A stretch of 64,000 bases of DNA, taken from positions 496,001 through 560,000 of the forward strand of contig NZ_KE386934.1 in the NCBI RefSeq assembly GCF_000429645.1, written 5' to 3'. Positions 1-64,000 of the stretch are shown here, in pieces. Origin of the DNA: Niveispirillum irakense DSM 11586. Its GTDB lineage: Bacteria > Pseudomonadota > Alphaproteobacteria > Azospirillales > Azospirillaceae. Position 1 is the first letter of the stretch; each line of letters opens with the position of its first letter. The translations under genes and the position numbers were made by a program. A model generated the notes under the pieces. That model worked only from the letters and a program-made list of their open reading frames with translations. It was not told the origin of the DNA and did not search any database.

Positions 1-493
1 CCTTGTGCAAGGCGTCCAGGGACAGGGCGGGACCGGGGGCGATAACGCCACCCAGAAAATCGCCCGCGGCATCGACCACGTCAAACGTGGTGCCAGTGCC
101 GATATCAATCACGATCAATGGCGTGGGATAAGCGGCAACGGCGGAAACCGCGTTGACCACCCGGTCTGCACCGGCCTCACGCGGGTTATCCAGCTTGATC
201 CGGATGCCCAGATCGACATCCGGCGCACCCACACGCATCGGTTCGCAGCCGAAATGTTCTTCCGCCAGTTTAGTCAAAGCGTAAGTCTGGGAAGGCACCA
301 CCGAGGACAGGATGGCATCGGTGATATCGGCCGGGGAAAGCCCCTTCATCCCCATCAGGCTGATCAGCCAGACGGCATATTCATCGGCGGTGCGGCGGCT
401 GTCGGTGGAGATGCGCCAATGGGCCCGCTTCTCCGCCCCATCGAACACGGCGAACACGACATTGGTATTGCCGGCATCAATGGCCAACAGCAT
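1..493 (-). CDS. coaX: Type III pantothenate kinase, C-terminal part cut off by the window edge
   Basis: The visible 164 codons encode the N-terminal two thirds of a CoaX-type pantothenate kinase, which phosphorylates pantothenate in the first step of coenzyme A synthesis in the cytosol. Visible motifs are DAGNTNVVFAVFDG near residue 6 (the ASKHA phosphate-binding loop), GADRVVNA near residue 108 and DIGTGTTFD near residue 130. The family is usually about 255 residues, so about 90 residues lie beyond base 1. The ATG start lies 6 bases after the birA stop, so the two are almost certainly co-transcribed behind nuoN. The nuoN-birA-coaX order is common in alphaproteobacteria. Confidence 0.93.
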   Translation of the reverse strand, partial: MLLAIDAGNTNVVFAVFDGAEKRAHWRISTDSRRTADEYAVWLISLMGMKGLSPADITDAILSSVVPSQTYALTKLAEEHFGCEPMRVGAPDVDLGIRIKLDNPREAGADRVVNAVSAVAAYPTPLIVIDIGTGTTFDVVDAAGDFLGGVIAPGPALSLDALHK

Positions 494-499
494 CGGCCC

Positions 500-1285
500 C
501 TACCCCTCAACACCGAAAAAAATATCACCAGCGGTAACCCGCCGGACAACGCCGCTGCAATCCACCAGCAGCCCCCCGTCCATATCCAGATCAACCAGGG
601 TGCCGGTGAAGGTTTCTGTTGCCAATCGCACCGTTACCGGCCCGCCCACGCCCTGCGCCGCATTCAACCACGCGGCACGGATGGGCGCGAACCCCTGCTC
701 CAGCCACCGCCGGTACCAGATATGGAAATGGCGTGCATAGGATGCCATGACAAGTCGGGCATCAACATCTGGGGTCGCCCCCGCTGTCCGCAGGGACGTT
801 GCGGGATAGGAAGCCTCAACGGGAAATGAGGCAACATTGATGCCGGTGCCCAACACCAGCCAGTCCACCGCCCCGCCGGGCCCAGGTTCGGACTCCAGCA
901 GGATGCCTGATATTTTGGCCCCACCGACCAGAACATCGTTGGGCCATTTCAGGGTCGGACGACCAGGGATCAGCTCCGCAACGGCCTCCGCCACAGCCAG
1001 CGCCGCGACGAAGGAAACGAGCGCCGCCTGAGCCGGTGGCAGGCCGGGCCGCAGCACCAGGGAACAGGCGAGGTTACCTTCCGGGCTGGACCATTCCCGC
1101 CCCCGGCGGCCCCGCCCGGCTGTCTGCCGGTCGGCCCGAACCAATGTTCCTTCCGGCGCGCCCTGGCGGGCCAATTCCTTGGCCTCATCATTGGTGCTGC
1201 CGCAGCTTTCAAGCTCTACCAAATAGAAGAACGCGGGCAGCAGAGCTGCCCGCGTTGCTTCACCATGTTCCTGTGCCGCGGCCAT
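500..1285 (-). CDS. birA: Biotin-[acetyl-CoA-carboxylase] ligase
   Basis: This 261-residue protein attaches biotin to the biotin carboxyl carrier protein of acetyl-CoA carboxylase. It shows the biotinyl-AMP loop GRGRRGREW near residues 57-65, KWPNDVLV near residue 113 and GGAKISGILLE near residue 121 with the conserved Lys. There is no N-terminal helix-turn-helix, so it is a group I ligase without the repressor function of E. coli BirA. The open frame extends 40 codons upstream, but that part is low-complexity Arg/Ser-rich and overlaps nuoN. The ATG at 1285 lies 7 bases after the nuoN stop and fits the family length. Confidence 0.93.
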   Translation of the reverse strand: MAAAQEHGEATRAALLPAFFYLVELESCGSTNDEAKELARQGAPEGTLVRADRQTAGRGRRGREWSSPEGNLACSLVLRPGLPPAQAALVSFVAALAVAEAVAELIPGRPTLKWPNDVLVGGAKISGILLESEPGPGGAVDWLVLGTGINVASFPVEASYPATSLRTAGATPDVDARLVMASYARHFHIWYRRWLEQGFAPIRAAWLNAAQGVGGPVTVRLATETFTGTLVDLDMDGGLLVDCSGVVRRVTAGDIFFGVEG

Positions 1286-1292
1286 GAACCGC

Positions 1293-2741
1293 TCAGCGAA
1301 GGCTGAACAGAGAGGCCGCCGCCGCCGCCGCACCACTGGTGATCGGCGACAGGAAGAAAATATAGACCGGGAAGACGAACAAAGCCGCGGCCGCAACCAC
1401 CACACCCGTCACCGGAGCCGGACGGTCGAGCGTCTCCGTCACATCATCAAAATACATGACCTTGATGACGCGCAGGTAATAGTAGCAGCTGATGCCCGAG
1501 GCGATGACGCCGATGATGGCCAGGATATACAGCTCGGACTGGATGGCCGGCAGGAACACCGCCCACTTGCCCCAGAAGCCCGCCGCCGGCGGCACACCCG
1601 CCAGCGACCACATGAAGATGGCCATGGCGAAGGCCATCATCGGGTGGGTCTTGGACAAGCCTGCCAGATCCGCAACCTCTTCCACCGCGCGGCCATTCTG
1701 ACGCATCGACAGGATGATGGCGAACACACCGACATTCATGGCGAGATAGATCGCCAGATAGATCAGCACGCCGCGCACACCTTCCTGGCTGCCGGCCGAC
1801 AGACCGACCAGCGCATAACCAATATGGCCGATGGAGCTGTAGGCCATCAGACGCTTGATGTTCTTCTGCTGGATGGCGCCAAGAGCACCCACGACCATGG
1901 AGGCCGCCGCGCAGAACCAGATGACCTGCTGCCACTGGGCCAGCATGTCCCCGAACGGACCGACCAGAACCCGGATGAACAGGGTCATGGCCGCCACCTT
2001 CGGCGCCACCGCAAAGAAGGAGGTGACAGAGGTCGGCGCACCTTCATAAACGTCCGGCGTCCACATATGGAACGGAACGGCAGAAATCTTGAAGGCCAAA
2101 CCAGCAGCGACGAACACCATACCGACGACCACGCCCAGCGACGGGCCATTGGCCAGCACTTCGGCCAGACGGTCAAAGCTGATCGTCCCGGCGAAGCCAT
2201 AGACGAGGCTGGAGCCGTACAGCAGCAGACCGGAAGACAGGGCGCCGAGGACGAAGTACTTCAGACCGGCTTCGGACGACTTTGCGGCATCACGCTTGAA
2301 TGCAGCCAGCACGTAAAGCGCCAGCGACTGCAATTCCAGCCCGACATACAGGGCAATCAGGTTATTGGCCGAAACCATCCCCATCATGCCAAGCGTGGCC
2401 AGAACGACCAGCACCGGATATTCGAAGCGGGCAACCCGCTCCTTCTCCAGATAATTGATCGACAGGATAATCGACAGGCCAGAGGCCGTGAGGATCAGCA
2501 GCTTGGCGAAAACCGCGAACGGGTCGGTGACAAACAGGCCGTTGAAAGTGACGGACCGTTCCGCCACCCCTGGACCCGTAACCGCCAGATAGCCGGTGCA
2601 GATCAGCACCGCCACCGCCAGCCAGGAAACCAGACGAAGGGAGCCTTCACCCCGGAAGACGCCGACCAACAACAGCGCCATGGCGGCAACGGCCAGGAAG
2701 ATCTCCGGCAAAGCAGGGATCAGATCGGGAAAGGTTGCCAT
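1293..2741 (-). CDS. nuoN: NADH-quinone oxidoreductase subunit N
   Basis: This is an antiporter-like proton-translocating membrane subunit of respiratory complex I (482 residues, about 14 hydrophobic helices). Family features include the conserved stretch [20 protein letters not shown] in the central proton channel, and [17 protein letters not shown]. It is the last nuo gene, three bases after nuoM stops, with birA following directly. Length is normal and no frameshift is seen. Confidence 0.97.
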
Positions 2742-2744
2742 GGC

Positions 2745-4337
2745 TCAGTTCTCGCTCGCCTGATCGGCCACCGGCTGCCCGACATGGGCGGCCGGTACGG
2801 TCTCTTGGGTAACGTGGGCAGTCTGGGTCGGCTGGGCTTCAATCAGCCCGGCCGCCTGCAGGGAAGCCTGATGATCCGCCAGGATCTTCTCCAGCGTCGG
2901 GTTATAGACATTCTGGAAGCTGGCCGGATAGACGCCCATGATGATCACAATGGCGACCAGCGGGGCGAACAGGGTTACTTCACGCCAGTTCAGATCCTGC
3001 ATCGCCTTCACTTCCGGCTTGTCCAGCTTGCCGAAGAACAGCTTGCGGAACAGCAGCAGCATATAGGCGGCACCCAGGACCAGACCGGTGGCAGCGAACA
3101 GACCGACCCAGGTATTAGCCTGGAAGGCCCCCAGCATGGTCAGGAATTCACCGACGAAACCGGAAGTGCCCGGCAGGCCGACAGAGGCGAACATGAAGAT
3201 GGCGAACACCACCGCATAGCGCGGCATGTTCTTGGCCATGCCGCCATAAGCAGCCATCTCGCGGGTATGCAGACGGTTATACGCAACGCCGATGCACAGG
3301 AAGAGCGCGGCCGACACGAAAGTGTGGCTGAGCATCTGGAACATTGCCCCGTCCAGACCCTGCTGGTTCATGGTGAAGATGCCCATGGACACGTAACCCA
3401 TATGGGCCACGGAGCTGTAGGCGATCATCTTCTTCATGTCGGTCTGCGCCAACGCCACCAGGGAGGTGTAGATGATGGCGCCGATCGACATCACGAACAC
3501 CAGATCCTGGAAGTAGAAGCTGGCTTCCGGCAGCATCTGGATATTGGCGCGGATCAAGCCATAACCACCCATCTTCAGCATCACGCCGGCCAGCATGACC
3601 GAACCAGCGGTCGGCGCTTCCACGTGGGCGAACGGCAGCCAGGTATGGGCCGGCCAGATCGGCGTCTTCACCGCGAAGGCGATGAAGAAGGCGAGCCACA
3701 GCCAGATCTGCATGTTGCCGGGGAAATTGAAGTCCACCAGCACCCGCATATCCATGGTCCCGGCCGTCAGATACATGGCCAGGATGGCCAGCAGCATCAG
3801 CACCGAACCCACGAAGGTGTAGATGAAGAACTTGTAGGAGGCATAGACACGGTTGGGGCCGCCCCAGACACCGATCAGCAGGAACATCGGCAGCAGCACC
3901 CCTTCGAAGAAGAAGTAGAACAACACGAAGTCCAGCGCGGTGAACATGCCGATCAGCATGGTCTCCAGGACCAGCAGCGCGATCATGAATTCCTTGACGC
4001 GCTTTTCAACCGCATCCCAGGAGGCCATGACGCAGATCGGCGTCAGCAGGGTAGAGGCCAGGACGAACCAGACCGAAACACCATCCACGCCCTTGATATA
4101 GGCGATGTTGAAGGCCGGCAGCCAAGCCACCTCCTCCACCATCTGGAAGCCGGGGTTGGACGGGTCAAAACCGGTCAGGATGAACAGCGAAACGATAAAG
4201 GTGATGATCGACGTCCACAGCGCCACACTCTTGGCGTTGCGCGCGACATTCTGCTCTTCCCCACGGATGAGGAAGATGAACAGCGCGCCGACAAGGGGCA
4301 GGAACGTCGTCAGCGAAAGGATCGGCACATCGGCCAT
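2745..4337 (-). CDS. nuoM: NADH-quinone oxidoreductase subunit M
   Basis: This 530-residue, multi-helix antiporter-like subunit belongs to the complex I membrane arm. Conserved stretches are the LPFAHVEAPTAGSVMLAGV region and KKMIAYSSVAHMGYVSMGI, the discontinuous-helix segments of the Mrp/Nuo family. The C-terminus carries about 40 extra polar, Gln/Ala-rich residues after the last helix, a variable tail in this family. It lies between nuoL (18-base gap) and nuoN (3-base gap). Confidence 0.97.
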   Translation of the reverse strand: MADVPILSLTTFLPLVGALFIFLIRGEEQNVARNAKSVALWTSIITFIVSLFILTGFDPSNPGFQMVEEVAWLPAFNIAYIKGVDGVSVWFVLASTLLTPICVMASWDAVEKRVKEFMIALLVLETMLIGMFTALDFVLFYFFFEGVLLPMFLLIGVWGGPNRVYASYKFFIYTFVGSVLMLLAILAMYLTAGTMDMRVLVDFNFPGNMQIWLWLAFFIAFAVKTPIWPAHTWLPFAHVEAPTAGSVMLAGVMLKMGGYGLIRANIQMLPEASFYFQDLVFVMSIGAIIYTSLVALAQTDMKKMIAYSSVAHMGYVSMGIFTMNQQGLDGAMFQMLSHTFVSAALFLCIGVAYNRLHTREMAAYGGMAKNMPRYAVVFAIFMFASVGLPGTSGFVGEFLTMLGAFQANTWVGLFAATGLVLGAAYMLLLFRKLFFGKLDKPEVKAMQDLNWREVTLFAPLVAIVIIMGVYPASFQNVYNPTLEKILADHQASLQAAGLIEAQPTQTAHVTQETVPAAHVGQPVADQASEN

Positions 4338-4355
4338 TTCGAAAGACTCCCTACC

Positions 4356-6293
4356 TCAGCGCGCCAGGAAGAACCAGCCGGCCAACGCGACCACGCCGAT
4401 CACCATCACAAAAGCATAGTGGTACACGTAACCCGACTGGACGCGGCTGGTGATGGCCGACAGGCCACGGGTCACCTTGGCCGCCCCATCGGGGCCCAGA
4501 CCGTCGATGATCGCCACGTCGCCCACCTTCCACAGACCGAAGCCAAGCTTTATGGCCGGACGGACGAACAGGGCATTGTACAGCTCATCGAACATGTACT
4601 TACGGAACACGAAAGCGTGGATCGCTTTGAAGGTGCCAACAAAGGCGCCCGGCAGGCTCGGCACAAACATGTAGAACACATAGGCCAGCGCGATACCCGC
4701 CAGACCCGCCACCAGCGGGGCATAGGGCACCCAGCCCGGCACATGATGGGCCGCCTCGATAATCGTGCCATGCTCACCGGACAGCATGAAGACGCTGCCG
4801 GACCAGAACTCGTTCATCGAATGGCCGACGAACCAATCCTTGGCCACGATACCGGCCAGCACCGCACCCACGGCCAGCACGAACAGCGGCAGCAGCATGA
4901 CCATCGGGCTTTCATGCACATGCGCCATCACCTTCTCAGAAGCGCGCGGCTTGCCGTGGAAGGTCATGATCAGCAGACGCCAGCTATAGAAGGCGGTCAT
5001 GAAGGCAGCGGCGATACCCATCCAGAAGGCGAAGGTACCGATGCCGGTATGCTTGGCGAAGGCCACTTCCAGGATCATGTCCTTGGAATAGAAGCCGGCG
5101 AAGATCGGGATACCGGCCAGTGCCAGATTACCAATCCACATCATCGCGTAGGTGACGGGGATCTGCTTCCAGATGCCGCCCATGTTGCGCATGTCCTGTT
5201 CATCGGACATGGCATGGATCACCGAGCCGGCGCCGAGGAACAGCAGCGCCTTGAAGAAGGCGTGGGTCATCAGGTGGAACACGGCCGCCGGGTAGGCACC
5301 GACACCGATGGCGAAGAACATGTAGCCAAGCTGGCTCATCGTCGAATAGGCGATGACGCGCTTGATGTCGAACTGGGTCAGGCCAATGGTCGCCGCAACG
5401 AAAGCCGTCAGCGCACCCAGCACCGTTACCACTTCCAAGGCGACCGGAGCATATTCGAACACCGGGCTCATGCGGGACAGCATGAACACGCCGGCGGTCA
5501 CCATGGTGGCCGCATGGATCAGCGCCGACACCGGGGTCGGGCCTTCCATGGCGTCCGGCAGCCAGGTGTGCAGGCCCAACTGGGCCGACTTGCCCATGGC
5601 GCCGATGAACAGCAGCAGGCAGGCGCAGGTCAGTGCATGGACCTGGAAGCCCAGGAAGTGGAAGGTGGCATCGGCCTTGGAAGCGGCCTGATCGAAGATC
5701 GCGTCGAACTGCACCGTGCCGAAGATGACGAAGATCGCCATGATACCCAGCGCGAAGCCGAAATCGCCGACGCGGTTGACCAGGAACGCCTTCATGGAAG
5801 CGTCGTTGGCACTCTTCTTCTCGTACCAGAAATTGATCAGCAGGTAGGAGGCAACGCCCACACCTTCCCAGCCGAAGAACATCTGCAGCAGGTTATCCGC
5901 CGTCACCAGCATGAGCATCATGAAGGTGAAGAGCGAGAGGTACGACATGAAGCGTGCCCGGCTCGGATCATGGCTCATATAGCCAACCGAGTAGACATGC
6001 ACCATCGAGGAGACACCATTCACCACCACCAGCATGACGGCGGTGAGCGTGTCGATCCGCAGCGACCACGACACTTCGAAGGTGCCGCTATCGATCCAGG
6101 TGAAAAGATTGATGGTCCGCGCGGCCTCGGGGCCGCCGAAGCCGACCTCAATGAACAGCAGAACCGACAGCACAGCGGCGGTCAGGACACCGAGACAAGT
6201 GACGATCTGGGCCCCCCGGTCGCCGATCAGGCGCCCGAAGAACCCGGCGATGAAGGAGCCCAACAGGGGCAGGAAGATGGCAGCGATTTCCAT
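4356..6293 (-). CDS. nuoL: NADH-quinone oxidoreductase subunit L
   Basis: This 645-residue protein is the largest membrane-arm subunit of complex I; its C-terminal lateral helix spans the proton-pumping modules. It contains FFGWEGVGVASYLLINFW near residue 140, LPDAMEGPTPVSALIHAATM near residue 245 and IAYSTMSQLGYMFFAIG near residue 320, all diagnostic of NuoL. It starts 10 bases after nuoK stops, in the usual K-L-M-N order. Confidence 0.98.
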   Translation of the reverse strand: MEIAAIFLPLLGSFIAGFFGRLIGDRGAQIVTCLGVLTAAVLSVLLFIEVGFGGPEAARTINLFTWIDSGTFEVSWSLRIDTLTAVMLVVVNGVSSMVHVYSVGYMSHDPSRARFMSYLSLFTFMMLMLVTADNLLQMFFGWEGVGVASYLLINFWYEKKSANDASMKAFLVNRVGDFGFALGIMAIFVIFGTVQFDAIFDQAASKADATFHFLGFQVHALTCACLLLFIGAMGKSAQLGLHTWLPDAMEGPTPVSALIHAATMVTAGVFMLSRMSPVFEYAPVALEVVTVLGALTAFVAATIGLTQFDIKRVIAYSTMSQLGYMFFAIGVGAYPAAVFHLMTHAFFKALLFLGAGSVIHAMSDEQDMRNMGGIWKQIPVTYAMMWIGNLALAGIPIFAGFYSKDMILEVAFAKHTGIGTFAFWMGIAAAFMTAFYSWRLLIMTFHGKPRASEKVMAHVHESPMVMLLPLFVLAVGAVLAGIVAKDWFVGHSMNEFWSGSVFMLSGEHGTIIEAAHHVPGWVPYAPLVAGLAGIALAYVFYMFVPSLPGAFVGTFKAIHAFVFRKYMFDELYNALFVRPAIKLGFGLWKVGDVAIIDGLGPDGAAKVTRGLSAITSRVQSGYVYHYAFVMVIGVVALAGWFFLAR

Positions 6294-6303
6294 GATGCCC
6301 GCC

Positions 6304-6615
6304 TCAACCCTTCATCATGTTGATGTCTTCAACCGCGATCGTGCCGCGGTTGCGGAAATAGACCACCAGGATCGCCAGACCGATCGCCGCCTCCGCGGCG
6401 GCCACGGTCAGGATGAACATGGTGAAAATCTGCCCGACCAGGTCATTGAGATAGACCGAGAAGGCCACCAGATTGATGTTGACGGCCAAGAGGATCATCT
6501 CGACCGACATCAGGATGATGATGACGTTCTTCCGGTTCAGGAAGATGCCGAACACGCCGATGGTGAACAGCACCGCCGACAGGATCAGGTAATGCGAAAG
6601 TCCGACTTCCAACAT
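6304..6615 (-). CDS. nuoK: NADH-quinone oxidoreductase subunit K
   Basis: This is a small three-helix membrane subunit of complex I (103 residues). The acidic residues in [13 protein letters not shown] and [13 protein letters not shown] are the conserved glutamates of the quinone-side proton path. The start codon is two bases after the nuoJ stop, so translation is probably coupled. Confidence 0.97.
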
Positions 6616-6617
6616 GA

Positions 6618-7226
6618 TCAGACGCCCCCCCGCGTCGGAACCTTACGCAGAGCGACAACTTCGTCGCGCTTGCGGTCAAGCTGCTGGCCGATCTGCTGGC
6701 GGCGGACACCCTTGCGCGACCGCAGGGTCAGCACGATGGCGCCGATCATCGCGACCAGCAGGATCAGGCCGGAAGCCTGGAAGGCGTAAACGTAATCGGT
6801 GTAGAGGATATGGCCGATGGCCTGGGTATTGGTGAGTTCCGACGCCGGCGGGATGGCGCTGGCGGAACCGGCAGCCTCAATCGGGCCCACCAGTTGCGTA
6901 GCGGCCAGGAAGCCCAGCTCGACGATCAGGATGGCACCCACCACCAGACCAACCGGGAGATAGCGCAGGAAACCCTGCCGCAATTCCTGGAAGTTGATGT
7001 CGAGCATCATCACGACGAAGAGGAACAGCACCGCGACCGCGCCGACATAGACGATGACCAGGATCATCGCCACGAATTCAGCCCCGATCAGGACGAACAG
7101 AGCCGCAGCACTGAAAAAGGCCAGGATCAGGAACAACACCGAGTGAACGGGGTTCTTGGCGGTGATGACCCGCACGGCCGAAGCCAGCAGGATCGCGGCG
7201 AACACGAAGAATGCGATATTCACCAT
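6618..7226 (-). CDS. nuoJ: NADH-quinone oxidoreductase subunit J
   Basis: This 202-residue membrane subunit of complex I has five predicted helices, with the conserved [18 protein letters not shown] segment near residue 60. The open frame reaches back to 7328, but those 34 residues are Arg-rich and unlike the family. The ATG at 7226 begins directly with the first hydrophobic helix. The C-terminus is a short basic tail. It lies 108 bases after nuoI, the widest gap inside the operon. Confidence 0.96.
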
Positions 7227-7334
7227 GGTTACGCCGCCTCCGGCGCGGGTCGATTGCTGAAACAGGTCACGGAGGATACTCCGGGCGAAGGGCAGGCGGA
7301 CGGTCCGGCGGGATCGCCGGAACGCCAACGGTTT

Positions 7335-7823
7335 TTATCGGTACGGCGCATCTGCCGCAAGGTTGGCCGCGATCTGGGCTTCCCAGCGGTCCCCGTTCGC
7401 CAGCAGCTTGTCCTTGTTATAGAACAGCTCCTCGCGGGTTTCCGTCGCGAATTCCAGGTTCGGCCCCTCGACGATGGCATCGACCGGGCAGGCCTCCTGG
7501 CACAGACCGCAATAGATGCACTTCGTCATGTCGATGTCGTACCGCGTGGTCCGGCGGCTGCCATCCTCACGCGGTTCGGCCTCGATGGTGATGGCCAGGG
7601 CCGGGCAGATCGCTTCGCACAGCTTGCAGGCAATGCAGCGTTCTTCGCCGTTGGGATAACGGCGCAGCGCATGTTCACCGCGGAAGCGCGGGCTGATCGG
7701 CCCGCGCTCATACGGATAGTTGATGGTCGCACGTGGGCGGAACATGTAGCTGAACGTCAGCGCCATGCCCTTCACAAGCTCCACCAGGAACAGGCCGCGC
7801 GCGGTACGGTCGAGCAGGGCCAT
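7335..7823 (-). CDS. nuoI: NADH-quinone oxidoreductase subunit I, 2x[4Fe-4S] ferredoxin
   Basis: This peripheral-arm subunit carries clusters N6a and N6b, which pass electrons from NuoG to NuoB. Two classical CxxCxxCxxxC motifs are complete: Cys63, 66, 69, 73 and Cys102, 105, 108, 112. The 162-residue length is typical. The N-terminal 30 residues are amphipathic and contact the membrane arm in known structures. Confidence 0.97.
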
Positions 7824-7875
7824 CGGTCACCTCCATCACCGGGTGGGGCATTCCCCCACCCGCTTCCCCAAAAAA

Positions 7876-8895
7876 TCAGTTCGGCAGCAGATCGAAATAG
7901 ACGAGCACACCGGCGGTCAGGACGACCCAGATCAACGAGAACGGCAGGAACACCTTCCAGCCCAGGCGCATCAGCTGGTCATAACGGTAACGCGGCAGCG
8001 TCGCACGCACCCAGATGAAGCAGAACAGGCAGAAGCAGATTTTGAAGATGAACCAGAGCGGCCCGGGGATCCAGTTGAGCGGCGCAATATCCAGCGGCGG
8101 CAGCCAGCCACCGAGGAACAGCACGCTGGTCATCGCGCTCATCAGGATCATGTTGATATATTCGCCCAGGAAGAACAGGGCGAAGGTCATCGACGAATAT
8201 TCAACGTTGAAGCCGCCGGACAGTTCGGACTCACCTTCCGGCAAGTCGAACGGCGCACGGTTGGTCTCCGCCAGCGCCGAGATGAAGAAGATGATGAACA
8301 TCGGGAACAGCGGGATGAAGAACCAGACGGTCTTCTGCGCTTCCACAATCTTCGACAGGTTCAACGATCCGACGCAGAGCAGCACGGTGATGATCACAAG
8401 GCCGATGGAGACCTCATAGGACACCATCTGCGCCGCGGCACGCAAACCACCCAGGAAGGCGTATTTCGAGTTCGACGCCCAGCCCGCCATGATGATGCCA
8501 TAGACACCCAGCGAACTGATGGCGAAGAGGTAGAGGACGCCGACATTGATATCCGCCAGCACCAGACCGGCCCCGAACGGGATCACCGCCCAGGCGACCA
8601 GCGCCAGAAGGAAGGTGAGCATCGGCGCCGCGACGAAGACCACCCGGTTGGCACCGGCCGGAATGACCGTTTCCTTGCCAAGCAGCTTCAAACCGTCAGC
8701 AAACGGCTGCAGCAGACCGAAGGGACCGACCATGGCCGGTCCCTGGCGAAGCTGCATCGCCGCCATCACCTTGCGCTCGAAATAGGTCAGCATGGCCATG
8801 CCGATCAGCAGCGGCACGGCGATAACCAGGATCGATGCGACGATCCGGATAATCAGCGGCAACTGATCCCACAGTTGGGCCAAAGTCTCGAACAT
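7876..8895 (-). CDS. nuoH: NADH-quinone oxidoreductase subunit H
   Basis: This 339-residue membrane subunit forms the quinone channel at the junction of the two arms of complex I. Diagnostic stretches are [19 protein letters not shown] near residue 40 and [19 protein letters not shown] near residue 210, which carries the conserved acidic quinone-site loop. The start is 6 bases after the nuoG stop. Confidence 0.98.
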
Positions 8896-8901
8896 CGTCG
8901 C

Positions 8902-10968
8902 TTACTCCGCAGCGGCGGCCGGCAGAGCCGGCTTCAGGAAGGCTTCCGTACATTGCGCCATCGTCTGCGACGCGCGGCTGATCGGATCGGTCATGTAGAA
9001 ATTTTCGATCGGCGAGGCGAAATGCGCATCGGCAACGGTACCAGCCTGACCGAACGGCCCCCACACGGCCGGAACCAGACGGTCCAGCGTCGCAAAGACC
9101 GGGTTCGCCTGTGCCATGCGCTGACGCAACTGGCCCAGCGTGTCATAGCCCAGGGCCTGGCCCAGTTCCCCGGACAGCGCGCGCAGGATCTTCCAATCCT
9201 CGCGCGCCTCACCCAGCGGGAAGGTGGCGAAGCGGGCATGCTGCACACGGCCTTCGGTATTGACGTAGGTGGCGTTCTTTTCCGTGTAGGCGGCACCCGG
9301 CAGGATCACATCGGCGCGATGCGCGCCACGGTCACCATGGTGGCCCTGATAGATCACGAAGGCCTTGCCCAGCTTGGCACCGTCGATCTCGTCAGCACCC
9401 AGCAGATAGACCGCCTCGATCTCACCGGACTGCGCACCGGCCAGGATACCGGCCAGATCGCGACCACCGGGACCCGGCAGGAAGCCGGCATCCAGCGCAC
9501 CCACACGGCCAGCGGCCAGATGCAGCACGTTGAAACCGTTCCAGTCCTCGCGCACGGCCCCAACAGTCTCGGCAATGGCACGGGCGGCTGCCTGAACGGC
9601 CAACCCATCGCCACGGCGCAGCGCCCCGGCACCCAGGATGATCAGCGGGTTCTTGGCGGCCTTCAGCGTTTCCACAAAGGGGTGGGAACCATCGGCCAGG
9701 GCCGACAGAACCGAACCGCTATTGCCCAGGAATTGCGTCGGGTAGGTCAGGTCGAAATTCTGGCCGACGACGGCAACCTTCTTCAGCTTGCCGGTCAGGT
9801 AGGTCTTGCGGATGCGGGCATTGACCAGCGGGGCTTCCCAACGCGGGTTGGTGCCGATCAGCAGCACGACATCGGCATTCTCAATCCCGGCAATGCCGCT
9901 ATTGAAAATGTAACCGGCGCGGTTGCTGGTATCGAACTGCGCGCCATCCTGGCGGCAATCCATGTTCGCCGAACCCAACCCGGTCAGCAGATCCTTCAGT
10001 GCCACGACGCTTTCGACATCGACCAGATCACCGGTGATCCCGGCAATCTTATTCCCCGGCACATTGGCCAGACGGGTCTTGATGGCGGCAAACGCCTCAG
10101 CCCAGGTGGCCGGCTTCAGCTTGCCATCGGCGCCACGCACATAGGGACGGTCCAGGCGCTGACGCTTCAAGCCGTCGATGGCATAGCGCGTCTTGTCGCT
10201 GATCCATTCCTCGTTCACATCCTCGTGCAGGCGCGGCAGAACACGCAGCACTTCGCCACCACGGGCATCGACGCGAATGTTGGAGCCAACGGCATCCATC
10301 ACATCAATGCTCTCGGTCTTGCGCAACTCCCAGGGGCGCGCATTGTAGGCGTAGGGCTTGGAGGTCAGCGCGCCGACAGGGCATACATCAACCAGATTGC
10401 CCGACAATTCGGAATTCACGCCGGCTTCCAGGGCCGGGGTGATTTCCAGATGCTCGCCACGGGCCAAGCCGCCCAGGGCCGGCACGCCGGCAATCTCATC
10501 CACGAAGCGGATGCAGCGGGTGCACTGGATGCAGCGGGTCATATAGGTCCGGATCAGCGGCCCCATATATTTGTCCGTCACCGCCCGCTTGTTCTCCTCA
10601 TACCGGCCACGGTCATAGCCATAGGAGACAGCCTGGTCCTGAAGATCACACTCACCGCCCTGGTCGCAGATCGGGCAATCCAGCGGGTGGTTGATCAGCA
10701 GGAATTCCATCACGCCCTTGCGGGCCTTATGGACAGTATCGGTATTGGTCTTGACGACCATCCCCTCGCCCGCTGGCATGGCGCAGGACGCCACCGGCTT
10801 CGGGCTGCGCTCCACCTCGACGAGGCACATGCGGCAGTTGGCGGGAACAGACAGGCGCTCATGGTAGCAGAAGCGCGGCACCTCGATGCCGAGCTGCTCG
10901 CACGCCTGAAGCACGGAGGTGCCGGGGGCGACTTCGACCTCGATACCGTCGATTGTAAGCTTGGGCAT
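8902..10968 (-). CDS. nuoG: NADH-quinone oxidoreductase subunit G
   Basis: This 688-residue iron-sulfur subunit of the complex I peripheral arm has an N-terminal [2Fe-2S] domain (CYHERLSVPANCRMCLVEVE around residues 34-53), the HxxxCxxC..C site around CPICDQGGECDLQ near residue 98 and a [4Fe-4S] set CIQCTRC near residue 143. The rest is a molybdopterin-oxidoreductase-like fold without cofactor-binding residues, as in all NuoG. It is shorter than the E. coli protein and of typical alphaproteobacterial/mitochondrial length. Confidence 0.97.
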   Translation of the reverse strand: MPKLTIDGIEVEVAPGTSVLQACEQLGIEVPRFCYHERLSVPANCRMCLVEVERSPKPVASCAMPAGEGMVVKTNTDTVHKARKGVMEFLLINHPLDCPICDQGGECDLQDQAVSYGYDRGRYEENKRAVTDKYMGPLIRTYMTRCIQCTRCIRFVDEIAGVPALGGLARGEHLEITPALEAGVNSELSGNLVDVCPVGALTSKPYAYNARPWELRKTESIDVMDAVGSNIRVDARGGEVLRVLPRLHEDVNEEWISDKTRYAIDGLKRQRLDRPYVRGADGKLKPATWAEAFAAIKTRLANVPGNKIAGITGDLVDVESVVALKDLLTGLGSANMDCRQDGAQFDTSNRAGYIFNSGIAGIENADVVLLIGTNPRWEAPLVNARIRKTYLTGKLKKVAVVGQNFDLTYPTQFLGNSGSVLSALADGSHPFVETLKAAKNPLIILGAGALRRGDGLAVQAAARAIAETVGAVREDWNGFNVLHLAAGRVGALDAGFLPGPGGRDLAGILAGAQSGEIEAVYLLGADEIDGAKLGKAFVIYQGHHGDRGAHRADVILPGAAYTEKNATYVNTEGRVQHARFATFPLGEAREDWKILRALSGELGQALGYDTLGQLRQRMAQANPVFATLDRLVPAVWGPFGQAGTVADAHFASPIENFYMTDPISRASQTMAQCTEAFLKPALPAAAAE

Positions 10969-10989
10969 GGTATCCTCTCGAGGCCCCCG

Positions 10990-12288
10990 TTACTCTGCGG
11001 CCACGCGCACGCCGCGTTCGGCATGCGTGCGATATTCAAGAATGCGGCGTTCCACCTCGGGGCGGAAATGACGCATCAACCCCTGGATCGGCCACGCCGC
11101 GGCATCGCCCAGCGCGCAGATCGTGTGGCCTTCCACCTGCTTGGTCACGTCCAGCAGCATGTCGATTTCCTCGACACGGGCATTGCCCTTCACCAGACGT
11201 TCCATCACGCGCCACATCCAGCCCGTGCCTTCACGGCACGGCGTGCACTGGCCGCAGCTTTCATGCATGTAGAATTTCGACAGGCGGGCGATGGCACGCA
11301 CAATGTCAGTCGACTTGTCCATGACGATGACGGCCGCCGTGCCGAGACCCGAACGGACCTCACGCAGGCTGTCGAAATCCATCAGCACCGTGTCGCAGAT
11401 TTCCTTGGGCAGCAGCGGCACAGAAGAACCGCCGGGGATGATGGCCAGCAGATTGTCCCAGCCACCCCGCACGCCACCGCAATGCTTCTCGATCAGTTCC
11501 TTCAGCGGGATGCCCATCTCTTCTTCGACGGTTGCCGGCTGATTGACGTGACCAGAGATGCAGAACAGCTTCGTCCCGCTGTTCTTGGGCCGACCCAGAC
11601 CGGCAAACCAAGAAGCGCCACGACGCAGAATGGTGGGAACCACGGCGATGGATTCGACGTTGTTCACCGTTGTCGGGCGGGAATAGAGGCCGGCCATAGC
11701 CGGGAAGGGCGGCTTGTTACGCGGCTGGCCCTTCTTGCCCTCGATGCTCTCGATCAGGGCCGTCTCTTCACCGCAAATATAGGCGCCGGCGCCCAGATGC
11801 AGATAGACGTCATGATCATAGCCGGAACCGCAGGCGTTCTTGCCGATCAGGCCCGAAGCATAGGCTTCGTCGATGGCGCGCTGAACGTTGGCGGCCTCGT
11901 AATAGAACTCACCACGGATATAGATATAAGTCGCGGTGGCGCCGATGGCGAAACCGGCGATCAGGCAGCCTTCGATCAGCTTGTGCGGATCGTGACGCAT
12001 GATTTCCCGGTCCTTACAGGTACCGGGCTCACCTTCGTCGGCATTCACCACCAGATATACCGGACCATTGCTGGTCTTGGGCATGAAGGACCACTTCATG
12101 CCAGTGGAGAAGCCGGCGCCACCGCGGCCGCGCAGGCCGGATTCCTTCACCAGCTCAATGATCTTGTCACGGCCGAGATCCAGGATCTCCTTGGTACCCG
12201 ACCAGTCACCGCGCGTCTTGGCGCCGTCTAGGAACGGGCTTTCAAAGCCATAGAGGTTGGTGAAGATGCGGTCTTCATCGCGAAGCAT
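10990..12288 (-). CDS. nuoF: NADH-quinone oxidoreductase subunit F, NADH- and FMN-binding
   Basis: This 432-residue subunit is the electron entry point of complex I: it binds NADH, FMN and cluster N3. The Gly-rich loop [15 protein letters not shown] near residue 65 binds NADH/FMN and [12 protein letters not shown] near residue 350 provides the [4Fe-4S] ligands. The open frame extends 44 codons further upstream in Arg/Pro-rich sequence; the ATG at 12288 begins the family's usual [11 protein letters not shown]. It follows nuoE after 16 bases. Confidence 0.97.
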
Positions 12289-12304
12289 GATCTCTCCCCT
12301 CCCC

Positions 12305-12943
12305 TCAGTTCTGCGGCTTGACGCCAGCGGCCAAAGCCGACTGGGTGAGCGTGGTGGGCCCGCCCGACGGGCAGGCCCGGATGCGGCCATTCTGCGGCCC
12401 GACCGTCGGCTTCTCGCCACGCGCCAGCGCGTCGAGAACCTTCTCCGTCGTCTCTGCCGTCAGGTCTTCATAGAAATCGTCGCCGATCTGCATCATCGGC
12501 GCATTCACACAGGCCCCCAGGCATTCCACCTCGATCACCGTGAACTGGCCGTCCGGCGTCGTCTGACCGGCCTTGATGCCCAGCTTCTTCTCGCAGGCAT
12601 GCAGCACATCATCCGACCCGCGCAGCCAGCACGGGGTGGTGGTGCAGACCTGGACGAAATGCTTACCAACGGGCTTCAGATTATACATCGTGTAGAAGCT
12701 GGCCACTTCCAGCGCCCGGATCGGGGCCATGTCCAGATAATGGGCCACATAATCGATGGCGACCTTCGGCAGCCAGCCACCGCACTGGCGCTGGGCCAGG
12801 TCAAGCAGCGGCATCACCGCGCTCTGTTGTCGGCCTTCGGGATATTTGGCGATGATGCGCTTGGCATGCTCCAGATTCTCCGCGGAGAATTCGAAGCTGG
12901 TCGGCTCCGCCACGGCGGGACCATGGGAATGGGCGGCACTCAT
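12305..12943 (-). CDS. nuoE: NADH-quinone oxidoreductase subunit E, [2Fe-2S]
   Basis: This 212-residue thioredoxin-like subunit carries cluster N1a of complex I. The four ligands appear as a C-x4-C pair in [10 protein letters not shown] and a C-x3-C pair in [11 protein letters not shown]. The final 35 residues are a Pro/Gly-rich extension ending in KPQN, not needed for the fold. Its ATG overlaps the nuoD stop by four bases, so translation is probably coupled. Confidence 0.96.
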
Positions 12944-14181
12944 CGGTCAATCTCTCCGAACACGATGTCCATGGAGCCGATGATCGCGACGGCGTCGGCG
13001 AGCATGTGACCCTTGGACATGAAATCCATCGCCTGCAGATGCGAGAAACCGGTCGGGCGGATCTTGCAGCGATACGGGCGGTTGGTGCCGTCGGACACCA
13101 GATAGACACCCAGTTCACCCTTCGGCGATTCCGTCGCCGTATAGGTCTCACCGGCCGGCACGTGGTAGCCTTCGGTATACAGCTTGAAATGATGGATCAG
13201 CGATTCCATCGACCGCTTCATTTCGCCACGCGACGGCGGCGTCACCTTGCGGTCATTCACCTTCACCGGGCCCGGCGTCTTGGACAGCTTGTCCAGCGCC
13301 TGGCGCATGATGGAGATGGATTGCTTCATCTCCTCCATCCGCACCAGATAGCGGGCATAGCAGTCACCGGTCAGGCCGACCGGAATATCGAAATCGAACT
13401 CTTCGTAGCTGTCATAGGGCTGCGCTTTGCGCAGATCCCACGCCACGTTGGAGCCGCGCAGCATCGGGCCGGTGAAACCCCAGGCCAGCGCATCGGCAGC
13501 GCTGACAACGCCGATATCGACGGTACGCTGCTTGAAGACGCGGTTCTCGCTGAGAAGCCCTTCCAAATCCGACAGGAACTTGGGGAAGCGCTCAGTATAT
13601 TCAAAAATATCGTCGGCCAGACCGGCCGGCAGGTCCAGATTGACACCGCCGGGACGGAAGTAATTGGCATGCATACGGGCGCCGGAAACGCGCTCGTAGA
13701 ATTCCATCAGCTTCTCGCGCTCCTCGAAGCCCCAGAGCGCCGGCGTGATGGCGCCCACGTCCAGCGCGAAGGTCGTCAGGTTCAGCAGATGGTTCAGAAC
13801 GCGCGTCAGCTCGGCATAGAGCACGCGGATATACTGGCCCCGCTTGGGCGGCGTGATGCCCAGCAGCTTCTCCACCGCCAGCACCCAGCTATGTTCCATC
13901 GACATCGGCGACACATAGTCCAGCCGGTCGAAATAGGGGGTGGCCTGGGTGTAGGTCTTGTATTCGATCAGCTTTTCGGTGCCACGATGCAGCAGGCCGA
14001 TATGCGGATCGGCACGCTCCACCACTTCACCATCCATCTCCATCACCAGGCGCAACACACCGTGCGCAGCCGGATGCTGGGGGCCGAAATTCATGGTGAA
14101 GGGCTTGATCTGCACTTCACCCGGCTGGCCGGGGATGTTGAGACCGGTGCCCGGCTGGGTCGCGAGGTTGGTCGTTGCCAT
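12940..14181 (-). CDS. nuoD: NADH-quinone oxidoreductase subunit D
   Basis: This 413-residue, 49-kDa-type subunit forms the quinone pocket together with NuoB and NuoH. It has the conserved [13 protein letters not shown] near residue 33, GLLHRGTEK near residue 65 and the C-terminal [11 protein letters not shown]. It is separate from nuoC, unlike in E. coli. The open frame begins 23 codons earlier, but the ATG at 14181 lies just after the nuoC stop and fits the family. Confidence 0.97.
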
Positions 14182-14194
14182 GGATATGGCCCCC

Positions 14195-14836
14195 TTAACG
14201 CTTGGCCGCGGACGCAGGCGCGCCCAGCGGAATGACGGCCTTCTCATCACCCGGCAACTGCACGTCGGTCATGCCTTCCCAGGGAGAGAGGAAATCGAAG
14301 CTGCGGAAATCCTGCGTCAGGGTCACCGGCTCGTAGACGACGCGCTTCTGCTCTTCGTCGTACCGCAGCTCGACATAACCGGTCAGCGGGAAATCCTTGC
14401 GCAGCGGATGCCCTTCGAAGCCGTAATCGGTCAGGATGCGGCGCAGGTCGGGATTGTCGGCGAAGAAAATGCCGTACAGATCCCAGGCCTCGCGCTCAAA
14501 CCAGCCAGCCACCGGATAAAGCGAGACGATGGAGGGCACAGGCGTGTCCTCGTCCGTCGTCACCTTCACCCGGATGCGGTGATTATGTTTGACGCTCAGC
14601 AGGTTGTAGACGACCTCGAACCGCTTCGGGCGGCTGGGATAGTCCACACCGGCGATGTCGGCCAACATCTCGCAGTGGGTCGTCGAGTCGTCGCGCAGGA
14701 ACTGGATGCCGCGCAACGCGCCTTCGCGCGTCAGCGTGACCATCAACTCACCATGCGCCACCTCGGCCTTCACCACCGCGTCGCCAAGGGCGCCACTGAT
14801 GTAATCACCGAGTTCCTTCAGGGCCTCATCGCTCAT
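14195..14836 (-). CDS. nuoC: NADH-quinone oxidoreductase subunit C
   Basis: This 213-residue, 30-kDa-type subunit belongs to the complex I peripheral arm. Family motifs visible are [21 protein letters not shown] near residue 60, [22 protein letters not shown] near residue 112 and [20 protein letters not shown] near residue 135. An in-frame TTG lies two codons earlier at 14842; I prefer the ATG at 14836. Confidence 0.96.
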
Positions 14837-14870
14837 AGCCAAGCGTCCTACAAACCGTCTTTAGCCAAAC

Positions 14871-15443
14871 TCAGGCGCGGATCAGGCGATTGCCGCCTTT
14901 GATCTTCTTCTGCAATTGCAGAATGCCATAGACCAGCGCCTCGGCCGTCGGCGGGCAGCCGGGAACATAGATATCCACCGGCACGATGCGATCGCAGCCG
15001 CGCACGACGGAATAAGAATAGTGGTAGTAGCCACCGCCATTGGCGCAGCTACCCATGGAGATCACCCAGCGCGGCTCCGCCATCTGGTCATAGACCTTAC
15101 GGAGCGCCGGGGCCATCTTGTTGCAGAGCGTGCCGGCCACGATCATCACGTCGGACTGACGCGGGCTGGGACGCGGGATCACACCGAACCGATCCAGGTC
15201 ATAGCGCGCCATGTAAGCGTGGATCATCTCCACCGCGCAGCAGGCCAGACCGAAAGTCATCGGCCAGAGCGAACCGGTGCGGGCCCAGGTCAGGAGATCA
15301 TCCATCTTGGCGACGATGAAACCCTTATCCTCGATCTCCGTCGTGACCGCCTTCAGATAGGCGTCCTGCGCCGGACCCGGCGGCAGAGCACTGGTATTGG
15401 TCACGATGCTGTCGGCATTGCCGGTGACGAGATTGTTGTTCAT
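14871..15443 (-). CDS. nuoB: NADH-quinone oxidoreductase subunit B, [4Fe-4S] N2
   Basis: This 190-residue subunit carries the terminal cluster N2, which reduces quinone. Ligands are seen in [10 protein letters not shown] (the adjacent Cys pair), [16 protein letters not shown] and [12 protein letters not shown]. The open frame includes 21 extra codons upstream; the ATG at 15443 gives a typical alphaproteobacterial N-terminus and avoids overlap with nuoA. Confidence 0.97.
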
Positions 15444-15475
15444 GGCGCTGTTGCTCCCAGGCTGCACGGACGGGA

Positions 15476-15856
15476 TCACTCCCACTCCAGCGCGCCCTTC
15501 TTCCATTCATAAATGAAGCCGATGGTCAGGATGCCCAGGAAGATCATCATCGACCAGAAGCCAAACATACCGATCTGCCCCAGCGATATCGCCCAGGGGA
15601 ACAGGAAGGCGACTTCCAGATCGAAGATGATGAAAAGGATGGCGACCAGATAGAATCGCACGTCGAACTTGCTGCGCGCGTCGTCAAACGGCTCGAAGCC
15701 GCATTCATAGGCCGACAGCTTTTCGCTATCCGGCTTCTGGCGGGCAACAACAAGCGAGGCGACCACCATGGCGCCTGCGATCACCGTGGCGATCACGAGG
15801 AACACCAGGATCGGCAGGTACTGGACCAACAGCGGATTGGACAACGGATCGGACAT
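15476..15856 (-). CDS. nuoA: NADH-quinone oxidoreductase subunit A, first gene of the operon
   Basis: This 126-residue, three-helix membrane subunit of complex I carries the conserved loop [20 protein letters not shown] near residue 48, whose Cys is exposed in the deactive enzyme, and [12 protein letters not shown] near residue 80. An in-frame GTG at 15862 is an alternative start. No gene precedes it on this strand before the tRNA cluster, so the operon promoter must lie in 15857-16160. Confidence 0.96.
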
Positions 15857-16164
15857 CGTCACACCGTTTCGGCCCGGAATTTTGCAATGACCATCGATCG
15901 AACCCGATAGAACGGACCGATAGAGAGCAAAACCGCGGGCGGTTCATGGACTAAGAGACCGCCGGAGAGGTCTCCGGAGCCCACGGGAATATAGGCCCCT
16001 GCCCGCACCAAAGGAAAGCGAATTACGTCGATTTTTGGCCTGAGAAACGTTCGCAACATGATGGAAAAGCGCGCTAATCGGGCCTTGAGTGCATTGCGGC
16101 AAAGCTGGTCTGCACCTGCAGGGACGCTGGAGGATACAGAATTTCAGCAACAATGCGGAAAAGC
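15857..16164. promoter_or_regulatory. Intergenic region upstream of nuoA with a 16-bp palindrome
   Basis: This gap must hold the promoter of the 15-kb nuo-birA-coaX unit. The clearest structure is a perfect 7-2-7 inverted repeat at 15962-15977 (arms CCGGAGA and TCTCCGG, spacer GG). A second, competing pairing joins GAGACC at 15955-15960 with GGTCTC at 15969-15974. It lies about 110 bases before the nuoA start and could be an operator or leader hairpin. I cannot assign -35/-10 boxes confidently and see no small open frame. Confidence 0.45.
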
Positions 16165-16190
16165 AAAAAGGCCGCTCGAAGGCGGCCTTT
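16165..16190 (-). terminator. Rho-independent terminator of the tRNA-Asp cluster
   Basis: A 9-bp GC-rich stem (AAAGGCCGC against GCGGCCTTT) with a 6-base loop is followed on the minus strand by a T-rich tract (TTTTTGCTTTT). It lies just past the last tRNA-Asp gene. Confidence 0.8.
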
Positions 16191-16222
16191 GCAGTATCAG
16201 CACAATCTGGACCAACAAGTGA

Positions 16223-16299
<77 letters not shown>

Positions 16300-16352
16300 G
16301 CAGGGTATATGAAGCATATCGCTTCAGTCACTTGAGTGGAACCACCAGAAGG

Positions 16353-16429
<77 letters not shown>

Positions 16430-16471
16430 ATCCCGACGGGGCGAACCCCGGAAATGCAAACCTCTGGAAAG

Positions 16472-16548
<77 letters not shown>

Positions 16549-16602
16549 TTACTTTCCCAGCGACGCCGCCGTTTCCGGCCCTCGTCGCTGCGAGGTGGCG
16601 GG

Positions 16603-16631
16603 TGTATAAGCGACCCCACCCCCCTTGTCAA
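16603..16631 (-). promoter_or_regulatory. Sigma-70-type promoter of the tRNA-Asp cluster
   Basis: On the minus strand a perfect -35 TTGACA is followed by 17 bases and a -10 TATACA, immediately upstream of the three tRNA-Asp genes. The G-rich spacer is typical of strong stable-RNA promoters. Confidence 0.8.
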
Positions 16632-16808
16632 ACATGAAATCCCATTTTTCCGGAATTAATCTCCAACCCGATGAAAAACGGCGAGACGCCCATGCCAGCG
16701 ACGGCGCCCGGTCACCAGCGGGGGAAGAAAAAACAGCAAAAGCGCCCTGCCCTGCCGGGTAGTGCGTTGGAGAAAAACATTTTTATTGATGTTCAGCCGC
16801 GAGGGGAA

Positions 16809-16883
16809 TGGTGGGCGGTGAGGGAGTCGAACCCCCGACCTGCGGTGTGTAAAACCGAAGCTCTACCTCTGAGCTAACCGCCC
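16809..16883 (-). tRNA. tRNA-Val (TAC)
   Basis: This 75-base cloverleaf has acceptor GGGCGGT/ACCGCCC, D-arm GCTCAGAGGTAGAGC, anticodon loop TTTACAC (anticodon TAC), T-loop TTCGACT and encoded CCA. The base pair closing the anticodon stem (27-43) is U opposite C, a mismatch; the other four pairs are intact. It is transcribed separately from the tRNA-Asp genes. Confidence 0.93.
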
Positions 16884-16900
16884 TAACCGGTGCTGGCGGG

Positions 16901-16928
16901 ACATTAGCGTCGGCTGCGCCAAGGTCAA
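16901..16928 (-). promoter_or_regulatory. Likely promoter of tRNA-Val
   Basis: The minus strand shows -35 TTGACC, a 16-base spacer and -10 TAATGT, with the tRNA beginning 17 bases downstream. The match is good but the spacing is one base short of ideal. Confidence 0.55.
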
Positions 16929-17000
16929 CAAGAAAGTTACAGCCACAGGCAAAGCCGTCTGCGAACTCTGGAACCTGGTCGCCAAGCCAGCCCCAAAAAG

Positions 17001-17033
17001 AAAAACGGGCAAGCCTTCTGGCCGCCCGTTTTT
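17001..17033 (-). terminator. Terminator downstream of the HU gene
   Basis: A 10-bp stem AAAAACGGGC/GCCCGTTTTT with a 13-base loop has T tracts on both strands, so it can act in either direction. A second 9-bp hairpin without a T run lies at 17056-17078, right after the HU stop codon. Confidence 0.85.
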
Positions 17034-17094
17034 GTATCGCTCTGTCTGTCAGACTTCCCGACCGGAAATCGGTCGGGAGAATCCTAGCGCCAGC

Positions 17095-17367
17095 TCAGTT
17101 CAGCTCATCCTTCAGGCCCTTGCCGGGCTTGAACTTGGGCTGCTTGCTCGCCGCGATGGCAATCTTCTCACCGGTGCGGGGGTTACGGCCTTCAGACGCC
17201 GCACGCTCGGCGACGGTAAAGGTGCCGAAGCCGACCAGACGCACTTCGTCGCCCTTCTTCAGCGCGCCGGTGATCCCATCAAAGACCGCATCCACGGCCT
17301 TATTCGCGTCCGCCTTGGACAAACCAGCCGCTTCGGCGACCACGGCAACGAGATCGTTCTTGTTCAC
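17095..17367 (-). CDS. hupB: HU family DNA-binding protein
   Basis: This 90-residue histone-like protein bends and compacts DNA in the nucleoid. Its sequence has the HU signature GFGTFTVAERAASEGRNPRTG near residues 46-66, the beta-arm that inserts its Pro into the minor groove, and a basic C-terminus ending in KFKPGKGLKDELN. Translation appears to begin at GTG, giving the usual MNKNDLVA start. Placement directly downstream of lon is conserved in proteobacteria. A hairpin terminator follows. Confidence 0.96.
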   Translation of the reverse strand: MNKNDLVAVVAEAAGLSKADANKAVDAVFDGITGALKKGDEVRLVGFGTFTVAERAASEGRNPRTGEKIAIAASKQPKFKPGKGLKDELN

Positions 17368-17508
17368 TTAAGGCCCCCCTCATCAAGAGAGTATCGATTG
17401 CGTGCCCGAACGGTATGTCCAGGCACAAAGGATTGGCTACCGCTGCCAGCGCCCGATTAACGCAAGGGGGGCAGCGGGAACCCAATTCACACGATTTCCC
17501 GGCTCACT

Positions 17509-19917
17509 TCAATGGCGAATCACGCCATCTCGCTCCTCTTCCCCAGCTTTTCCGGGCACCTGGGCTACTTCGTCAGGCTCCGTCCACTCAATTTCAACCG
17601 GGGCGGAGGCCAATGCGTTGGCAATCACCTCATCAACGGTTGAAACAGGGATGATGGTCAGGCCTTTTTTGACGTTATCAGGGATCTCGGCGAGGTCCTT
17701 CTCATTGTCCTGGGGAATCAGAACCCGCTTGATTCCCCCCCGCAACGCCGCCAGCAGCTTCTCCTTCAGGCCGCCAATGGGCAGAACACGGCCGCGCAAG
17801 GTGATCTCACCCGTCATGGCCACGTCCTTGCGCACCGGAATCCCGGTCAGCACAGAGACGATGGTGGTGATCATGGCCACACCGGCGGACGGTCCATCCT
17901 TCGGAGTCGCCCCTTCCGGGACATGGACATGGATGTCACGCCGTTCGAACAAGGTCGGCTTGATGCCAAACTTAAGCGCATTGGCCTTCACATAGGATTC
18001 GGCGGCCTGCACCGATTCCTTCATGACGTCGCCCAGCTTGCCCGTGGTCTGAATACGGCCCTTGCCACGCAGCATGACGGCTTCGATGGTCAGCAGCTCG
18101 CCGCCCACTTCCGTCCAGGCCAGGCCGGTGGTGGCACCGACCTGATCCTCCAGCTCCGCCTCGCCATAGCGGAAGCGACGGACACCGGCGAACTTTTCCA
18201 GATTGTCGGGCGTGACCTTCACCTTGTCGACGCCCTGCATCAGGATTTCCTTGATCGCCTTACGCGCCAGGTTGGCGATTTCCCGTTCCAGGGAACGCAC
18301 GCCGGCCTCGCGGGTGTAATAGCGGATCAGGTCGCGCAGCGCCTCGTCCGTGACGGTGAATTCACCATCCTTCAGGCCGTGATCCTTGACCTGCTTGCCG
18401 ATCAGGTGGGTCTTGGCGATCTCCACCTTCTCATCCTCGGTGTAGCCCGACAGACGGATGATCTCCATACGGTCCAGCAACGGCTGCGGCATGCGCAGGG
18501 AGTTGGCCGTGCAGACGAACATCACGTCCGACAGGTCGTAATCAACCTCCAGATAATGATCGGCGAAGGTGCCGTTCTGTTCCGGATCCAGCACTTCCAG
18601 CAGGGCTGACGACGGGTCGCCGCGCCAATCGGCACCCAGCTTGTCAATCTCGTCCAGCAGGAATAGCGGGTTGGAGGTCTTGGCCTTCTTCATGCCCTGG
18701 ATGACCTTGCCGGGCATGGAGCCGATATAGGTGCGGCGGTGACCGCGCACCTCGGCCTCATCCCGCACGCCGCCCAGCGACATGCGCACAAACGTGCGGC
18801 CGGTGGCCTTGGCGATGGACTTGCCCAGCGAGGTCTTGCCCACACCCGGCGGGCCGACCAGGCAGAGAATCGGGCCCTTCACCTTATCCATGCGCTGCTG
18901 CACGGCCAGATATTCAAGGATGCGCTCCTTGACCTTCTCCAGACCGTGATGGTCGGCATTCAGGATGGCCTCAGCCCCCTTGATGTCCTTCTTGACCTTG
19001 CTGCGCTTCTTCCAGGGAATCGACAGCATCCAGTCCAGATAGTTGCGCACGACGGTCGCCTCGGCGCTCATCGGGCTCATGCTGCGCAGCTTCTTGACCT
19101 CGGCCTGGGCCTTTTCGCGGGCTTCCTTGCTGAACTTGGTCTTGGCGATCTTCTCCTCGATCTCCGCCACCTCGTCCTTGCCGTCCTCGCCCTCGCCCAG
19201 TTCCTTCTGAATGGCCTTCATCTGCTCATTCAGGTAGTACTCGCGCTGGGTCTTCTCCATCTGGCGCTTCACGCGGTTGCGGATGCGCTTTTCCACCTGC
19301 AGCACGCCGATCTCGCCTTCCATGAAGGCATAGACCTTCTCCAGCCGTTCAGCGACGGTGGGGGTCTCCAGCAATTGCTGCTTTTCGGGAATCTTGAGCT
19401 GAAGATGGCTGGCGATGGTATCGGCCAGCTTGCCCGGCTCCTCGATCTGGTTAATCGAAACCAGCACCTCGGGCGGGATCTTCTTGTTGAGCTTTATATA
19501 TTGCTCGAACTGCGACACGGCGGCGCGCGAAAGCGCCTCCAGTTCCTGCGGCTCACTGGACTTCTCGTCGATCAGTTCCGCATAGGCCTGGAAAAAATCC
19601 TCATTGTCGCCGAACTTCGTGATGGTCGCGCGCTTGCCGCCTTCGACCAGCACCTTCACCGTGCCATCCGGCAGCTTCAGGAGCTGCAACACGGTGCCGA
19701 TGGTGCCGACACTGAAAATATCAGCCGGCGTCGGGTCATCCTGCGAGGCGTTCTTCTGGGTGACGAGCAGGATCTGCTTGTCATCCTTCATGACGTCTTC
19801 CAGCGCCCGAACCGATTTCTCACGGCCCACAAACAGCGGGACGATCATATGGGGGAAGACGACGATGTCTCTCAGCGGAAGGACCGGGTAGAGAACACCA
19901 CGGGGGATGTCCAGCAT
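17509..19917 (-). CDS. lon: ATP-dependent endopeptidase Lon
   Basis: Lon is a cytosolic AAA+ serine protease of 802 residues that degrades misfolded and regulatory proteins. An N-terminal LON substrate domain is followed by the Walker A loop GPPGVGKTS, Walker B FLLDEIDK and a C-terminal protease domain with catalytic Ser677 in [11 protein letters not shown] and Lys720 in GGLKEKLL. The open frame starts 18 codons earlier at 19971, but the ATG at 19917 gives the usual [24 protein letters not shown] follows 141 bases downstream. A heat-shock-like -35 element lies about 130 bases upstream. Confidence 0.98.
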
Positions 19918-20029
19918 ATCAATCTGCCTTCTGTCTCGTATTGCCGCCAGCCCCGCTGGGCCTGGACCCAACCGCCCGCCCCAACTGGGCGCGGGAATGA
20001 ACGGTCGGAGACGGCGTCGAGCTTAACGT

Positions 20030-20062
20030 GGCACACGGGTGTGCCCCCTTCAAGGGCTTGAA
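20030..20062 (-). promoter_or_regulatory. Possible heat-shock (sigma-32) promoter region of lon with inverted repeats
   Basis: On the minus strand CTTGAA (20049-20054) matches the -35 element of RpoH-dependent promoters. It is half of a TTCAAG-GG-CTTGAA inverted repeat (20049-20062). Just downstream toward lon lies a second inverted repeat, GGCACA/TGTGCC (20030-20045). No convincing CCCCAT-like -10 box is visible at the right distance, so the assignment is tentative. Confidence 0.4.
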
Positions 20063-20120
20063 CCATTGCCGTTGCGCACTAAGGGATAGGAGACGGCCAT
20101 CTGGTGGTCGCCCGGACAGC

Positions 20121-20157
20121 AAAAAGGCCGCTGGTTCGACGAACCGGCGGCCTTTTC
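20121..20157 (-). terminator. Terminator downstream of the aa3 oxidase subunit IV gene
   Basis: An extended stem AAAGGCCGCYGGTTCG with a short loop is flanked by A and T tracts, so it works on the minus strand (TTTTTGCTG follows). It isolates the small oxidase gene from lon. Confidence 0.8.
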
Positions 20158-20188
20158 AAGGCAAATCAGATGCAGGCGACCGAGGGGG

Positions 20189-20413
20189 TCAGACCTTGCC
20201 CAGCAACGCCAGGATCGCCGTGGCAACAAAGCCCAGCAGCATGAAGAACACCGCATAGCCCCAGCCCACAAAGAAGTGCAGCAGGAACATCAGCAGGATC
20301 AGCGTCACCACAATGATGCTGATGGTGGTGAAGCGGGTGAAGGCGTGCCAGCCCTCCGCATGTTCGCGCACGATCTTGTCGCTGACCAGAGCGGGCCCGT
20401 GGTTGCCGGCCAT
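20189..20413 (-). CDS. aa3-type cytochrome c oxidase subunit IV
   Basis: This 74-residue single-span membrane protein has a short cytosolic N-terminus with EHAEGWHAFTRFTTISI followed by two adjoining hydrophobic stretches. This matches the bacterial aa3 oxidase subunit IV family (COX4_pro_2), small accessory chains of the terminal oxidase. The main oxidase genes are not in this window, so the gene stands alone. The ATG at 20413 is preferred over an upstream in-frame start at 20482. Confidence 0.82.
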   Translation of the reverse strand: MAGNHGPALVSDKIVREHAEGWHAFTRFTTISIIVVTLILLMFLLHFFVGWGYAVFFMLLGFVATAILALLGKV

Positions 20414-20488
20414 GTTGTTCTCCCCGGAACTGAAGCTGAAGAATTCTGCCAATCGTTTAAGCGCAGAACCGTCCCTTGACAAGGGGCC

Positions 20489-20526
20489 ACGCGATGGGAG
20501 GCCTCGCGATGGGGGGGCCTCGCGAC
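20489..20526. repeat. Short tandem repeat between two minus-strand genes
   Basis: A 15-16 base unit (GCGATGGG, G run, CCTC) occurs twice and a third time in part (GCGACG). It is confined to the noncoding gap after the GNAT gene stop. No function is evident. Confidence 0.5.
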
Positions 20527-20537
20527 GAAACGCCCCG

Positions 20538-21008
20538 CTAGCGGATATCCTTCACCAGTCGCAGCGTCTCTTCCCCATAGCCCTGGCGGGCATAGAAGGC
20601 GCGGCCCCGGGCATTGCTGGCAAAAACATCCAGCGCGACATGGGCATATCCCTGTTCACGCGCCCATTCCTCCACCCGCGCCATCAGGGCCTTGGCCACG
20701 CCCTTCCCCTCCGCCGCATCACTTACGGCCAGCAGGGGGATATAAACGGCGTTCCGGTCGGTAAAGATGTCCAACTGCGGTTCGGCATGGATAAAGCCTA
20801 GCCGCTCGCCCCCCTCTTCATCGTCCGCACAGGCGATGAAGGTCACCGCCCCGGCACGCGGCATTTCCAGCGTTTCATGCATGAAGGCCCGCTGAAAGCG
20901 CATCACCTCATCCGCCGAACGCCAGGCCAAATCGGCTACACCCGCCAGACGAGGGGCCAGGGCGTGGATGAAATCAGAATCATCTTGGGTGGCAGGGCGG
21001 ATGATCAT
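20538..21008 (-). CDS. GNAT family N-acetyltransferase
   Basis: This 156-residue protein has the GNAT fold: N-terminal IIRPATQDDSDFIHAL, a central beta-strand VYIPLLAVSDAAEGKGVAKAL with a diverged acetyl-CoA pyrophosphate loop (motif A) near residues 92-108, and a C-terminal ASNARGRAFYARQGYGEE (motif B). This C-terminal pattern resembles RimI-like enzymes. The substrate cannot be read from sequence. It stands alone between the oxidase subunit and a DUF805 gene. Confidence 0.85.
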   Translation of the reverse strand: MIIRPATQDDSDFIHALAPRLAGVADLAWRSADEVMRFQRAFMHETLEMPRAGAVTFIACADDEEGGERLGFIHAEPQLDIFTDRNAVYIPLLAVSDAAEGKGVAKALMARVEEWAREQGYAHVALDVFASNARGRAFYARQGYGEETLRLVKDIR

Positions 21009-21054
21009 CGCGGCACTTCAACAGTATCGAGAGAGAGAACCCATTAGCTTATAT

Positions 21055-21480
21055 TCACGGAGCCAGTGGATCATCACCGAAACGGTTTGGACCCTTGGTA
21101 CCTGGCCAGCACAACCAGGCGGCAATCATCATGATGGCGCCAAACAAACCGATCCCCGCAATGATCTGCCCTATTCGGGTCCAAATCGCAGGCTCATACG
21201 CATATTCCAAACTGAAAAACATGAAAAGCACCACGAAAGGGATGTACAAAAATCCACACCACCTATTTACATTGACGTCCTGCAATCGCCGAAAATAGAT
21301 CGAAATACTGGGCATAAGCGTAATCAATGAAAAAATACCTGCGGCAATTTCATTGAACGAGAAAGCAATACCAAAAAAGTTTACGAAAACTTGCCACCAC
21401 CAGAATTCCGACCGCGAGGCCCGACCAAACAGGTTGGCATACTGGCGAAATCCGCTTTTTACCGCCTTCAAAGGCCCCAT
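21055..21480 (-). CDS. DUF805 family membrane protein
   Basis: This 141-residue inner-membrane protein begins MGPLKAVKSGFRQYANLFGRASRSEFWWW, the diagnostic N-terminus of DUF805 proteins, followed by three to four hydrophobic helices and YFRRLQDVN. No function is established for the family. The frame extends 14 codons upstream, but the family motif starts at the ATG at 21480. Base composition is clearly more AT-rich than its neighbours, which may indicate later acquisition. Confidence 0.88.
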   Translation of the reverse strand: MGPLKAVKSGFRQYANLFGRASRSEFWWWQVFVNFFGIAFSFNEIAAGIFSLITLMPSISIYFRRLQDVNVNRWCGFLYIPFVVLFMFFSLEYAYEPAIWTRIGQIIAGIGLFGAIMMIAAWLCWPGTKGPNRFGDDPLAP

Positions 21481-21567
21481 AGCCAACCCCACAGCCCGAT
21501 CATGTGCCATGGGGTGATGCATTTAGCCCGCATTAGCAACCGAAATAACGGGCCACGCGACCGCCTT

Positions 21568-22218
21568 TTAGGAATTTGGCGGCGGGCAGATCACCGGTGC
21601 CGGTGCCCGTAATCCCTCGATATGGGCGACCATCCCCTCCACCCGCACCCTTCCCTCCCCGATCAGGCGGACGGCCAGCGGATAAGCCGTGTGTTCCTGC
21701 ACCAGCACGCGATCGGCAAGCGTGTCGGGCGTATCCCCCGGCAGGACCGGCACCGCCGCCTGCACGATGATCGGGCCCTCATCCATCACTTCCCGCACAT
21801 AATGCACGGTGCAGCCATGGAAGCGGACACCCGCCGCGATGGCGCGGGCATGGGTGTCGATGCCGGGAAATGCCGGCAGCAGGGAGGGGTGGATATTGAT
21901 CAGCCGGTCATGCCAATGGGTGACGAATCCACCCGTCAGCAGGCGCATGAAGCCCGCAAGGCAGACCAGCCCGATGCCGGCATTTTCCAGCGCCGACGTC
22001 ATCGCCGCCTCATGCGCCGGCTTGTCGGCATAATCCTTGGGCTTCAGCACCAGGGTGGGGATGCCGGCAGCCGTGGCACGGGCCAGACCGGCAGCATCCG
22101 CCTTGTTGGAGATGACCAGAGCCACCTCCGCCGGGAAGCCCGGATCGCGACAGGCGTCGATCAGGGCCTGCAGGTTGGACCCCCGGCCGGAGATCAGGAC
22201 GCCCAGGCGCAGTTTCAC
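21568..22218 (-). CDS. purN: Phosphoribosylglycinamide formyltransferase
   Basis: This 216-residue enzyme transfers a formyl group from 10-formyl-tetrahydrofolate to GAR in de novo purine synthesis. Visible motifs are the phosphate loop GRGSNLQAL near residue 11, catalytic [12 protein letters not shown] with His near residue 110, and MDEGPIIVQ with the conserved Asp. The start is GTG, overlapping the purM stop by four bases (GTGA), which indicates coupling. Confidence 0.97.
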
Positions 22219-23273
22219 GACCAGCGCTCCAGCCCGCTGACGGCGACGCGATGCTCGGCCCCCTCGCGCGGCACCACGGTGCCGATGCGGGCCACTTTCT
22301 CGCCCTTCTCCGTCAGCAGGGCCATCGCCTCGTCCGCCTTGTCGGCGGGAACGATCACCACCATGCCGATCCCGCAATTAAACGTGCGGGCCATCTCGGT
22401 CGCATCCACATTGCCGGTACGCTTCAGCCAGGAGAAGACGGGCAGCAGATCCCAGGCCGCCGCATCCAGATCAACACCGGTACCGGTGGGCAGCACGCGG
22501 GGAATATTCTCCAGCAGACCGCCGCCGGTAATATGCGCCATGGCATTGACGAGACCAGCACGGACAGCCGCCAGCAGCGGCTTTACATAAATCCGGGTCG
22601 GGGTCAGCAGCGCTTCACCCAGGCTGATCGCGCCATCCCACGGGCAGGGGCTTTCATAGGTCAGGCCGGACACGCCGACCAGCTTGCGCACCAGGGAATA
22701 GCCATTGGAATGAACGCCGCTGGAGGCCAGCCCCAGCACCACATCGCCCGCCTTGACCTTATCCCCCATCAGCACCTGGGAGCGTTCAACCGCACCGACG
22801 GAGAAGCCGGCCAGATCATAATCACCCTCGGCATACATGCCGGGCATTTCCGCCGTCTCACCCCCCACCAGGGCGCAGCCGGCCTGGCGGCAGCCTTCAG
22901 CGATGCCGGCGACGATAGCGCGGCCAGCCGTCACATCCAGCTTGCCGGTCGCGTAATAATCCAGGAACAGCAGCGGCTCGGCACCCTGCACCACGAGATC
23001 ATTGACACACATGGCCACCAGATCGATGCCCACCGTATCATGATGCTGGGCGTCGATGGCGACCTTCAGCTTGGTGCCCACCCCGTCAGTGGTGGAAACC
23101 AGCAGCGGGTCCTGGAAGCCGGCGGCGCGCAGATCGAACAGCGCGCCAAAGCCGCCCAGCCCGGCATCAGAGCCGGTGCGGGCCGTGGATTTGGCCAGCG
23201 GCTTGATCGCCTCGACCAGCGCGTTGCCCGCGTCGATATCGACACCGGCATCCCGGTAGGAATAGCTGCTCAT
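22215..23273 (-). CDS. purM: Phosphoribosylformylglycinamidine cyclo-ligase
   Basis: This 352-residue AIR synthetase closes the imidazole ring in purine synthesis. The N-terminal [20 protein letters not shown] and [12 protein letters not shown] near residue 63 form the ATP-binding region, and [11 protein letters not shown] is the conserved GGE loop. The ATG at 23273 is used; 19 upstream codons are discarded. It diverges from the DUF2066 gene across 112 bases and forms an operon with purN. Confidence 0.97.
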
Positions 23274-23385
23274 CGCCCTGGCCCTCGCTTCTGGCGTAAT
23301 GACGTGCGGATCGGCTACAAAGCAAGGCAACCTTCCCAGGCGCCAACCCGTTTAGACGGCGCCGAACATAGCAATATCGGAAGCC

Positions 23386-24570
23386 ATGGCAATGCTGGTC
23401 CGCTGCACCCCCGCTTTGCGCAAAGGCCTGACGGCCGCGCTCCTCTCCCTGTCGCTGGTCTGGCCGGCCGCAGGACAGGGGGCGGATGACCTGTTCACCG
23501 TGCGCGACGTGACCGTCGATGTCACGGCCGCGTCCGCCCTTGCCGCCCGCGATCAGGGCATGCGCGAGGGCCAGCGCAAGGCTTTCGACGCCCTGTTCGA
23601 CCGGCTGACCCCGGAAGGGACCCGCGCCCGCCTGCCCTCCCTGGACAGCACCGCCGTGGACGCCATGGTGCAGAGCTTCCAGGTGCAGGAGGAGCGGGCG
23701 TCCGACGTGCGCTATCTCGGCCGGCTGGCGGTGAGCTTCAACGCCGCCGCCGTGCGCCGTTTCATGCGCAGCTACAATATTCCTTATACAGAAGTGCGAT
23801 CGCGGCCCGTGCTGGTCATCCCCGTGGACCAGACCGGCGGCGCCCCTGTGCTGTGGCAGGCGGAAACCGCCTGGCGTCAGGCCTGGGCTGACCTGCCGCT
23901 GCAAAGCGGTCTGGTTCCCATCGCCATTCCCTATGGCGAGGCACAGGACGTGGCCGATATCGGCGTTGAGCAGGCGGTGGCCGGGGAAGCCGACCCGCTG
24001 GCCCGAATCGCCAGCCGCTATGAGGCCGGCGATGTCGCTGTCGCCATCCTGGCCCCGGCCGGCAGCGGGGTCACCGTAACCGTTACCCTTTATCCGGCGA
24101 CAGGCAGCGCGCCGGAGAGCTTTACCATCAATCAGGAGCAGATCACCACGAGCACCGACGCAGCCAGCGGCTCAACAGGCGCCCATGGCGGTCCAACAGG
24201 CGCCCATGGCGGCCCGACCCTGAAGGCGGCTGTGGAAAAAATCGTCCATCAACTGGAAGAGCGATGGACCGCTGCCAACATGGTGGTTCCCGGTCAGGAA
24301 AGCGATCTGACCCTCTCCATCCCCTTCACCTCACAGCGGGACTGGCTGGATACGCGCAAACGCCTTTCCGCGATTCCCACCGTCAGCCAGGTGCGCCTGT
24401 TGAGCCTGGGCCGTGACCGGGCAGAGGTTGAACTGCGCTATGTCGGCGATATGGAGCGGCTGCGCAGCGCCCTGGCGCAGCAGGACCTGTCCCTGATACA
24501 GGCCAGCGAGAAAACGGAACTGCGCCGGCGGGGTGCGGTTTCCACACCCAGCACGCCCCCCACCCCTTGA
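23386..24570 (+). CDS. DUF2066 domain-containing secreted protein
   Basis: This 394-residue protein has a signal peptide (hydrophobic residues about 13-30, cleavage after a small-residue AAG region) and a DUF2066 domain with FTVRDVTVDVTAASALAARDQGM near residue 37 and YNIPYTEVRSRPVLVIPV near residue 129. The function is unknown; orthologues sit next to purM and hdaA in alphaproteobacteria. A Gly/His-rich linker near residue 265 has two copies of GAHGGPT encoded by a 21-base tandem repeat. Confidence 0.8.
   Translation: MAMLVRCTPALRKGLTAALLSLSLVWPAAGQGADDLFTVRDVTVDVTAASALAARDQGMREGQRKAFDALFDRLTPEGTRARLPSLDSTAVDAMVQSFQVQEERASDVRYLGRLAVSFNAAAVRRFMRSYNIPYTEVRSRPVLVIPVDQTGGAPVLWQAETAWRQAWADLPLQSGLVPIAIPYGEAQDVADIGVEQAVAGEADPLARIASRYEAGDVAVAILAPAGSGVTVTVTLYPATGSAPESFTINQEQITTSTDAASGSTGAHGGPTGAHGGPTLKAAVEKIVHQLEERWTAANMVVPGQESDLTLSIPFTSQRDWLDTRKRLSAIPTVSQVRLLSLGRDRAEVELRYVGDMERLRSALAQQDLSLIQASEKTELRRRGAVSTPSTPPTP
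24175..24216 (+). repeat. Two-copy 21-base tandem repeat inside the DUF2066 gene
   Basis: Two nearly identical 21-base units (ACAGGCGCCCATGGCGGYCC core) encode tandem GAHGGPT segments in the linker of the DUF2066 protein. The repeat keeps frame, so copy-number change would only alter linker length. Confidence 0.75.
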
Positions 24571-24595
24571 AAGGCCAACAGGGCCTCATCCTGAT

Positions 24596-24707
24596 TTATC
24601 CCCGTTTATCCAGAATTCTCCCCCGGTGGATAACGGGGAACATGGGCATGCACAGATAGCCCCCCTGTCTGTCCGGGCGGAATCGGCCTACAGTTTGTTT
24701 ATCCACT
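24596..24707. promoter_or_regulatory. Cluster of four DnaA-box-like sites upstream of the operon with hdaA
   Basis: Four 9-mers resembling the DnaA box TTATCCACA lie in 112 bases: TTATCCCCG at 24596-24604 (+), TTATCCAGA at 24606-24614 (+), TTATCCACC at 24625-24633 (minus strand) and TTATCCACT at 24699-24707 (+). Three differ from consensus at one base and one at two. They occupy the 209-base gap before the CDP-alcohol transferase gene, the first gene of the unit ending in the HdaA-like gene. Confidence 0.6.
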
Positions 24708-24779
24708 ACCCCAAAAGCGCTCCGCCACCCGGCGGCGATCGCCCAGGGCCATGGATAGCTGAATGGACCGATCCGCCCG

Positions 24780-25385
24780 ATGACGACCGAGAAACCAAAC
24801 CGGATGCTGCATGTGCCCAACCTGATCACGGGTGGGCGCATCCTGGCTGTGCCCGTGACGGTGTTGCTGATCCTGACGGATCACCTTCACGCCGCTTTCT
24901 GGCTTTTCGCGCTGGCTGCCTTGTCAGACGCGGCCGATGGTCTGGTAGCCCGCCTGTTCCGGGCGCGCACCAAACTGGGCGGGTGGCTGGACCCGGCCGC
25001 CGATAAGCTGCTGCTGGTCGGCACCTATGTCGCCATGGCGATAACCAACCTGATACCGGTCTGGCTGCTGATCCTGGTCTTGCTCCGGGACCTCATCATC
25101 ATTGTCGGTATCGCGGTACTGATCCTGGCTCTGCGGGAGAAATTGTCGATCCAGCCCTTGTGGATCGGCAAGCTGAATACTTTTCTGCAGCTTTCCCTGG
25201 TGGGGCTTGTCCTCGGGGCCGCCGGGCCGTTCCGGGATTATGCGGATTATGTGATGCCGGGCACGTTGGTGGTGGCCGTGTCCACCGTCGGATCCATGGT
25301 GGCTTACATCATGCGCGGGGTGTTCATCCTGCGGACGCGCCTGGGCGCGCAGGATGAACAGCAGGATGGGGAGAAGGCCGAATGA
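24780..25385 (+). CDS. CDP-alcohol phosphatidyltransferase family protein
   Basis: This 201-residue integral membrane enzyme is of the PgsA type. The catalytic signature D-x2-DG-x2-AR-x8-G-x3-D-x3-D is complete, from DAADGLVARLF near residue 48 to GGWLDPAADK near residue 66. The family joins CDP-diacylglycerol to an alcohol such as glycerol-3-phosphate in phospholipid synthesis; the acceptor here is not certain, and a genuine pgsA may exist elsewhere. Its stop overlaps the next start (ATGA), so it heads a tightly coupled three-gene unit. Confidence 0.85.
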   Translation: MTTEKPNRMLHVPNLITGGRILAVPVTVLLILTDHLHAAFWLFALAALSDAADGLVARLFRARTKLGGWLDPAADKLLLVGTYVAMAITNLIPVWLLILVLLRDLIIIVGIAVLILALREKLSIQPLWIGKLNTFLQLSLVGLVLGAAGPFRDYADYVMPGTLVVAVSTVGSMVAYIMRGVFILRTRLGAQDEQQDGEKAE

Positions 25386-26548
25386 ATGCGGCGCGGCAAT
25401 GGCGTTTCTGGCTCTGGACCCTGATCGTCTTTATCGGTCTGGTCTGGCTGCTGCGGTCCGTCCTGGGGCCTTTTGTTGCTGGTATGGCAATCGCCTATCT
25501 GCTGGACCCGCTGGTTGACCGGCTGGAACGGCGGGGTGTGGCCCGCTGGGCCGGCACCACCATCGTGTTGCTGGGATTCGCCCTGGCGCTGATCCTGTCA
25601 CTTCTGCTGCTGGTGCCATTGCTCCAAGGTCAGGCCATGCAACTGGTCCAGACAATTCCCTCCTGGGTCAGTTGGGCGCGGGAAGAGGCACTGCCTTATG
25701 TGCAGCATCTGATGGAACAATTGCCGCAGGAGGATATGGACAAGCTGCGCGGTGCTGTGGGCGATTATGCTGGCACTGCCGTCTCCTGGACCGCCGACCT
25801 GCTGAAGGGTGTGGTCACCCAGGGTGTCGCACTGGTCGATATCATCTCAGTGGTATTGATCACCCCCATCGTCGCCTTTTATCTGCTGCGTGACTGGGAC
25901 CAGTTGATCGCCAATATGGATAGCTGGCTGCCCCGCCAGCATATCGGCACCATCCGGGAACAGGCCAAGGCAGTGGACAATACCCTGTCAGGCTTCGTTC
26001 GGGGTCAGGCGACGGTCTGCTTGGTGCTGGGAGCGTTCTACGCCGTCGCTCTGACAGCAGCCGGGCTAAAATTCGGCCTGATCATCGGCATGGTCGCGGG
26101 GCTTCTTTCCTTTATCCCCTTCGTCGGCTCTCTGGTGGGATTCCTGGCCAGTGTCGGCGTGGCTCTGTTCCAGTTTGACGAGATGTGGCGGGTTGCCATC
26201 GTGGCCGGCATCTTCTTCTTCGGTCAGGCCGTGGAAGGCAATGTGCTGACTCCCAAGTTGGTAGGCGACAAGGTGGGACTGCACCCGGTCTGGGTCATCT
26301 TCGCCCTGATGGCCGGCGGTGCCCTGTTCGGCTTCGTCGGTATCCTGCTGGCCGTGCCGATGGCGGCCGTAATCGGCGTCCTCGTCCGTTTTGTCCTGGG
26401 CCAGTACATGGACAGCACCATCTATCGTGGCCCGGCACCGGCGGCGCCCACCCCCTGTCCGGAAATCGCCATAGATCCCCTGCCCGCCGATCCGGCAGCG
26501 GAAGGCACGGATCGACGTATCCTCAGCGATTATAGGCCGGCGCCATGA
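25382..26548 (+). CDS. AI-2E family transporter (PerM-like)
   Basis: This 388-residue membrane protein has an N-terminal pair of helices, a central amphipathic domain and a C-terminal bundle with GLLSFIPFVGSLVG near residue 240, the conserved motif of the AI-2E/PerM family. Members export diverse small molecules or ions; the substrate here is unknown. The tail after residue 345 is Pro/Ala-rich and disordered. It overlaps both neighbours by four bases. Confidence 0.88.
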   Translation: MNAARQWRFWLWTLIVFIGLVWLLRSVLGPFVAGMAIAYLLDPLVDRLERRGVARWAGTTIVLLGFALALILSLLLLVPLLQGQAMQLVQTIPSWVSWAREEALPYVQHLMEQLPQEDMDKLRGAVGDYAGTAVSWTADLLKGVVTQGVALVDIISVVLITPIVAFYLLRDWDQLIANMDSWLPRQHIGTIREQAKAVDNTLSGFVRGQATVCLVLGAFYAVALTAAGLKFGLIIGMVAGLLSFIPFVGSLVGFLASVGVALFQFDEMWRVAIVAGIFFFGQAVEGNVLTPKLVGDKVGLHPVWVIFALMAGGALFGFVGILLAVPMAAVIGVLVRFVLGQYMDSTIYRGPAPAAPTPCPEIAIDPLPADPAAEGTDRRILSDYRPAP

Positions 26549-27267
26549 TGGGTTGCACACTCATGACCACCCCTCCCCCCCGGCAAACCCGCCAGATACC
26601 GCTCGACCTGGGGCATCGCTCCGCGATGGGGGAAGCTGATTTCCTGGTCGCGCCCGGCAATCAGGATGCCGTGGCATGGCTGGATGCGTGGCCGGAATGG
26701 CCGGCACCGGTGCTGGTCCTGTTCGGGCCGCAAGGGTCGGGCAAAAGCCATCTGGCCCAGATCTGGCGCGCCCGGGCGCGGGCCAATCTGCTGGATGTGG
26801 ATGATCTGCGCGCAGAAGATTTGCCGGACCTGCTGCACCCGACCCGCACCGCTGTGCTGGATGGTGCGCAGCGTGTGGCGGGTGACCCGGTTCTGGAGCG
26901 GGCGCTGTTCCATCTCTATAATCTGGCGAAGGAAAGCGGCGGTCACCTGCTGCTGCTGGCCGATAATGCGCCTGTGAACTGGGTGCTGCGGCTACCCGAC
27001 CTTCGCTCCCGTCTCCTGGCGGCGCCTGCCGTCGGCATGGCGGCACCAGACGATTCGCTTTTGATGGCGGTGCTGGTCAAGCTGTTCGCCGACCGGCAGG
27101 TACGGGTCGGTGAGGATGTGATTGAGTGGCTGCTGACCCGCACCGAACGCAGCTTCGCCAATGCCCGCCGCGTGGTCGACCGGCTGGATCGCGAGGCGCT
27201 GGCGGAAAAAAAGCCGATCACCGTGCGATTCTGCCGGCAGGTTCTGGGAGATCGGGGAGATATGTGA
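26545..27267 (+). CDS. hdaA: DnaA-related regulatory ATPase, HdaA-like
   Basis: This 240-residue protein is related to DnaA domain III. It starts with QIPLDLGHRSAMGEADFLV, a short clamp-binding-like N-terminus (QIPLDL), and has a P-loop GPQGSGKSHL near residue 59, a degenerate Walker B and a C-terminal sensor region RSRLLAAPAVGM. HdaA of Caulobacter, with the sliding clamp, stimulates ATP hydrolysis by DnaA to prevent re-initiation. The ATG at 26545 overlaps the previous stop (ATGA); a second ATG at 26563 is possible. A usual neighbour, ppk, is absent here. Confidence 0.82.
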   Translation: MMGCTLMTTPPPRQTRQIPLDLGHRSAMGEADFLVAPGNQDAVAWLDAWPEWPAPVLVLFGPQGSGKSHLAQIWRARARANLLDVDDLRAEDLPDLLHPTRTAVLDGAQRVAGDPVLERALFHLYNLAKESGGHLLLLADNAPVNWVLRLPDLRSRLLAAPAVGMAAPDDSLLMAVLVKLFADRQVRVGEDVIEWLLTRTERSFANARRVVDRLDREALAEKKPITVRFCRQVLGDRGDM

Positions 27268-27292
27268 TCCCCCCGATCCCCCAGCAGGCCTT

Positions 27293-27877
27293 TTATCCAG
27301 CATGCATGAAATCAACTTCGCGGCGGCGGTTATTTTCCAGCAGGAAGCGGATCCATTCCGGCTTGCCGACCGCAGCCTGCCTGTAATGGTCCCGTAATGC
27401 TGCCAGCAGCGGCTCCTGACAGCCAAGCAGGGCGCCACCCATCTCCAGCATGCGCAGGTTGGGCCAGGCACGGGGCCTGATTCGCACCACCTCCGCCAGG
27501 GCATCCGCTGCCGATCGGTCGGGCCGGGTCTGCGCCAGGATCAGGGTCATGGCGGCTGTGGAGCGGGAAATGCCCATATGGCAATGCACCAGCAGATGGG
27601 CCGCCTCCACCGGCTCTACCGCCAGATCGCGGCCGAAATCCAGCAAGGCACGCAAATGCGCCTCCTCCGGCGCCGTCTTGCCCGGCAATTCCTCGATAAT
27701 ATCGTCGAACCGCATGTCCAGGCGCGCATGCTCGCCATAAGCGCCGAAGGCCGGCGGCGTTTCCCGACCGGGGTCCATGATGGACAGGACATGGCTGACG
27801 CCGACAGCGCAATGGCCGCCCAGCTCGTCGATCCCGCAGACGGTCAATCGGAAGGGCACAAGGCTGGGCACAGACAT
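27293..27877 (-). CDS. Tyrosine/dual-specificity phosphatase-like protein
   Basis: This 194-residue cytosolic protein carries the phosphatase P-loop HCHMGISRST, matching HC-x5-R with Cys99 and Arg105. A conserved DMRFDDI near residues 54-60 may supply the general acid. It resembles small alphaproteobacterial protein-tyrosine-phosphatase family members. The substrate is unknown. It converges on hdaA with a 25-base gap and precedes a DUF6491-like gene on the same strand in reverse order. Confidence 0.75.
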   Translation of the reverse strand: MSVPSLVPFRLTVCGIDELGGHCAVGVSHVLSIMDPGRETPPAFGAYGEHARLDMRFDDIIEELPGKTAPEEAHLRALLDFGRDLAVEPVEAAHLLVHCHMGISRSTAAMTLILAQTRPDRSAADALAEVVRIRPRAWPNLRMLEMGGALLGCQEPLLAALRDHYRQAAVGKPEWIRFLLENNRRREVDFMHAG

Positions 27878-27898
27878 CGGAACATTCTCCGGGACGGG

Positions 27899-28240
27899 TC
27901 AGGGGGATGGCAACAGGTCGATGGACTCGACACGGATCAGACGCCCATCGGCGATCACAAAGCCTGTGCCGGCACAGAGCCGGCCATCGCTGCGGGGTTT
28001 GAAACCGATCTGGGAAATGGACCGCAAGGCTGCTGTTTCGGCAGCCAGGGACAGGCTGAGGCGATAATGACGGTTGGCACCCATCACAACATCAATCTGG
28101 CGGTCGCTGACGACACGCCAGCTATTGATGCGGTTGCTCTCGATGCAGTTTTGCGCCGCCGTCCCCTTCTCCTGGGCATGGACGGGCCCTACCAGCATCA
28201 GACACAGGCCCACCAGTACCCCTCTCTTCGTCGGCTGCAT
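27899..28240 (-). CDS. Small secreted protein, DUF6491-like
   Basis: This 113-residue protein has a clear signal peptide (MQPTKRGVLVGLCLMLVGPVHA) and a short mature domain with two Cys (NCIESNRINSWRVVSDRQID and GRLCAGTGF), likely a disulfide in the periplasm. The arrangement resembles DUF6491, whose function is unknown. The open frame continues 72 codons upstream into the tRNA-Lys, which is an artefact; the ATG at 28240 fits the signal peptide. Confidence 0.65.
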   Translation of the reverse strand: MQPTKRGVLVGLCLMLVGPVHAQEKGTAAQNCIESNRINSWRVVSDRQIDVVMGANRHYRLSLSLAAETAALRSISQIGFKPRSDGRLCAGTGFVIADGRLIRVESIDLLPSP

Positions 28241-28395
28241 CACGATCCTTTCGCACGGATGACGGAAAGGATATGGCGCCGTGAAGGGAAAAGGCCAAGC
28301 GTCTTTGCGTGGCAACCGCAAAATGCGACCATCTACGGCGTGTCTTAAACTTCTGAATTTTTCATGGGGATATAAAGCAGAAGTGAATGGAAGGT

Positions 28396-28471
<76 letters not shown>

Positions 28472-28503
28472 AACCTTGCCTTACTTCACTGCTTGGGATG
28501 GAT

Positions 28504-28579
<76 letters not shown>

Positions 28580-28635
28580 AATCCATCTTCCGCTTTCGCG
28601 AAGCCCGCCGTGACGTTCGTCGTGGCGAGGCGCGC

Positions 28636-28664
28636 TGTTTAGCAAAGGGTTCTGACCTTGTCGA
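28636..28664 (-). promoter_or_regulatory. Promoter of the tRNA-Lys pair
   Basis: The minus strand carries -35 TCGACA, a 17-base spacer and -10 TAAACA, 57 bases upstream of the first tRNA-Lys. The -10 is identical to that of the tRNA-Ser promoter at 46688. Confidence 0.65.
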
Positions 28665-28702
28665 TAGGAAAATTCACGAGCCCTGAATTTTTCCCAAACC
28701 CC

Positions 28703-29857
28703 TTACAAATCGCCCAATCCGCGCCGGGACATGCGCACATCACGATGCACATGGGCCGACAGGATCAGCCCGAAACCGACCATCACCGCCAGGGTTGCCG
28801 TGCCGCCATAAGAGATCAATGGCAGCGGCACCCCGACCACAGGGATCAATCCCATGATCATGGCGACATTGATAAACAGATAGAGGAACAGGTTGACCGT
28901 CAGCCCCAGGACAAGCAGCCGGCCATATTGGTGCCGGCACCGGCTGGCGATGACGAATCCATAGAGCAGCAGCAGACAGTAAAGGAACAGGAAGACCAAC
29001 CCGCCGACCAGCCCGAACTCCTCTGCCAGCATGGTGAAGATGAAATCGGTCTGCTTTTCCGGCAGGAAGTTCAGATGGCTCTGCGTGCCCTGCAAAAACC
29101 CCTTCCCTGTCAGGCCGCCGGAGCCGAAGGCGATCTTGGACTGGGTGATGTGATAGCCGGTGCCCAGCGGATCGCTGTCCGGGTCCAGGAACGTCTCCAC
29201 CCGGTCACGCTGGTAATCATGCAGCAGGAACTGCCAGGACAAGGGCACGGCAATCAGCACCGCGCCAATCACCAGGCCGAATTTCCACAGCCGCACCCCG
29301 GACAGGAAAAACATGGAACCGGACGCCAGGATGAGCATCAGCGACGTGCCCAGGTTGGGCTGGGCCAGCACCAGGCCCACGGGCGCCACCACCAGCGCCA
29401 GGGGAACGAACAGGAAGGGAATGCGGCCGGTATCCTCCAGGGTCGCCCCATGGAAATAGCGCGCCAGCACCATGACCAGCGTCACCTTCATCATTTCCGA
29501 TGGCTGAAGTTGGACGAAGCCCAGATCGATCCAGCGTTGCGCGCCTTTCCCGACATTGCCGAACAGGTCCACCCCGATCAGCAACACCAGGACAATGCCG
29601 TAAAGCGGATAGGAGAGCTTCATCCACACCCGGATATCGACCAGGGCGATGACGATCATCATCGCCAGACCAACGCCAAAGCGCATCATCTGGCGTGAGG
29701 CCCAGGGGTCGATATTGCCGTTGGCGGCGGAATAGAGCATCGCAAAGCCGATGCTGGCCACCAGGGTGATGAGAAAGATGAGACTCCAGGAAATCTGGCC
29801 CAGCTTCTCGCCGATCGTCATCGTGCCGTTATCGGCGGAAATATCCAGACTCATCAT
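28703..29857 (-). CDS. rodA: Rod shape-determining glycosyltransferase RodA
   Basis: This 384-residue SEDS-family membrane protein polymerises lipid II glycan strands together with PBP2 in lateral wall growth. It has ten hydrophobic helices, the large periplasmic loop with PSEMMKV near residue 115, FLPEKQTDFIF near residue 260 (conserved Asp/Glu region) and the C-terminal GLIPVVGVPLPLISYGGTA. It is the last gene of the mre-mrd unit and overlaps mrdA by four bases (ATGA). Confidence 0.96.
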   Translation of the reverse strand: MMSLDISADNGTMTIGEKLGQISWSLIFLITLVASIGFAMLYSAANGNIDPWASRQMMRFGVGLAMMIVIALVDIRVWMKLSYPLYGIVLVLLIGVDLFGNVGKGAQRWIDLGFVQLQPSEMMKVTLVMVLARYFHGATLEDTGRIPFLFVPLALVVAPVGLVLAQPNLGTSLMLILASGSMFFLSGVRLWKFGLVIGAVLIAVPLSWQFLLHDYQRDRVETFLDPDSDPLGTGYHITQSKIAFGSGGLTGKGFLQGTQSHLNFLPEKQTDFIFTMLAEEFGLVGGLVFLFLYCLLLLYGFVIASRCRHQYGRLLVLGLTVNLFLYLFINVAMIMGLIPVVGVPLPLISYGGTATLAVMVGFGLILSAHVHRDVRMSRRGLGDL

Positions 29858-31782
29858 TCATTTCCCGATACGGGAACCGTGGTGGACGGGGTGCCCTGTC
29901 CCATGCTGCCGGCGGGCGCTGCCGCTTGTGGCTGCTGTGCCACGCTATGCCGGGCCGCATCCAGCATCTGGCATTCCAGCAATATGTCACGCGCGATGGG
30001 GGCGGCGGTGGCCCCACCACTGCCCCCATGTTCCACAAAGACAGCACAGGCATATTTGGGCGCGTGAACAGGGGCATAGGCAACGAACAGCGCATGGTCG
30101 CGCTCGCGCCAGGGCAAATCCTCATTCTTACGCACACCGCTGCTGCGTTCCGCCATGGAGATACGGCGCACCTGCGCACTGCCCGATTTGCCCGCCAATT
30201 CCATGCCTGGAACCGTGATGCGGGATTTGTAGCCCGTGCCGCCGGGTACGTTGGACACACCGTTCATCCCTTTCAGGACGGTGGCCAGATTTTCCGGCTT
30301 CACCCCGATCAGGGGCCATTCCGTCTGTTCCTGGAACTCGCCTTCAATGGATTTGGCCAGATGCGGCTGTACCGCCCGGCCGCTGGCCAGCCGCGCCGTC
30401 ATCACGGCAAGCTGTAAGGGGGTGGAAAGCACATAGCCCTGGCCCATGCTGGCGATCAGCGTTTCACCGGGATGCCATGGCTTTTTCAACGTAGTCCGCT
30501 TCCATTGCGGATCGGGGATCAGGCCGGGCCGCTCTCCCGGCAGTTCCAGCCCGACGCGGCTGCCCAGGCCGAAACGCCGCGCCATATCCGCAATACGGTC
30601 CATGCCGATCCGCTGCGCCAGATCATAAAAATAGACGTCGCAGCTATGCATCAGCGCGCCGACCATATCCATGGTGCCGTGGCCGCCCCGGCGCCAGCAA
30701 TGGAAGCGGTGGCTGCCCAACTCCATATGGCCAGAGCAGAAAACACGATGCTCGGCATTGACGATGCCGGATTCCAGCGCGGCCAGCGCCGTCATCATCT
30801 TGAAGGTCGATCCCGGCGGATACTGCCCGGCAATGGCCTTGTTGATCAGCGGCGTGCGCTCATCATTCAACAGCGCCTGATAGGCATCATACCCGATGCC
30901 CATGGCAAACTGGTTGGGATCGAAGCTGGGGGTAGAGCAAAGGCCCTGCACACCACCCGTATTCACATCAATCACAACCGCAGCACCGCTCTCCTCCGCC
31001 GACAGGCGCTGGTGCATGTAATGCTGGAGCTTGGCATCCAGCGTCAGCACCGTCTGGCGACCGGGCTGTCCATTCTCCCGCGACAACTCGCGGATCACAC
31101 GGCCAACGGCATTCACCTCAAGCTGTCGGTTGCCGGCTGTACCGCGGAGCGCCTGATCGAACTGCCGCTCCACCCCCCCCTTGCCGATGCGGAAGCCCGG
31201 CAGAGAGAGCAGCGGGTCGGAAACGCCTTGCACATCCTTCTCGTTCGGCGCGCCGACATAGCCCAGCACATGGGCAAGGGCTTCCCCGAACGGGTAGGAT
31301 CGCACCTGCCCCACATCAATCGACACACCCGGAAGATCGGGCAAATTCACCTCAACGGCGGAAACCTGATCCCATGTCAGGTTTTCCTTCAAGGTGATCG
31401 GGGTGAACACACGGGAGCGCTGTATATCCCGCTGGATGCGACGTTCATCAGCTTCCGTCAAGGGAACCAGACGGCCCACCTCATCGAGAATCTGCTGCAC
31501 ATCCCCTGCCCGCTCGGACACCAGAACGACGGAGAAATTCTGCTCATTCACCGCCAGCGGCACACCGAACCGATCCAGGATCTGGCCCCGCGGCGGCGCG
31601 ATCAACCGCAGGGAGATGCGGTTATCCTCGGCCAGTGTGGTGTACCGGTCGCTCTCCACGATCTGGAGATAATAAAGCCGCGCCACCAGGGCAGAAACGG
31701 CAGCACCCTTCAGCCCGCCCAGCACCAGCGTGCGGCGGCTCAGCATACGCTGTCGCTCGGCATCGCGATCAAAGGCGGACAA
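29854..31782 (-). CDS. mrdA: Penicillin-binding protein 2
   Basis: This 642-residue transpeptidase crosslinks peptidoglycan in the elongasome, anchored by one N-terminal helix (residues about 18-38). The N-terminal non-catalytic domain is followed by the active-site SxxK with Ser325 (PPGSTFK), SCD at about residue 380 (SxN-like) and the KSG triad (AGKSGSAQV). Translation seems to begin at TTG, supported by an AGGAGAG Shine-Dalgarno about 9 bases upstream. It lies 12 bases after the mreD stop. Confidence 0.96.
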   Translation of the reverse strand: MSAFDRDAERQRMLSRRTLVLGGLKGAAVSALVARLYYLQIVESDRYTTLAEDNRISLRLIAPPRGQILDRFGVPLAVNEQNFSVVLVSERAGDVQQILDEVGRLVPLTEADERRIQRDIQRSRVFTPITLKENLTWDQVSAVEVNLPDLPGVSIDVGQVRSYPFGEALAHVLGYVGAPNEKDVQGVSDPLLSLPGFRIGKGGVERQFDQALRGTAGNRQLEVNAVGRVIRELSRENGQPGRQTVLTLDAKLQHYMHQRLSAEESGAAVVIDVNTGGVQGLCSTPSFDPNQFAMGIGYDAYQALLNDERTPLINKAIAGQYPPGSTFKMMTALAALESGIVNAEHRVFCSGHMELGSHRFHCWRRGGHGTMDMVGALMHSCDVYFYDLAQRIGMDRIADMARRFGLGSRVGLELPGERPGLIPDPQWKRTTLKKPWHPGETLIASMGQGYVLSTPLQLAVMTARLASGRAVQPHLAKSIEGEFQEQTEWPLIGVKPENLATVLKGMNGVSNVPGGTGYKSRITVPGMELAGKSGSAQVRRISMAERSSGVRKNEDLPWRERDHALFVAYAPVHAPKYACAVFVEHGGSGGATAAPIARDILLECQMLDAARHSVAQQPQAAAPAGSMGQGTPSTTVPVSGNE

Positions 31783-31794
31783 GGGACGCTCTCC

Positions 31795-32319
31795 TCAGCT
31801 TAAATAGGCGCGGTGCAACCGCTGGAACAGGTAGGTGGGGAGCGGGAACAATGCCACACCAAGCAGCCACTGCACCAATACCGGCCTTGCATCCAGCAAT
31901 CGCGCTTCAGTCAAGGCGTACACAATCCACTGTACCGCGCCCGCCCCAATCGAGACCACGGCGAATCCGATCCAGAGCATCACAAAGGAGCGGCCCAGGA
32001 AGAAGCGGCGCTGCGTGATCAACAGCCAGTACGCCAGGATGAGCGACATGGAGCTGACACCCAGCAACGTGCCCGCGATCAGATCGTAGAAAATGCCCAG
32101 TGCAAAAACCACAAGCGGCCGCAGCAGGTCTGGCCGGTGGATGACCCAGTAGAACAGGCTCATCAACACCAAAGGCGGCGTGACCATGGAATAGCCCGGC
32201 AACGGCAAGGGCATCATGCTGAGAAGCATGGCCATTACGGTGACGGAAAAGGGCAGCATATTGCGCCCGAGTTGATCAAGACGTTGCCAAAATCCGACGG
32301 CCACGGCCGTGGCCCTCAC
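31795..32319 (-). CDS. mreD: Rod shape-determining protein MreD
   Basis: This 174-residue membrane protein has about five helices and couples MreB/MreC to the wall enzymes. It contains SLFYWVIHRPDLL near residue 55 and FYDLIAGTLLGVSSM near residue 80, the conserved MreD segments. It starts with GTG overlapping the mreC stop by four bases (GTGA). Confidence 0.92.
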   Translation of the reverse strand: MRATAVAVGFWQRLDQLGRNMLPFSVTVMAMLLSMMPLPLPGYSMVTPPLVLMSLFYWVIHRPDLLRPLVVFALGIFYDLIAGTLLGVSSMSLILAYWLLITQRRFFLGRSFVMLWIGFAVVSIGAGAVQWIVYALTEARLLDARPVLVQWLLGVALFPLPTYLFQRLHRAYLS

Positions 32320-33197
32320 TCTATGCTATCCGACCGGCCGCCCTGTTCCGCGGCAAGACCTTCTGTGCTGCCAAAATCGACGATCTGCACATGTTCGATA
32401 CGGGACAGATCCACCATCGGGACCACGCGGGGCTGACCACTGGCATCCACCCGGACAATACCCACCGGGAGGCCGGGCGGGAACAGACCGCCATGACCAG
32501 AGGTGAAGACCCGTTCCCCATCCTTCAACGCCGTGCTGGCGGGGATATACATCAAGGTCGGGTGGTCGGAATTATCGCCCGCCATCATGGCGCGCTGGCG
32601 GCTTTCCTCCAGCACCACAGGGATGCGGGCATTAAGGTCGGTGATCAGCAGGATACGGGCGGATCGCTCCCCCACCTGCACAATACGGCCAGCCAGCCCC
32701 TGGCCGGACATCGCCGCCTGACCACGACGCACACCATCACGGCTGCCTGCGGTCACAACCATGGTGCGCACAAAGGAACCACCCGTATCGGCCACCACCC
32801 GGGCTGCAATGGTGCTGGCCGGCGCTTCCGCCTTGAACGACAGGAGCGAACGGAGGGAGCGGTTCTCCGCTTCCAGCCGCAAGGCCGTCTGTTCCCATTG
32901 GCGCAGGCGGGTATTCTCTTCGCGCAACCGCGCATTTTCATCATGCAGGTCCACCAGTTGGCGGACATATTCCAGCCCGTCCGCCACACTGGACGCCGGC
33001 CGCGACATGATGTTCAGGATCGGGGTGAAGGCATCGGTGACGCGGGCGCGCACCTGATCGACGACGCCGAGATTGACATGGCCCACCATCATCAAGGCGA
33101 TGGCCGCCATGATCAGCAGCGGAAAATAGAATCGCTGCGCAAGCCCCCAGACGGGGGCCGCAAGACGAGCAACGGATCCGCTGTTTCGCGTCTTCAC
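32316..33197 (-). CDS. mreC: Rod shape-determining protein MreC
   Basis: This 293-residue periplasmic scaffold has one N-terminal helix (about residues 18-38), a coiled coil rich in Leu/Arg/Glu (about 75-120) and two beta-barrel domains with VVTAGSRDGVRRGQAAM and VFTSGHGGLFPPGLPVG. The frame runs to 33299, but the extra 34 residues are unlike the family. I choose the GTG at 33197, which gives the common VKTRNSGSVARLAAP N-terminus; no strong ribosome site marks it. Confidence 0.9.
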   Translation of the reverse strand: MKTRNSGSVARLAAPVWGLAQRFYFPLLIMAAIALMMVGHVNLGVVDQVRARVTDAFTPILNIMSRPASSVADGLEYVRQLVDLHDENARLREENTRLRQWEQTALRLEAENRSLRSLLSFKAEAPASTIAARVVADTGGSFVRTMVVTAGSRDGVRRGQAAMSGQGLAGRIVQVGERSARILLITDLNARIPVVLEESRQRAMMAGDNSDHPTLMYIPASTALKDGERVFTSGHGGLFPPGLPVGIVRVDASGQPRVVPMVDLSRIEHVQIVDFGSTEGLAAEQGGRSDSIE

Positions 33198-33384
33198 AGG
33201 GGGTTGGTATCCCGTGTCTGGTTGCAGGTGCCAATGCGGCTGGCACCCTTTACCGTAGAAATGAAACCAAACCGTTAAGTTTCCTGTATAAACCCGCAAC
33301 AGGACAACGTAAACGCAGGTTTCACCCTTAAGACAAAGTCCCTAAAAAATCCCTACCCCAGGCACCTGGTGGCGCAGCAAGGGT

Positions 33385-33412
33385 GAAAGCCCGGCACCGG
33401 GTCCGGGCTTTC
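33385..33412 (-). terminator. Hairpin between mreB and mreC
   Basis: A perfect 10-bp stem GAAAGCCCGG/CCGGGCTTTC with an 8-base loop lies 8 bases after the mreB stop. No strong T run follows, so it may be a partial terminator or an RNA-stabilising hairpin that lowers mreCD expression relative to mreB. Confidence 0.6.
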
Positions 33413-33420
33413 AATCCGCC

Positions 33421-34780
<1,360 letters not shown>

Positions 34781-36331
34781 TCAAGCCGACAAGGCGACCG
34801 GTGCTGTCTTCTGCCGCTTGGTCACCAGCTTGTTCAGCGCATGGATATAGGCACGCGCCGATGCCACCAGCGTATCGGCATCCGCTCCCTGGCCATTGAC
34901 CGACTTGCCATTCTCATCCAGCCGCACCGTCACTTCCGCCTGGGCGTCGGTTCCTTCGGTCACGGCATGAACCTGATAGAGCTGCAGGCTCGCCTCATGC
35001 GGGAAAGCCAGCTTCAGGGCGTTGAAGACGGCATCGACCGGACCATTACCAAAGGCGACGACCGGGGCGATGGGCTTACCTTCCACTTCCAGTTCCAGCA
35101 CCGCATGCTGCGGCCCGCGGGAGCCGGCAACGACATGCAGGGCCTGGAAGCGGATATGCTCATGCTGACGGCCCGCCTCGTCATCCATGATGGCGACGAT
35201 ATCTTCGTCGTAGATGTCCTTCTTGCGGTCGGCCAGATCCTTGAAACGGCCAAAGGCGTCATTCACCTGATTTTCGCCGATATCATCATAGCCAAGCTCC
35301 TTCAGCTTGGCGCGGAAGGCGGCGCGACCGGAATGCTTGCCCATGACCAGCGAGGACCGGTTCAGCCCGACCGATTCCGGCGTCATGATCTCATAGGTTT
35401 CAGCGTGCTTCAGCATGCCATCCTGGTGGATGCCGCTTTCATGCGCGAAGGCATTGGCACCGACGATGGCCTTGTTGGGCTGCACCTGGAAGCCGGTGAT
35501 GGTGGAAACCAACCGGGAGATGCGGGTGATATGCTCGGTCTTGATGCCGGTATCGCAGCCGATCAGGTCATGACGGGTGCGCAGCGCCATCACCACCTCT
35601 TCCAGGGAGGCATTGCCGGCGCGTTCACCCAGGCCGTTGATGGTGCATTCCACCTGGCGCACGCCGGCACCGATGCCAGCCAGGGAGTTGGCGACAGCAA
35701 GGCCCAGATCATTATGGCAATGGACGGAGAAGATCGCCTTATCGCTGTTCGGCACGCGGGTCATCACGTCGCGGAACATGTCGGCATATTCTTCCGGCAG
35801 GGCATAACCCACCGTGTCCGGAATATTGATGGTGGTGGCGCCGGCCTTGATGGCGGCTTCCACCGTCCGGCAGAGGAAATCACGCTCCGACCGGCTGCCA
35901 TCCTGGGCCGACCATTCCACGTCGTCCACCAGATTACGGGCATAGGTGACGTAATCGATGGTGCGCTGAAGCACCTCCTCTTCCGTCATCTTCAACATAT
36001 ACTTCATATGCACCGGGCTGGTGGAGATGAAGGTATGGATGCGCTTGCGCTCGGCGAACTGCAACGCCTCGGCGGCGCGATCAATATCGGCGCGGGCGGT
36101 ACGGCAGAGGGCGGCGATGATGCTGTTCTTCACCACCTTGCCGACTTCGCGCACGGATTCGAAATCGCCGTTCGACGCGATGGGGAAACCGGCCTCGATC
36201 ACGTCGACGCCCATTTCCTCCAGCACAGCGGCAATGCGCAGCTTTTCCTCCAGATTCATGGAACAGCCGGGGGCCTGTTCACCATCACGGAGGGTGGTGT
36301 CGAAAATGATGACGCGGTTGCTGCTGGTCAT
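34781..36331 (-). CDS. leuA: 2-isopropylmalate synthase
   Basis: This 516-residue enzyme condenses acetyl-CoA with 2-oxoisovalerate, the first committed step of leucine synthesis. The HMGL-like catalytic barrel begins IIFDTTLRDGEQAPGCSM and holds the metal site VHCHNDLGLAVANSL near residue 205; a LeuA dimer domain and C-terminal regulatory domain (leucine feedback) follow. The frame extends 41 codons upstream in Arg/Pro-rich sequence; the ATG at 36331 is the family start. It is preceded by a leader peptide gene rich in Leu codons. Confidence 0.97.
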   Translation of the reverse strand: MTSSNRVIIFDTTLRDGEQAPGCSMNLEEKLRIAAVLEEMGVDVIEAGFPIASNGDFESVREVGKVVKNSIIAALCRTARADIDRAAEALQFAERKRIHTFISTSPVHMKYMLKMTEEEVLQRTIDYVTYARNLVDDVEWSAQDGSRSERDFLCRTVEAAIKAGATTINIPDTVGYALPEEYADMFRDVMTRVPNSDKAIFSVHCHNDLGLAVANSLAGIGAGVRQVECTINGLGERAGNASLEEVVMALRTRHDLIGCDTGIKTEHITRISRLVSTITGFQVQPNKAIVGANAFAHESGIHQDGMLKHAETYEIMTPESVGLNRSSLVMGKHSGRAAFRAKLKELGYDDIGENQVNDAFGRFKDLADRKKDIYDEDIVAIMDDEAGRQHEHIRFQALHVVAGSRGPQHAVLELEVEGKPIAPVVAFGNGPVDAVFNALKLAFPHEASLQLYQVHAVTEGTDAQAEVTVRLDENGKSVNGQGADADTLVASARAYIHALNKLVTKRQKTAPVALSA

Positions 36332-36500
36332 GGTCTTAATCCCTGAAACCCGAACGCCACGGGGGCGTGAAATCATTGGATGGCGGGCAAGGCACCGGCT
36401 TCGATAAGGGGCCTGACCCGGTGGTCGGATCGGCGGCGCGCGATGCGCGCCCAATTCCCCTGAACGCGGGATCCATCCGGGCAGGATGGAAGCGGGGCGC

Positions 36501-36593
36501 TCAGGGGCTGATTAGTCGAAGCCCGTCCAGGCCGAACGCGGCGGGCGCCAGCAGCAGGGACAGGGATAGCGGCAAGCCGGACGCGCGCAGCAT
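36501..36593 (-). CDS. leuL: leuA leader peptide, Leu-rich
   Basis: This short frame encodes 30 residues, ten of them Leu, including a core with LSLSLLL near residues 9-15 and GLDGLRL near residues 21-27. It ends 169 bases before the leuA start. The following leader RNA holds several stems, e.g. CCATCC/GGATGG and GGCGCGC/GCGCGCC. Leu-codon-rich leaders upstream of leuA are known in alphaproteobacteria as ribosome-mediated attenuators; here the terminator stem with a T run is not obvious, so the exact switch is inferred. Confidence 0.7.
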   Translation of the reverse strand: MLRASGLPLSLSLLLAPAAFGLDGLRLISP

Positions 36594-36842
36594 GACGCCA
36601 GCGCGGGAAAAATCCCGGGCGGTGACGTTCGGCTGGCAGCGATGCGGGGTCACGGGCGGTGATCCTGGTCCGGTTGCACAAAAAGGTACGGGGCCTTTCA
36701 AGGCCAACCTTGGTTGGAATTGTTTTAAGCCGCAATTCGGTTAGCCGCAACAGCTTTTGTCAGGCACGTTTCTATCGTCAATGCAGGGCAGAAATGCCGG
36801 AAATTTCACGGCAGGCTGCTTTCCTTGCCCAAATGGTACTTC
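36594..36842. promoter_or_regulatory. Promoter region of the leuL-leuA unit
   Basis: On the minus strand TTGCGG and TAAAAC separated by 17 bases give a plausible promoter (about 36725-36755) for the leader and leuA. Between it and leuL are two perfect inverted repeats, GGCCTT-TC-AAGGCC (36692-36705) and CCAACC-TT-GGTTGG (36704-36717), which may fold in the leader RNA or serve as operators. The right end of the gap is the 3' flank of the coiled-coil gene. Confidence 0.4.
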
Positions 36843-37730
36843 TTACGCCGAGAGAGAAATGCCGGTCTCCGTCACCATCAGCGCCATGGTGACCGTCTCC
36901 GTCCTCATATAGCTCTGCGAAACATCCGCCGCGCCGATCGTGCCTGCGGCACGGCCATCGGGGTCCGTCGCCTCCAGCCCGCCGGCCAACCGTTCCACCA
37001 GCGCATCGGCAGCGGACAGATCGTCACGGGCGGCCTTCAATTCTTCCTCGCGCTCCTGACGCTCCTCCTCCGTCAGGGGGCGACCCCGCTGCTGTGTGCG
37101 CTGGGTTTCTGCTTGGGTGAGAAGGGAGCGGGCACGGCCGGAAATATCCCGAACCTCCTGAACAAAGGCACGAGCGAAGCCGACAGGCACCCCGCCCGCC
37201 GTCATGCCGGACTGGATCGGCGCTGGTATTGCCGGGTCCGGCAAACCGGCAGCAATGGCCGCCGCCCGGTCGGCAGGGTCGTGCTGGCGACCTTCCACCA
37301 GCCCCTTCGCCTCTTCCGCCAGTCCCTTGGTGATGCCTGCCGCTTCCTTGGCCAGCCGCGCCAGCTTGGCGCCATCGCCCTTGGAAGCGGCTTGGCGCGC
37401 CTCCTGCTCCAGCTCGTCCATCCGGCGGCGGGATTGCTCCAGCTTTTCCTTGGCCGCCTTCTTCTCAATCTCGGCGCGGGCCAAATTCATGTAGTTGGAA
37501 AGCGCCTCGATACCAGCGGCCTGCTTCAGGGCGCCGTCAAAATCATCACCGGCGAAGCCAATATCTTTCAGCCGGTCAAAAAGACCAGTGCCCCCGCCAG
37601 CCGCCCGGGAGGTCGCCGTCTGCTGGAAACGCGCATCCACCGCCTTCTCGACATGCTGGTCGATCTGCGCCTTCAGCGCCTGGGCGTTGGTTGCGGAAAA
37701 GAGCGGATTCGCGTTTAGCGAAATCATCAT
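36843..37730 (-). CDS. Coiled-coil protein of unknown function, module shared with the protein at 54948
   Basis: This 295-residue protein has no recognisable family, signal peptide or membrane helix. Residues about 80-145 form a long charged helix with KAAKEKLEQSRRRMDELEQE and AASKGDGAKLARLAKEAA; a second coiled coil spans about 190-245 (RARSLLTQAETQRTQQRG, EEERQEREEELKAARDDL). The C-terminus (SQSYMRTETVTMALMVTE) is beta-like. The GD-centred part is clearly similar to residues 106-136 of the protein encoded at 54948. It lies between ilvC and leuA with its own gaps on either side. Confidence 0.65.
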   Translation of the reverse strand: MMISLNANPLFSATNAQALKAQIDQHVEKAVDARFQQTATSRAAGGGTGLFDRLKDIGFAGDDFDGALKQAAGIEALSNYMNLARAEIEKKAAKEKLEQSRRRMDELEQEARQAASKGDGAKLARLAKEAAGITKGLAEEAKGLVEGRQHDPADRAAAIAAGLPDPAIPAPIQSGMTAGGVPVGFARAFVQEVRDISGRARSLLTQAETQRTQQRGRPLTEEERQEREEELKAARDDLSAADALVERLAGGLEATDPDGRAAGTIGAADVSQSYMRTETVTMALMVTETGISLSA

Positions 37731-37880
37731 TGCCCCCGCTGTCGATCCTTTTGATCAGGCTTGATCTTAGGACAGACCCCTAAGGGGCGCAACGGCACGG
37801 CTTGCACATCAAGAACAAAGGATATGCCCAAAACGCAAACGCCCGACCCCTTCACAGGGGCCGGGCGGCGCAAACAGATC

Positions 37881-37911
37881 AAAAGGCGGGTGAGAGGAAA
37901 CCCGACCCGCC
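37881..37911 (-). terminator. Terminator of ilvC
   Basis: Stem GGCGGGT/ACCCGCC with a 13-base loop is followed by TTTT on the minus strand, 8 bases after the ilvC stop. A second imperfect hairpin (CGCCCG-A-CCCC against GGGG-C-CGGGCG) follows at 37840-37867. Confidence 0.75.
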
Positions 37912-37918
37912 ATCCGGA

Positions 37919-38956
<1,038 letters not shown>

Positions 38957-39008
38957 TCAGTCAGATGTAAGATGGATTGCCGGGTTGCCGGCGTTCTGGG
39001 GGTAAGCT

Positions 39009-39521
39009 TTAGAAGGCGCCCGTGCCGCGCGACAGGGCGACGGCACCGGTGCGGCTGACATCAACAAGGCCCAGTTGCCGCATCAGATCGATGAAGCGGT
39101 CCAGATCCTCACCAATGCCGGTGATTTCAAAGACAAAGCTGGTGATGGTGGCATCCACCACACGGGCCTTGAAGATGTCGGCGATGCGCAGCGCTTCCAC
39201 GCGCTTGTCGCCCGTGCCGACCACCTTCACCAGCGCCATTTCCCGGTCGATGAAGGGGCCTTCCAGCGTCAGGTCCTTCACCTTGTGGACGGGCACCAGC
39301 CGGTCAAGCTGCACCTTGATCTGTTCAATGATCATCGGCGTGCCGGAGGTGACGATATTGATGCGCGACAGGCTTTCGTTGCTGTCGACCTCGGCCACCG
39401 TCAGGCTTTCGATATTATAGCCACGACCGGAGAACAGGCCGATGACGCGGGCCAGAACGCCCGGCTCGTTATCAACCAGGACAGAGATGGTGTGGCGGCG
39501 GATGGGGTCTTGGGTGGACAC
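39009..39521 (-). CDS. ilvN: Acetolactate synthase small (regulatory) subunit
   Basis: This 170-residue regulatory subunit has an N-terminal ACT domain (HTISVLVDNEPGVLARVIGLFSGRGYNIESL, residues 9-40) that binds valine, and a C-terminal ALS_ss_C domain. Translation appears to start at GTG with a GGGAG ribosome site. It is the partner of the large subunit encoded 65 bases upstream. Confidence 0.95.
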   Translation of the reverse strand: MSTQDPIRRHTISVLVDNEPGVLARVIGLFSGRGYNIESLTVAEVDSNESLSRINIVTSGTPMIIEQIKVQLDRLVPVHKVKDLTLEGPFIDREMALVKVVGTGDKRVEALRIADIFKARVVDATITSFVFEITGIGEDLDRFIDLMRQLGLVDVSRTGAVALSRGTGAF

Positions 39522-39586
39522 TTGCAGAAGCTCCCTGAAGGCGGGCGATACCGGGTAGGTTAAAAAGGGTTTGGAGAGGTCCGGGA

Positions 39587-41353
39587 TCAGACCAGTACCA
39601 TCCCCTCCTCCGGTGTCGCGTCGCTCACCCGTTCTTCCGGTCCCAGCAGCATTTCATTATGGGCCTTGCCGCCGGGGATCATGGGGAAGCAGTTTTCCTT
39701 CTGATCGACGCACATATCCACGATGACGGGGCGCGGCGTCTCGATCATTTCGCGGATGACATCATCCACTTCCGACACTTTGGTGGCGCGCAGGCCGACG
39801 CCACCAAAGGCTTCCGCCAGCTTCACAAAGTCCGGCAGCGCCTCGGAATAGCTTTCCGAGTAGCGGGAGCCGTGCAGCAACTCCTGCCACTGGCGCACCA
39901 TGCCCATCCATTGATTATTCAGGATGAAGACCTTGACCGGCAGGCGATACTGCATGGTCGTGGCCATTTCCTGGATGTTCATCATGATGGACGCCTCACC
40001 GGCGACATCGATGCACAGCGCACCGGGATTGGCCACCTGGGCGCCAATGGCCGCCGGCAAGCCATAGCCCATGGTCCCCAGACCACCAGAGGTCAGCCAG
40101 CGGTTCGGCTTGTTGAAGGGCAGGAACTGGGCCGCCCACATCTGGTGCTGGCCCACCTCGGTAGAGATGAACACATCATCCCGGCCGGCAACGGCGGCGC
40201 GCAGACGCTCCAGCGCATATTGCGGCTTGATGACCTTGTCGGTCTTCTCGTACTTCAGGCAATCCTTGGACCGCCAGACCGCGATCTGGTCCCACCATTC
40301 CTTCAGCGCCGCCTGATCAGCCCGCTTGTTGCGCGCCTTCCAGATGCGGATCATGTCTTCCAGGACATAGGCCGCATCGCCCACGATCGGCAGATCGACA
40401 CGAATATTCTTGTTGATATTCGACGGATCGATATCGATGTGGATCTTCTTGGAATTGGGGCTGAACTCGCTGACCTTGCCGGTGACACGGTCATCAAACC
40501 GCGCCCCGACCGAGATCATCAGGTCGCAGCCATGCATGGCCAGATTGGCTTCGTAGGTACCGTGCATGCCCAGCATGCCCAGCCATTGCTGATCATGGGC
40601 GGGATAGGCACCCAGCCCCATCAGCGTGGTGGTGCAGGGATAGCCCGTCATGCGGACCAACTGGGTCAGCAACTGGCTGGCCACCGGGCCGGAATTGATA
40701 ACGCCACCGCCGACATAGAAGATGGGGCGCTTGGCATTGGCCAGCATCTCCACCGCTTCCTCAACCTTGTTCAGGTCGGGCTTCACCTGCGGGCGATAGC
40801 TCTTGGGCAGGCATTCACCGGGCAGACGATAGGTGCCATCGGCGAACTGCACATCCTTGGGGATATCGATCACCACCGGGCCCGGGCGGCCCGACTTGGC
40901 GACATAAAACGCCTCATGCAGGGTGCGGGCGAGGTTGTTGACGTCCTTGACCAGATAATTGTGCTTGGTCGCCGGACGGGTGATGCCGGTCGTGTCGCAT
41001 TCCTGGAAGGCATCATTGCCGATCAGATGGGTCGGCACCTGCCCCGTCAGGCAGACGATGGGAATGCTGTCCATCAGCGCATCGACCAAGCCGGTAACGG
41101 CATTGGTGGCGCCAGGGCCGGACGTGACCAGCACGACGCCGACCTTGCCGGACGAACGCGCATAACCTTCCGCCGCATGAACGGCCGCCTGTTCGTGACG
41201 TACCAGGATGTGACGGATGTGGTTCTGTTTGAACAGCGCATCATAGATGGGTAGTACCGCCCCGCCCGGATAGCCGAAAATGGTATCGACACCTTGGTCC
41301 CGCAGGGCCTTGATGACGATTTCAGCACCGGAGAGGATAGTTCCCGACGACAT
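39587..41353 (-). CDS. ilvB: Acetolactate synthase large subunit
   Basis: This 588-residue thiamine-diphosphate enzyme is the first common step of branched-chain amino acid synthesis. It has the N-terminal FGYPGGAVLPIYD with the catalytic Glu in RHEQAAVHAAEGYARSSG, the central FAD-binding domain, and the C-terminal ThDP/Mg motif GEASIMMNIQE with ILNNQWMGMVRQWQ. The frame begins 18 codons earlier; the ATG at 41353 gives the family start MSSGTILSGAE. Confidence 0.97.
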   Translation of the reverse strand: MSSGTILSGAEIVIKALRDQGVDTIFGYPGGAVLPIYDALFKQNHIRHILVRHEQAAVHAAEGYARSSGKVGVVLVTSGPGATNAVTGLVDALMDSIPIVCLTGQVPTHLIGNDAFQECDTTGITRPATKHNYLVKDVNNLARTLHEAFYVAKSGRPGPVVIDIPKDVQFADGTYRLPGECLPKSYRPQVKPDLNKVEEAVEMLANAKRPIFYVGGGVINSGPVASQLLTQLVRMTGYPCTTTLMGLGAYPAHDQQWLGMLGMHGTYEANLAMHGCDLMISVGARFDDRVTGKVSEFSPNSKKIHIDIDPSNINKNIRVDLPIVGDAAYVLEDMIRIWKARNKRADQAALKEWWDQIAVWRSKDCLKYEKTDKVIKPQYALERLRAAVAGRDDVFISTEVGQHQMWAAQFLPFNKPNRWLTSGGLGTMGYGLPAAIGAQVANPGALCIDVAGEASIMMNIQEMATTMQYRLPVKVFILNNQWMGMVRQWQELLHGSRYSESYSEALPDFVKLAEAFGGVGLRATKVSEVDDVIREMIETPRPVIVDMCVDQKENCFPMIPGGKAHNEMLLGPEERVSDATPEEGMVLV

Positions 41354-41455
41354 GGCGCGCGCTTTCAGATCAGTTCCAACGAGGTTGAAAAACGCCGCTT
41401 CTCGCACAGGCGAAAGGCGACGATGGCCGCACCCTAGATGGAACCGAAAAGCCGG

Positions 41456-42454
41456 TCAACCGCTTTTGGAAATCTTCTGAGTCATACCTGACATGATGTT
41501 GTCATAAAATTTCTTATAAGACGCATCATCGGACAGATTATGAGGATCGACCCTAAAGGCATCCTTCATCTGGTTGCGGAACCAGGTGAGTTGTCGCTTG
41601 GCATAGTTGCGGGTCATTTGTTGCGCCCGCGCTGTCGCGTCTGCGGGCGTCAATTCCCCCAGCAGCAAGGCGCGCAATTCCGGCACGCCCAGCGCCTTGC
41701 AGGCCGGCAGGCTGGGATCAAGGCCCAGCGCATCGAAAGCGGCCACTTCCGCCAGCGCCCCTTCCGCCAGCATCAGATCAAAACGGCGGTCGCATTGGGC
41801 GTAAAGCCGGTCACGCGGCGGCTCCACCACCAGGGACGTGAAGGCAAGGTGCGTCGGTACGTCACGCGGCGGTGCCGCCTGCCAGTCGCTGATGGATCGG
41901 CCTGTTGCGTGGATCACCTCCCAGGCACGGATCAATCGCTGGCTGTCGGTCGGATGCAGGCGGACTGCGGTAACGGGGTCGATTTCCGCCAGCCGCGCAT
42001 GCAGCGCAACACTGCCGATATCAGCCTGTAAATCCATGGCCGCCTGACGCGTCTCTGCGGGGATATCCGGAATATCGGACAGTCCATTCATCAGGGATCG
42101 CAAATACAGCCCCGTCCCCCCCACCACAATCGGCAGCCGGCCCGCCCCGTGGGCAGCATCAATTTCCGCCAGCGCCAGTTCACGCCAGCGCGCCGCACTC
42201 ATCCGGATGGAGGATGGCACAATTCCATAAAGCCGATGGGGTACCGCCGCCTCGTCCGCCGGCGAGGGACGGGCCGTGATAATCCGCAGCTCAGCATAGA
42301 CCTGCATGCTGTCGGCATTGATCACCACCCCATCAGCGTCCCTGGCCAATCGCAGGGCGAGGCCGGATTTGCCACTGGCTGTCGGGCCACCGATGACCAG
42401 GACGGGCCGCGCGGAAGGGGCGGACGGGGGCGAAGGGGGTAGGACGGGAACCAT
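41456..42454 (-). CDS. miaA: tRNA dimethylallyltransferase
   Basis: This 332-residue enzyme prenylates A37 of tRNAs that read UNN codons. It has the P-loop IGGPTASGKSGLAL near residue 21, INADSMQVYAELRIITARPSP near residue 45, and the C-terminal RNYAKRQLTWFRNQ. The ATG at 42454 is chosen; 33 upstream codons lie in the intergenic region. It is convergent with ilvB downstream (same strand) and divergent from the OpgC gene. Confidence 0.95.
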   Translation of the reverse strand: MVPVLPPSPPSAPSARPVLVIGGPTASGKSGLALRLARDADGVVINADSMQVYAELRIITARPSPADEAAVPHRLYGIVPSSIRMSAARWRELALAEIDAAHGAGRLPIVVGGTGLYLRSLMNGLSDIPDIPAETRQAAMDLQADIGSVALHARLAEIDPVTAVRLHPTDSQRLIRAWEVIHATGRSISDWQAAPPRDVPTHLAFTSLVVEPPRDRLYAQCDRRFDLMLAEGALAEVAAFDALGLDPSLPACKALGVPELRALLLGELTPADATARAQQMTRNYAKRQLTWFRNQMKDAFRVDPHNLSDDASYKKFYDNIMSGMTQKISKSG

Positions 42455-42657
42455 CGGGCTCAAGAAGCACTCTATATATGATTGCGGAATGGCGTTTGGG
42501 GCCGGGCGATCTGTCTTCCGGGCTAGGTAGGCTTTGTTACGCCAATGTGGCAAGGCTGCCCTGCCCGGCGATAGCCAGAAAATTCACCCTCCCTTGCCAT
42601 AATTTCCGCGTTTCATGCGTTGGTGGCGGGTTAAGGCCGGTGAGGAGGCGTAAAGCC

Positions 42658-43860
42658 ATGCGGGATCTGCGCATTGATTTTTTCAGGGGCCTGGCGCTGT
42701 GCGCCATTTTCCTGAACCATATCCCCGGCAAGGCCACGACTCTGACCTGGCGGCATTACGGCTTCTCCGATGCAGCCGATACCTTTGTTTTTCTGGCCGG
42801 CTTCAGCGCGGCGCTCGCCTGGGGTGCCAGCTTCCGGGGTGAAAAAGACCCCGCCATCGGCCGGGCCAACGCCCGCAACCGGGCCTGGCATCTGTACCGC
42901 ACCCATCTGGGTGTTGTGGCCGCCATGCTGATCCTGGTTACCGCAGGCGCCTGGGTTTATGCCAATCCCGGCATCAAGCAGATGATGGGCTTGGGCTATC
43001 TGGGCTCCAACCCGGCGGAGGGTTGGTTGCAGGTGGCGGTCCTGGCCTATCTGCCCAATCTGGGTGATATTCTGCCCATGTATATCGTCTTCATCGGCTC
43101 CCTGGCGCTGCTGGGGCCGGCGATTGCACGCTATCCGCTGGCAGCGCTTGCTATGTCCTGCGCGGTTTGGGTCTGGGCCGGCATGTATAATATCGCGCCC
43201 CCGTCCCATCCCAATGGCGGGACGTGGTTCTTCAATCCCCTGTGCTGGCAATTCCTGTTTGTCACCGGCTTCGTGCTGGGCAACCGGGTTTCCAGTGGCA
43301 AGCCCGTACCGCGCCACCCGCTGCTGATGGCTGCCGCCTCCGGCATGCTGCTTTACGCCCTTCTGGCCACGGCCCCGTGGCACATGCTGGGCATCGGGCG
43401 CGATTTCCGGGTGTTCGATCCCGACACGCTGATCCCCCATGGCAAATCGACGCTGGAGATCGGTCGTCTGCTGCATTTCCTGGCGCTGGCTTATGTCATT
43501 TCCGCTCTGATCCGGCCGGATGCACGGTTCTTCTCGACCACCATCGGCAATCTGTTCAGCACACTGGGCCGCCACAGCCTGCCGGTCTTTGTTGGTGGGG
43601 TGCTGCTTTCCACGGTCTGGACAATCCTGATCCAGCAGACCCCCACCACCAACGCCATGGAATGGATGATGGGTCTGTCCGGTCTGCTGATCCTGTTTGC
43701 CATCGGCATGGTATGGGAACGCAACCGCCAGGAAGAGCGCCGCCTTGCCAAAGCGGCCAAGGCCGCCGCTGCCCGCCCCCTGGTCACCGCTATGGCAAAG
43801 GGGGAAAGCGCCACCCCGGTTGCTATCCCGGTGCCGGCGGATACAAGGGTTCCAACCTGA
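42658..43860 (+). CDS. OpgC domain membrane acyltransferase
   Basis: This 400-residue inner-membrane protein has about ten helices and the OpgC/acyltransferase-3-like start MRDLRIDFFRGLALCAIFLNHIP, with FVFLAGFSAALAWG near residue 42 and PLCWQFLFVTGFVLG near residue 196. OpgC proteins add succinyl groups to periplasmic glucans; the substrate here is inferred from the family. A strong AGGAGG sits 9 bases before the ATG at 42658, so the 60 upstream in-frame codons are not used. The tail is Ala/Arg-rich. A hairpin terminator follows. Confidence 0.85.
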   Translation: MRDLRIDFFRGLALCAIFLNHIPGKATTLTWRHYGFSDAADTFVFLAGFSAALAWGASFRGEKDPAIGRANARNRAWHLYRTHLGVVAAMLILVTAGAWVYANPGIKQMMGLGYLGSNPAEGWLQVAVLAYLPNLGDILPMYIVFIGSLALLGPAIARYPLAALAMSCAVWVWAGMYNIAPPSHPNGGTWFFNPLCWQFLFVTGFVLGNRVSSGKPVPRHPLLMAAASGMLLYALLATAPWHMLGIGRDFRVFDPDTLIPHGKSTLEIGRLLHFLALAYVISALIRPDARFFSTTIGNLFSTLGRHSLPVFVGGVLLSTVWTILIQQTPTTNAMEWMMGLSGLLILFAIGMVWERNRQEERRLAKAAKAAAARPLVTAMAKGESATPVAIPVPADTRVPT

Positions 43861-43885
43861 TCCCTGTACCCTGTATTTATTTGTG

Positions 43886-43918
43886 ATCGGCCGGGCCTGA
43901 TGGTCCGGCCGATTTCAT
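43886..43918 (+). terminator. Terminator downstream of the OpgC gene
   Basis: A perfect 9-bp stem ATCGGCCGG/CCGGCCGAT with a 10-base loop is followed by TTCATTT, 25 bases after the stop codon. Confidence 0.75.
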
Positions 43919-44039
43919 TTCCATCCTTCATGACCGCCCCGTCCGGGAAACATTGCCGATCCGCGCTGCCGCGCCATTGCATCCCTTCCCTCCAACGGCG
44001 ATAAGGGCGGCAATCGACCAACTCCTGGACGGGATCGAC

Positions 44040-44939
44040 ATGCCCCAGACGCTGACCCTCATCGCCAACCCCGCCGCCCCGGTGCTGGACGATGCCCTGG
44101 CCAAGGCCGCCCGTGCCGCTCTGGCCGATCTGGGGGCTTCCACCTCCCCCGCAGACTGGCTGGCGCCGGGTATCGCCTGCGACATCGCCTTTGACGGGCT
44201 GAATGATGATCAGGCCCAGGCAGCAGCGGCCAAGGCGCTGGCGGGCCAGCCGGTTGATATCGTGGCGCAGGCCACCGAGGGGCGGCGCAAATCCGTGCTG
44301 GTCGCCGATATGGAATCCACCATCATTCAGCAGGAAATGCTGGACGAATTGGGGGAACTGGTGGGTGCCCGCGACCGCATCGCCGCCATTACTGCCCGCG
44401 CCATGAATGGTGAGATCGACTTCAAAGGCGCACTGCGGGAGCGGGTGGCCCTGCTGGCCGGGCTGGATGCGGGCGTGCTGACCGATATGATCAGCCGTAT
44501 CACCTGGATGCCCGGTGCGCCCAGCCTGATCGCTACGCTGAAGAAGCATGGCGTTTATTGCGCACTGGTGTCCGGCGGGTTCAAGACCTTCACCGCCCAT
44601 GTCGCCGCCCAATTGGGCTTTGACGAGGATCAGGCCAATGATCTGGTGGTTGAAGGCGGCAAGCTGACCGGCCTGCCGACAGAGCCGATCCTAGACAAGG
44701 ATGCCAAACTGCAAGCGTTGATCCGCATCGCCGGCGCCCGGCGCGTGCCTGTGGCCGCCAGCATCACCGTGGGCGACGGCGCCAATGACCTGCCCATGTT
44801 GCAGGCCGCTGGCATCGGCGTCGCCTTCCATGCCAAGCCCACCGTGGCGGCGCAGGCGCGCGCCTGCATCAATCATGGTGACCTGACAGCCCTGCTTTAT
44901 ATCCAAGGCTACCGGGCCGGCGAAATCGTCACCCCCTGA
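44040..44939 (+). CDS. serB: Phosphoserine phosphatase
   Basis: This 299-residue HAD-family enzyme removes phosphate in the last step of serine synthesis. Motif I reads VADMEST with nucleophile Asp90; the usual second Asp of DxDST is Glu92. Motif II is ALVSGGFKTF, motif III includes LDKDAKLQAL and motif IV is VGDGANDLPML. The N-terminal 80 residues are an ACT-like extension. The ATG at 44040 is preferred over one 29 codons earlier. A gap of 16 bases leads to the TauE gene. Confidence 0.93.
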   Translation: MPQTLTLIANPAAPVLDDALAKAARAALADLGASTSPADWLAPGIACDIAFDGLNDDQAQAAAAKALAGQPVDIVAQATEGRRKSVLVADMESTIIQQEMLDELGELVGARDRIAAITARAMNGEIDFKGALRERVALLAGLDAGVLTDMISRITWMPGAPSLIATLKKHGVYCALVSGGFKTFTAHVAAQLGFDEDQANDLVVEGGKLTGLPTEPILDKDAKLQALIRIAGARRVPVAASITVGDGANDLPMLQAAGIGVAFHAKPTVAAQARACINHGDLTALLYIQGYRAGEIVTP

Positions 44940-44955
44940 CAGGCACCTGCCCATC

Positions 44956-45714
44956 ATGCCCGATCTGGCCGCCCTGGCGGTTCACCTGCCGACATTAGGA
45001 CAGGCCATCGGGCTGCTGCTGGTGGCCCTGGTCGCGGGTATTATCCGGGGGCTGACCGGGTTTGGCGCCGCGCTGATCATCGTGCCCTGCCTGTCCCTGT
45101 TCTTGAGCCCGGCAGAGGCGGTGCCCACCAGCGTGGCCGCCATCGCCACTACCAACCTTCCCTTGCTGCGCGGGGCGGTGAAGGAAGGGGACCGGCGGAT
45201 GGTGCTGCTGTTCCTGGCCGGCTGCCTGCCGACCATCCCGCTGGGCGTTTACCTTCTGGCATCGCTTCCGCCCGATCTGGTGCGCCGCGCCATCGGCATC
45301 TGCGTGATCATCGCGGCCCTTTTGTTGCTGAACAGACGCTTCCGCCTGACCCGTCCGGGCTGGGGGCTGAAAATGGCAGCGGGTGGCATTGGGGGCTTTT
45401 TGAACGGTGCCGTGGGCATGGGCGGCCCGCCAGTGATCCTCACCGTGCTGGCCATGCCCCTCTCTCCCCTCACAGCGCGGGCGACACTGATCCTCTATTT
45501 CACGGGGCTGAACCTGCTTTCCATCGCAAGCCTGTGGTGGCAGGGGCTTTTCAGCCCACATACGTTGATCTGGTCCTTACTGATGATCCCGCCACTGGTC
45601 GGCGCCGCGCGGTTGGGAGAGCTCTGGTTTCGCCGCAATGGCGGCAGCCAGTTCCGCCCCATCGCCATCGGGCTGCTGGTGATCACCGGTATCGTCGCCC
45701 TCTTGCGGCCATGA
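44956..45714 (+). CDS. Sulfite exporter TauE/SafE family protein
   Basis: This 252-residue inner-membrane protein has about eight helices in two repeats, with IIRGLTGFGAALIIVPCLSLF near residue 29 and GGIGGFLNGAVGMGGPPVIL near residue 143, the pseudo-symmetric motifs of the TauE/SafE (TSUP) family. Members export sulfite, sulfoacetate or other anions; the substrate is not readable. No strong ribosome site is seen, and it probably follows serB in one transcript. Confidence 0.88.
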   Translation: MPDLAALAVHLPTLGQAIGLLLVALVAGIIRGLTGFGAALIIVPCLSLFLSPAEAVPTSVAAIATTNLPLLRGAVKEGDRRMVLLFLAGCLPTIPLGVYLLASLPPDLVRRAIGICVIIAALLLLNRRFRLTRPGWGLKMAAGGIGGFLNGAVGMGGPPVILTVLAMPLSPLTARATLILYFTGLNLLSIASLWWQGLFSPHTLIWSLLMIPPLVGAARLGELWFRRNGGSQFRPIAIGLLVITGIVALLRP

Positions 45715-45745
45715 CATTGTTGCGGTTGTCACCGCCGGCCCTTTG

Positions 45746-45783
45746 ATCAACCATATTCCCCTCACGGGGGGAGTATGGTTGAT
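45746..45783 (+). promoter_or_regulatory. 15-bp inverted repeat enclosing the LysE ribosome site and start codon
   Basis: Arms at 45746-45760 and 45769-45783 pair over 15 positions (14 Watson-Crick plus one G-U in RNA) around an 8-base loop. The right arm contains the G-rich ribosome site and the first two bases of the ATG at 45782. As RNA this would hide the start of the LysE-type exporter; as DNA it could be an operator. Confidence 0.75.
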
Positions 45784-46420
45784 GGCCCTGATACCGTTCG
45801 ATACGCTGGTCCTCTTTATGACAGCCGCCCTGGCACTCAACCTGACCCCAGGCCCGGACATGTTGTTCTGCCTGGGCAGCGGGGTCAGTCGAGGGCCCAA
45901 AGCGGGTATCGCCGCAGCCTTGGGCGTATCTGCTGGCGCCATGGTCCATACAGCCGCTGCCGCTTTCGGTTTGGCGGGGCTCTTGATGGCCTCTCCGACC
46001 TTATTTGAAATTATTCGCTGGGTGGGGGCGGCTTATCTGGTCTGGCTGGCCTGGACGACATGGCGGGCCCCTCCGCTGATCCCGCACCAGCAGAACCCCC
46101 ATGGCAAGCCTGTGACAGGCCATCTGTTCCTGCGGGGAGCCGTGACCAACATTCTGAACCCCAAGGTCGCCATCTTCTTCGTGGCCTTCCTGCCCCATTT
46201 TATCGATCCCGCGCGGGGCAGCGTGGTGGTCCAAGCATTGATCCTGGGCACCTTGATGAATATGTCCGGCACAGTGGTCAACGCCCTGGTCGGGGCTGGC
46301 GCCGGCGGCCTGGGCCAGCGTCTGGCCCAAAATCCCATCGCTCCGCGGTTATTGAACCGGTTCTCCGCCACGATCTTTCTGGGCCTTGCCGTCCGACTGG
46401 GCCTGTTGAGCCGGGCCTGA
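45782..46420 (+). CDS. LysE family amino-acid/metabolite exporter
   Basis: This 212-residue inner-membrane protein has about six helices, opening with ALALNLTPGPDMLFCLGSGVSRGPKAG, the LysE/RhtB signature, and with NPKVAIFFVAFLPHF near residue 140. Members export amino acids or related compounds such as homoserine lactone; the substrate is unknown. The ATG at 45782 is preferred; an in-frame TTG at 45743 would instead make the inverted repeat coding. Confidence 0.87.
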   Translation: MALIPFDTLVLFMTAALALNLTPGPDMLFCLGSGVSRGPKAGIAAALGVSAGAMVHTAAAAFGLAGLLMASPTLFEIIRWVGAAYLVWLAWTTWRAPPLIPHQQNPHGKPVTGHLFLRGAVTNILNPKVAIFFVAFLPHFIDPARGSVVVQALILGTLMNMSGTVVNALVGAGAGGLGQRLAQNPIAPRLLNRFSATIFLGLAVRLGLLSRA

Positions 46421-46480
46421 ACCGGTTCGTTCAATCGAATCGATTTGATCATCTTCAGGGGTGAAGAACGCCCCTTGAGT

Positions 46481-46516
46481 AAAAACAAAAAACGCGGCAT
46501 CCGAACCGGACCCGCG
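46481..46516 (-). terminator. Terminator of tRNA-Ser (GCT)
   Basis: Stem CGCGG/CCGCG extended by an inner CCG/CGG pairing is followed on the minus strand by TTTTTTGTTTTT. It lies 28 bases past the tRNA. Confidence 0.75.
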
Positions 46517-46544
46517 CCTATAAACACTGATTAACTAAGCAGGA

Positions 46545-46636
46545 TGGCGGAGGGGATGGGATTCGAACCCACGATACCAGTTTCCCGGTATGACGGTTTA
46601 GCAAACCGTTGCCTTCAGCCGCTCGGCCACCCCTCC
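46545..46636 (-). tRNA. tRNA-Ser (GCT)
   Basis: This 92-base class II tRNA has acceptor GGAGGGG/CCCCTCC, anticodon loop TTGCTAA (GCT), a long variable arm (CATACCGGGAAACTGGTATC) and T-loop TTCGAAT, with encoded CCA. Confidence 0.96.
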
Positions 46637-46687
46637 GCACCTGATCGCTGCCGTCCCCTGCGGGGCCGACCGCGTCGGTGAGACGGG

Positions 46688-46716
46688 TGTTTAAGGGCAT
46701 GAAGCGGGCTTGTCAA
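46688..46716 (-). promoter_or_regulatory. Promoter of tRNA-Ser (GCT)
   Basis: The minus strand has a perfect -35 TTGACA, a 17-base spacer and -10 TAAACA, about 50 bases upstream of the tRNA. Confidence 0.78.
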
Positions 46717-46850
46717 CGGGCCTGCGTCATACCATTCTAAAAAGATGAAACGCTGCACCTGTGGCGGATCAGGCCGGGCGGGGGCGTCCCGGCACCAAAC
46801 TTAGGAAACTGGCGGAAAATAAGCGTTTTCCCCTTGCTGGAGGTCGAACC

Positions 46851-47588
46851 ATGTTCGGACGTCATGCCCCTGCGCCGCATCGGCCTGTCGCTGCATTGCC
46901 TGCCATGCGCGCAGAATCACTTCCCCACCCCCTTACCCGTGCTGTGGGCATCCTCGGTCTTTCGCTGGCTTTGCTTGTCGGCGCTGCCAACGGCGCCTAT
47001 GCAAAAAGCGCCTGGGACAGCGTTGAATCCAAAAAGCCCCCCGCTCTGCCGACCGAAGGGTTGACCGAGCAGGACCATGATTCGCTGGACAAGCTTTATA
47101 TCCGCCCCGGCGTGGATCTGGCTGCCTATGGCAAAGTAACGCTGGCCCCCATTGATACGGCGGTGGAACGCCGCTTCGATGAGGTGCTTCTGTCCAACCG
47201 GGACCGCGACCATGCGGTGGAATATCTGACAAAGCGGCTGAAGGATTCCTTCGGCTCGGCTTTGGTGGATCAGGCTGGTCCCGGCGTGCTGACGCTGAAG
47301 ATCACCATCACGGAATATGTGCCTAACCGGGCCTTCCATGCGGAAAAGCGGAATGGCTCGCGCGTGGATCGGGTTTATTCAGTGGGTCAGGCGGCCTTCC
47401 AGGCTGTGCTGACCGATAGCCAGACCGGACAGGTGGTGGCCGTGGCCGCCGATGCCGATATGGGCCTGCCCTTCCCCGATAATGTGAACGCCTACACCAT
47501 CTATGGTGACGCGGATCGCTTCACCCAGCGTTTCGCCAAGCATCTGGCCAAGGTGGTTTTGAAGCCGGAACCGGTCACCGGCAGCTAA
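46851..47588 (+). CDS. Secreted protein, DUF3313-like
   Basis: This 245-residue protein has a long N-terminal region with a hydrophobic signal segment (about residues 30-50, ending GAYAKSAWD) and a mature domain containing GVDLAAYGKVTLAPIDTAVERRF and VLTLKITITEYVPNRAF, a pattern like DUF3313 lipoprotein-type proteins. No lipobox Cys is present, so it is probably periplasmic. A GGAGG ribosome site precedes the ATG at 46851. A strong terminator follows. Confidence 0.65.
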   Translation: MFGRHAPAPHRPVAALPAMRAESLPHPLTRAVGILGLSLALLVGAANGAYAKSAWDSVESKKPPALPTEGLTEQDHDSLDKLYIRPGVDLAAYGKVTLAPIDTAVERRFDEVLLSNRDRDHAVEYLTKRLKDSFGSALVDQAGPGVLTLKITITEYVPNRAFHAEKRNGSRVDRVYSVGQAAFQAVLTDSQTGQVVAVAADADMGLPFPDNVNAYTIYGDADRFTQRFAKHLAKVVLKPEPVTGS

Positions 47589-47619
47589 GCAGCGCGGAAA
47601 GGCCGCTGGTATCATGCAC

Positions 47620-47654
47620 AAAAGCCCCGGCGTGACCAACCTGCCGGGGCTTTT
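47620..47654. terminator. Bidirectional terminator between the DUF3313-like gene and the arabinofuranosidase gene
   Basis: Stem AAAAGCCCCGGC/GCCGGGGCTTTT (12 bp) with an 11-base loop lies 31 bases after the plus-strand stop and 27 bases beyond the minus-strand stop of the facing gene. Confidence 0.88.
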
Positions 47655-47681
47655 CCTTTCCAGGATAATGGGGCGTGTCCT

Positions 47682-49277
47682 TTATTCGATCGTCAGCACC
47701 ACGACCGATTTGGCCGGCAGGTCAATGGTCAGGCTGTCGCCCCGGCCCTTGGCGCCATTGAAGGCAACGGGCTGTATCTGATGGGGCTGGTCAAAGCTGT
47801 TGCGCGTGTCCATGGCCGGACCGGTCAGCACACGGCCACTGATCTTGCGGGCGGAGGCCCCCTCCAGCTTGGCGCTGACGCTGGCCGGCCGGTTCGGGTC
47901 CAGGTTGGCCAGGGTCAGATGCAGGGTGCCTGACGCATCACGCGACGCACCCGCATGCACGGCCGGCACGGTGAAACCGGCATGGCTGTAGTCCGGTGCC
48001 TTGATATCGACCGGGATATAAGCAGCCCCCTGATGCACGTTGAACATCTCGAACACGTGATAGGTGGGGGTCAGCAGCATCTTCTCCTTATCGGTCAGGA
48101 TCATGGCCTGCAGCACATTCACCATCTGGGCGATGTTGGTCATCTTCACCCGGTCGGCATGCTGCTGGAAAATATGGAAATTGACCGCCGCGACCAGCGC
48201 GTCGCGCAGCGTGTTCTGCTGATACAGGAAGCCCGGATTGGTCCCCGGCTCCACATCATACCAGGTGCCCCATTCGTCGATGATCATGCCGACACGCTTC
48301 TGCGGGTCGTATTTATCCATCGCCGCCGCATGGCCCTTGATGATTGTTTCCATCTGGAGCGTGCGGGACAGGGTGGAAATCCACTGATCCTCGTTGAAGC
48401 CCGTGGCCGGGCCCTTCTTCTTCCAGTCGCCGGTGGGCAGGGTGTAATAATGCAGGGTCAGGCCATCCATGGCTTTGCCGGCTTCCCGCATCATCACTTC
48501 AGTGAAATTGTAATCCTTGTCATTGGAGCCAGAGGCGAATTCCTGCGGGCCGTTGCGGCCGCCAGCCTTGCGGACGAAGGTGACATAATGCCGGTGCAGG
48601 TCAGCGGCATATTCCGGCCGCATGCCGCCACCGCAGCCCCAAGTCTCGTTCCCGACGCCGAAATAATCCAGCTTCCAGGGTTTATCGCGGCCATTCTTCC
48701 GCCGTTCCTCCGCCAGGGTCGACTTGGTGTCGGAGGTCATATATTCGATCCATTCCGCCATCTCCCGCGGGGTGCCGGTGCCGAGATTGCCGTTCACATA
48801 GGCCTTGGTGCCCAGCATCTCTACCAGATCGAAGAACTCGTGCGTGCCGAAGGCATTATCCTCGCCCACGCCGCCCCAGGTCGTGTTTACGCGTACCGGG
48901 CGTTCAGCACGGGGGCCAACCCCGTCGCGCCAGTTATATTCATCCGCGAAGCAGCCGCCGGGCCAGCGCAGTACCGGCACCTTCATCTTCTTCAGCGCAT
49001 CAACCACGTCATTGCGCAGGCCGCGTGTGTTGGGAATGGAGGAATCCGGGCCCACCCACAGGCCCTCATAGATGGAACGGCCCAGATGTTCGGCGAACTG
49101 GCCGTAAATCTCCGGCGCGATGGTGGGGCCGGGCTGGCTGGCCCTGACCGTCAATTCAGCCTTCACCGGCGCCGGTTGGGCGAAGGAGGGCAACGCCGTG
49201 CCGGCCAGCAGGGCCAGACCGGCAAGGGTGGCGGCAAAGCCGCGCCGATGGATGGGTTTGAACATCGTGCGTTTCAT
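47682..49277 (-). CDS. Alpha-L-arabinofuranosidase, glycoside hydrolase family 51
   Basis: This 531-residue secreted enzyme releases L-arabinose from arabinan and arabinoxylan side chains. After a signal peptide (about residues 1-33, ending PSFAQ) comes a (beta/alpha)8 barrel with the acid/base Glu211 in GVGNETWGCGGG and the nucleophile Glu335 in IIDEWGTWYD, and a C-terminal beta domain. RWPGGCFADEYNWRDGVGPR near residue 105 is diagnostic. The start could also be the ATG at 49265. It lies 93 bases after the FAH-family gene on the same strand, and the cluster suggests growth on plant cell wall arabinose. Confidence 0.92.
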   Translation of the reverse strand: MKRTMFKPIHRRGFAATLAGLALLAGTALPSFAQPAPVKAELTVRASQPGPTIAPEIYGQFAEHLGRSIYEGLWVGPDSSIPNTRGLRNDVVDALKKMKVPVLRWPGGCFADEYNWRDGVGPRAERPVRVNTTWGGVGEDNAFGTHEFFDLVEMLGTKAYVNGNLGTGTPREMAEWIEYMTSDTKSTLAEERRKNGRDKPWKLDYFGVGNETWGCGGGMRPEYAADLHRHYVTFVRKAGGRNGPQEFASGSNDKDYNFTEVMMREAGKAMDGLTLHYYTLPTGDWKKKGPATGFNEDQWISTLSRTLQMETIIKGHAAAMDKYDPQKRVGMIIDEWGTWYDVEPGTNPGFLYQQNTLRDALVAAVNFHIFQQHADRVKMTNIAQMVNVLQAMILTDKEKMLLTPTYHVFEMFNVHQGAAYIPVDIKAPDYSHAGFTVPAVHAGASRDASGTLHLTLANLDPNRPASVSAKLEGASARKISGRVLTGPAMDTRNSFDQPHQIQPVAFNGAKGRGDSLTIDLPAKSVVVLTIE

Positions 49278-49333
49278 CCCTGGACATTTCCCCTGCTTAT
49301 GGCCGTGGCCCCGCACCTGTCTTCAACAGGGCG

Positions 49334-49355
49334 ACGCCACGGCGTTGTTTTTTTT
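49334..49355 (+). terminator. Plus-strand terminator-like hairpin inside the minus-strand arabinose operon
   Basis: Stem ACGCC/GGCGT with a 2-base loop followed by TG and eight T is oriented for plus-strand transcription, yet no plus-strand gene ends here. It sits in the 93-base gap between the FAH-family gene and the arabinofuranosidase gene. The short stem makes function uncertain. Confidence 0.35.
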
Positions 49356-49370
49356 AAACAGACCGCTGCA

Positions 49371-50366
49371 TCACAGGCTGCGGATCACCGGTACCGGCTG
49401 GTCCACCACGGTCAGCGCATTGCGCAGCGGCAGACCAAAGGGTGCTGCCTCCACCTCGAACACATCGCCGGGGCGGGTGGTGAAACCGTCACTGAAGGAC
49501 AGGGTGGCCGTGCCGAAATAATGCACATGCACATCGCCCGGACGGCGGAACAGCGCGTACTTGAAATGGTGATGTTCCAGGTTGGCCAGGCTGTGGCTCA
49601 TATGCGCTTCCCCGGACAGGAAGGGCTTTTCCCAGACGATTTCACCATCACGGCGGATACGGGATGCGCCCCGCACATCGTCGGGCAGCGGGCCGACCAG
49701 CAGTTCCGGCCCGAAGGAGCAATGGCGCAGCTTGGAATGGGCGAGATAGAGATAGTTCTGCCGTTCCGTCACATGGTCGGAAAACTCATTGCCCACGGCA
49801 TAACCGATGCGGAACGGCGTACCATCCGGCCCGATGATATAAAGCCCGACAATCTCCGGCTCTTCCCCGCCATCCAGCGCGAAGGAGGGGGACGGCATGG
49901 CCGCATCCGGATCGGCGATGATGGAGCCATCGCCCTTATAGAACCATTCCGGCTGGGCACCCACTTGGCCCGTGGCAGGCTTGCCACCTTCCAGACCCAG
50001 GCGGAACATCTTCATCGAATCGGTCTGCTTGGCCGGATCGGCCAGATCCTTGTGCATCTTGTCCCGGCCCTCGGCGGAACCAAGATGGGTCAGGCCCGTA
50101 CCGGTCACAAATAAATGGGCCGGATCCGGATGATCCAGCGGCGCCAGTACCTGGCCTGCTTCCAGCAGGGCCGCAACATCCACCGGCTCCCCCAGCCCCT
50201 GTGAGTGAACCTGGGACGCCAGATCATGGCCGGCGGCAATAGCGGCAACAGCCAGTGCATAGGTGCTGGACACGCCTTTGACCTGTCGCGCCTCGCCCCC
50301 GTCCACGCGCGCGGCAACCGCCCGCGCACCCTGGGCATCCCGATATTGTATGAGGCGCAACGCCAT
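49371..50366 (-). CDS. Fumarylacetoacetate hydrolase-superfamily protein, GguC/AraD1-like
   Basis: This 331-residue protein starts MALRLIQYRDAQG and has VTGTGLTHLGSAEGRDKMH near residue 88, AVGNEFSDHVTERQNYLY near residue 190 and FSDGFTTRPGDVFEVEA near residue 295, the metal-binding fold of the FAH superfamily. Relatives are found in L-arabinose and L-fuconate gene sets (GguC/AraD1), where a role as 2-keto-3-deoxy-sugar-acid dehydratase is likely. A clear AGGAG ribosome site fixes the ATG at 50366. It is divergent from the GntR gene. Confidence 0.82.
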   Translation of the reverse strand: MALRLIQYRDAQGARAVAARVDGGEARQVKGVSSTYALAVAAIAAGHDLASQVHSQGLGEPVDVAALLEAGQVLAPLDHPDPAHLFVTGTGLTHLGSAEGRDKMHKDLADPAKQTDSMKMFRLGLEGGKPATGQVGAQPEWFYKGDGSIIADPDAAMPSPSFALDGGEEPEIVGLYIIGPDGTPFRIGYAVGNEFSDHVTERQNYLYLAHSKLRHCSFGPELLVGPLPDDVRGASRIRRDGEIVWEKPFLSGEAHMSHSLANLEHHHFKYALFRRPGDVHVHYFGTATLSFSDGFTTRPGDVFEVEAAPFGLPLRNALTVVDQPVPVIRSL

Positions 50367-50419
50367 CTGGCTCTCCTGGATTATTGATAACAGCGGCCAC
50401 TGCCGCTTATTGACGCATG

Positions 50420-50529
50420 ATCCCATTTTTTGGGATGGACACAATCATATAATACGACTAATTGATTTTGCAACGATGCTCAGCGTCAAGCAAGGGGCTA
50501 CAATCCGGCTTTAAAACATATAATATGTT
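50420..50529. promoter_or_regulatory. Divergent promoters and probable GntR operators of the arabinose cluster
   Basis: A perfect 7-1-7 palindrome AACATATAATATGTT is at 50515-50529 and a degraded copy ATCATATAATACGAC at 50444-50458; both share CATATAATA. The first contains a TATAAT (50519-50524) facing the regulator gene. The second overlaps a -10 TATGAT whose -35 TTGCAA lies 18 bases away (50468-50473) on the minus strand, facing the FAH-family gene. An extra inverted repeat ATCCCA-N5-TGGGAT lies at 50420-50436. Operators over -10 boxes fit a repressor released by a pathway intermediate. Confidence 0.65.
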
Positions 50530-50605
50530 CAAAGAAGCGGACAGCCGTAGCAATTGATACGGGGGCCTGCCCTAACGCCCTATCCGGAGCAGAACGCGTA
50601 ACGAG

Positions 50606-51376
50606 ATGAACCCGATACCTCCCTCTTCCTGGTCCGTCACCGGGCGCCCCATCTCTAATCACGATCAGATCGTGAGGACCTTAGGGATGGAAATCCTGGC
50701 GGGCATGCATGTGCCGGGCGCCAACCTGCCTGCGGAGCCGGAATTGCTGGCCCGCTTCCAGGTTTCGCGCACCGTGATGCGGGAAGCGGTGAAGACCCTG
50801 ACGGCCAAAGGCTTGCTGGTATCGCGCACCAAGGTCGGCACCCGTGTGCTGGACCCGACGCATTGGAACTTTTTCGACGCTGAGCTTTTATCCTGGAAAG
50901 TCGCGTTGGGCATGGACAGTGCGTTCCGCCGCGACCTGCTGGAAATCCGCCAGGCGGTGGAACCTGCCGCTGCCGCCCTGGCCGCCCAGCGCCGTTCCTC
51001 TGCCGATCTGGCCGCGTTGCGGCGCTGCATCCAGGCGATGGGAAACCCCGATCATACGCGCCGCAGCTTCGCCGAAGCCGATCTTGAGTTCCATCTGGCG
51101 GTGGGCGCCGCATCCGGCAACCCGATGATGCGCGGCATATCCGCTGTGATTGAAACGGCGCTGATCGCCTCTTTCGCCCTCTCCTCCCCCACCGATCAAC
51201 CGGATTTGCAGCAGCAGACGGTTGAGCGGCACGCTGCCATCGTCGATGCGATTGAACGCGGCGATAGTGCCGCAGCGGCCGCCAGCATGCTGGCGGTGAT
51301 TGATGCCGGCTATACCCGTATCGAACAGGTGATGGTCGATACAACCACCCCTTCCCTTACCAACACCCCGACCTGA
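50606..51376 (+). CDS. GntR/FadR-family transcriptional regulator
   Basis: This 256-residue regulator has an N-terminal winged helix (residues about 20-85; PAEPELLARFQVSRTVMREAVKTLTAKGLL) and a C-terminal FCD ligand domain with the metal-binding pattern D/H in FAEADLEFHLAVGAASGN and ERHAAIVDAIERGD. FadR-type regulators of sugar-acid clusters bind pathway intermediates. Between an FAH-family gene and a sugar-acid dehydratase, it most likely controls both. Its stop lies 18 bases before the dehydratase start. Confidence 0.88.
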   Translation: MNPIPPSSWSVTGRPISNHDQIVRTLGMEILAGMHVPGANLPAEPELLARFQVSRTVMREAVKTLTAKGLLVSRTKVGTRVLDPTHWNFFDAELLSWKVALGMDSAFRRDLLEIRQAVEPAAAALAAQRRSSADLAALRRCIQAMGNPDHTRRSFAEADLEFHLAVGAASGNPMMRGISAVIETALIASFALSSPTDQPDLQQQTVERHAAIVDAIERGDSAAAAASMLAVIDAGYTRIEQVMVDTTTPSLTNTPT

Positions 51377-51394
51377 TCTGAAAGGCGTCCATCC

Positions 51395-53209
51395 ATGGCG
51401 ATCGACAATGGCGATAACAAGCAGGGCCCCCGCACGCTACGGTCCCGCGCCTGGTTCGACAATCCCGCCAATCCCGACATGACAGCGCTGTATCTTGAGC
51501 GCTACCTGAATTACGGGCTGACGCAGGAGGAATTGCAGAAGGGCGGGCCGATCATCGGCATCGCCCAGACCGGTTCCGACCTGTCGCCCTGCAACCGCCA
51601 CCATATCGTGCTGGCCGAGCGGCTGCGTGAAGGCATCCGCGCTGCCGGCGGTATCGCCATCGAATTCCCGGTCCATCCGATCCAGGAAACCGGCAAGCGC
51701 CCGACCGCCGGCCTGGACCGCAACCTGGCCTATCTGGGGCTGGTGGAACTGCTTTACGGCTATCCGCTGGATGGCGTTGTGCTGACCATCGGTTGCGACA
51801 AGACCACGCCCGCCTGCCTGATGGCCGCCGCCACGGTGAATATCCCCGCCATCGCCCTGTCCGTCGGCCCGATGCTGAATGGCTGGCACAAGGGGGAGCG
51901 CACCGGCTCCGGCACCATCGTGTGGAAGGCCCGCCAGATGATGGCGGCTGGCGAGATCGATTATGAAGGCTTTATCAAGCTGGTCGCCTCTTCCGCCCCG
52001 TCCACCGGCTATTGCAACACGATGGGCACGGCCACGACGATGAATTCGCTGGCAGAGGCCCTGGGCATGCAGTTGCCCGGCTCCGCCGCCATCCCGGCCC
52101 CCTACCGGGAACGCCAGCAGGTCGCCTATGAGACGGGCAAGCGCATTGTGGAGATGGTGCGGGAGGATCTGAAGCCGTCCGACATCATGACCCGCGACGC
52201 CTTCCTGAATGCCATCGTCGTCAATTCCGCCATTGGCGGGTCCACCAACGCCCCTATCCATCTGGCCGCCATCGCCCGCCATACCGGCGTCGATCTGGCG
52301 CTGGATGATTGGCAGACCTATGGCCATAAGGTGCCACTGCTGGTCAATCTCCAGCCCGCCGGTGAGTATCTGGGCGAGGATTACCACCATGCCGGCGGCG
52401 TGCCCGCCGTGGTGAATGAGTTGATGAAGCAGGGCCTGATCCGCGAGGGTGCCCTGACCGCCAATGGCAAGACCATTGGCGAGAATTGCCGCGGCAAGGA
52501 GATCGAGCTGGAGGAGGTGATCCGCCCGTTCGACAAGCCCTTGAAGAAGGATGCCGGCTTCCTGGTGCTGCGCGGCAACCTGTTCGACAGCGCCATCATG
52601 AAGACCAGCGTCATCTCGCCGGAATTCCGCGACCGGTATCTGTCCAACCCCGACGATCCGGAAGCATTCGAAGGCCGTGCCGTCGTGTTCGACGGGCCGG
52701 AGGATTACCATCACCGCATCGACGATCCGGAACTGGGGATCGATGACCGGACCCTGCTGTTCATGCGCGGTGCTGGCCCCATCGGCTATCCGGGGGCAGC
52801 AGAAGTGGTGAACATGCGCCCGCCCGCCTATCTGATCAAACAGGGGGTTTCGGCCCTGCCCTGCATCGGCGACGGGCGTCAGTCCGGCACGTCGGGTTCG
52901 CCCTCCATCCTGAACGCCTCGCCGGAAGCGGCCGCCGGCGGCGGGCTGGCCCTGCTGAAGACAGGCGACCGGGTGCGGATCGACCTGCGCAAGGGCAGCG
53001 CCAACATCCTGATTTCAGATGAGGAACTGGCCGCCCGGCGGCAGGCGCTGGAAGCGGCTGGCGGTTATCGCTACCCGGCCTCCCAGACGCCGTGGCAGGA
53101 AATTCAGCGCAACCTGACCGGCCAGTTGGGCGAAGGGGCCGTGCTGGAACCGGCGGTGAAGTACCAGCGCGTGGCCGACACGTTCGGCATCCCGCGCGAC
53201 AATCACTGA
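51395..53209 (+). CDS. IlvD/Edd family dehydratase, probably L-arabinonate dehydratase
   Basis: This 604-residue enzyme belongs to the dihydroxy-acid/6-phosphogluconate dehydratase family. Cluster-ligand Cys are in [11 protein letters not shown] near residue 66, [12 protein letters not shown] near residue 132 and [13 protein letters not shown] near residue 206; [16 protein letters not shown] near residue 490 is the C-terminal signature. Family members act on L-arabinonate, D-xylonate or dihydroxy acids; the cluster context favours a sugar acid in the non-phosphorylating arabinose route. No arabinose dehydrogenase or semialdehyde dehydrogenase is in the window. Confidence 0.88.
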
Positions 53210-53223
53210 TCCGCTTATAAAGG

Positions 53224-53262
53224 AAAGCCCCGCGACCTTAGACCGGTCGCGGGGCTTTCTTT
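53224..53262 (+). terminator. Terminator of the arabinose dehydratase gene
   Basis: A 14-bp stem AAAGCCCCGCGACC/GGTCGCGGGGCTTT with a 7-base loop is followed by CTTTG. It begins 15 bases after the stop. Confidence 0.88.
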
Positions 53263-53290
53263 GCTGATTGCCCAGACGATGGCGGACATG

Positions 53291-53328
53291 AAAAAGGCGC
53301 GGAAAGCACCTGCTCTCCGCGCCTTTTT
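53291..53328 (-). terminator. Terminator of gatB
   Basis: A 13-bp stem AAAAAGGCGCGGA/TCCGCGCCTTTTT with a 12-base loop lies 20 bases past the gatB stop and has T runs on both strands. Confidence 0.88.
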
Positions 53329-53348
53329 CATACCCTCAGCCGAAGGGA

Positions 53349-54803
53349 TCAGCCCTTCAGCTTCTGCGCCAAAAGGTCGTTCACCATGGCCGGGTTGGCC
53401 TTGCCCTGGCTGGCCTTCATTACCTGACCGACGAAGAAGCCGAACAGCTTATCCTTGCCGGAGCGATACTCGGCCACCTTGTCGGGGTTGGCTTCCATCA
53501 CCTGGGCGATCACCGCATCAATGGCGCCGGTATCGGTCACCTGACGCAGACCCTTTTCGTCCACAATCACGGCGGCCGGCTTGCCGGTTTCCAGCATGAT
53601 GGCAAACACATCCTTGGCCAGACGGCCGGAGATGGTGTTGTCGGTGATCAGGTCGATCAGCCCGCCCAGATCGGCGGCGGAGATCGGGGATTCGCTGATA
53701 TCCTTGCCCGTCTTGTTCAACGCACCCAGCAGGTCGCCGATGACGAAATTGGCGGCCATCTTCGGGTCACGGCCCTTGGCCACTTCCTCATAGAAGTCAG
53801 CGCGGGCGCGTTCTGCCACCAGCACGCCGGCATCATAGGGCGTCAGCTTATACTGGTCGATGAAGCGGGCCTTCTTGTCGTCCGGCAGTTCCGGCAGGGT
53901 CGCCTTGATCTGATCGACAAAGCCCTGTTCCAGCACCAGCGGCAGCAGGTCCGGATCGGGGAAATAGCGGTAATCATGCGCTTCTTCCTTGGAGCGCATG
54001 GAGCGGGTGATGCTCTTGCCCGGATCCCACAGGCGGGTTTCCTGGACGATGGTGCCACCTTCCTCGATCACCCCGATCTGGCGCTGCGCCTCATACTCGA
54101 TGGCCTGCTGCACATAGCGGATGGAATTGACGTTCTTCGTCTCCGTCCGCGTGCCCAGCGGGCCGCCCGGCTTGCGCACCGACACGTTGATGTCGCAACG
54201 CATGGAGCCTTCTTCCATGTTGCCATCGCAGGTGCCCAGATAGCGCAGGATGGTGCGCAGCTTGCGCAGATAGGCCGCCGCCTCTTCCGGGGAGCGCATG
54301 TCCGGCTTGGACACGATTTCCATCAGCGCCACGCCGGCCCGGTTCAGGTCGACATAGGTCTTGGACGGGTGCTGGTCATGCAGCGACTTGCCAGCATCCA
54401 TTTCCAGATGCAGCCGCTCAATCTCCACTTCACGCGTGGCACCATCGGCCAGATCCAGGATCAGCGTGCCCTCGCCAACGATGGGCTGCTTGAACTGGCT
54501 GATCTGATAGCCGGACGGCAGATCGGCGTAGAAGTAATTCTTGCGGTCGAAGACGCTGTGCAGGTTGATCTGCGCCTTCAGGCCCAGGCCCGTACGCACC
54601 GCCTGTTCAACGCACACTTCGTTGATCACGGGCAGCATGCCGGGGAAACCGGCATCGACGAAGCTCACTTGGCTGTTGGGGGCGGCACCGAATTCAGTGG
54701 CGGCCCCACTGAACAGCTTGGCATTGGAGATGACCTGGGCATGGACCTCCAGCCCGATCACGACCTCCCACTCACCCGTCTCGCCCTGAATGCGGTAAGC
54801 CAT
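53349..54803 (-). CDS. gatB: Aspartyl/glutamyl-tRNA amidotransferase subunit B
   Basis: This 484-residue subunit of GatCAB converts misacylated Glu-tRNA(Gln) or Asp-tRNA(Asn) to the amidated form. Typical stretches are [21 protein letters not shown] near residue 12, [14 protein letters not shown] near residue 95, [19 protein letters not shown] near residue 220 and a YqeY-like C-terminal domain ending [10 protein letters not shown]. The ATG at 54803 is chosen over 11 codons earlier. gatA and gatC are not next to it in this window. Confidence 0.96.
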
Positions 54804-54947
54804 CGTCTCTGCGCTCTGAATAACGGAAATAGGCAAGGGTGTTTTCTGGCGGGATTCGCCACAAAGGGCAAGGGGCTTAGGCGCAGAACCGCCATTTCTC
54901 CCCTCAAAGGGCGCGATTTTCCCCCGGTGGTGATGCCCTCAACCCGA

Positions 54948-56033
54948 TCAGATCGTGAGTTGCACCAGGCTGCCCGGCGGCGGGGTGAAGGCGGCGGCGG
55001 TTTGCCCCAAGGGGGACGGGGCGGCACTGGTCGCCTCGGCCAGTGCCTGCTCCCCTTCCGCCATGTCGCGCTCCACCTCTTCCATCTGCGCCTTGGTGCC
55101 GGGGGCGCCGTCCTTCTCCGCCAGATTCTTCATCTGGTCCACGATGCTGCGCAATTGCGTGATTGTTTCGCGCACACCATTATTGAAATCGCTCACCTCC
55201 CGCCGGGCTGCGAAATCCTTGGCCATGGCGGCGCGGCGCTCATTCCAGGCGTCAGCAGGGTTTTCGTCCTCGGCCCCGCCGCCTTCTTCAGCCTTGGCTT
55301 CGGCTTCAGCCTTGTCGGCCTCCCCTGTTTCCCCTGGGGCCGTTGTCTGTTCAGTGCCGGTCCCTTCACCCTCCTGCGGGGTGGAACCGCCCTCCCCCTC
55401 GTCAGCGGGGGTATCGCCCACACCGGCCGCCGTGCTGGCAGCCTGCTGGGCCACGGCCTGGGCATCGGCGGCGGCCTGATCACCAGAACCGGCAGCCGGA
55501 GCCGTTGCCGCCGCTGCCGGCGTGGCGGCTGTTGCTGCTGTTGCTGCTGTTGCTGTTGCTGTTGCAGCCTCTGCCTTACCCGCCGTGGCCGTGCTGGTAC
55601 CGCCGCTGTCCGCGCCATAGTCGCGGGCCGCTTGTCCCAGTTCCTTGGCCAGTTGGGCGGCTTCCTTGGCGATGCGGGCGGCAGCCTTCTTGTCGCCACT
55701 GGCGGCGGCAAGCTGGGCCTGCATCTTCAGCATTTTCAGCTTCTCCTTGGCCTCGTCCGCCTTGCGGGCCGCCGCTTCCTTGGAGGATTCGCCACCGGCA
55801 GACAGGCGCTGTTTCAGCGTTTCGGCCTGCTGCTGCATGCTGAGAAGTTTTTCGCGGGTCTCGGGGGAGACAAAGGCCGCCAGACCATTGGTGGCAGATT
55901 GCGCCGCAGCGCCACCGCCCTGGCCCGATGCAGACGTCGCCAAGCCTTTCCAGGCGGCCTGCGCCTTGGCCTGAAAACTCTTCTGCGCTGCATTGAAGAT
56001 ATTGGACGCGGATAACCCACCCAGGACCGACAT
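54948..56033 (-). CDS. Ala-rich coiled-coil protein of unknown function, paralogous module to 36843
   Basis: This 361-residue protein is without signal peptide or membrane helix and without a known family. Residues about 60-138 form a charged helix with AKEKLKMLKMQAQLAAASGD and AARIAKEAAQLAKELGQAAR. A low-complexity Ala/Thr/Glu/Gly stretch spans about 145-265. A third helical part (about 280-345; FNNGVRETITQLRSIVDQM) and a short SLVQLTI end follow. Strong resemblance to the protein at 36843 around the GD-centred segment suggests one family. A separate transcription unit, 144 bases upstream of gatB on the same strand. Confidence 0.65.
   Translation of the reverse strand: MSVLGGLSASNIFNAAQKSFQAKAQAAWKGLATSASGQGGGAAAQSATNGLAAFVSPETREKLLSMQQQAETLKQRLSAGGESSKEAAARKADEAKEKLKMLKMQAQLAAASGDKKAAARIAKEAAQLAKELGQAARDYGADSGGTSTATAGKAEAATATATAATAATAATPAAAATAPAAGSGDQAAADAQAVAQQAASTAAGVGDTPADEGEGGSTPQEGEGTGTEQTTAPGETGEADKAEAEAKAEEGGGAEDENPADAWNERRAAMAKDFAARREVSDFNNGVRETITQLRSIVDQMKNLAEKDGAPGTKAQMEEVERDMAEGEQALAEATSAAPSPLGQTAAAFTPPPGSLVQLTI
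55528..55566. repeat. GTT/GCT trinucleotide repeat in the coiled-coil gene
   Basis: Thirteen consecutive triplets of GCT or GTT (plus strand) encode alternating Ala/Thr/Asn-free Ala-rich low complexity on the minus strand. Such a run is prone to slippage, but triplet steps keep the frame. Confidence 0.75.
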
Positions 56034-56102
56034 CTTACCCCTCCCCTTCTATGGGAAGAATGCGCCCGATGCGGGGTGTTTGTCCATCTTTATGGTTGCA
56101 TG

Positions 56103-56125
56103 GCGGGGGCCATTACAGCCCCCGC
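56103..56125 (-). terminator. Hairpin after the sugar dehydrogenase gene
   Basis: A perfect 8-bp stem GCGGGGGC/GCCCCCGC with a 7-base loop lies between the PQQ-type dehydrogenase stop (56134) and the start of the coiled-coil gene. No T run follows, so termination is uncertain. Confidence 0.5.
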
Positions 56126-56133
56126 GTTCATGC

Positions 56134-57300
56134 CTATTTGCGGTCGATACGCACCAGCTTGCCATCCGGGCCCGGCTGTTCGATCAGGGCATAAAGCCTT
56201 CCATCCGGGCCCACGGCCACATCGCGGGTGCGCGGCAATTCCGCCTCCAGCAGCCGTTCGGTGGCCACCACCTTGCCATTCTCAATATCCAGCCGGGCAA
56301 TGCCGCCGGCCAGCAGGCCGACAATCAGATCACCGCGCCAGAAGGGCAGCGCCCCGCCTTCATAGAACGCCATGCCGGCCAGGGCCAGGGACGGCACGAA
56401 ATAGACCTCCGGCTGGGCCATGCCTTCCTTTTCCGTGCCTTCACCGATCTTCAGGCCCAGACCATAGGTCTTGCCATAGGTGATAACGGGCCAGCCATAA
56501 TTCACGCCAGGGCGGATGATGTTGATCTCATCCCCGCCCTGGGGGCCATGCTCGCTCTCCCAGACCAGCCCGGTGGCCGGGTCCACCGCCAGCCCTTGCG
56601 GGTTGCGATTGCCATAGGTGAAGACCTGGGGCAGCGCCTCCTTGTCCCCGACAAAGGGATTGTCCGCCGGCACGCTGCCATCGCGGTTCAGGCGGAAGAT
56701 CTTGCCGGCGGCATCCAGCCGGTCCTGCGCCCGGTCCTGCTGGCCGCGTTCACCGATGCCGAAATACATGAGCCCGTCGCGATCAAAGGCGAAACGGCTG
56801 CCGAAATGCAGGCGCGACTCCACCAGCGAGCCCCGGAACAGCACCTGCATATCGGTCAGTTCCGTCCCGCCATCCTTGAAGCGCGCGATGACGGTGCGGT
56901 TGCCCTTGGCCTGATCGCGGGGCAGCGCATCCGCCCCCTTCTCCGCCTTTTCCATGAAGGAGAGGTAGATATAGCGGTTATTGGCATAATCGGGGTCCAG
57001 CGCCACATCCAGCAGGCCGCCCTGACCATATTCCTCAATCTCCGGCAGGCCGCCCATGGAGTCGGGCAGCAGCTTGCCATCCTTGATCACGCGCAGTTTG
57101 CCGCTGCGTTCCGTCACCAGGATGCGGCCATCGGGCACAAAGGCGATGGCCCAGGGCGTATCCAGCCCTTCGGCAATCACGGTCACTTTCACATCATGGC
57201 GGGCCTTGGGCGCGGGAAAGCTGGCAAATTCCTGCGGGGCGGCCTGGGCGGCGGCGGGAAGCAGCAGCGCGGTCGCAAGAAGGGCGGCGCGGGCAAGCAT
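56134..57300 (-). CDS. PQQ-dependent soluble aldose sugar dehydrogenase family protein
   Basis: This 388-residue secreted six-bladed beta-propeller has a signal peptide (about residues 1-20, ending AAAQA). Family motifs are VIAEGLDTPWAIAFVPDGRILVTERSG near residue 40, GQGGLLDVALDPDYANN near residue 93, RFAFDRDGLMYFGIGERGQQD near residue 170 and WESEHGPQGGDEINII near residue 247. Related Yli-type enzymes oxidise aldoses with PQQ in the periplasm. Whether PQQ is made by this organism cannot be judged here. The ATG at 57300 begins the signal peptide. Confidence 0.88.
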   Translation of the reverse strand: MLARAALLATALLLPAAAQAAPQEFASFPAPKARHDVKVTVIAEGLDTPWAIAFVPDGRILVTERSGKLRVIKDGKLLPDSMGGLPEIEEYGQGGLLDVALDPDYANNRYIYLSFMEKAEKGADALPRDQAKGNRTVIARFKDGGTELTDMQVLFRGSLVESRLHFGSRFAFDRDGLMYFGIGERGQQDRAQDRLDAAGKIFRLNRDGSVPADNPFVGDKEALPQVFTYGNRNPQGLAVDPATGLVWESEHGPQGGDEINIIRPGVNYGWPVITYGKTYGLGLKIGEGTEKEGMAQPEVYFVPSLALAGMAFYEGGALPFWRGDLIVGLLAGGIARLDIENGKVVATERLLEAELPRTRDVAVGPDGRLYALIEQPGPDGKLVRIDRK

Positions 57301-57387
57301 GCGGGGCGTCTCCGTCTGGGGGTGATGGGGGCAAAGATGGGGTTTGGGACCGTTGTCACCAAGCAAAATCAGCGCTGTCCCGGCCTG

Positions 57388-57867
57388 TCAGCCCTGAAAA
57401 TCCGCAGGCCCGCCGCCCAGCCACATGGTGACATGCGGGATGCCGCCATCATTATAGGGCGCGCCCACGGTGACGAAGCCGAAACCGGCATAGAATTTTT
57501 CCAGATGCTGCTGCGCGCCGATGCGCAGCGGGACGCCCGAATAATGCTGCGCCATGAAATCCAGCCCCGCCGCCACCAGCCGCCGCCCCAGTCCGGTGCC
57601 GCGCCAGGGCGCCCCCACAACAATCCGCCCGATAAAACCGGGATGCCCCGCCCGGGGGCCACGGGCGCGCAGATAGGCGGCAAGGCTGCCATCGGGGGCG
57701 GTAACCAGCAGATGCTGGCAATCCGGGTCCAGCCCATCCAGGTCCGGATATGCGGAAGCCTGCTCCACAATGAAAATATCCTGCCGGAAACGCAGCACAT
57801 CATAAAGCGTGCCGGCATCCAGCCCGGCAAAGGGCACCCAGGTAAAGCGCAGGGCGGCGATATCCAT
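57388..57867 (-). CDS. GNAT acetyltransferase, ElaA-like
   Basis: This 159-residue protein has the ElaA pattern: an N-terminal LYDVLRFRQDIFIVEQASAYPDLDGLDPD around residue 21, GRIVVGAPWRGTGLGRRLV (acetyl-CoA loop) near residue 80 and HLEKFYAGFGFVTVG near residue 120. The ElaA acceptor is not established. I take the ATG at 57867; an in-frame TTG lies two codons earlier. It is 87 bases upstream of the sugar dehydrogenase gene on the same strand. Confidence 0.87.
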   Translation of the reverse strand: MDIAALRFTWVPFAGLDAGTLYDVLRFRQDIFIVEQASAYPDLDGLDPDCQHLLVTAPDGSLAAYLRARGPRAGHPGFIGRIVVGAPWRGTGLGRRLVAAGLDFMAQHYSGVPLRIGAQQHLEKFYAGFGFVTVGAPYNDGGIPHVTMWLGGGPADFQG

Positions 57868-58005
57868 CGGCAATCATCCGTTACGGTCAGGAAGCGGCAG
57901 TTTACCAGCCACCGCCAGCGATCGCGATGTGCCCGTTCAAATCCTCTTGCAGAAACACCCCGTTATCGGCTAGGCGTGTCGCATAAAGCCCGCAAGACGG
58001 GCCGT

Positions 58006-58093
58006 GGATGGGTGGCCGAGTGGTTTAAGGCAGCGGTCTTGAAAACCGCCGTGGGGCAACTCACCGTGGGTTCGAATCCCACCCCATCCGCCA
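58006..58093 (+). tRNA. tRNA-Ser (TGA)
   Basis: This 88-base class II tRNA has acceptor GGATGGG/CCCATCC, anticodon loop CTTGAAA (TGA), variable arm (CGTGGGGCAACTCACCG), T-loop TTCGAAT and encoded CCA. The DNA immediately downstream becomes strongly AT-rich. Confidence 0.96.
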
Positions 58094-58690
58094 ACCTTGC
58101 CTATATTTTCACATCAATGAATGAAAATTAATTCTAACATAGTTGAGCTGAATTAATTACACTTAGTTACGAAACCATCTTTCTCAACTTCCAATCTTGC
58201 AAATAGATTTCTGGCCGGGTAAATCTTTATTCGTCTGCAACAAACAATAAAAGATAGGACAAAATAATGAAATTTCATAAAATTTTTCTCATTGCAACAT
58301 TAATCCTCGGCGGCTGCGCGGTAGACAATCCTGAAGAATTTTCATCCAGAACACCTGCCTTTACAAAGACATACCCTGGAACAAATGCAAAAGATTTTGC
58401 ATTTTGCTTCGCCTTAAACGGGAATGCAATATGGCTAGCTCAAACTCCTGGTGAAAATTATAGAATTTCGATATTGGGGGCTGGAGTCGGATCAATTCTA
58501 GCTGTAATCCAGTTTACCGGCTCCCCCACGACTGTTGAGATCCGAGAGGGCCGGTCAATAAATCCAGGCTGGACTTATGAATCTATTGCCCCCGGAATAG
58601 ATGAGTGCGCTAGAAAAATAACAACCAACCCTTAATCAATTTATTATGTTCTGGGTTTACATCCACACAATAGTGGACTGATTTAAGATG
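58094..58690. other. AT-rich patch beside tRNA-Ser, possibly a remnant of horizontally acquired DNA
   Basis: From the tRNA 3' end to about 58690 the base composition falls to roughly 38% GC, estimated by eye, against more than 60% in the rest of the window. It holds one small lipoprotein gene. No integrase, phage gene or repeat of the tRNA 3' end is seen, so the patch lacks proof of mobility. Confidence 0.6.
58267..58635 (+). CDS. Small lipoprotein of unknown function
   Basis: This 122-residue predicted lipoprotein starts MKFHKIFLIATLILGGC, a signal peptide with lipobox LGGC and lipidation at Cys17. The mature part has two further Cys (near residues 47 and 114) and no family I recognise. An AGGA ribosome site precedes the ATG. 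Its codons are AT-rich, unlike every neighbour, consistent with foreign origin. It is alone on its strand. Confidence 0.65.
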   Translation: MKFHKIFLIATLILGGCAVDNPEEFSSRTPAFTKTYPGTNAKDFAFCFALNGNAIWLAQTPGENYRISILGAGVGSILAVIQFTGSPTTVEIREGRSINPGWTYESIAPGIDECARKITTNP

Positions 58691-58723
58691 AGGAGGCCGG
58701 CGCCCACCTCGCGTCGGCCTCCT
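58691..58723 (-). terminator. Terminator of the molybdenum oxidoreductase operon
   Basis: A 9-bp stem AGGAGGCCG/CGGCCTCCT with a 15-base loop lies 12 bases past the large subunit stop on the minus strand. The T tract is short. Confidence 0.65.
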
Positions 58724-58734
58724 TGCCCCTCCCC

Positions 58735-60918
58735 TCACGCCTGCAACGCCTCCACAACCGGCAGGCTGCGGATGCGGCGGCCCAGAGCGGTGGAGAGGGC
58801 GTTGACCAGGGCCGGGGTGGTCGGGGGCAGGCCGGGTTCCCCGACGCCGCCCAGGCTCTCCCCACTTTCGATGAAATGCACATCGACCGCCGGTGCCTCG
58901 CTAATCCGCATCAGGCGGTAGCTGTCGAAATTGCGCTGTTCGGCCTTGCCATCCAGCACGGTAACCGCCTCAAACAAGGCGGTGGACAGGCTCATGATCA
59001 CGCCGCCTTCCATCTGGCTGCGGGCGCCGTCGGGCAGCACGACGCTGCCGCAATCCAGCACCGCTGTCACCTTATGCACCTTCGGCACCCCATCCACGAT
59101 GGAGGCTTCCACCACATGGGCTGACAGGGCGTTGAAGCTAGCGAAATAGGCGAAGCCCTGGGCATGGCCGGGGGGCAGCTTGGCCCCCCAATTGCCCTTG
59201 GCCGCCGCCGTTTCCACCACCTTCAGGGCGCGGGCATCATCCTTCAGCAATTCCCGGCGGAAGGCCACCGGGTCCTTGCCGGCCGCCGCCGCCAGTTCAT
59301 CAATGAAACATTCCAGGAAGAAAGCGTTCTGCGTGGCGCCCACGGCCCGCCAGGGGGCGGCGGTGACAGCCACATGGCGCATGGCATAATCCAGCCGGTA
59401 ATTGGGCAGGCCATAGCGCAGATCGGTCAAATCCTGAACGGAGGAACCGTCCAATTCCCCATCCTTCAGGCTGCCGGGCAAAAATTCCCGCCGCATGGAC
59501 GGGCCGGTGGTGCGGATGGCAAGGCCGGTCAGATTGCCCTTGGCATCCAGCGCCCCGGTCAGGCGCGCCATCTGGGCGGGGCGGTAATAGCCCCGCTCCA
59601 TCTCATCCTCACGCCGCCAGAAGAATTTCACCGGCGTGCCGGGCATGGCCATGGCGCATTGTACGGAACCGGGAACCCCATCATCCACCAGCCGGCGGCC
59701 AAACCCGCCGCCCAGCGACAAGGTGTGCAGGGTCACGGCCTCGTTGGCGATGCCGGCTGTGGCGGCGGCGGTGCGCAGGCTGCGATCCTGCACCTGGGTC
59801 GGGGCCCAGATTTCCAGCTTGCCATCTTTGAACAGGGCCGTGCTGCTCCACGTCTCCATGGGCGCGTGGGAGATATAGGGCACGGCATAATCCGCCGTCA
59901 CTGTCTTGGCCGCCGCCTTGAAGGCGGCATCGACATCGCCGTTATTCTTGGACGGGGCCGCCTGGGCGGCCCCCAGCCCTTCCCGCATCATCGCCGCCAG
60001 CGCAGTGCTGGAAATCTTGTCCTGCGGCGAAGGGGCCAGGGTAACGGTCAGCGCATCGGCCCCCTTGATGGCGGCCCAGACCGTATCGGCCAGGACAGCA
60101 ACGCCATCCTTCACCTTCACCACCTTCTTCACGCCCTTCACCGCCAGGGCGGGCGCCTCATCAAAGCGGGCGATATCACCATGGAAAACCGGGTTCAGCC
60201 GGGCGCAGGCATAGAGCATGCCGGGCAGGCGGAAATCGAGCGAATAGACCTGCTGGCCCCGCACCTTGGCCGGGATATCCAGGCGCGGCACCTTATGGCC
60301 GACATAGCGGAAGGTCGTGCGGTCGCGCAGCGTCGGATTTTCAGGCGGGGTCAGCTTGGCGGCGTCCGCCGCGACCTCCCCGATGGGCAGGCTGTTCTTG
60401 CCGCTGCTCAGGCGGCCATCGGCCAGGGTGACGCTGGCCGGGTCCACCTTCCACCGCGCGGCAGCGGCCTGGACCAGCATTTCCCGCGCCTGGGCGGCGG
60501 CACGGTGCAGATGGGCCGACCAGCGGCGCACGCCCCAGCTTCCGCCCGACCCCATGCTGCCGCCCCAGCGATAGGCATCGGCCGGGATCGCCGTTTCCAC
60601 GGTCACGCTGGCAATATCCACCCCCAGCTCATCCGCGATGATGGCGGCATGCGCCGTCTGGCTGCCCTGCCCCATCTCCGTGGTGGGGGAAATCATCACA
60701 ATCTTGCTATCGGGCTTTACCACCACATAGGCGGTCAGCATGCCGCCCTGGGCATTGGCACCCGCTGCTGCTGCATTGGTGGCCGGTACGGGCGAGGCGC
60801 CTTGCTGGGCCCGCGCCGGCAGGCTGACGGCAATCGCCAGACCGCCCATCCCGGCCAGAATGGCGCGGCGTGACAGGTCCAGCGCGGTCGCCGGGGATGG
60901 CATCATATGGGTATCCAT
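58735..60918 (-). CDS. Molybdopterin-binding large subunit, isoquinoline 1-oxidoreductase beta-type
   Basis: This 727-residue protein of the xanthine dehydrogenase superfamily has a Tat signal SRRAILAGMGGLAIAVSLPARA near the N-terminus, so it is exported folded with its cofactor. The molybdenum-cofactor motifs LSLGGGFGRRL near residue 400 and GVGEPGLPPTTPALVNAL near residue 690, with the catalytic Glu, are present, and AVGATQNAFFLECFIDE lies between. This subfamily oxidises aldehydes or N-heterocycles; the substrate is unknown. Its partner is the [2Fe-2S] subunit 20 bases upstream. Confidence 0.9.
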   Translation of the reverse strand: MDTHMMPSPATALDLSRRAILAGMGGLAIAVSLPARAQQGASPVPATNAAAAGANAQGGMLTAYVVVKPDSKIVMISPTTEMGQGSQTAHAAIIADELGVDIASVTVETAIPADAYRWGGSMGSGGSWGVRRWSAHLHRAAAQAREMLVQAAAARWKVDPASVTLADGRLSSGKNSLPIGEVAADAAKLTPPENPTLRDRTTFRYVGHKVPRLDIPAKVRGQQVYSLDFRLPGMLYACARLNPVFHGDIARFDEAPALAVKGVKKVVKVKDGVAVLADTVWAAIKGADALTVTLAPSPQDKISSTALAAMMREGLGAAQAAPSKNNGDVDAAFKAAAKTVTADYAVPYISHAPMETWSSTALFKDGKLEIWAPTQVQDRSLRTAAATAGIANEAVTLHTLSLGGGFGRRLVDDGVPGSVQCAMAMPGTPVKFFWRREDEMERGYYRPAQMARLTGALDAKGNLTGLAIRTTGPSMRREFLPGSLKDGELDGSSVQDLTDLRYGLPNYRLDYAMRHVAVTAAPWRAVGATQNAFFLECFIDELAAAAGKDPVAFRRELLKDDARALKVVETAAAKGNWGAKLPPGHAQGFAYFASFNALSAHVVEASIVDGVPKVHKVTAVLDCGSVVLPDGARSQMEGGVIMSLSTALFEAVTVLDGKAEQRNFDSYRLMRISEAPAVDVHFIESGESLGGVGEPGLPPTTPALVNALSTALGRRIRSLPVVEALQA

Positions 60919-60938
60919 GGTCTATCCCTCCCCTGGCG

Positions 60939-61385
60939 TCAGGCTGCACCGGCGGCGCGCTTGATGGCGGCGCGGATGCGCGGATAGGTGCCGCAGCGGC
61001 AGAGATTGCCATCCATGGCACTATCAATATCGGCATCGGTCGGCTTCGGCGTCTCGGCCAGCAGCGCCACGGCGGACATGATCTGCCCGGACTGGCAATA
61101 GCCGCATTGCGGCACCTGCATCTCCTCCCAGGCCTTCTGGACCGGATGGTCGCCGCCCAGCCCTTCGATGGTCGTCACCGCCATCCCGGCCACACTTTCC
61201 AGCGGCGTCACGCAGGCACGCACCGGCATGCCATCCACATGCACGGTGCAGGCCCCGCAGGCGGCAACACCACAGCCATATTTCGTACCGGTCAGCCCCA
61301 CCAGATCCCGGATCGCCCACAGAAGCGGCATGTCAGGATCGGCATCCAACTGGTGCGCCTTACCATTCACCTTCAGCTCGATCAT
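60939..61385 (-). CDS. (2Fe-2S)-binding small subunit of the molybdenum oxidoreductase
   Basis: This 148-residue electron-transfer subunit has a plant-type [2Fe-2S] site [17 protein letters not shown] near residue 40 and a second cluster site [10 protein letters not shown] and [12 protein letters not shown] near residues 95-135. It starts [17 protein letters not shown]; a start 12 codons upstream is less likely. No cytochrome c subunit gene adjoins, although this enzyme type often has one. It opens the operon. Confidence 0.92.
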
Positions 61386-61948
61386 CACTGCCAACTCCCG
61401 GTTCGTTTTGATTGACAACAAGATAGGGTCCCTGCCGACCAGAAACCGCTATTTTCGTGTTACCGATTCGTAACGAACATATCAAAACATACCAAGCGTC
61501 TCGCCCGGCCGGCGGCAAATCATCATGCCGGTCCAATCCCGGGAAAAATCGGCACGATTCCCGACCATTTAATTTGGTCGCTGAAATATTTTTCAGCCAT
61601 CTGGGATAGACCCGGTGATAGCGATTTTTCGGCATATGCGCTAAAAATCCAGCCTAAACTCGGCTTAACCGGCCCGTTTGTCGGCCCCAAACACTGACTT
61701 TCCGGTGCAGGGATCGAAAAAGTTAATGCGTAAAACCCTCCCCATCCTTTCTTTCGGCCTAGGGAATCGACCAAGCGGCTGGCTTGCCGCTGGCCTCATT
61801 TTTGGCTTAACCAGCATGGAGCAGTGGCATGGGTGTCAGTCACAGCCCGTTGAGTTTATGGGACGCGCCATGGGGGGCGGGCACTCAACAGGTCAGGCTC
61901 TCGCCGGTTCATGCTTATCACCTTGTTTTAACAGATTGTTCGTGCCGC
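61386..61948. promoter_or_regulatory. 563-base gap between divergent oxidoreductase and response-regulator genes
   Basis: The gap must hold both promoters. A GTTAC-N6-GTAAC inverted repeat at 61459-61474, within a longer imperfect repeat TTCGT...ACGAA (61454-61477), lies about 75 bases before the oxidoreductase start and may be an operator. The middle (61560-61830) is more AT-rich than average. A 40-codon in-frame extension of the regulator gene exists from 61829, but reads unlike protein. I see no RNA gene. Confidence 0.45.
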
Positions 61949-62401
61949 ATGCCCAATAAAACAAACACCCCCCAGTCCACCACGGACGCTCCACCGGTAC
62001 CATCCGGCGCCCCGATGCGTGTTCTCATCGTGGAGGATGACGCGCTGGTTGCCCTGGGCATCCGCATGACCGTGACCGAACTGGGCTATGAGGTGGTGGG
62101 GATTGCCGCGTCGGAGCTGGAGGCTGTTGCCCTGGCCGATGCGGAACGGCCGCAAATGGCGTTGATGGATATCCGTCTGCGCGGCCCTGTGGATGGGGTG
62201 GATACCGCCCGCCGCCTGCGCAGCGAATTCTCCATCCGCAGTGTCTATCTTTCGGCCTATGCGGACGAGCAGACAATGGCGCGGGTGGCACAGACCTATC
62301 CGCTCGGCTTCGTGCAAAAGCCCTATTCTGCGCCGCAATTGAAACAAGCCCTTGAACTTGCCCAAAGGCGCCTTGTACAAAACACTGAAAAATCAGGGTG
62401 A
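61949..62401 (+). CDS. Single-domain response regulator
   Basis: This 150-residue protein has one receiver domain after a 22-residue Pro/Thr-rich leader. Acidic pocket residues Glu29-Asp30-Asp31, phosphoacceptor Asp74 in ALMDIRL, Ser102 and Lys124 in FVQKPY are all present. There is no output domain, so it must signal by protein contact, like CheY or the DivK class. No histidine kinase is adjacent. The ATG at 61949 lies in a weak ribosome context. Confidence 0.85.
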   Translation: MPNKTNTPQSTTDAPPVPSGAPMRVLIVEDDALVALGIRMTVTELGYEVVGIAASELEAVALADAERPQMALMDIRLRGPVDGVDTARRLRSEFSIRSVYLSAYADEQTMARVAQTYPLGFVQKPYSAPQLKQALELAQRRLVQNTEKSG

Positions 62402-62616
62402 TATCATGGGTTCGCCGCAATCTGCGGCTAATCCATTATACATGACAAAGAAAATCGGCCCGGCCGCCAGAAATCGAAAAAATTCGGCTGTGTCGGGAGC
62501 GATTGAACGGTTACCCTGTTGTCACAGGGAAACGGCCATTCTAAGGCCGGCAATGGGTGGAGCCGACCGCACCAGCGGTCAATTGACCACCAGTTTGACG
62601 TGAAGGAGCGAAAGAT
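62402..62616. other. Gap between the response regulator and the Pro/Thr-rich lipoprotein
   Basis: A small hairpin CCCTGT-TGTC-ACAGGG (62514-62529) is the only clear structure. An AGGAG ribosome site for the lipoprotein is at about 62602. No terminator with a T run follows the response regulator, so the two genes may be co-transcribed. Confidence 0.4.
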
Positions 62617-62952
62617 ATGCGCGTGCTTCCCTTGGTTTTCTCGGGTCTGATGGTTCTGGGCCTGGCCGCTTGCGGCGAGAAGAAGGCGAACGAGCAGCCG
62701 GCAACCCCGCCGCCGGCCACGTCCGATGTCCCCGCGACCACGGGCGCCCCGGTTGAGCCGCCGGCCGACACCATGACGACGCCGCCGGCCGACACGACCA
62801 CGCCGCCGGCCGATACCACGACGGTCCCGCCGGAAGGCACCACCACCCCGGACAGCACCACCACGCCGGATGCCACGACCCCGCCGGCTGGTGAGACCAC
62901 TACGCCGCCGGCTGGTGAGACCACTACGCCGCCGTCCGGCACCAGCAACTGA
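62617..62952 (+). CDS. Pro/Thr-rich repetitive lipoprotein
   Basis: This 111-residue predicted lipoprotein has the lipobox LAAC with lipidation at Cys19. After EKKANEQPAT it is almost entirely Pro, Thr, Asp, Gly and Ala, with recurring PPADTTT (about residues 48-70) and PPAGETTT (about 88-105). No globular domain is seen; the region is likely an extended spacer in the periplasm or at the surface. A terminator shared with rsmA follows. Confidence 0.8.
   Translation: MRVLPLVFSGLMVLGLAACGEKKANEQPATPPPATSDVPATTGAPVEPPADTMTTPPADTTTPPADTTTVPPEGTTTPDSTTTPDATTPPAGETTTPPAGETTTPPSGTSN
62748..62942 (+). repeat. Short in-frame repeats encoding Pro/Thr units
   Basis: The coding DNA holds near-perfect repeats of CCGCCGGCCGACACGACC-like units (three copies) and two identical 24-base units encoding PPAGETTT near 62881-62936. 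They keep the reading frame. Confidence 0.7.
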
Positions 62953-62995
62953 TCACACAGCCGCCTTCGGACGGCATGTATCAGCGCTAAAGGTC

Positions 62996-63024
62996 AAGGG
63001 CCGGGAATTTCCCGGCCCTTTTCC
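62996..63024. terminator. Bidirectional terminator between the lipoprotein gene and rsmA
   Basis: Stem AAGGGCCGGG/CCCGGCCCTT with the loop AATT is followed by TTCC on the plus strand and by TGACC on the minus strand. It lies 43 bases after the lipoprotein stop. Confidence 0.78.
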
Positions 63025-63051
63025 ATGAAATGCACCAATGAGGCGCCGCAA

Positions 63052-63897
63052 TCAGCCCGCAGCGCGCCACGCCTTGGCCAGGGCAACAAACCCGTCCACG
63101 TCAATTTCCTCTGCCCGCGCCGTCGGGGCGATACCGACTGAAAGCAACAAGGGCTCCGGTTCGCGCAGCAAGCCTTTCAGGCTGGACCGCAGCATCTTGC
63201 GCCGTTGCCCGAAGGCCGCTGCCACCAGGGCCTCCATGGTGGCGAAATCCGGATCATCCGCCGGGCGCTGGCGCGGGGCCAGGCGCACAACGGCACTGTC
63301 TACCTTGGGCGGCGGGGTGAAGGCACGGGCCGGAAGATCCATGATGGTCCGGCAATCGGCCAGCCATTGCGACATCACCGCCAACCGGCCATAGGCTTCG
63401 GTACGGGGCCGCGCCACAATGCGGTCGGCCACTTCCTTCTGGAACATCAGCGCCAGGAAGCGATATTCCGTCATCCGCTTCAGCCAGCCGATCAGAAGCG
63501 GTGTGCCAACATTATACGGCAGGTTGGAGACCACGGCGCGCGGGGCCGGCACCAGATCGACCGGGTCGACCGTCAGTGCATCGGCCTCCACCAGGGTCAG
63601 CCGGCCGGCGGATGCCGCAATGACATCGCCCAGCGCCGCCGCAAAGCGCGGATCACGCTCCACCGCCACCACCCGTTCCGCAGCGCTTTCCACCAGCGCC
63701 CGGGTCAAGCCGCCGGGGCCGGGGCCAACCTCCACCACACTCAACCCATTAAAATTCCCCGCCTCCCGCACGATGCGGCGGGTGAGATTGAGATCGAGCA
63801 GGAAATGCTGGCCAAAAGACTTCTTGGCCGCCAGATCGTGGGTGGCGATCACATCGCGCAACGGCGGCAGATGCGACAGGTCGCGGCCGTCAGACAT
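63052..63897 (-). CDS. rsmA: 16S rRNA (adenine1518-N6/adenine1519-N6)-dimethyltransferase
   Basis: This 281-residue enzyme (KsgA) dimethylates two adjacent adenines near the 3' end of 16S rRNA during small-subunit assembly. Motifs: KKSFGQHFLLDLNLTRRIV near residue 25, VVEVGPGPGGLTRAL (SAM loop) near residue 55 and catalytic NLPYNVGTPLL near residue 125. The ATG at 63897 overlaps the pdxA stop by 8 bases; the longer frame beginning at 63951 would lie inside pdxA. Confidence 0.96.
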   Translation of the reverse strand: MSDGRDLSHLPPLRDVIATHDLAAKKSFGQHFLLDLNLTRRIVREAGNFNGLSVVEVGPGPGGLTRALVESAAERVVAVERDPRFAAALGDVIAASAGRLTLVEADALTVDPVDLVPAPRAVVSNLPYNVGTPLLIGWLKRMTEYRFLALMFQKEVADRIVARPRTEAYGRLAVMSQWLADCRTIMDLPARAFTPPPKVDSAVVRLAPRQRPADDPDFATMEALVAAAFGQRRKMLRSSLKGLLREPEPLLLSVGIAPTARAEEIDVDGFVALAKAWRAAG

Positions 63898-64000
63898 GGA
63901 GACCCCCATCACGACGGGCTGCAATGGCGCCCGCCCGGTGCAGGGCGGCAATCAGGCTGCTGGCACTGGCTTTGCCCGTTCCGGCAAGGGAAAGGGCGGT
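63890..64000 (-). CDS. pdxA: 4-hydroxythreonine-4-phosphate dehydrogenase, C-terminal end only
   Basis: The last 36 codons of a gene entering from the right edge read ...LAGTGKASASSLIAALHRAG and end GGLHV, matching the C-terminus of PdxA (pyridoxal phosphate synthesis). The overlap with rsmA and the pdxA-rsmA order are common in proteobacteria. The identification rests on a short tail and on gene order. Confidence 0.72.
   Translation of the reverse strand, partial: TALSLAGTGKASASSLIAALHRAGAIAARRDGGLHV

Follow-up and report, generated by a model that had tools for sequence, protein, structure and literature searches.

The pgsA-perM-hdaA unit of Niveispirillum irakense DSM 11586 is separated from a DUF2066 gene by a gap of 209 bp, which contains a non-random cluster of four DnaA-box-like sites. 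The reading to which we give an even chance is that the gap acts as a low-affinity, lineage-specific DnaA-regulated promoter of pgsA-perM-hdaA with feedback via HdaA. Because an unusual cluster of DnaA-type sites stands before this unit, DnaA would probably control its own inhibitor here.

Site cluster and downstream genes

Within the window, the 64,000-nt stretch of DNA that was analysed, the four nine-mers listed in a preliminary description were recovered with the same coordinates and the same mismatches to TTATCCACA (2, 1, 1 and 1), three of them within 38 bp. All four contain TTATCC. Site 1, TTATCCCCG (24596–24604, plus strand), carries two mismatches, is weak by a matrix derived from oriC and has a W-box-like TCCCCG end. 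Site 2, TTATCCAGA (24606–24614, plus strand), lies one base past site 1 in the same direction with a single mismatch, and is faced by site 3, TTATCCACC (24625–24633, minus strand), again with one mismatch. Site 4, TTATCCACT (24699–24707, plus strand), stands further downstream and also differs from TTATCCACA at one position. Sites 1 and 2 bring TCCCCG next to TTATCCA on the plus strand, and a minus-strand copy of the same arrangement is formed by site 3 preceded by TCCCCG. Together these form an inverted pair of the composite unit TCCCCG(T)TTATCCA at 24599–24639 (arms 24601–24612/24627–24638 and 24599–24606/24632–24639).

The gap (24571–24779) has a GC content of 60% and follows the DUF2066 gene (23386–24570, plus strand; PF09839, 3e-25). 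The unit downstream is encoded on the plus strand and begins with a pgsA-like CDP-alcohol phosphatidyltransferase gene (24780–25385; PF01066, 3.5e-28; below the cut-off of the pgsA model), followed by a gene for an AI-2E/PerM family membrane protein (25382–26548; PF01594, 4.8e-62) and the hdaA-like gene (26545–27267), with consecutive genes overlapping by 4 bp at both the pgsA/perM and perM/hdaA junctions. The proposal that the last gene is HdaA-like was borne out. Its best NCBIfam models are HdaA (2.1e-65; 220.7 and 152.6 bits, below the strict curated cut-offs of 297 and 300), its product matches the Pfam Hda lid domain (Hda_lid) above cut-off, and inspection of the translation by eye identified QIPLDL (clamp-binding motif), GPQGSGKS (Walker A) and LRSRL (arginine finger). 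The closest named loci to this HdaA, at 87–88% identity, belong to a Niveispirillum MAG and to strain AAP38.

Enrichment of sites at this locus, which the preliminary description had offered as a check, was found for the cluster and not for single sites. In dinucleotide-preserving shuffles of the gap TTATCC occurred on average 0.17 times, with 14 of 20,000 shuffles reaching three copies and 0 of 20,000 reaching four. In a 1.07-Mb portion of the genome, comprising contig C3 in full and half of C2, this locus alone has three or more TTATCC within 112 bp; over that length, 0.004 clusters of four are expected from the measured density under a Poisson model. Across the window, individual sites differing by no more than one base numbered 7 against 6.4 expected; only the clustering is unusual. 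The genome-wide comparison is based on exact-pattern searches over 5.45 Mb and on 1.47 Mb of sequence.

Pair searches across the whole genome (5.45 Mb) returned one other TTATCC triple within 38 bp, at C5:322997–323030, where three tandem copies are spaced at 14 bp and could be iterons of another replicon. An identical 33-bp TTATCC-containing sequence at C4:389550–389582 and C10:79222–79254 suggests a repeated element. Separately, the 18-mer AGACTTATCCACAGATTC, which includes a perfect DnaA box, occurs at C3:418838 (L079:18838) and at C3:424060 (L080:4060), 5.2 kb apart; both copies are apparently intergenic, the latter flanked by ORFs resembling a histidine kinase and a glutathione transferase, and are possible DnaA-regulated or structural sites.

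The strength of the four sites was judged against the probable oriC of this genome, located at C2:737005–737215 (in L192) just upstream of hemE, where the GC skew changes sign. This region contains TTTTCCACA twice, TTGTCCACA and TTATCCACA with a spacing kept across 11 Niveispirillum genomes, and aligned boxes of these three types are present upstream of hemE in 11/11, together with a TTATCC site, likewise conserved, and one resembling TTNTCCCCA. Among the strong oriC boxes, position 3 varies, positions 1 and 5 do so rarely, and CACA is always kept. The four cluster sites are the opposite, retaining TTATCC and losing the ACA end, and none of the four has a CACA end. Since this end of the strong boxes is missing, the sites are low-affinity types at best, and from their sequence they appear to resemble the accessory, W-box-like sites of oriC. 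With a matrix built from the oriC regions of relatives, the cluster scored 9.4 when only strong boxes were used and 13.8 when accessory sites were added, compared with approximately 36.6 for oriC, and ranked third or second, respectively, in 1.47 Mb, after oriC. No such boxes were present in the 800 bp upstream of dnaA in this genome.

Conservation of the gap in relatives

Conservation in relatives, which the preliminary description had named as a further check, held in part: a block around site 3 is kept in one sister lineage, and the full cluster is missing in other relatives. The conserved block, GTGGATAAYGGGGAAYAYGGGCATG (24626–24650, plus strand), is identical at 22/25 positions to the sister genome G071, a match that exceeds 500/500 shuffles (maximum 21), and the core of site 3, TTATCCAC, is kept in both G071 and the second sister, G075. 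These two genomes are near-identical and therefore count as one comparison; the PgsA of this genome is 65% identical to theirs. Among 82 family genomes, the exact form of the block occurs in this genome and the two sisters only, at this place, with three matches at three mismatches elsewhere, in G073 and G074. Neither sister keeps site 1, 2 or 4 in place.

The sister gap contains TTATCCCCA, TTTTCCCCA, TTATCCACG and TATTCCCCA, the last two of which abut. The total of TTATCC and TCCCCA words in the sister gap was reached by 0.06% of shuffles, a value to be weighed with the fact that the W-box reading arose only after the sisters' gap had been viewed. In five other Niveispirillum the stretch ahead of pgsA has a different conserved motif, CATTGTTATCCWTYCGAAAACCCTCATACTG, with one TTATCC; in G066 and G067 the junction is tight and lacks any box. 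The full cluster was not found in other Niveispirillum. At the loci of five other Niveispirillum (L051, L052, L053, L055 and L056), the gene in the place of pgsA is 34–37% identical to the PgsA of the window and the flanking genes are 52–88% identical, the former having been replaced or having diverged fast.

Beyond the genus, the 400 bp upstream of pgsA at 27 further family loci held two weak words in one locus and none in the others. No cluster preceded the operon in 60 genomes across the class (mostly one per family), in which hdaA usually follows DUF2066, perM and often pgsA. On this distribution, the operon appears to be old and the box cluster young.

Promoter function and competing explanations

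In the sisters, a strong terminator-like hairpin with a T run lies between DUF2066 and the conserved block (L054, approximately 2425–2464; L057, approximately 2378–2417), with fold z values of -5.4 and -6.2, respectively; a simple terminator scan had overlooked this hairpin because of its loop. The window lacks the hairpin. Given the terminator after DUF2066 in the sisters, the gap at 24571–24779 (plus strand) most likely holds the pgsA-perM-hdaA promoter. No match to a sigma-70 consensus promoter was found for the operon strand in the gap, nor was a CtrA motif (TTAA-N7-TTAA) or an IHF-like site. An RNA leader was considered and rejected, given no Rfam match and a block hairpin whose fold is not superior to that of shuffled sequence (z -0.2 to -0.6). 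Control by CcrM/GcrA was given no weight, the single GANTC at 24680 being missing in the sisters.

If the gap is such a promoter, DnaA would assemble on the two facing units, each joining a W-box-like TCCCCG directly to TTATCCA, as well as on site 4 downstream. The weak sites would fill when active DnaA is high, HdaA would then be made and DnaA inactivated, so that the synthesis of HdaA, together with that of PgsA and PerM, would be tied to the level of active DnaA by a negative feedback running through HdaA-driven inactivation of DnaA (RIDA). DnaA binding, the promoter position and the feedback are putative for this gap, and we infer activation rather than repression by analogy with Caulobacter, whose wiring offers the most economical reading. 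The DnaA-controlled promoter and feedback loop put forward in the preliminary description thus keep the support of a non-random cluster in a likely promoter gap, partial conservation in the sisters and the Caulobacter precedent; the weakness of the sites and the absence of the cluster across the class count against them. A bolder form, which we regard as speculative and improbable as a whole, would be a low-affinity DnaA switch that arose recently within a single Niveispirillum sub-lineage, in which the facing W-box-like/DnaA-box units answer only to high active DnaA and co-induce HdaA and an enzyme resembling phosphatidylglycerol-phosphate synthase, thereby linking replication initiation with the synthesis of acidic phospholipids.

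The strongest rival to DnaA control is that the block is the operator of another regulator, a palindrome TTCCCC...GGGGAA with GTGGATAA at its centre, the remaining TTATCC words being there by accident in a promoter gap of the ordinary kind. This is possible, though it falls clearly short of probable. Conservation runs past site 3 to GGGGAAYAYGGGCATG, the palindrome arms change together (CCCCG/CGGGG here, CCCCA/TGGGG in the sisters) and sites 1, 2 and 4 are unconserved, all as such an operator would have it. However, chance would not be expected to place four TTATCC in the gap, the arms are themselves matches to W-box-like DnaA sites, and no copy of the block turned up elsewhere, either in 1.07 Mb of this genome or in the family, where a regulon would show further copies. 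The unconserved sites also bear on a second rival, a chance cluster of TTATCC that does not serve DnaA, the sole functional part of the gap being something unrelated. The missing features of strong boxes and the triple at C5:322997–323030 in the same genome agree with this, but none of the 20,000 shuffles matched the gap, the cluster is unique in 1.07 Mb and the sister gap is independently rich in DnaA-type words. Chance is therefore unlikely, yet the lack of conservation of sites 1, 2 and 4 leaves it some weight.

Two further readings place the function of the cluster in replication itself. A chromosomal DnaA-titration or DARS-like reactivating element, acting on DnaA and not on transcription, is quite improbable: the sites are weak, they are conserved in one sister lineage only, the gap has no IHF-like site and a position before hdaA would be a coincidence. 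DARS1 needs few accessory sites, IHF and Fis accessory sites belonging to DARS2, so the absence of an IHF-like site is not decisive against a DARS-like role. A cryptic replication origin, for which the cluster of DnaA-box-like sites is the one feature to be cited, is hardly credible. The preliminary description had already ranked a replication-related locus lower, and the evidence agrees. A probable oriC with consensus boxes and a skew change, conserved in 11 Niveispirillum, already lies beside hemE, and the GC skew is negative over the entire 678-kb contig around the locus with no turn here; the locus is therefore not the chromosomal origin. The gap, at 60% GC, showed none of the consensus boxes, skew change or AT-rich unwinding region by which an origin would be recognized.

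Comparison with known DnaA systems

Were the DnaA-regulated promoter real, the DnaA–HdaA feedback of Caulobacter would also be present in Azospirillaceae, by way of weak, lineage-specific sites, and a phospholipid-synthesis gene would share its DnaA input with hdaA. It would further mean that replication-control wiring turns over quickly before an operon that is kept across the class.

With the E. coli DARS core, which consists of three clustered boxes with opposing neighbours (PMC8682772), the cluster is likened by orientation alone; unlike that core, the sites here are weaker, are found in a promoter gap and have no IHF-like site. A further parallel is the arrangement of W-box and accessory sites in alphaproteobacterial origins, where TCCCC(A/G) abuts a nine-mer DnaA box and points the same way, as it does here, and where TCCCCA is the weak W-box of the Caulobacter origin (PMC4285127). 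In contrast to those sites, the present ones lie away from the origin, have no adjoining strong box ending in TCCACA and end in G instead of A.

The closest parallel is the hdaA promoter of Caulobacter crescentus, which, in the account given by PMC3193534 (citing Collier and Shapiro 2009), contains as many as six DnaA boxes and has DnaA as its direct activator; several DnaA-type sites precede the hdaA unit in both cases. HdaA then inactivates DnaA in Caulobacter (PMC8203912); control by DnaA of its own inactivator is thereby part of that system, whereas it is a proposal from sequence for the present locus. The two promoters, likened by description, also differ in that the sites here precede pgsA, two genes upstream of hdaA, and appear weak and restricted to one Niveispirillum sub-lineage. 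The gap before pgsA-perM-hdaA is thus a probable, lineage-restricted further instance of the known DnaA–hdaA loop, the loop itself having been published for Caulobacter.

Follow-up and report, generated by a model that had tools for sequence, protein, structure and literature searches.

The classical leu attenuator of the gamma-proteobacteria (leuL), which we take to be the Rfam family Leu_leader (RF00512), is one of several systems with which an alphaproteobacterial leuA leader can be compared. In the erm and cat translational attenuators, stalling of a ribosome on the leader exposes the ribosome site of the gene that follows. For the Alphaproteobacteria themselves, Vitreschak and co-workers are said to have predicted in 2004 that the ilv leaders are transcription attenuators. 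Corbino et al. (2005; PMC1273637) describe five other alphaproteobacterial motifs and also mention a leader peptide of ilvB. According to Seliverstov et al. (2005; PMC1262725), the LEU element of actinobacterial leuA is a leader with a run of Leu codons before leuA and without a terminator. These authors propose that the Leu codons pair with the leuA Shine–Dalgarno sequence, leave the mechanism unresolved, report a pseudoknot for actinobacteria, put forward binding of a regulatory protein or helicase with the Leu codons acting only as RNA, and cite an experiment against a role of the Leu codons in the actinobacterial case. For the alphaproteobacterial leuA leader we found no description in the open-licence literature, and a subscription journal may have carried a prediction before. 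No leader family of Rfam 15 was recovered for the window (the whole stretch of 64 000 nt analysed here) or for 10 relatives, at the gathering score or in relaxed searches; the matches in the window at the gathering score were tRNAs only, and relaxed matches were rejected as implausible.

The leucine-rich frame upstream of leuA

The leuA gene of the window (34781–36331, minus strand) encodes a 2-isopropylmalate synthase of 516 aa, as judged from its translation and from matches above cut-off to both TIGR00973 (705.7 bits) and NF002087 (862.2 bits), and the protein is 97% identical to LeuA of Niveispirillum sp. SYP-B3756. A short way upstream, at 37919–41407, the minus strand also carries ilvC, ilvN and ilvB, and no branched-chain-rich leader frame was seen before ilvB in the window. 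The first-pass annotation had described a 30-codon frame with ten Leu codons, three of them in a row, ending 169 bases before leuA, and when the sequence was read again these figures proved exact. The frame (36501–36593, minus strand) runs from an ATG at 36593 to a TGA at 36503–36501 and encodes MLRASGLPLSLSLLLAPAAFGLDGLRLISP, with Leu at 10 of 30 codons by translation and the run of three at codons 13–15; the 169 bases at 36500–36332 separate it from the leuA ATG at 36331, whose Shine–Dalgarno sequence is AGGGA (36340–36344, minus strand). This richness in Leu is more than chance, the leader frame being the only one of 262 short ATG frames in the whole window (nearest ATG to the stop, 20–60 codons) in which at least one third of the codons are Leu.

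The 30-codon frame lies inside a longer GTG frame, and the leader very likely begins 20 codons further up, at GTG 36653, which would give a probable full extent of 50 codons ending in LRLISP-stop (36501–36653, minus strand). In an alignment with genus relatives, a GTG-ACC start with AGGA upstream was aligned in four loci (L007, L008, L009 and L016). A candidate promoter, TTGCGG-N16-TTAAAA (36723–36750, minus strand), resembles blocks found in genus relatives, and a sigma-70 consensus scan did not pick it up. The several stable stems reported behind the frame were borne out by folding, since the region 36325–36600 reached −126.1 kcal/mol (z −2.47), a value as low as this being obtained in 3 of 200 shuffles.

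The conserved leader end and the stop-codon hairpin P2

The family search supplied 30 leuA loci and contigs of named genomes another 80, 110 in all. Of these, 77 had upstream a leader end that follows the pattern CTN-(CGA or CTN)-CTN-xxx-xxx-CCC(or CTC)-stop, which may also be given as CTN-CGA/CTN-CTT-A..-..C-CCC-TGA, and 33 had none. In the window, the comparison with relatives placed it at the 21 nt CTT CGA CTA ATC AGC CCC TGA (Leu-Arg-Leu-Ile-Ser-Pro-stop; 36501–36521, minus strand), within the match to the covariance model R1. Among 83 dereplicated motif-carrying loci, which include loci from a later whole-genome search, codons −6 and −4 before the stop were Leu in all 83, a count conditioned on the search motif, which already demands or favours Leu at these positions; codon −5 was CGA in 51 and CTN in 30, codon −1 was CCC in 79 and CTC in 4, and the stop codon was TGA in 78. 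The loci are related by descent, so that counts across them are not independent. The Leu codons of the leader end were thus kept in relatives wherever the motif occurs, and the refuting outcome named in the first-pass annotation, Leu codons not conserved in relatives, did not arise. The middle of the peptide, including the triple Leu, was poorly conserved: genus relatives whose LeuA is 92–93% identical (L010–L015) had few Leu codons there and kept the C-terminal LRLI(S/T)P-stop. The triple Leu was rejected as a conserved control site.

Directly behind the Leu codons, the stretch CCCCUGA, which includes the stop codon, pairs with UCAGGGG about 20–50 nt downstream to form a hairpin that we named P2. 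Its arms in the window, CCCCUGAGCGC (5′ arm, 36497–36507, minus strand) and GCGUUCAGGGG (3′ arm, 36457–36467, minus strand), were assigned from covariation on alignment A1 and from the match to R1 (36524–36453, 54.7 bits), and it is certain that P2 and the leader end are present in the window's own sequence. In the alignment of 58 of 60 dereplicated loci, the 11 pairs of P2 were formed in 91.8% of 637 cells, with double-sided changes at 7 pairs; the observed value was reached by 0 of 500 shuffles on each of five measures, and sliding the partner by 1–3 columns lowered the pairing to 26–53% (maximum 52.8%). Where CCC becomes CTC (Pro to Leu), the partner arm changes from G to A, and where UGA becomes UAA or UAG, it changes from C to U, indicating that the constraint acts on the RNA. 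A constraint on the peptide at Pro-stop, as in an arrest peptide, is disfavoured because the Pro to Leu changes are compensated in the partner arm.

The CCCC:GGGG part of P2 is nearly invariant, and its primary sequence is therefore conserved beyond the needs of pairing. This, together with a leader end conserved as nucleotides rather than as peptide, would fit a reading in which a regulatory protein or helicase binds to P2 and to the pairing P1 described below, the Leu codons being important as RNA alone. We regard this as quite improbable, since the whole class retains a reading frame in which two fixed codons are Leu, and Leu makes up 32% of the last 15 leader codons, compared with 12% of the 15 before.

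We searched 190 alphaproteobacterial genomes with R1 and obtained 58 matches at E≤0.001, of which 53 lay directly upstream of leuA on the same strand, 3 preceded a LeuA truncated at the contig boundary, and 2 preceded a 2-isopropylmalate synthase of another, distantly related class. Seen from the genes, 57 of the 89 LeuA places in these genomes had a match and 32 had none. Reading 20 of the latter revealed Leu-rich, perhaps degenerate leaders in a few (L177, L179, L181 and L182), and no convincing leader was found at most of these 20 places. A search across the phylum (200 genomes) gave 33 genomes with matches at E≤0.01, 31 of them within the class; of the two weak matches outside it (E 0.005–0.008), in L168 and G400, the former was inspected and showed neither a matching leader nor a LeuA match. 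GC-rich sequence yields many open frames and the mid-peptide is poorly conserved, as would be expected if the Leu-rich frame had arisen by chance in GC-rich DNA and P2 were an unrelated hairpin; but the rarity of so Leu-rich a frame in the window, the strength of its R1 match and the fact that the one strong match in its genome precedes leuA make this extremely improbable, and as regards the element it is already refuted. The comparison across species thus supports the earlier claim of a leucine leader peptide and structured leader RNA before leuA.

Within the class, Methylobacterium bullatum (59.4 bits) and Phaeobacter inhibens (30.4 bits) carry the element, and Paracoccus carries it weakly (15.5–15.8 bits). 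Strong elements occur, for example, in Xanthobacter and Methylobacterium (loci L089 and L149). The Paracoccus loci (L147 and L150) have a divergent version in which the leader ends in LLLLTLR-stop, the stop hairpin is GCGCUGAGCGG:CCGCUCAG, and the ribosome site AAGAAGG can pair with CTTCTTCTT; since a TATAG-like −10 is found near the start of the leader, its mRNA may be leaderless. In one alphaproteobacterial family (L162, L163, L164 and L167), the element stands about 60–150 nt before a 2-isopropylmalate synthase of the TIGR00970 (yeast/actinobacterial) class, the two proteins tested (L162 and L167) matching TIGR00970/NF002991 above cut-off, whereas LeuA of the window belongs to TIGR00973. 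Before this class of gene, the hairpin sequence is altered and the pairing kept (CCCUUAA:UUAAGGG, and CCCUUGG:CCAAGGG in L162). Among the 45 genomes of genus g3 in the family search (G002–G046), the window's LeuA had a close orthologue in G018 alone (E 6.6e-238), the best matches in the other 44 reaching about 1e-46 to 1e-60; this genus may have exchanged its leucine enzyme.

Predicted pairing of the leader with the leuA ribosome site

To evaluate the pairing P1 between the leader Leu codons and the leuA ribosome site, we computed the energy between the leader segment −33 to −6 from the stop and the segment −30 to 0 before leuA at 60 loci, and obtained −17.12 kcal/mol as compared with −14.43 (sd 0.38) for shuffled sites. 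In the same test, other leader segments and another target segment showed background pairing only, and leader segments further upstream, considered as partners of the ribosome site, were null. To tell co-evolution from a tendency of Leu codons to match ribosome sites in general, we then swapped leaders and sites between species after composition correction. In the 68 loci outside the window's family, the native value was −3.76 and the permuted value −0.92 (sd 0.37), with 0 of 10,000 permutations reaching the native one, while two control regions were null. When the whole stretch behind P2 was offered, 32 of these 68 loci were individually at p≤0.05, the clearest cases, long and covarying, being L081, L096, L097, L127 and L077. 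One of the sequences GUCG, UCGAA, UUGAA and GUUGA occurs close to the site in 23 of 51 loci whose leader has CGA, and in 1 of 30 whose leader has CTN (Fisher p 3e-5). Outside the window's family, the Leu codons therefore pair with the leuA ribosome site beyond chance. At L143, leader and leuA are separated by a small gene, judged cupin-like by eye, which is the first of a cupin-leuA operon; it is to the ribosome site of this first gene that the leader's Leu codons are complementary, and the pairing falls there.

In the window and its own family the pairing was weaker. Only 3 of 15 family loci were individually at p≤0.05, the permutation value was 50 of 10,000, the dinucleotide-shuffle test was not significant (13 loci), and in the window alone the Leu-codon segment against the leuA site gave p 0.45. 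The minimum-energy fold contains a candidate P1 between GGCUUCGA in the leader codons (36516–36523, minus strand) and UCGAAGCC (36397–36404, minus strand; z −1.1, p 0.11), 66–73 nt before the leuA ATG, which leaves the ribosome site uncovered. One minimum-energy fold also pairs AUCCCUG, in the leader codons CTA TCC CTG (36561–36567, minus strand), with the leuA site CAGGGAU, at a probability of 0.13 in the longer transcript. How open the site is in the models varies with the assumed start of the transcript: openness was about 0.5 to 0.66 along the second half of the 50-codon leader, the position of the ribosome barely mattering, and 0.37 to 0.56 for the shorter transcript. Since P1 is weak in this lineage, the step that would hide the site is inferred there from relatives.

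We propose, as the reading we consider probable, translational attenuation of leuA in response to leucine. The Leu codons at the end of the leader frame could pair, as RNA, with the leuA ribosome-site region, and the stop codon of the frame sits in P2 directly behind. With leucyl-tRNA plentiful, ribosomes would complete the leader and depart, P1 and P2 would form, and the leuA site would be hidden; with leucyl-tRNA scarce, a ribosome would halt on the Leu codons and cover the 5′ strand of P1, P2 would still be able to form, and the leuA site would stay open. Translation of the leader, stalling of the ribosome and a response to leucine are presumed in this scheme; on the sequence side it is supported by the conservation of the leader end, by covariation in P2 and, outside the family, in P1, by the link to leucine-synthesis genes and by the lack of a T-tract. 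Leader–site pairing beyond chance outside the family supports translational attenuation. In models of 83 loci, placing a ribosome at the Leu codon (−21) raised the mean openness of the site from 0.35 to 0.52, with an increase of more than 0.05 in 63 loci and a decrease of more than 0.05 in 7. No terminator-like site was found on the leuA strand of the window, and the T count in the 8 nt after P2 was at background level over 83 loci (1.45 versus 1.30 expected). An intrinsic terminator was thus rejected, bearing out the reported absence of a T-tract, and this absence together with the rise in openness favours translational attenuation sensed through leucyl-tRNA.

The lack of a T-tract would also suit transcription attenuation without an intrinsic terminator, in which the leader ribosome gates the access of Rho to the 169 nt stretch. 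Many species have about 80–250 nt between leader and leuA, and in the window and some relatives (L043, L044, L060 and L101) the partner sequence of P1 is located upstream of the ribosome site and not on it, which would suit a decision at the RNA level. We nevertheless consider this unlikely, since covariation is specific to the ribosome-site region (−30 to 0), with none at −62 to −32, and P1 and P2 together would presumably leave little unstructured RNA for Rho. The first-pass annotation had offered Rho and hiding of the leuA site side by side; covariation in relatives makes hiding the better alternative, although the window's own pairing is weak. Of the layout of ribosome-mediated attenuation that it had recognized, the Leu leader and the structured RNA stand, while there is no intrinsic terminator and the triple Leu is not conserved.

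Comparison with known systems

The ilv leaders of the same class are also branched-chain amino acid leader peptides, and serve a different gene. With the gamma-proteobacterial leuL attenuator, the element shares a leucine leader peptide with pathway control codons upstream of leuA, but no T-tract terminator stands behind the alphaproteobacterial hairpin. As in the erm and cat attenuators, a stalled leader ribosome is predicted to open the site of the next gene; here, however, the signal would be uncharged leucyl-tRNA instead of an antibiotic, and the leader codons themselves would be the anti-Shine–Dalgarno strand.

The element resembles the actinobacterial LEU element in sequence and, by analogy, probably works like it. 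A Leu-codon leader peptide lies directly upstream of leuA in the Alphaproteobacteria too, and pairing of Leu codons with the Shine–Dalgarno region is supported at the level of the alphaproteobacterial class, the window itself offering a low-probability candidate. Four actinobacterial leuA regions (L189–L192) had Leu codons followed by a hairpin about 130–275 nt before leuA; their opening sequence closely resembles the alphaproteobacterial leader end, and L190 and L192 carry CUUCUUAGCUGCCGCG. R1, a short motif, matched two of the four in the right place (18.1 bits, E 0.0014, and 16.8 bits, E 0.0032, over 43.8 kb of sequence), and these two have the stretch CUUCUUAGCUGCC in common. The leaders of rhizobial leuA of a TIGR00970-like class (L194–L196) look intermediate in form. 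The alphaproteobacterial element differs from the LEU element in that the leader stop lies inside the hairpin (CCCCUGA:UCAGGGG) and in that its host genes are mostly TIGR00973, not TIGR00970. Common descent of the two is possible on these sequence resemblances, convergence being the alternative.

We put forward, as a tentative idea that may well prove wrong, that one leucine-sensing leader RNA, with its Leu codons as the anti-Shine–Dalgarno strand, serves leuA in both Alphaproteobacteria and Actinobacteria, that it tracks function rather than protein, given that both the TIGR00973 and TIGR00970 classes have it upstream, and that the alphaproteobacterial branch moved the stop codon into the hairpin. 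The proposed attenuator would explain for the whole class how Alphaproteobacteria control the first step of leucine synthesis. It would be a clean example of codons with two jobs, as amino acid sensor and as anti-ribosome-site strand, and through it the mechanism of the actinobacterial LEU element would become testable in easy laboratory strains.
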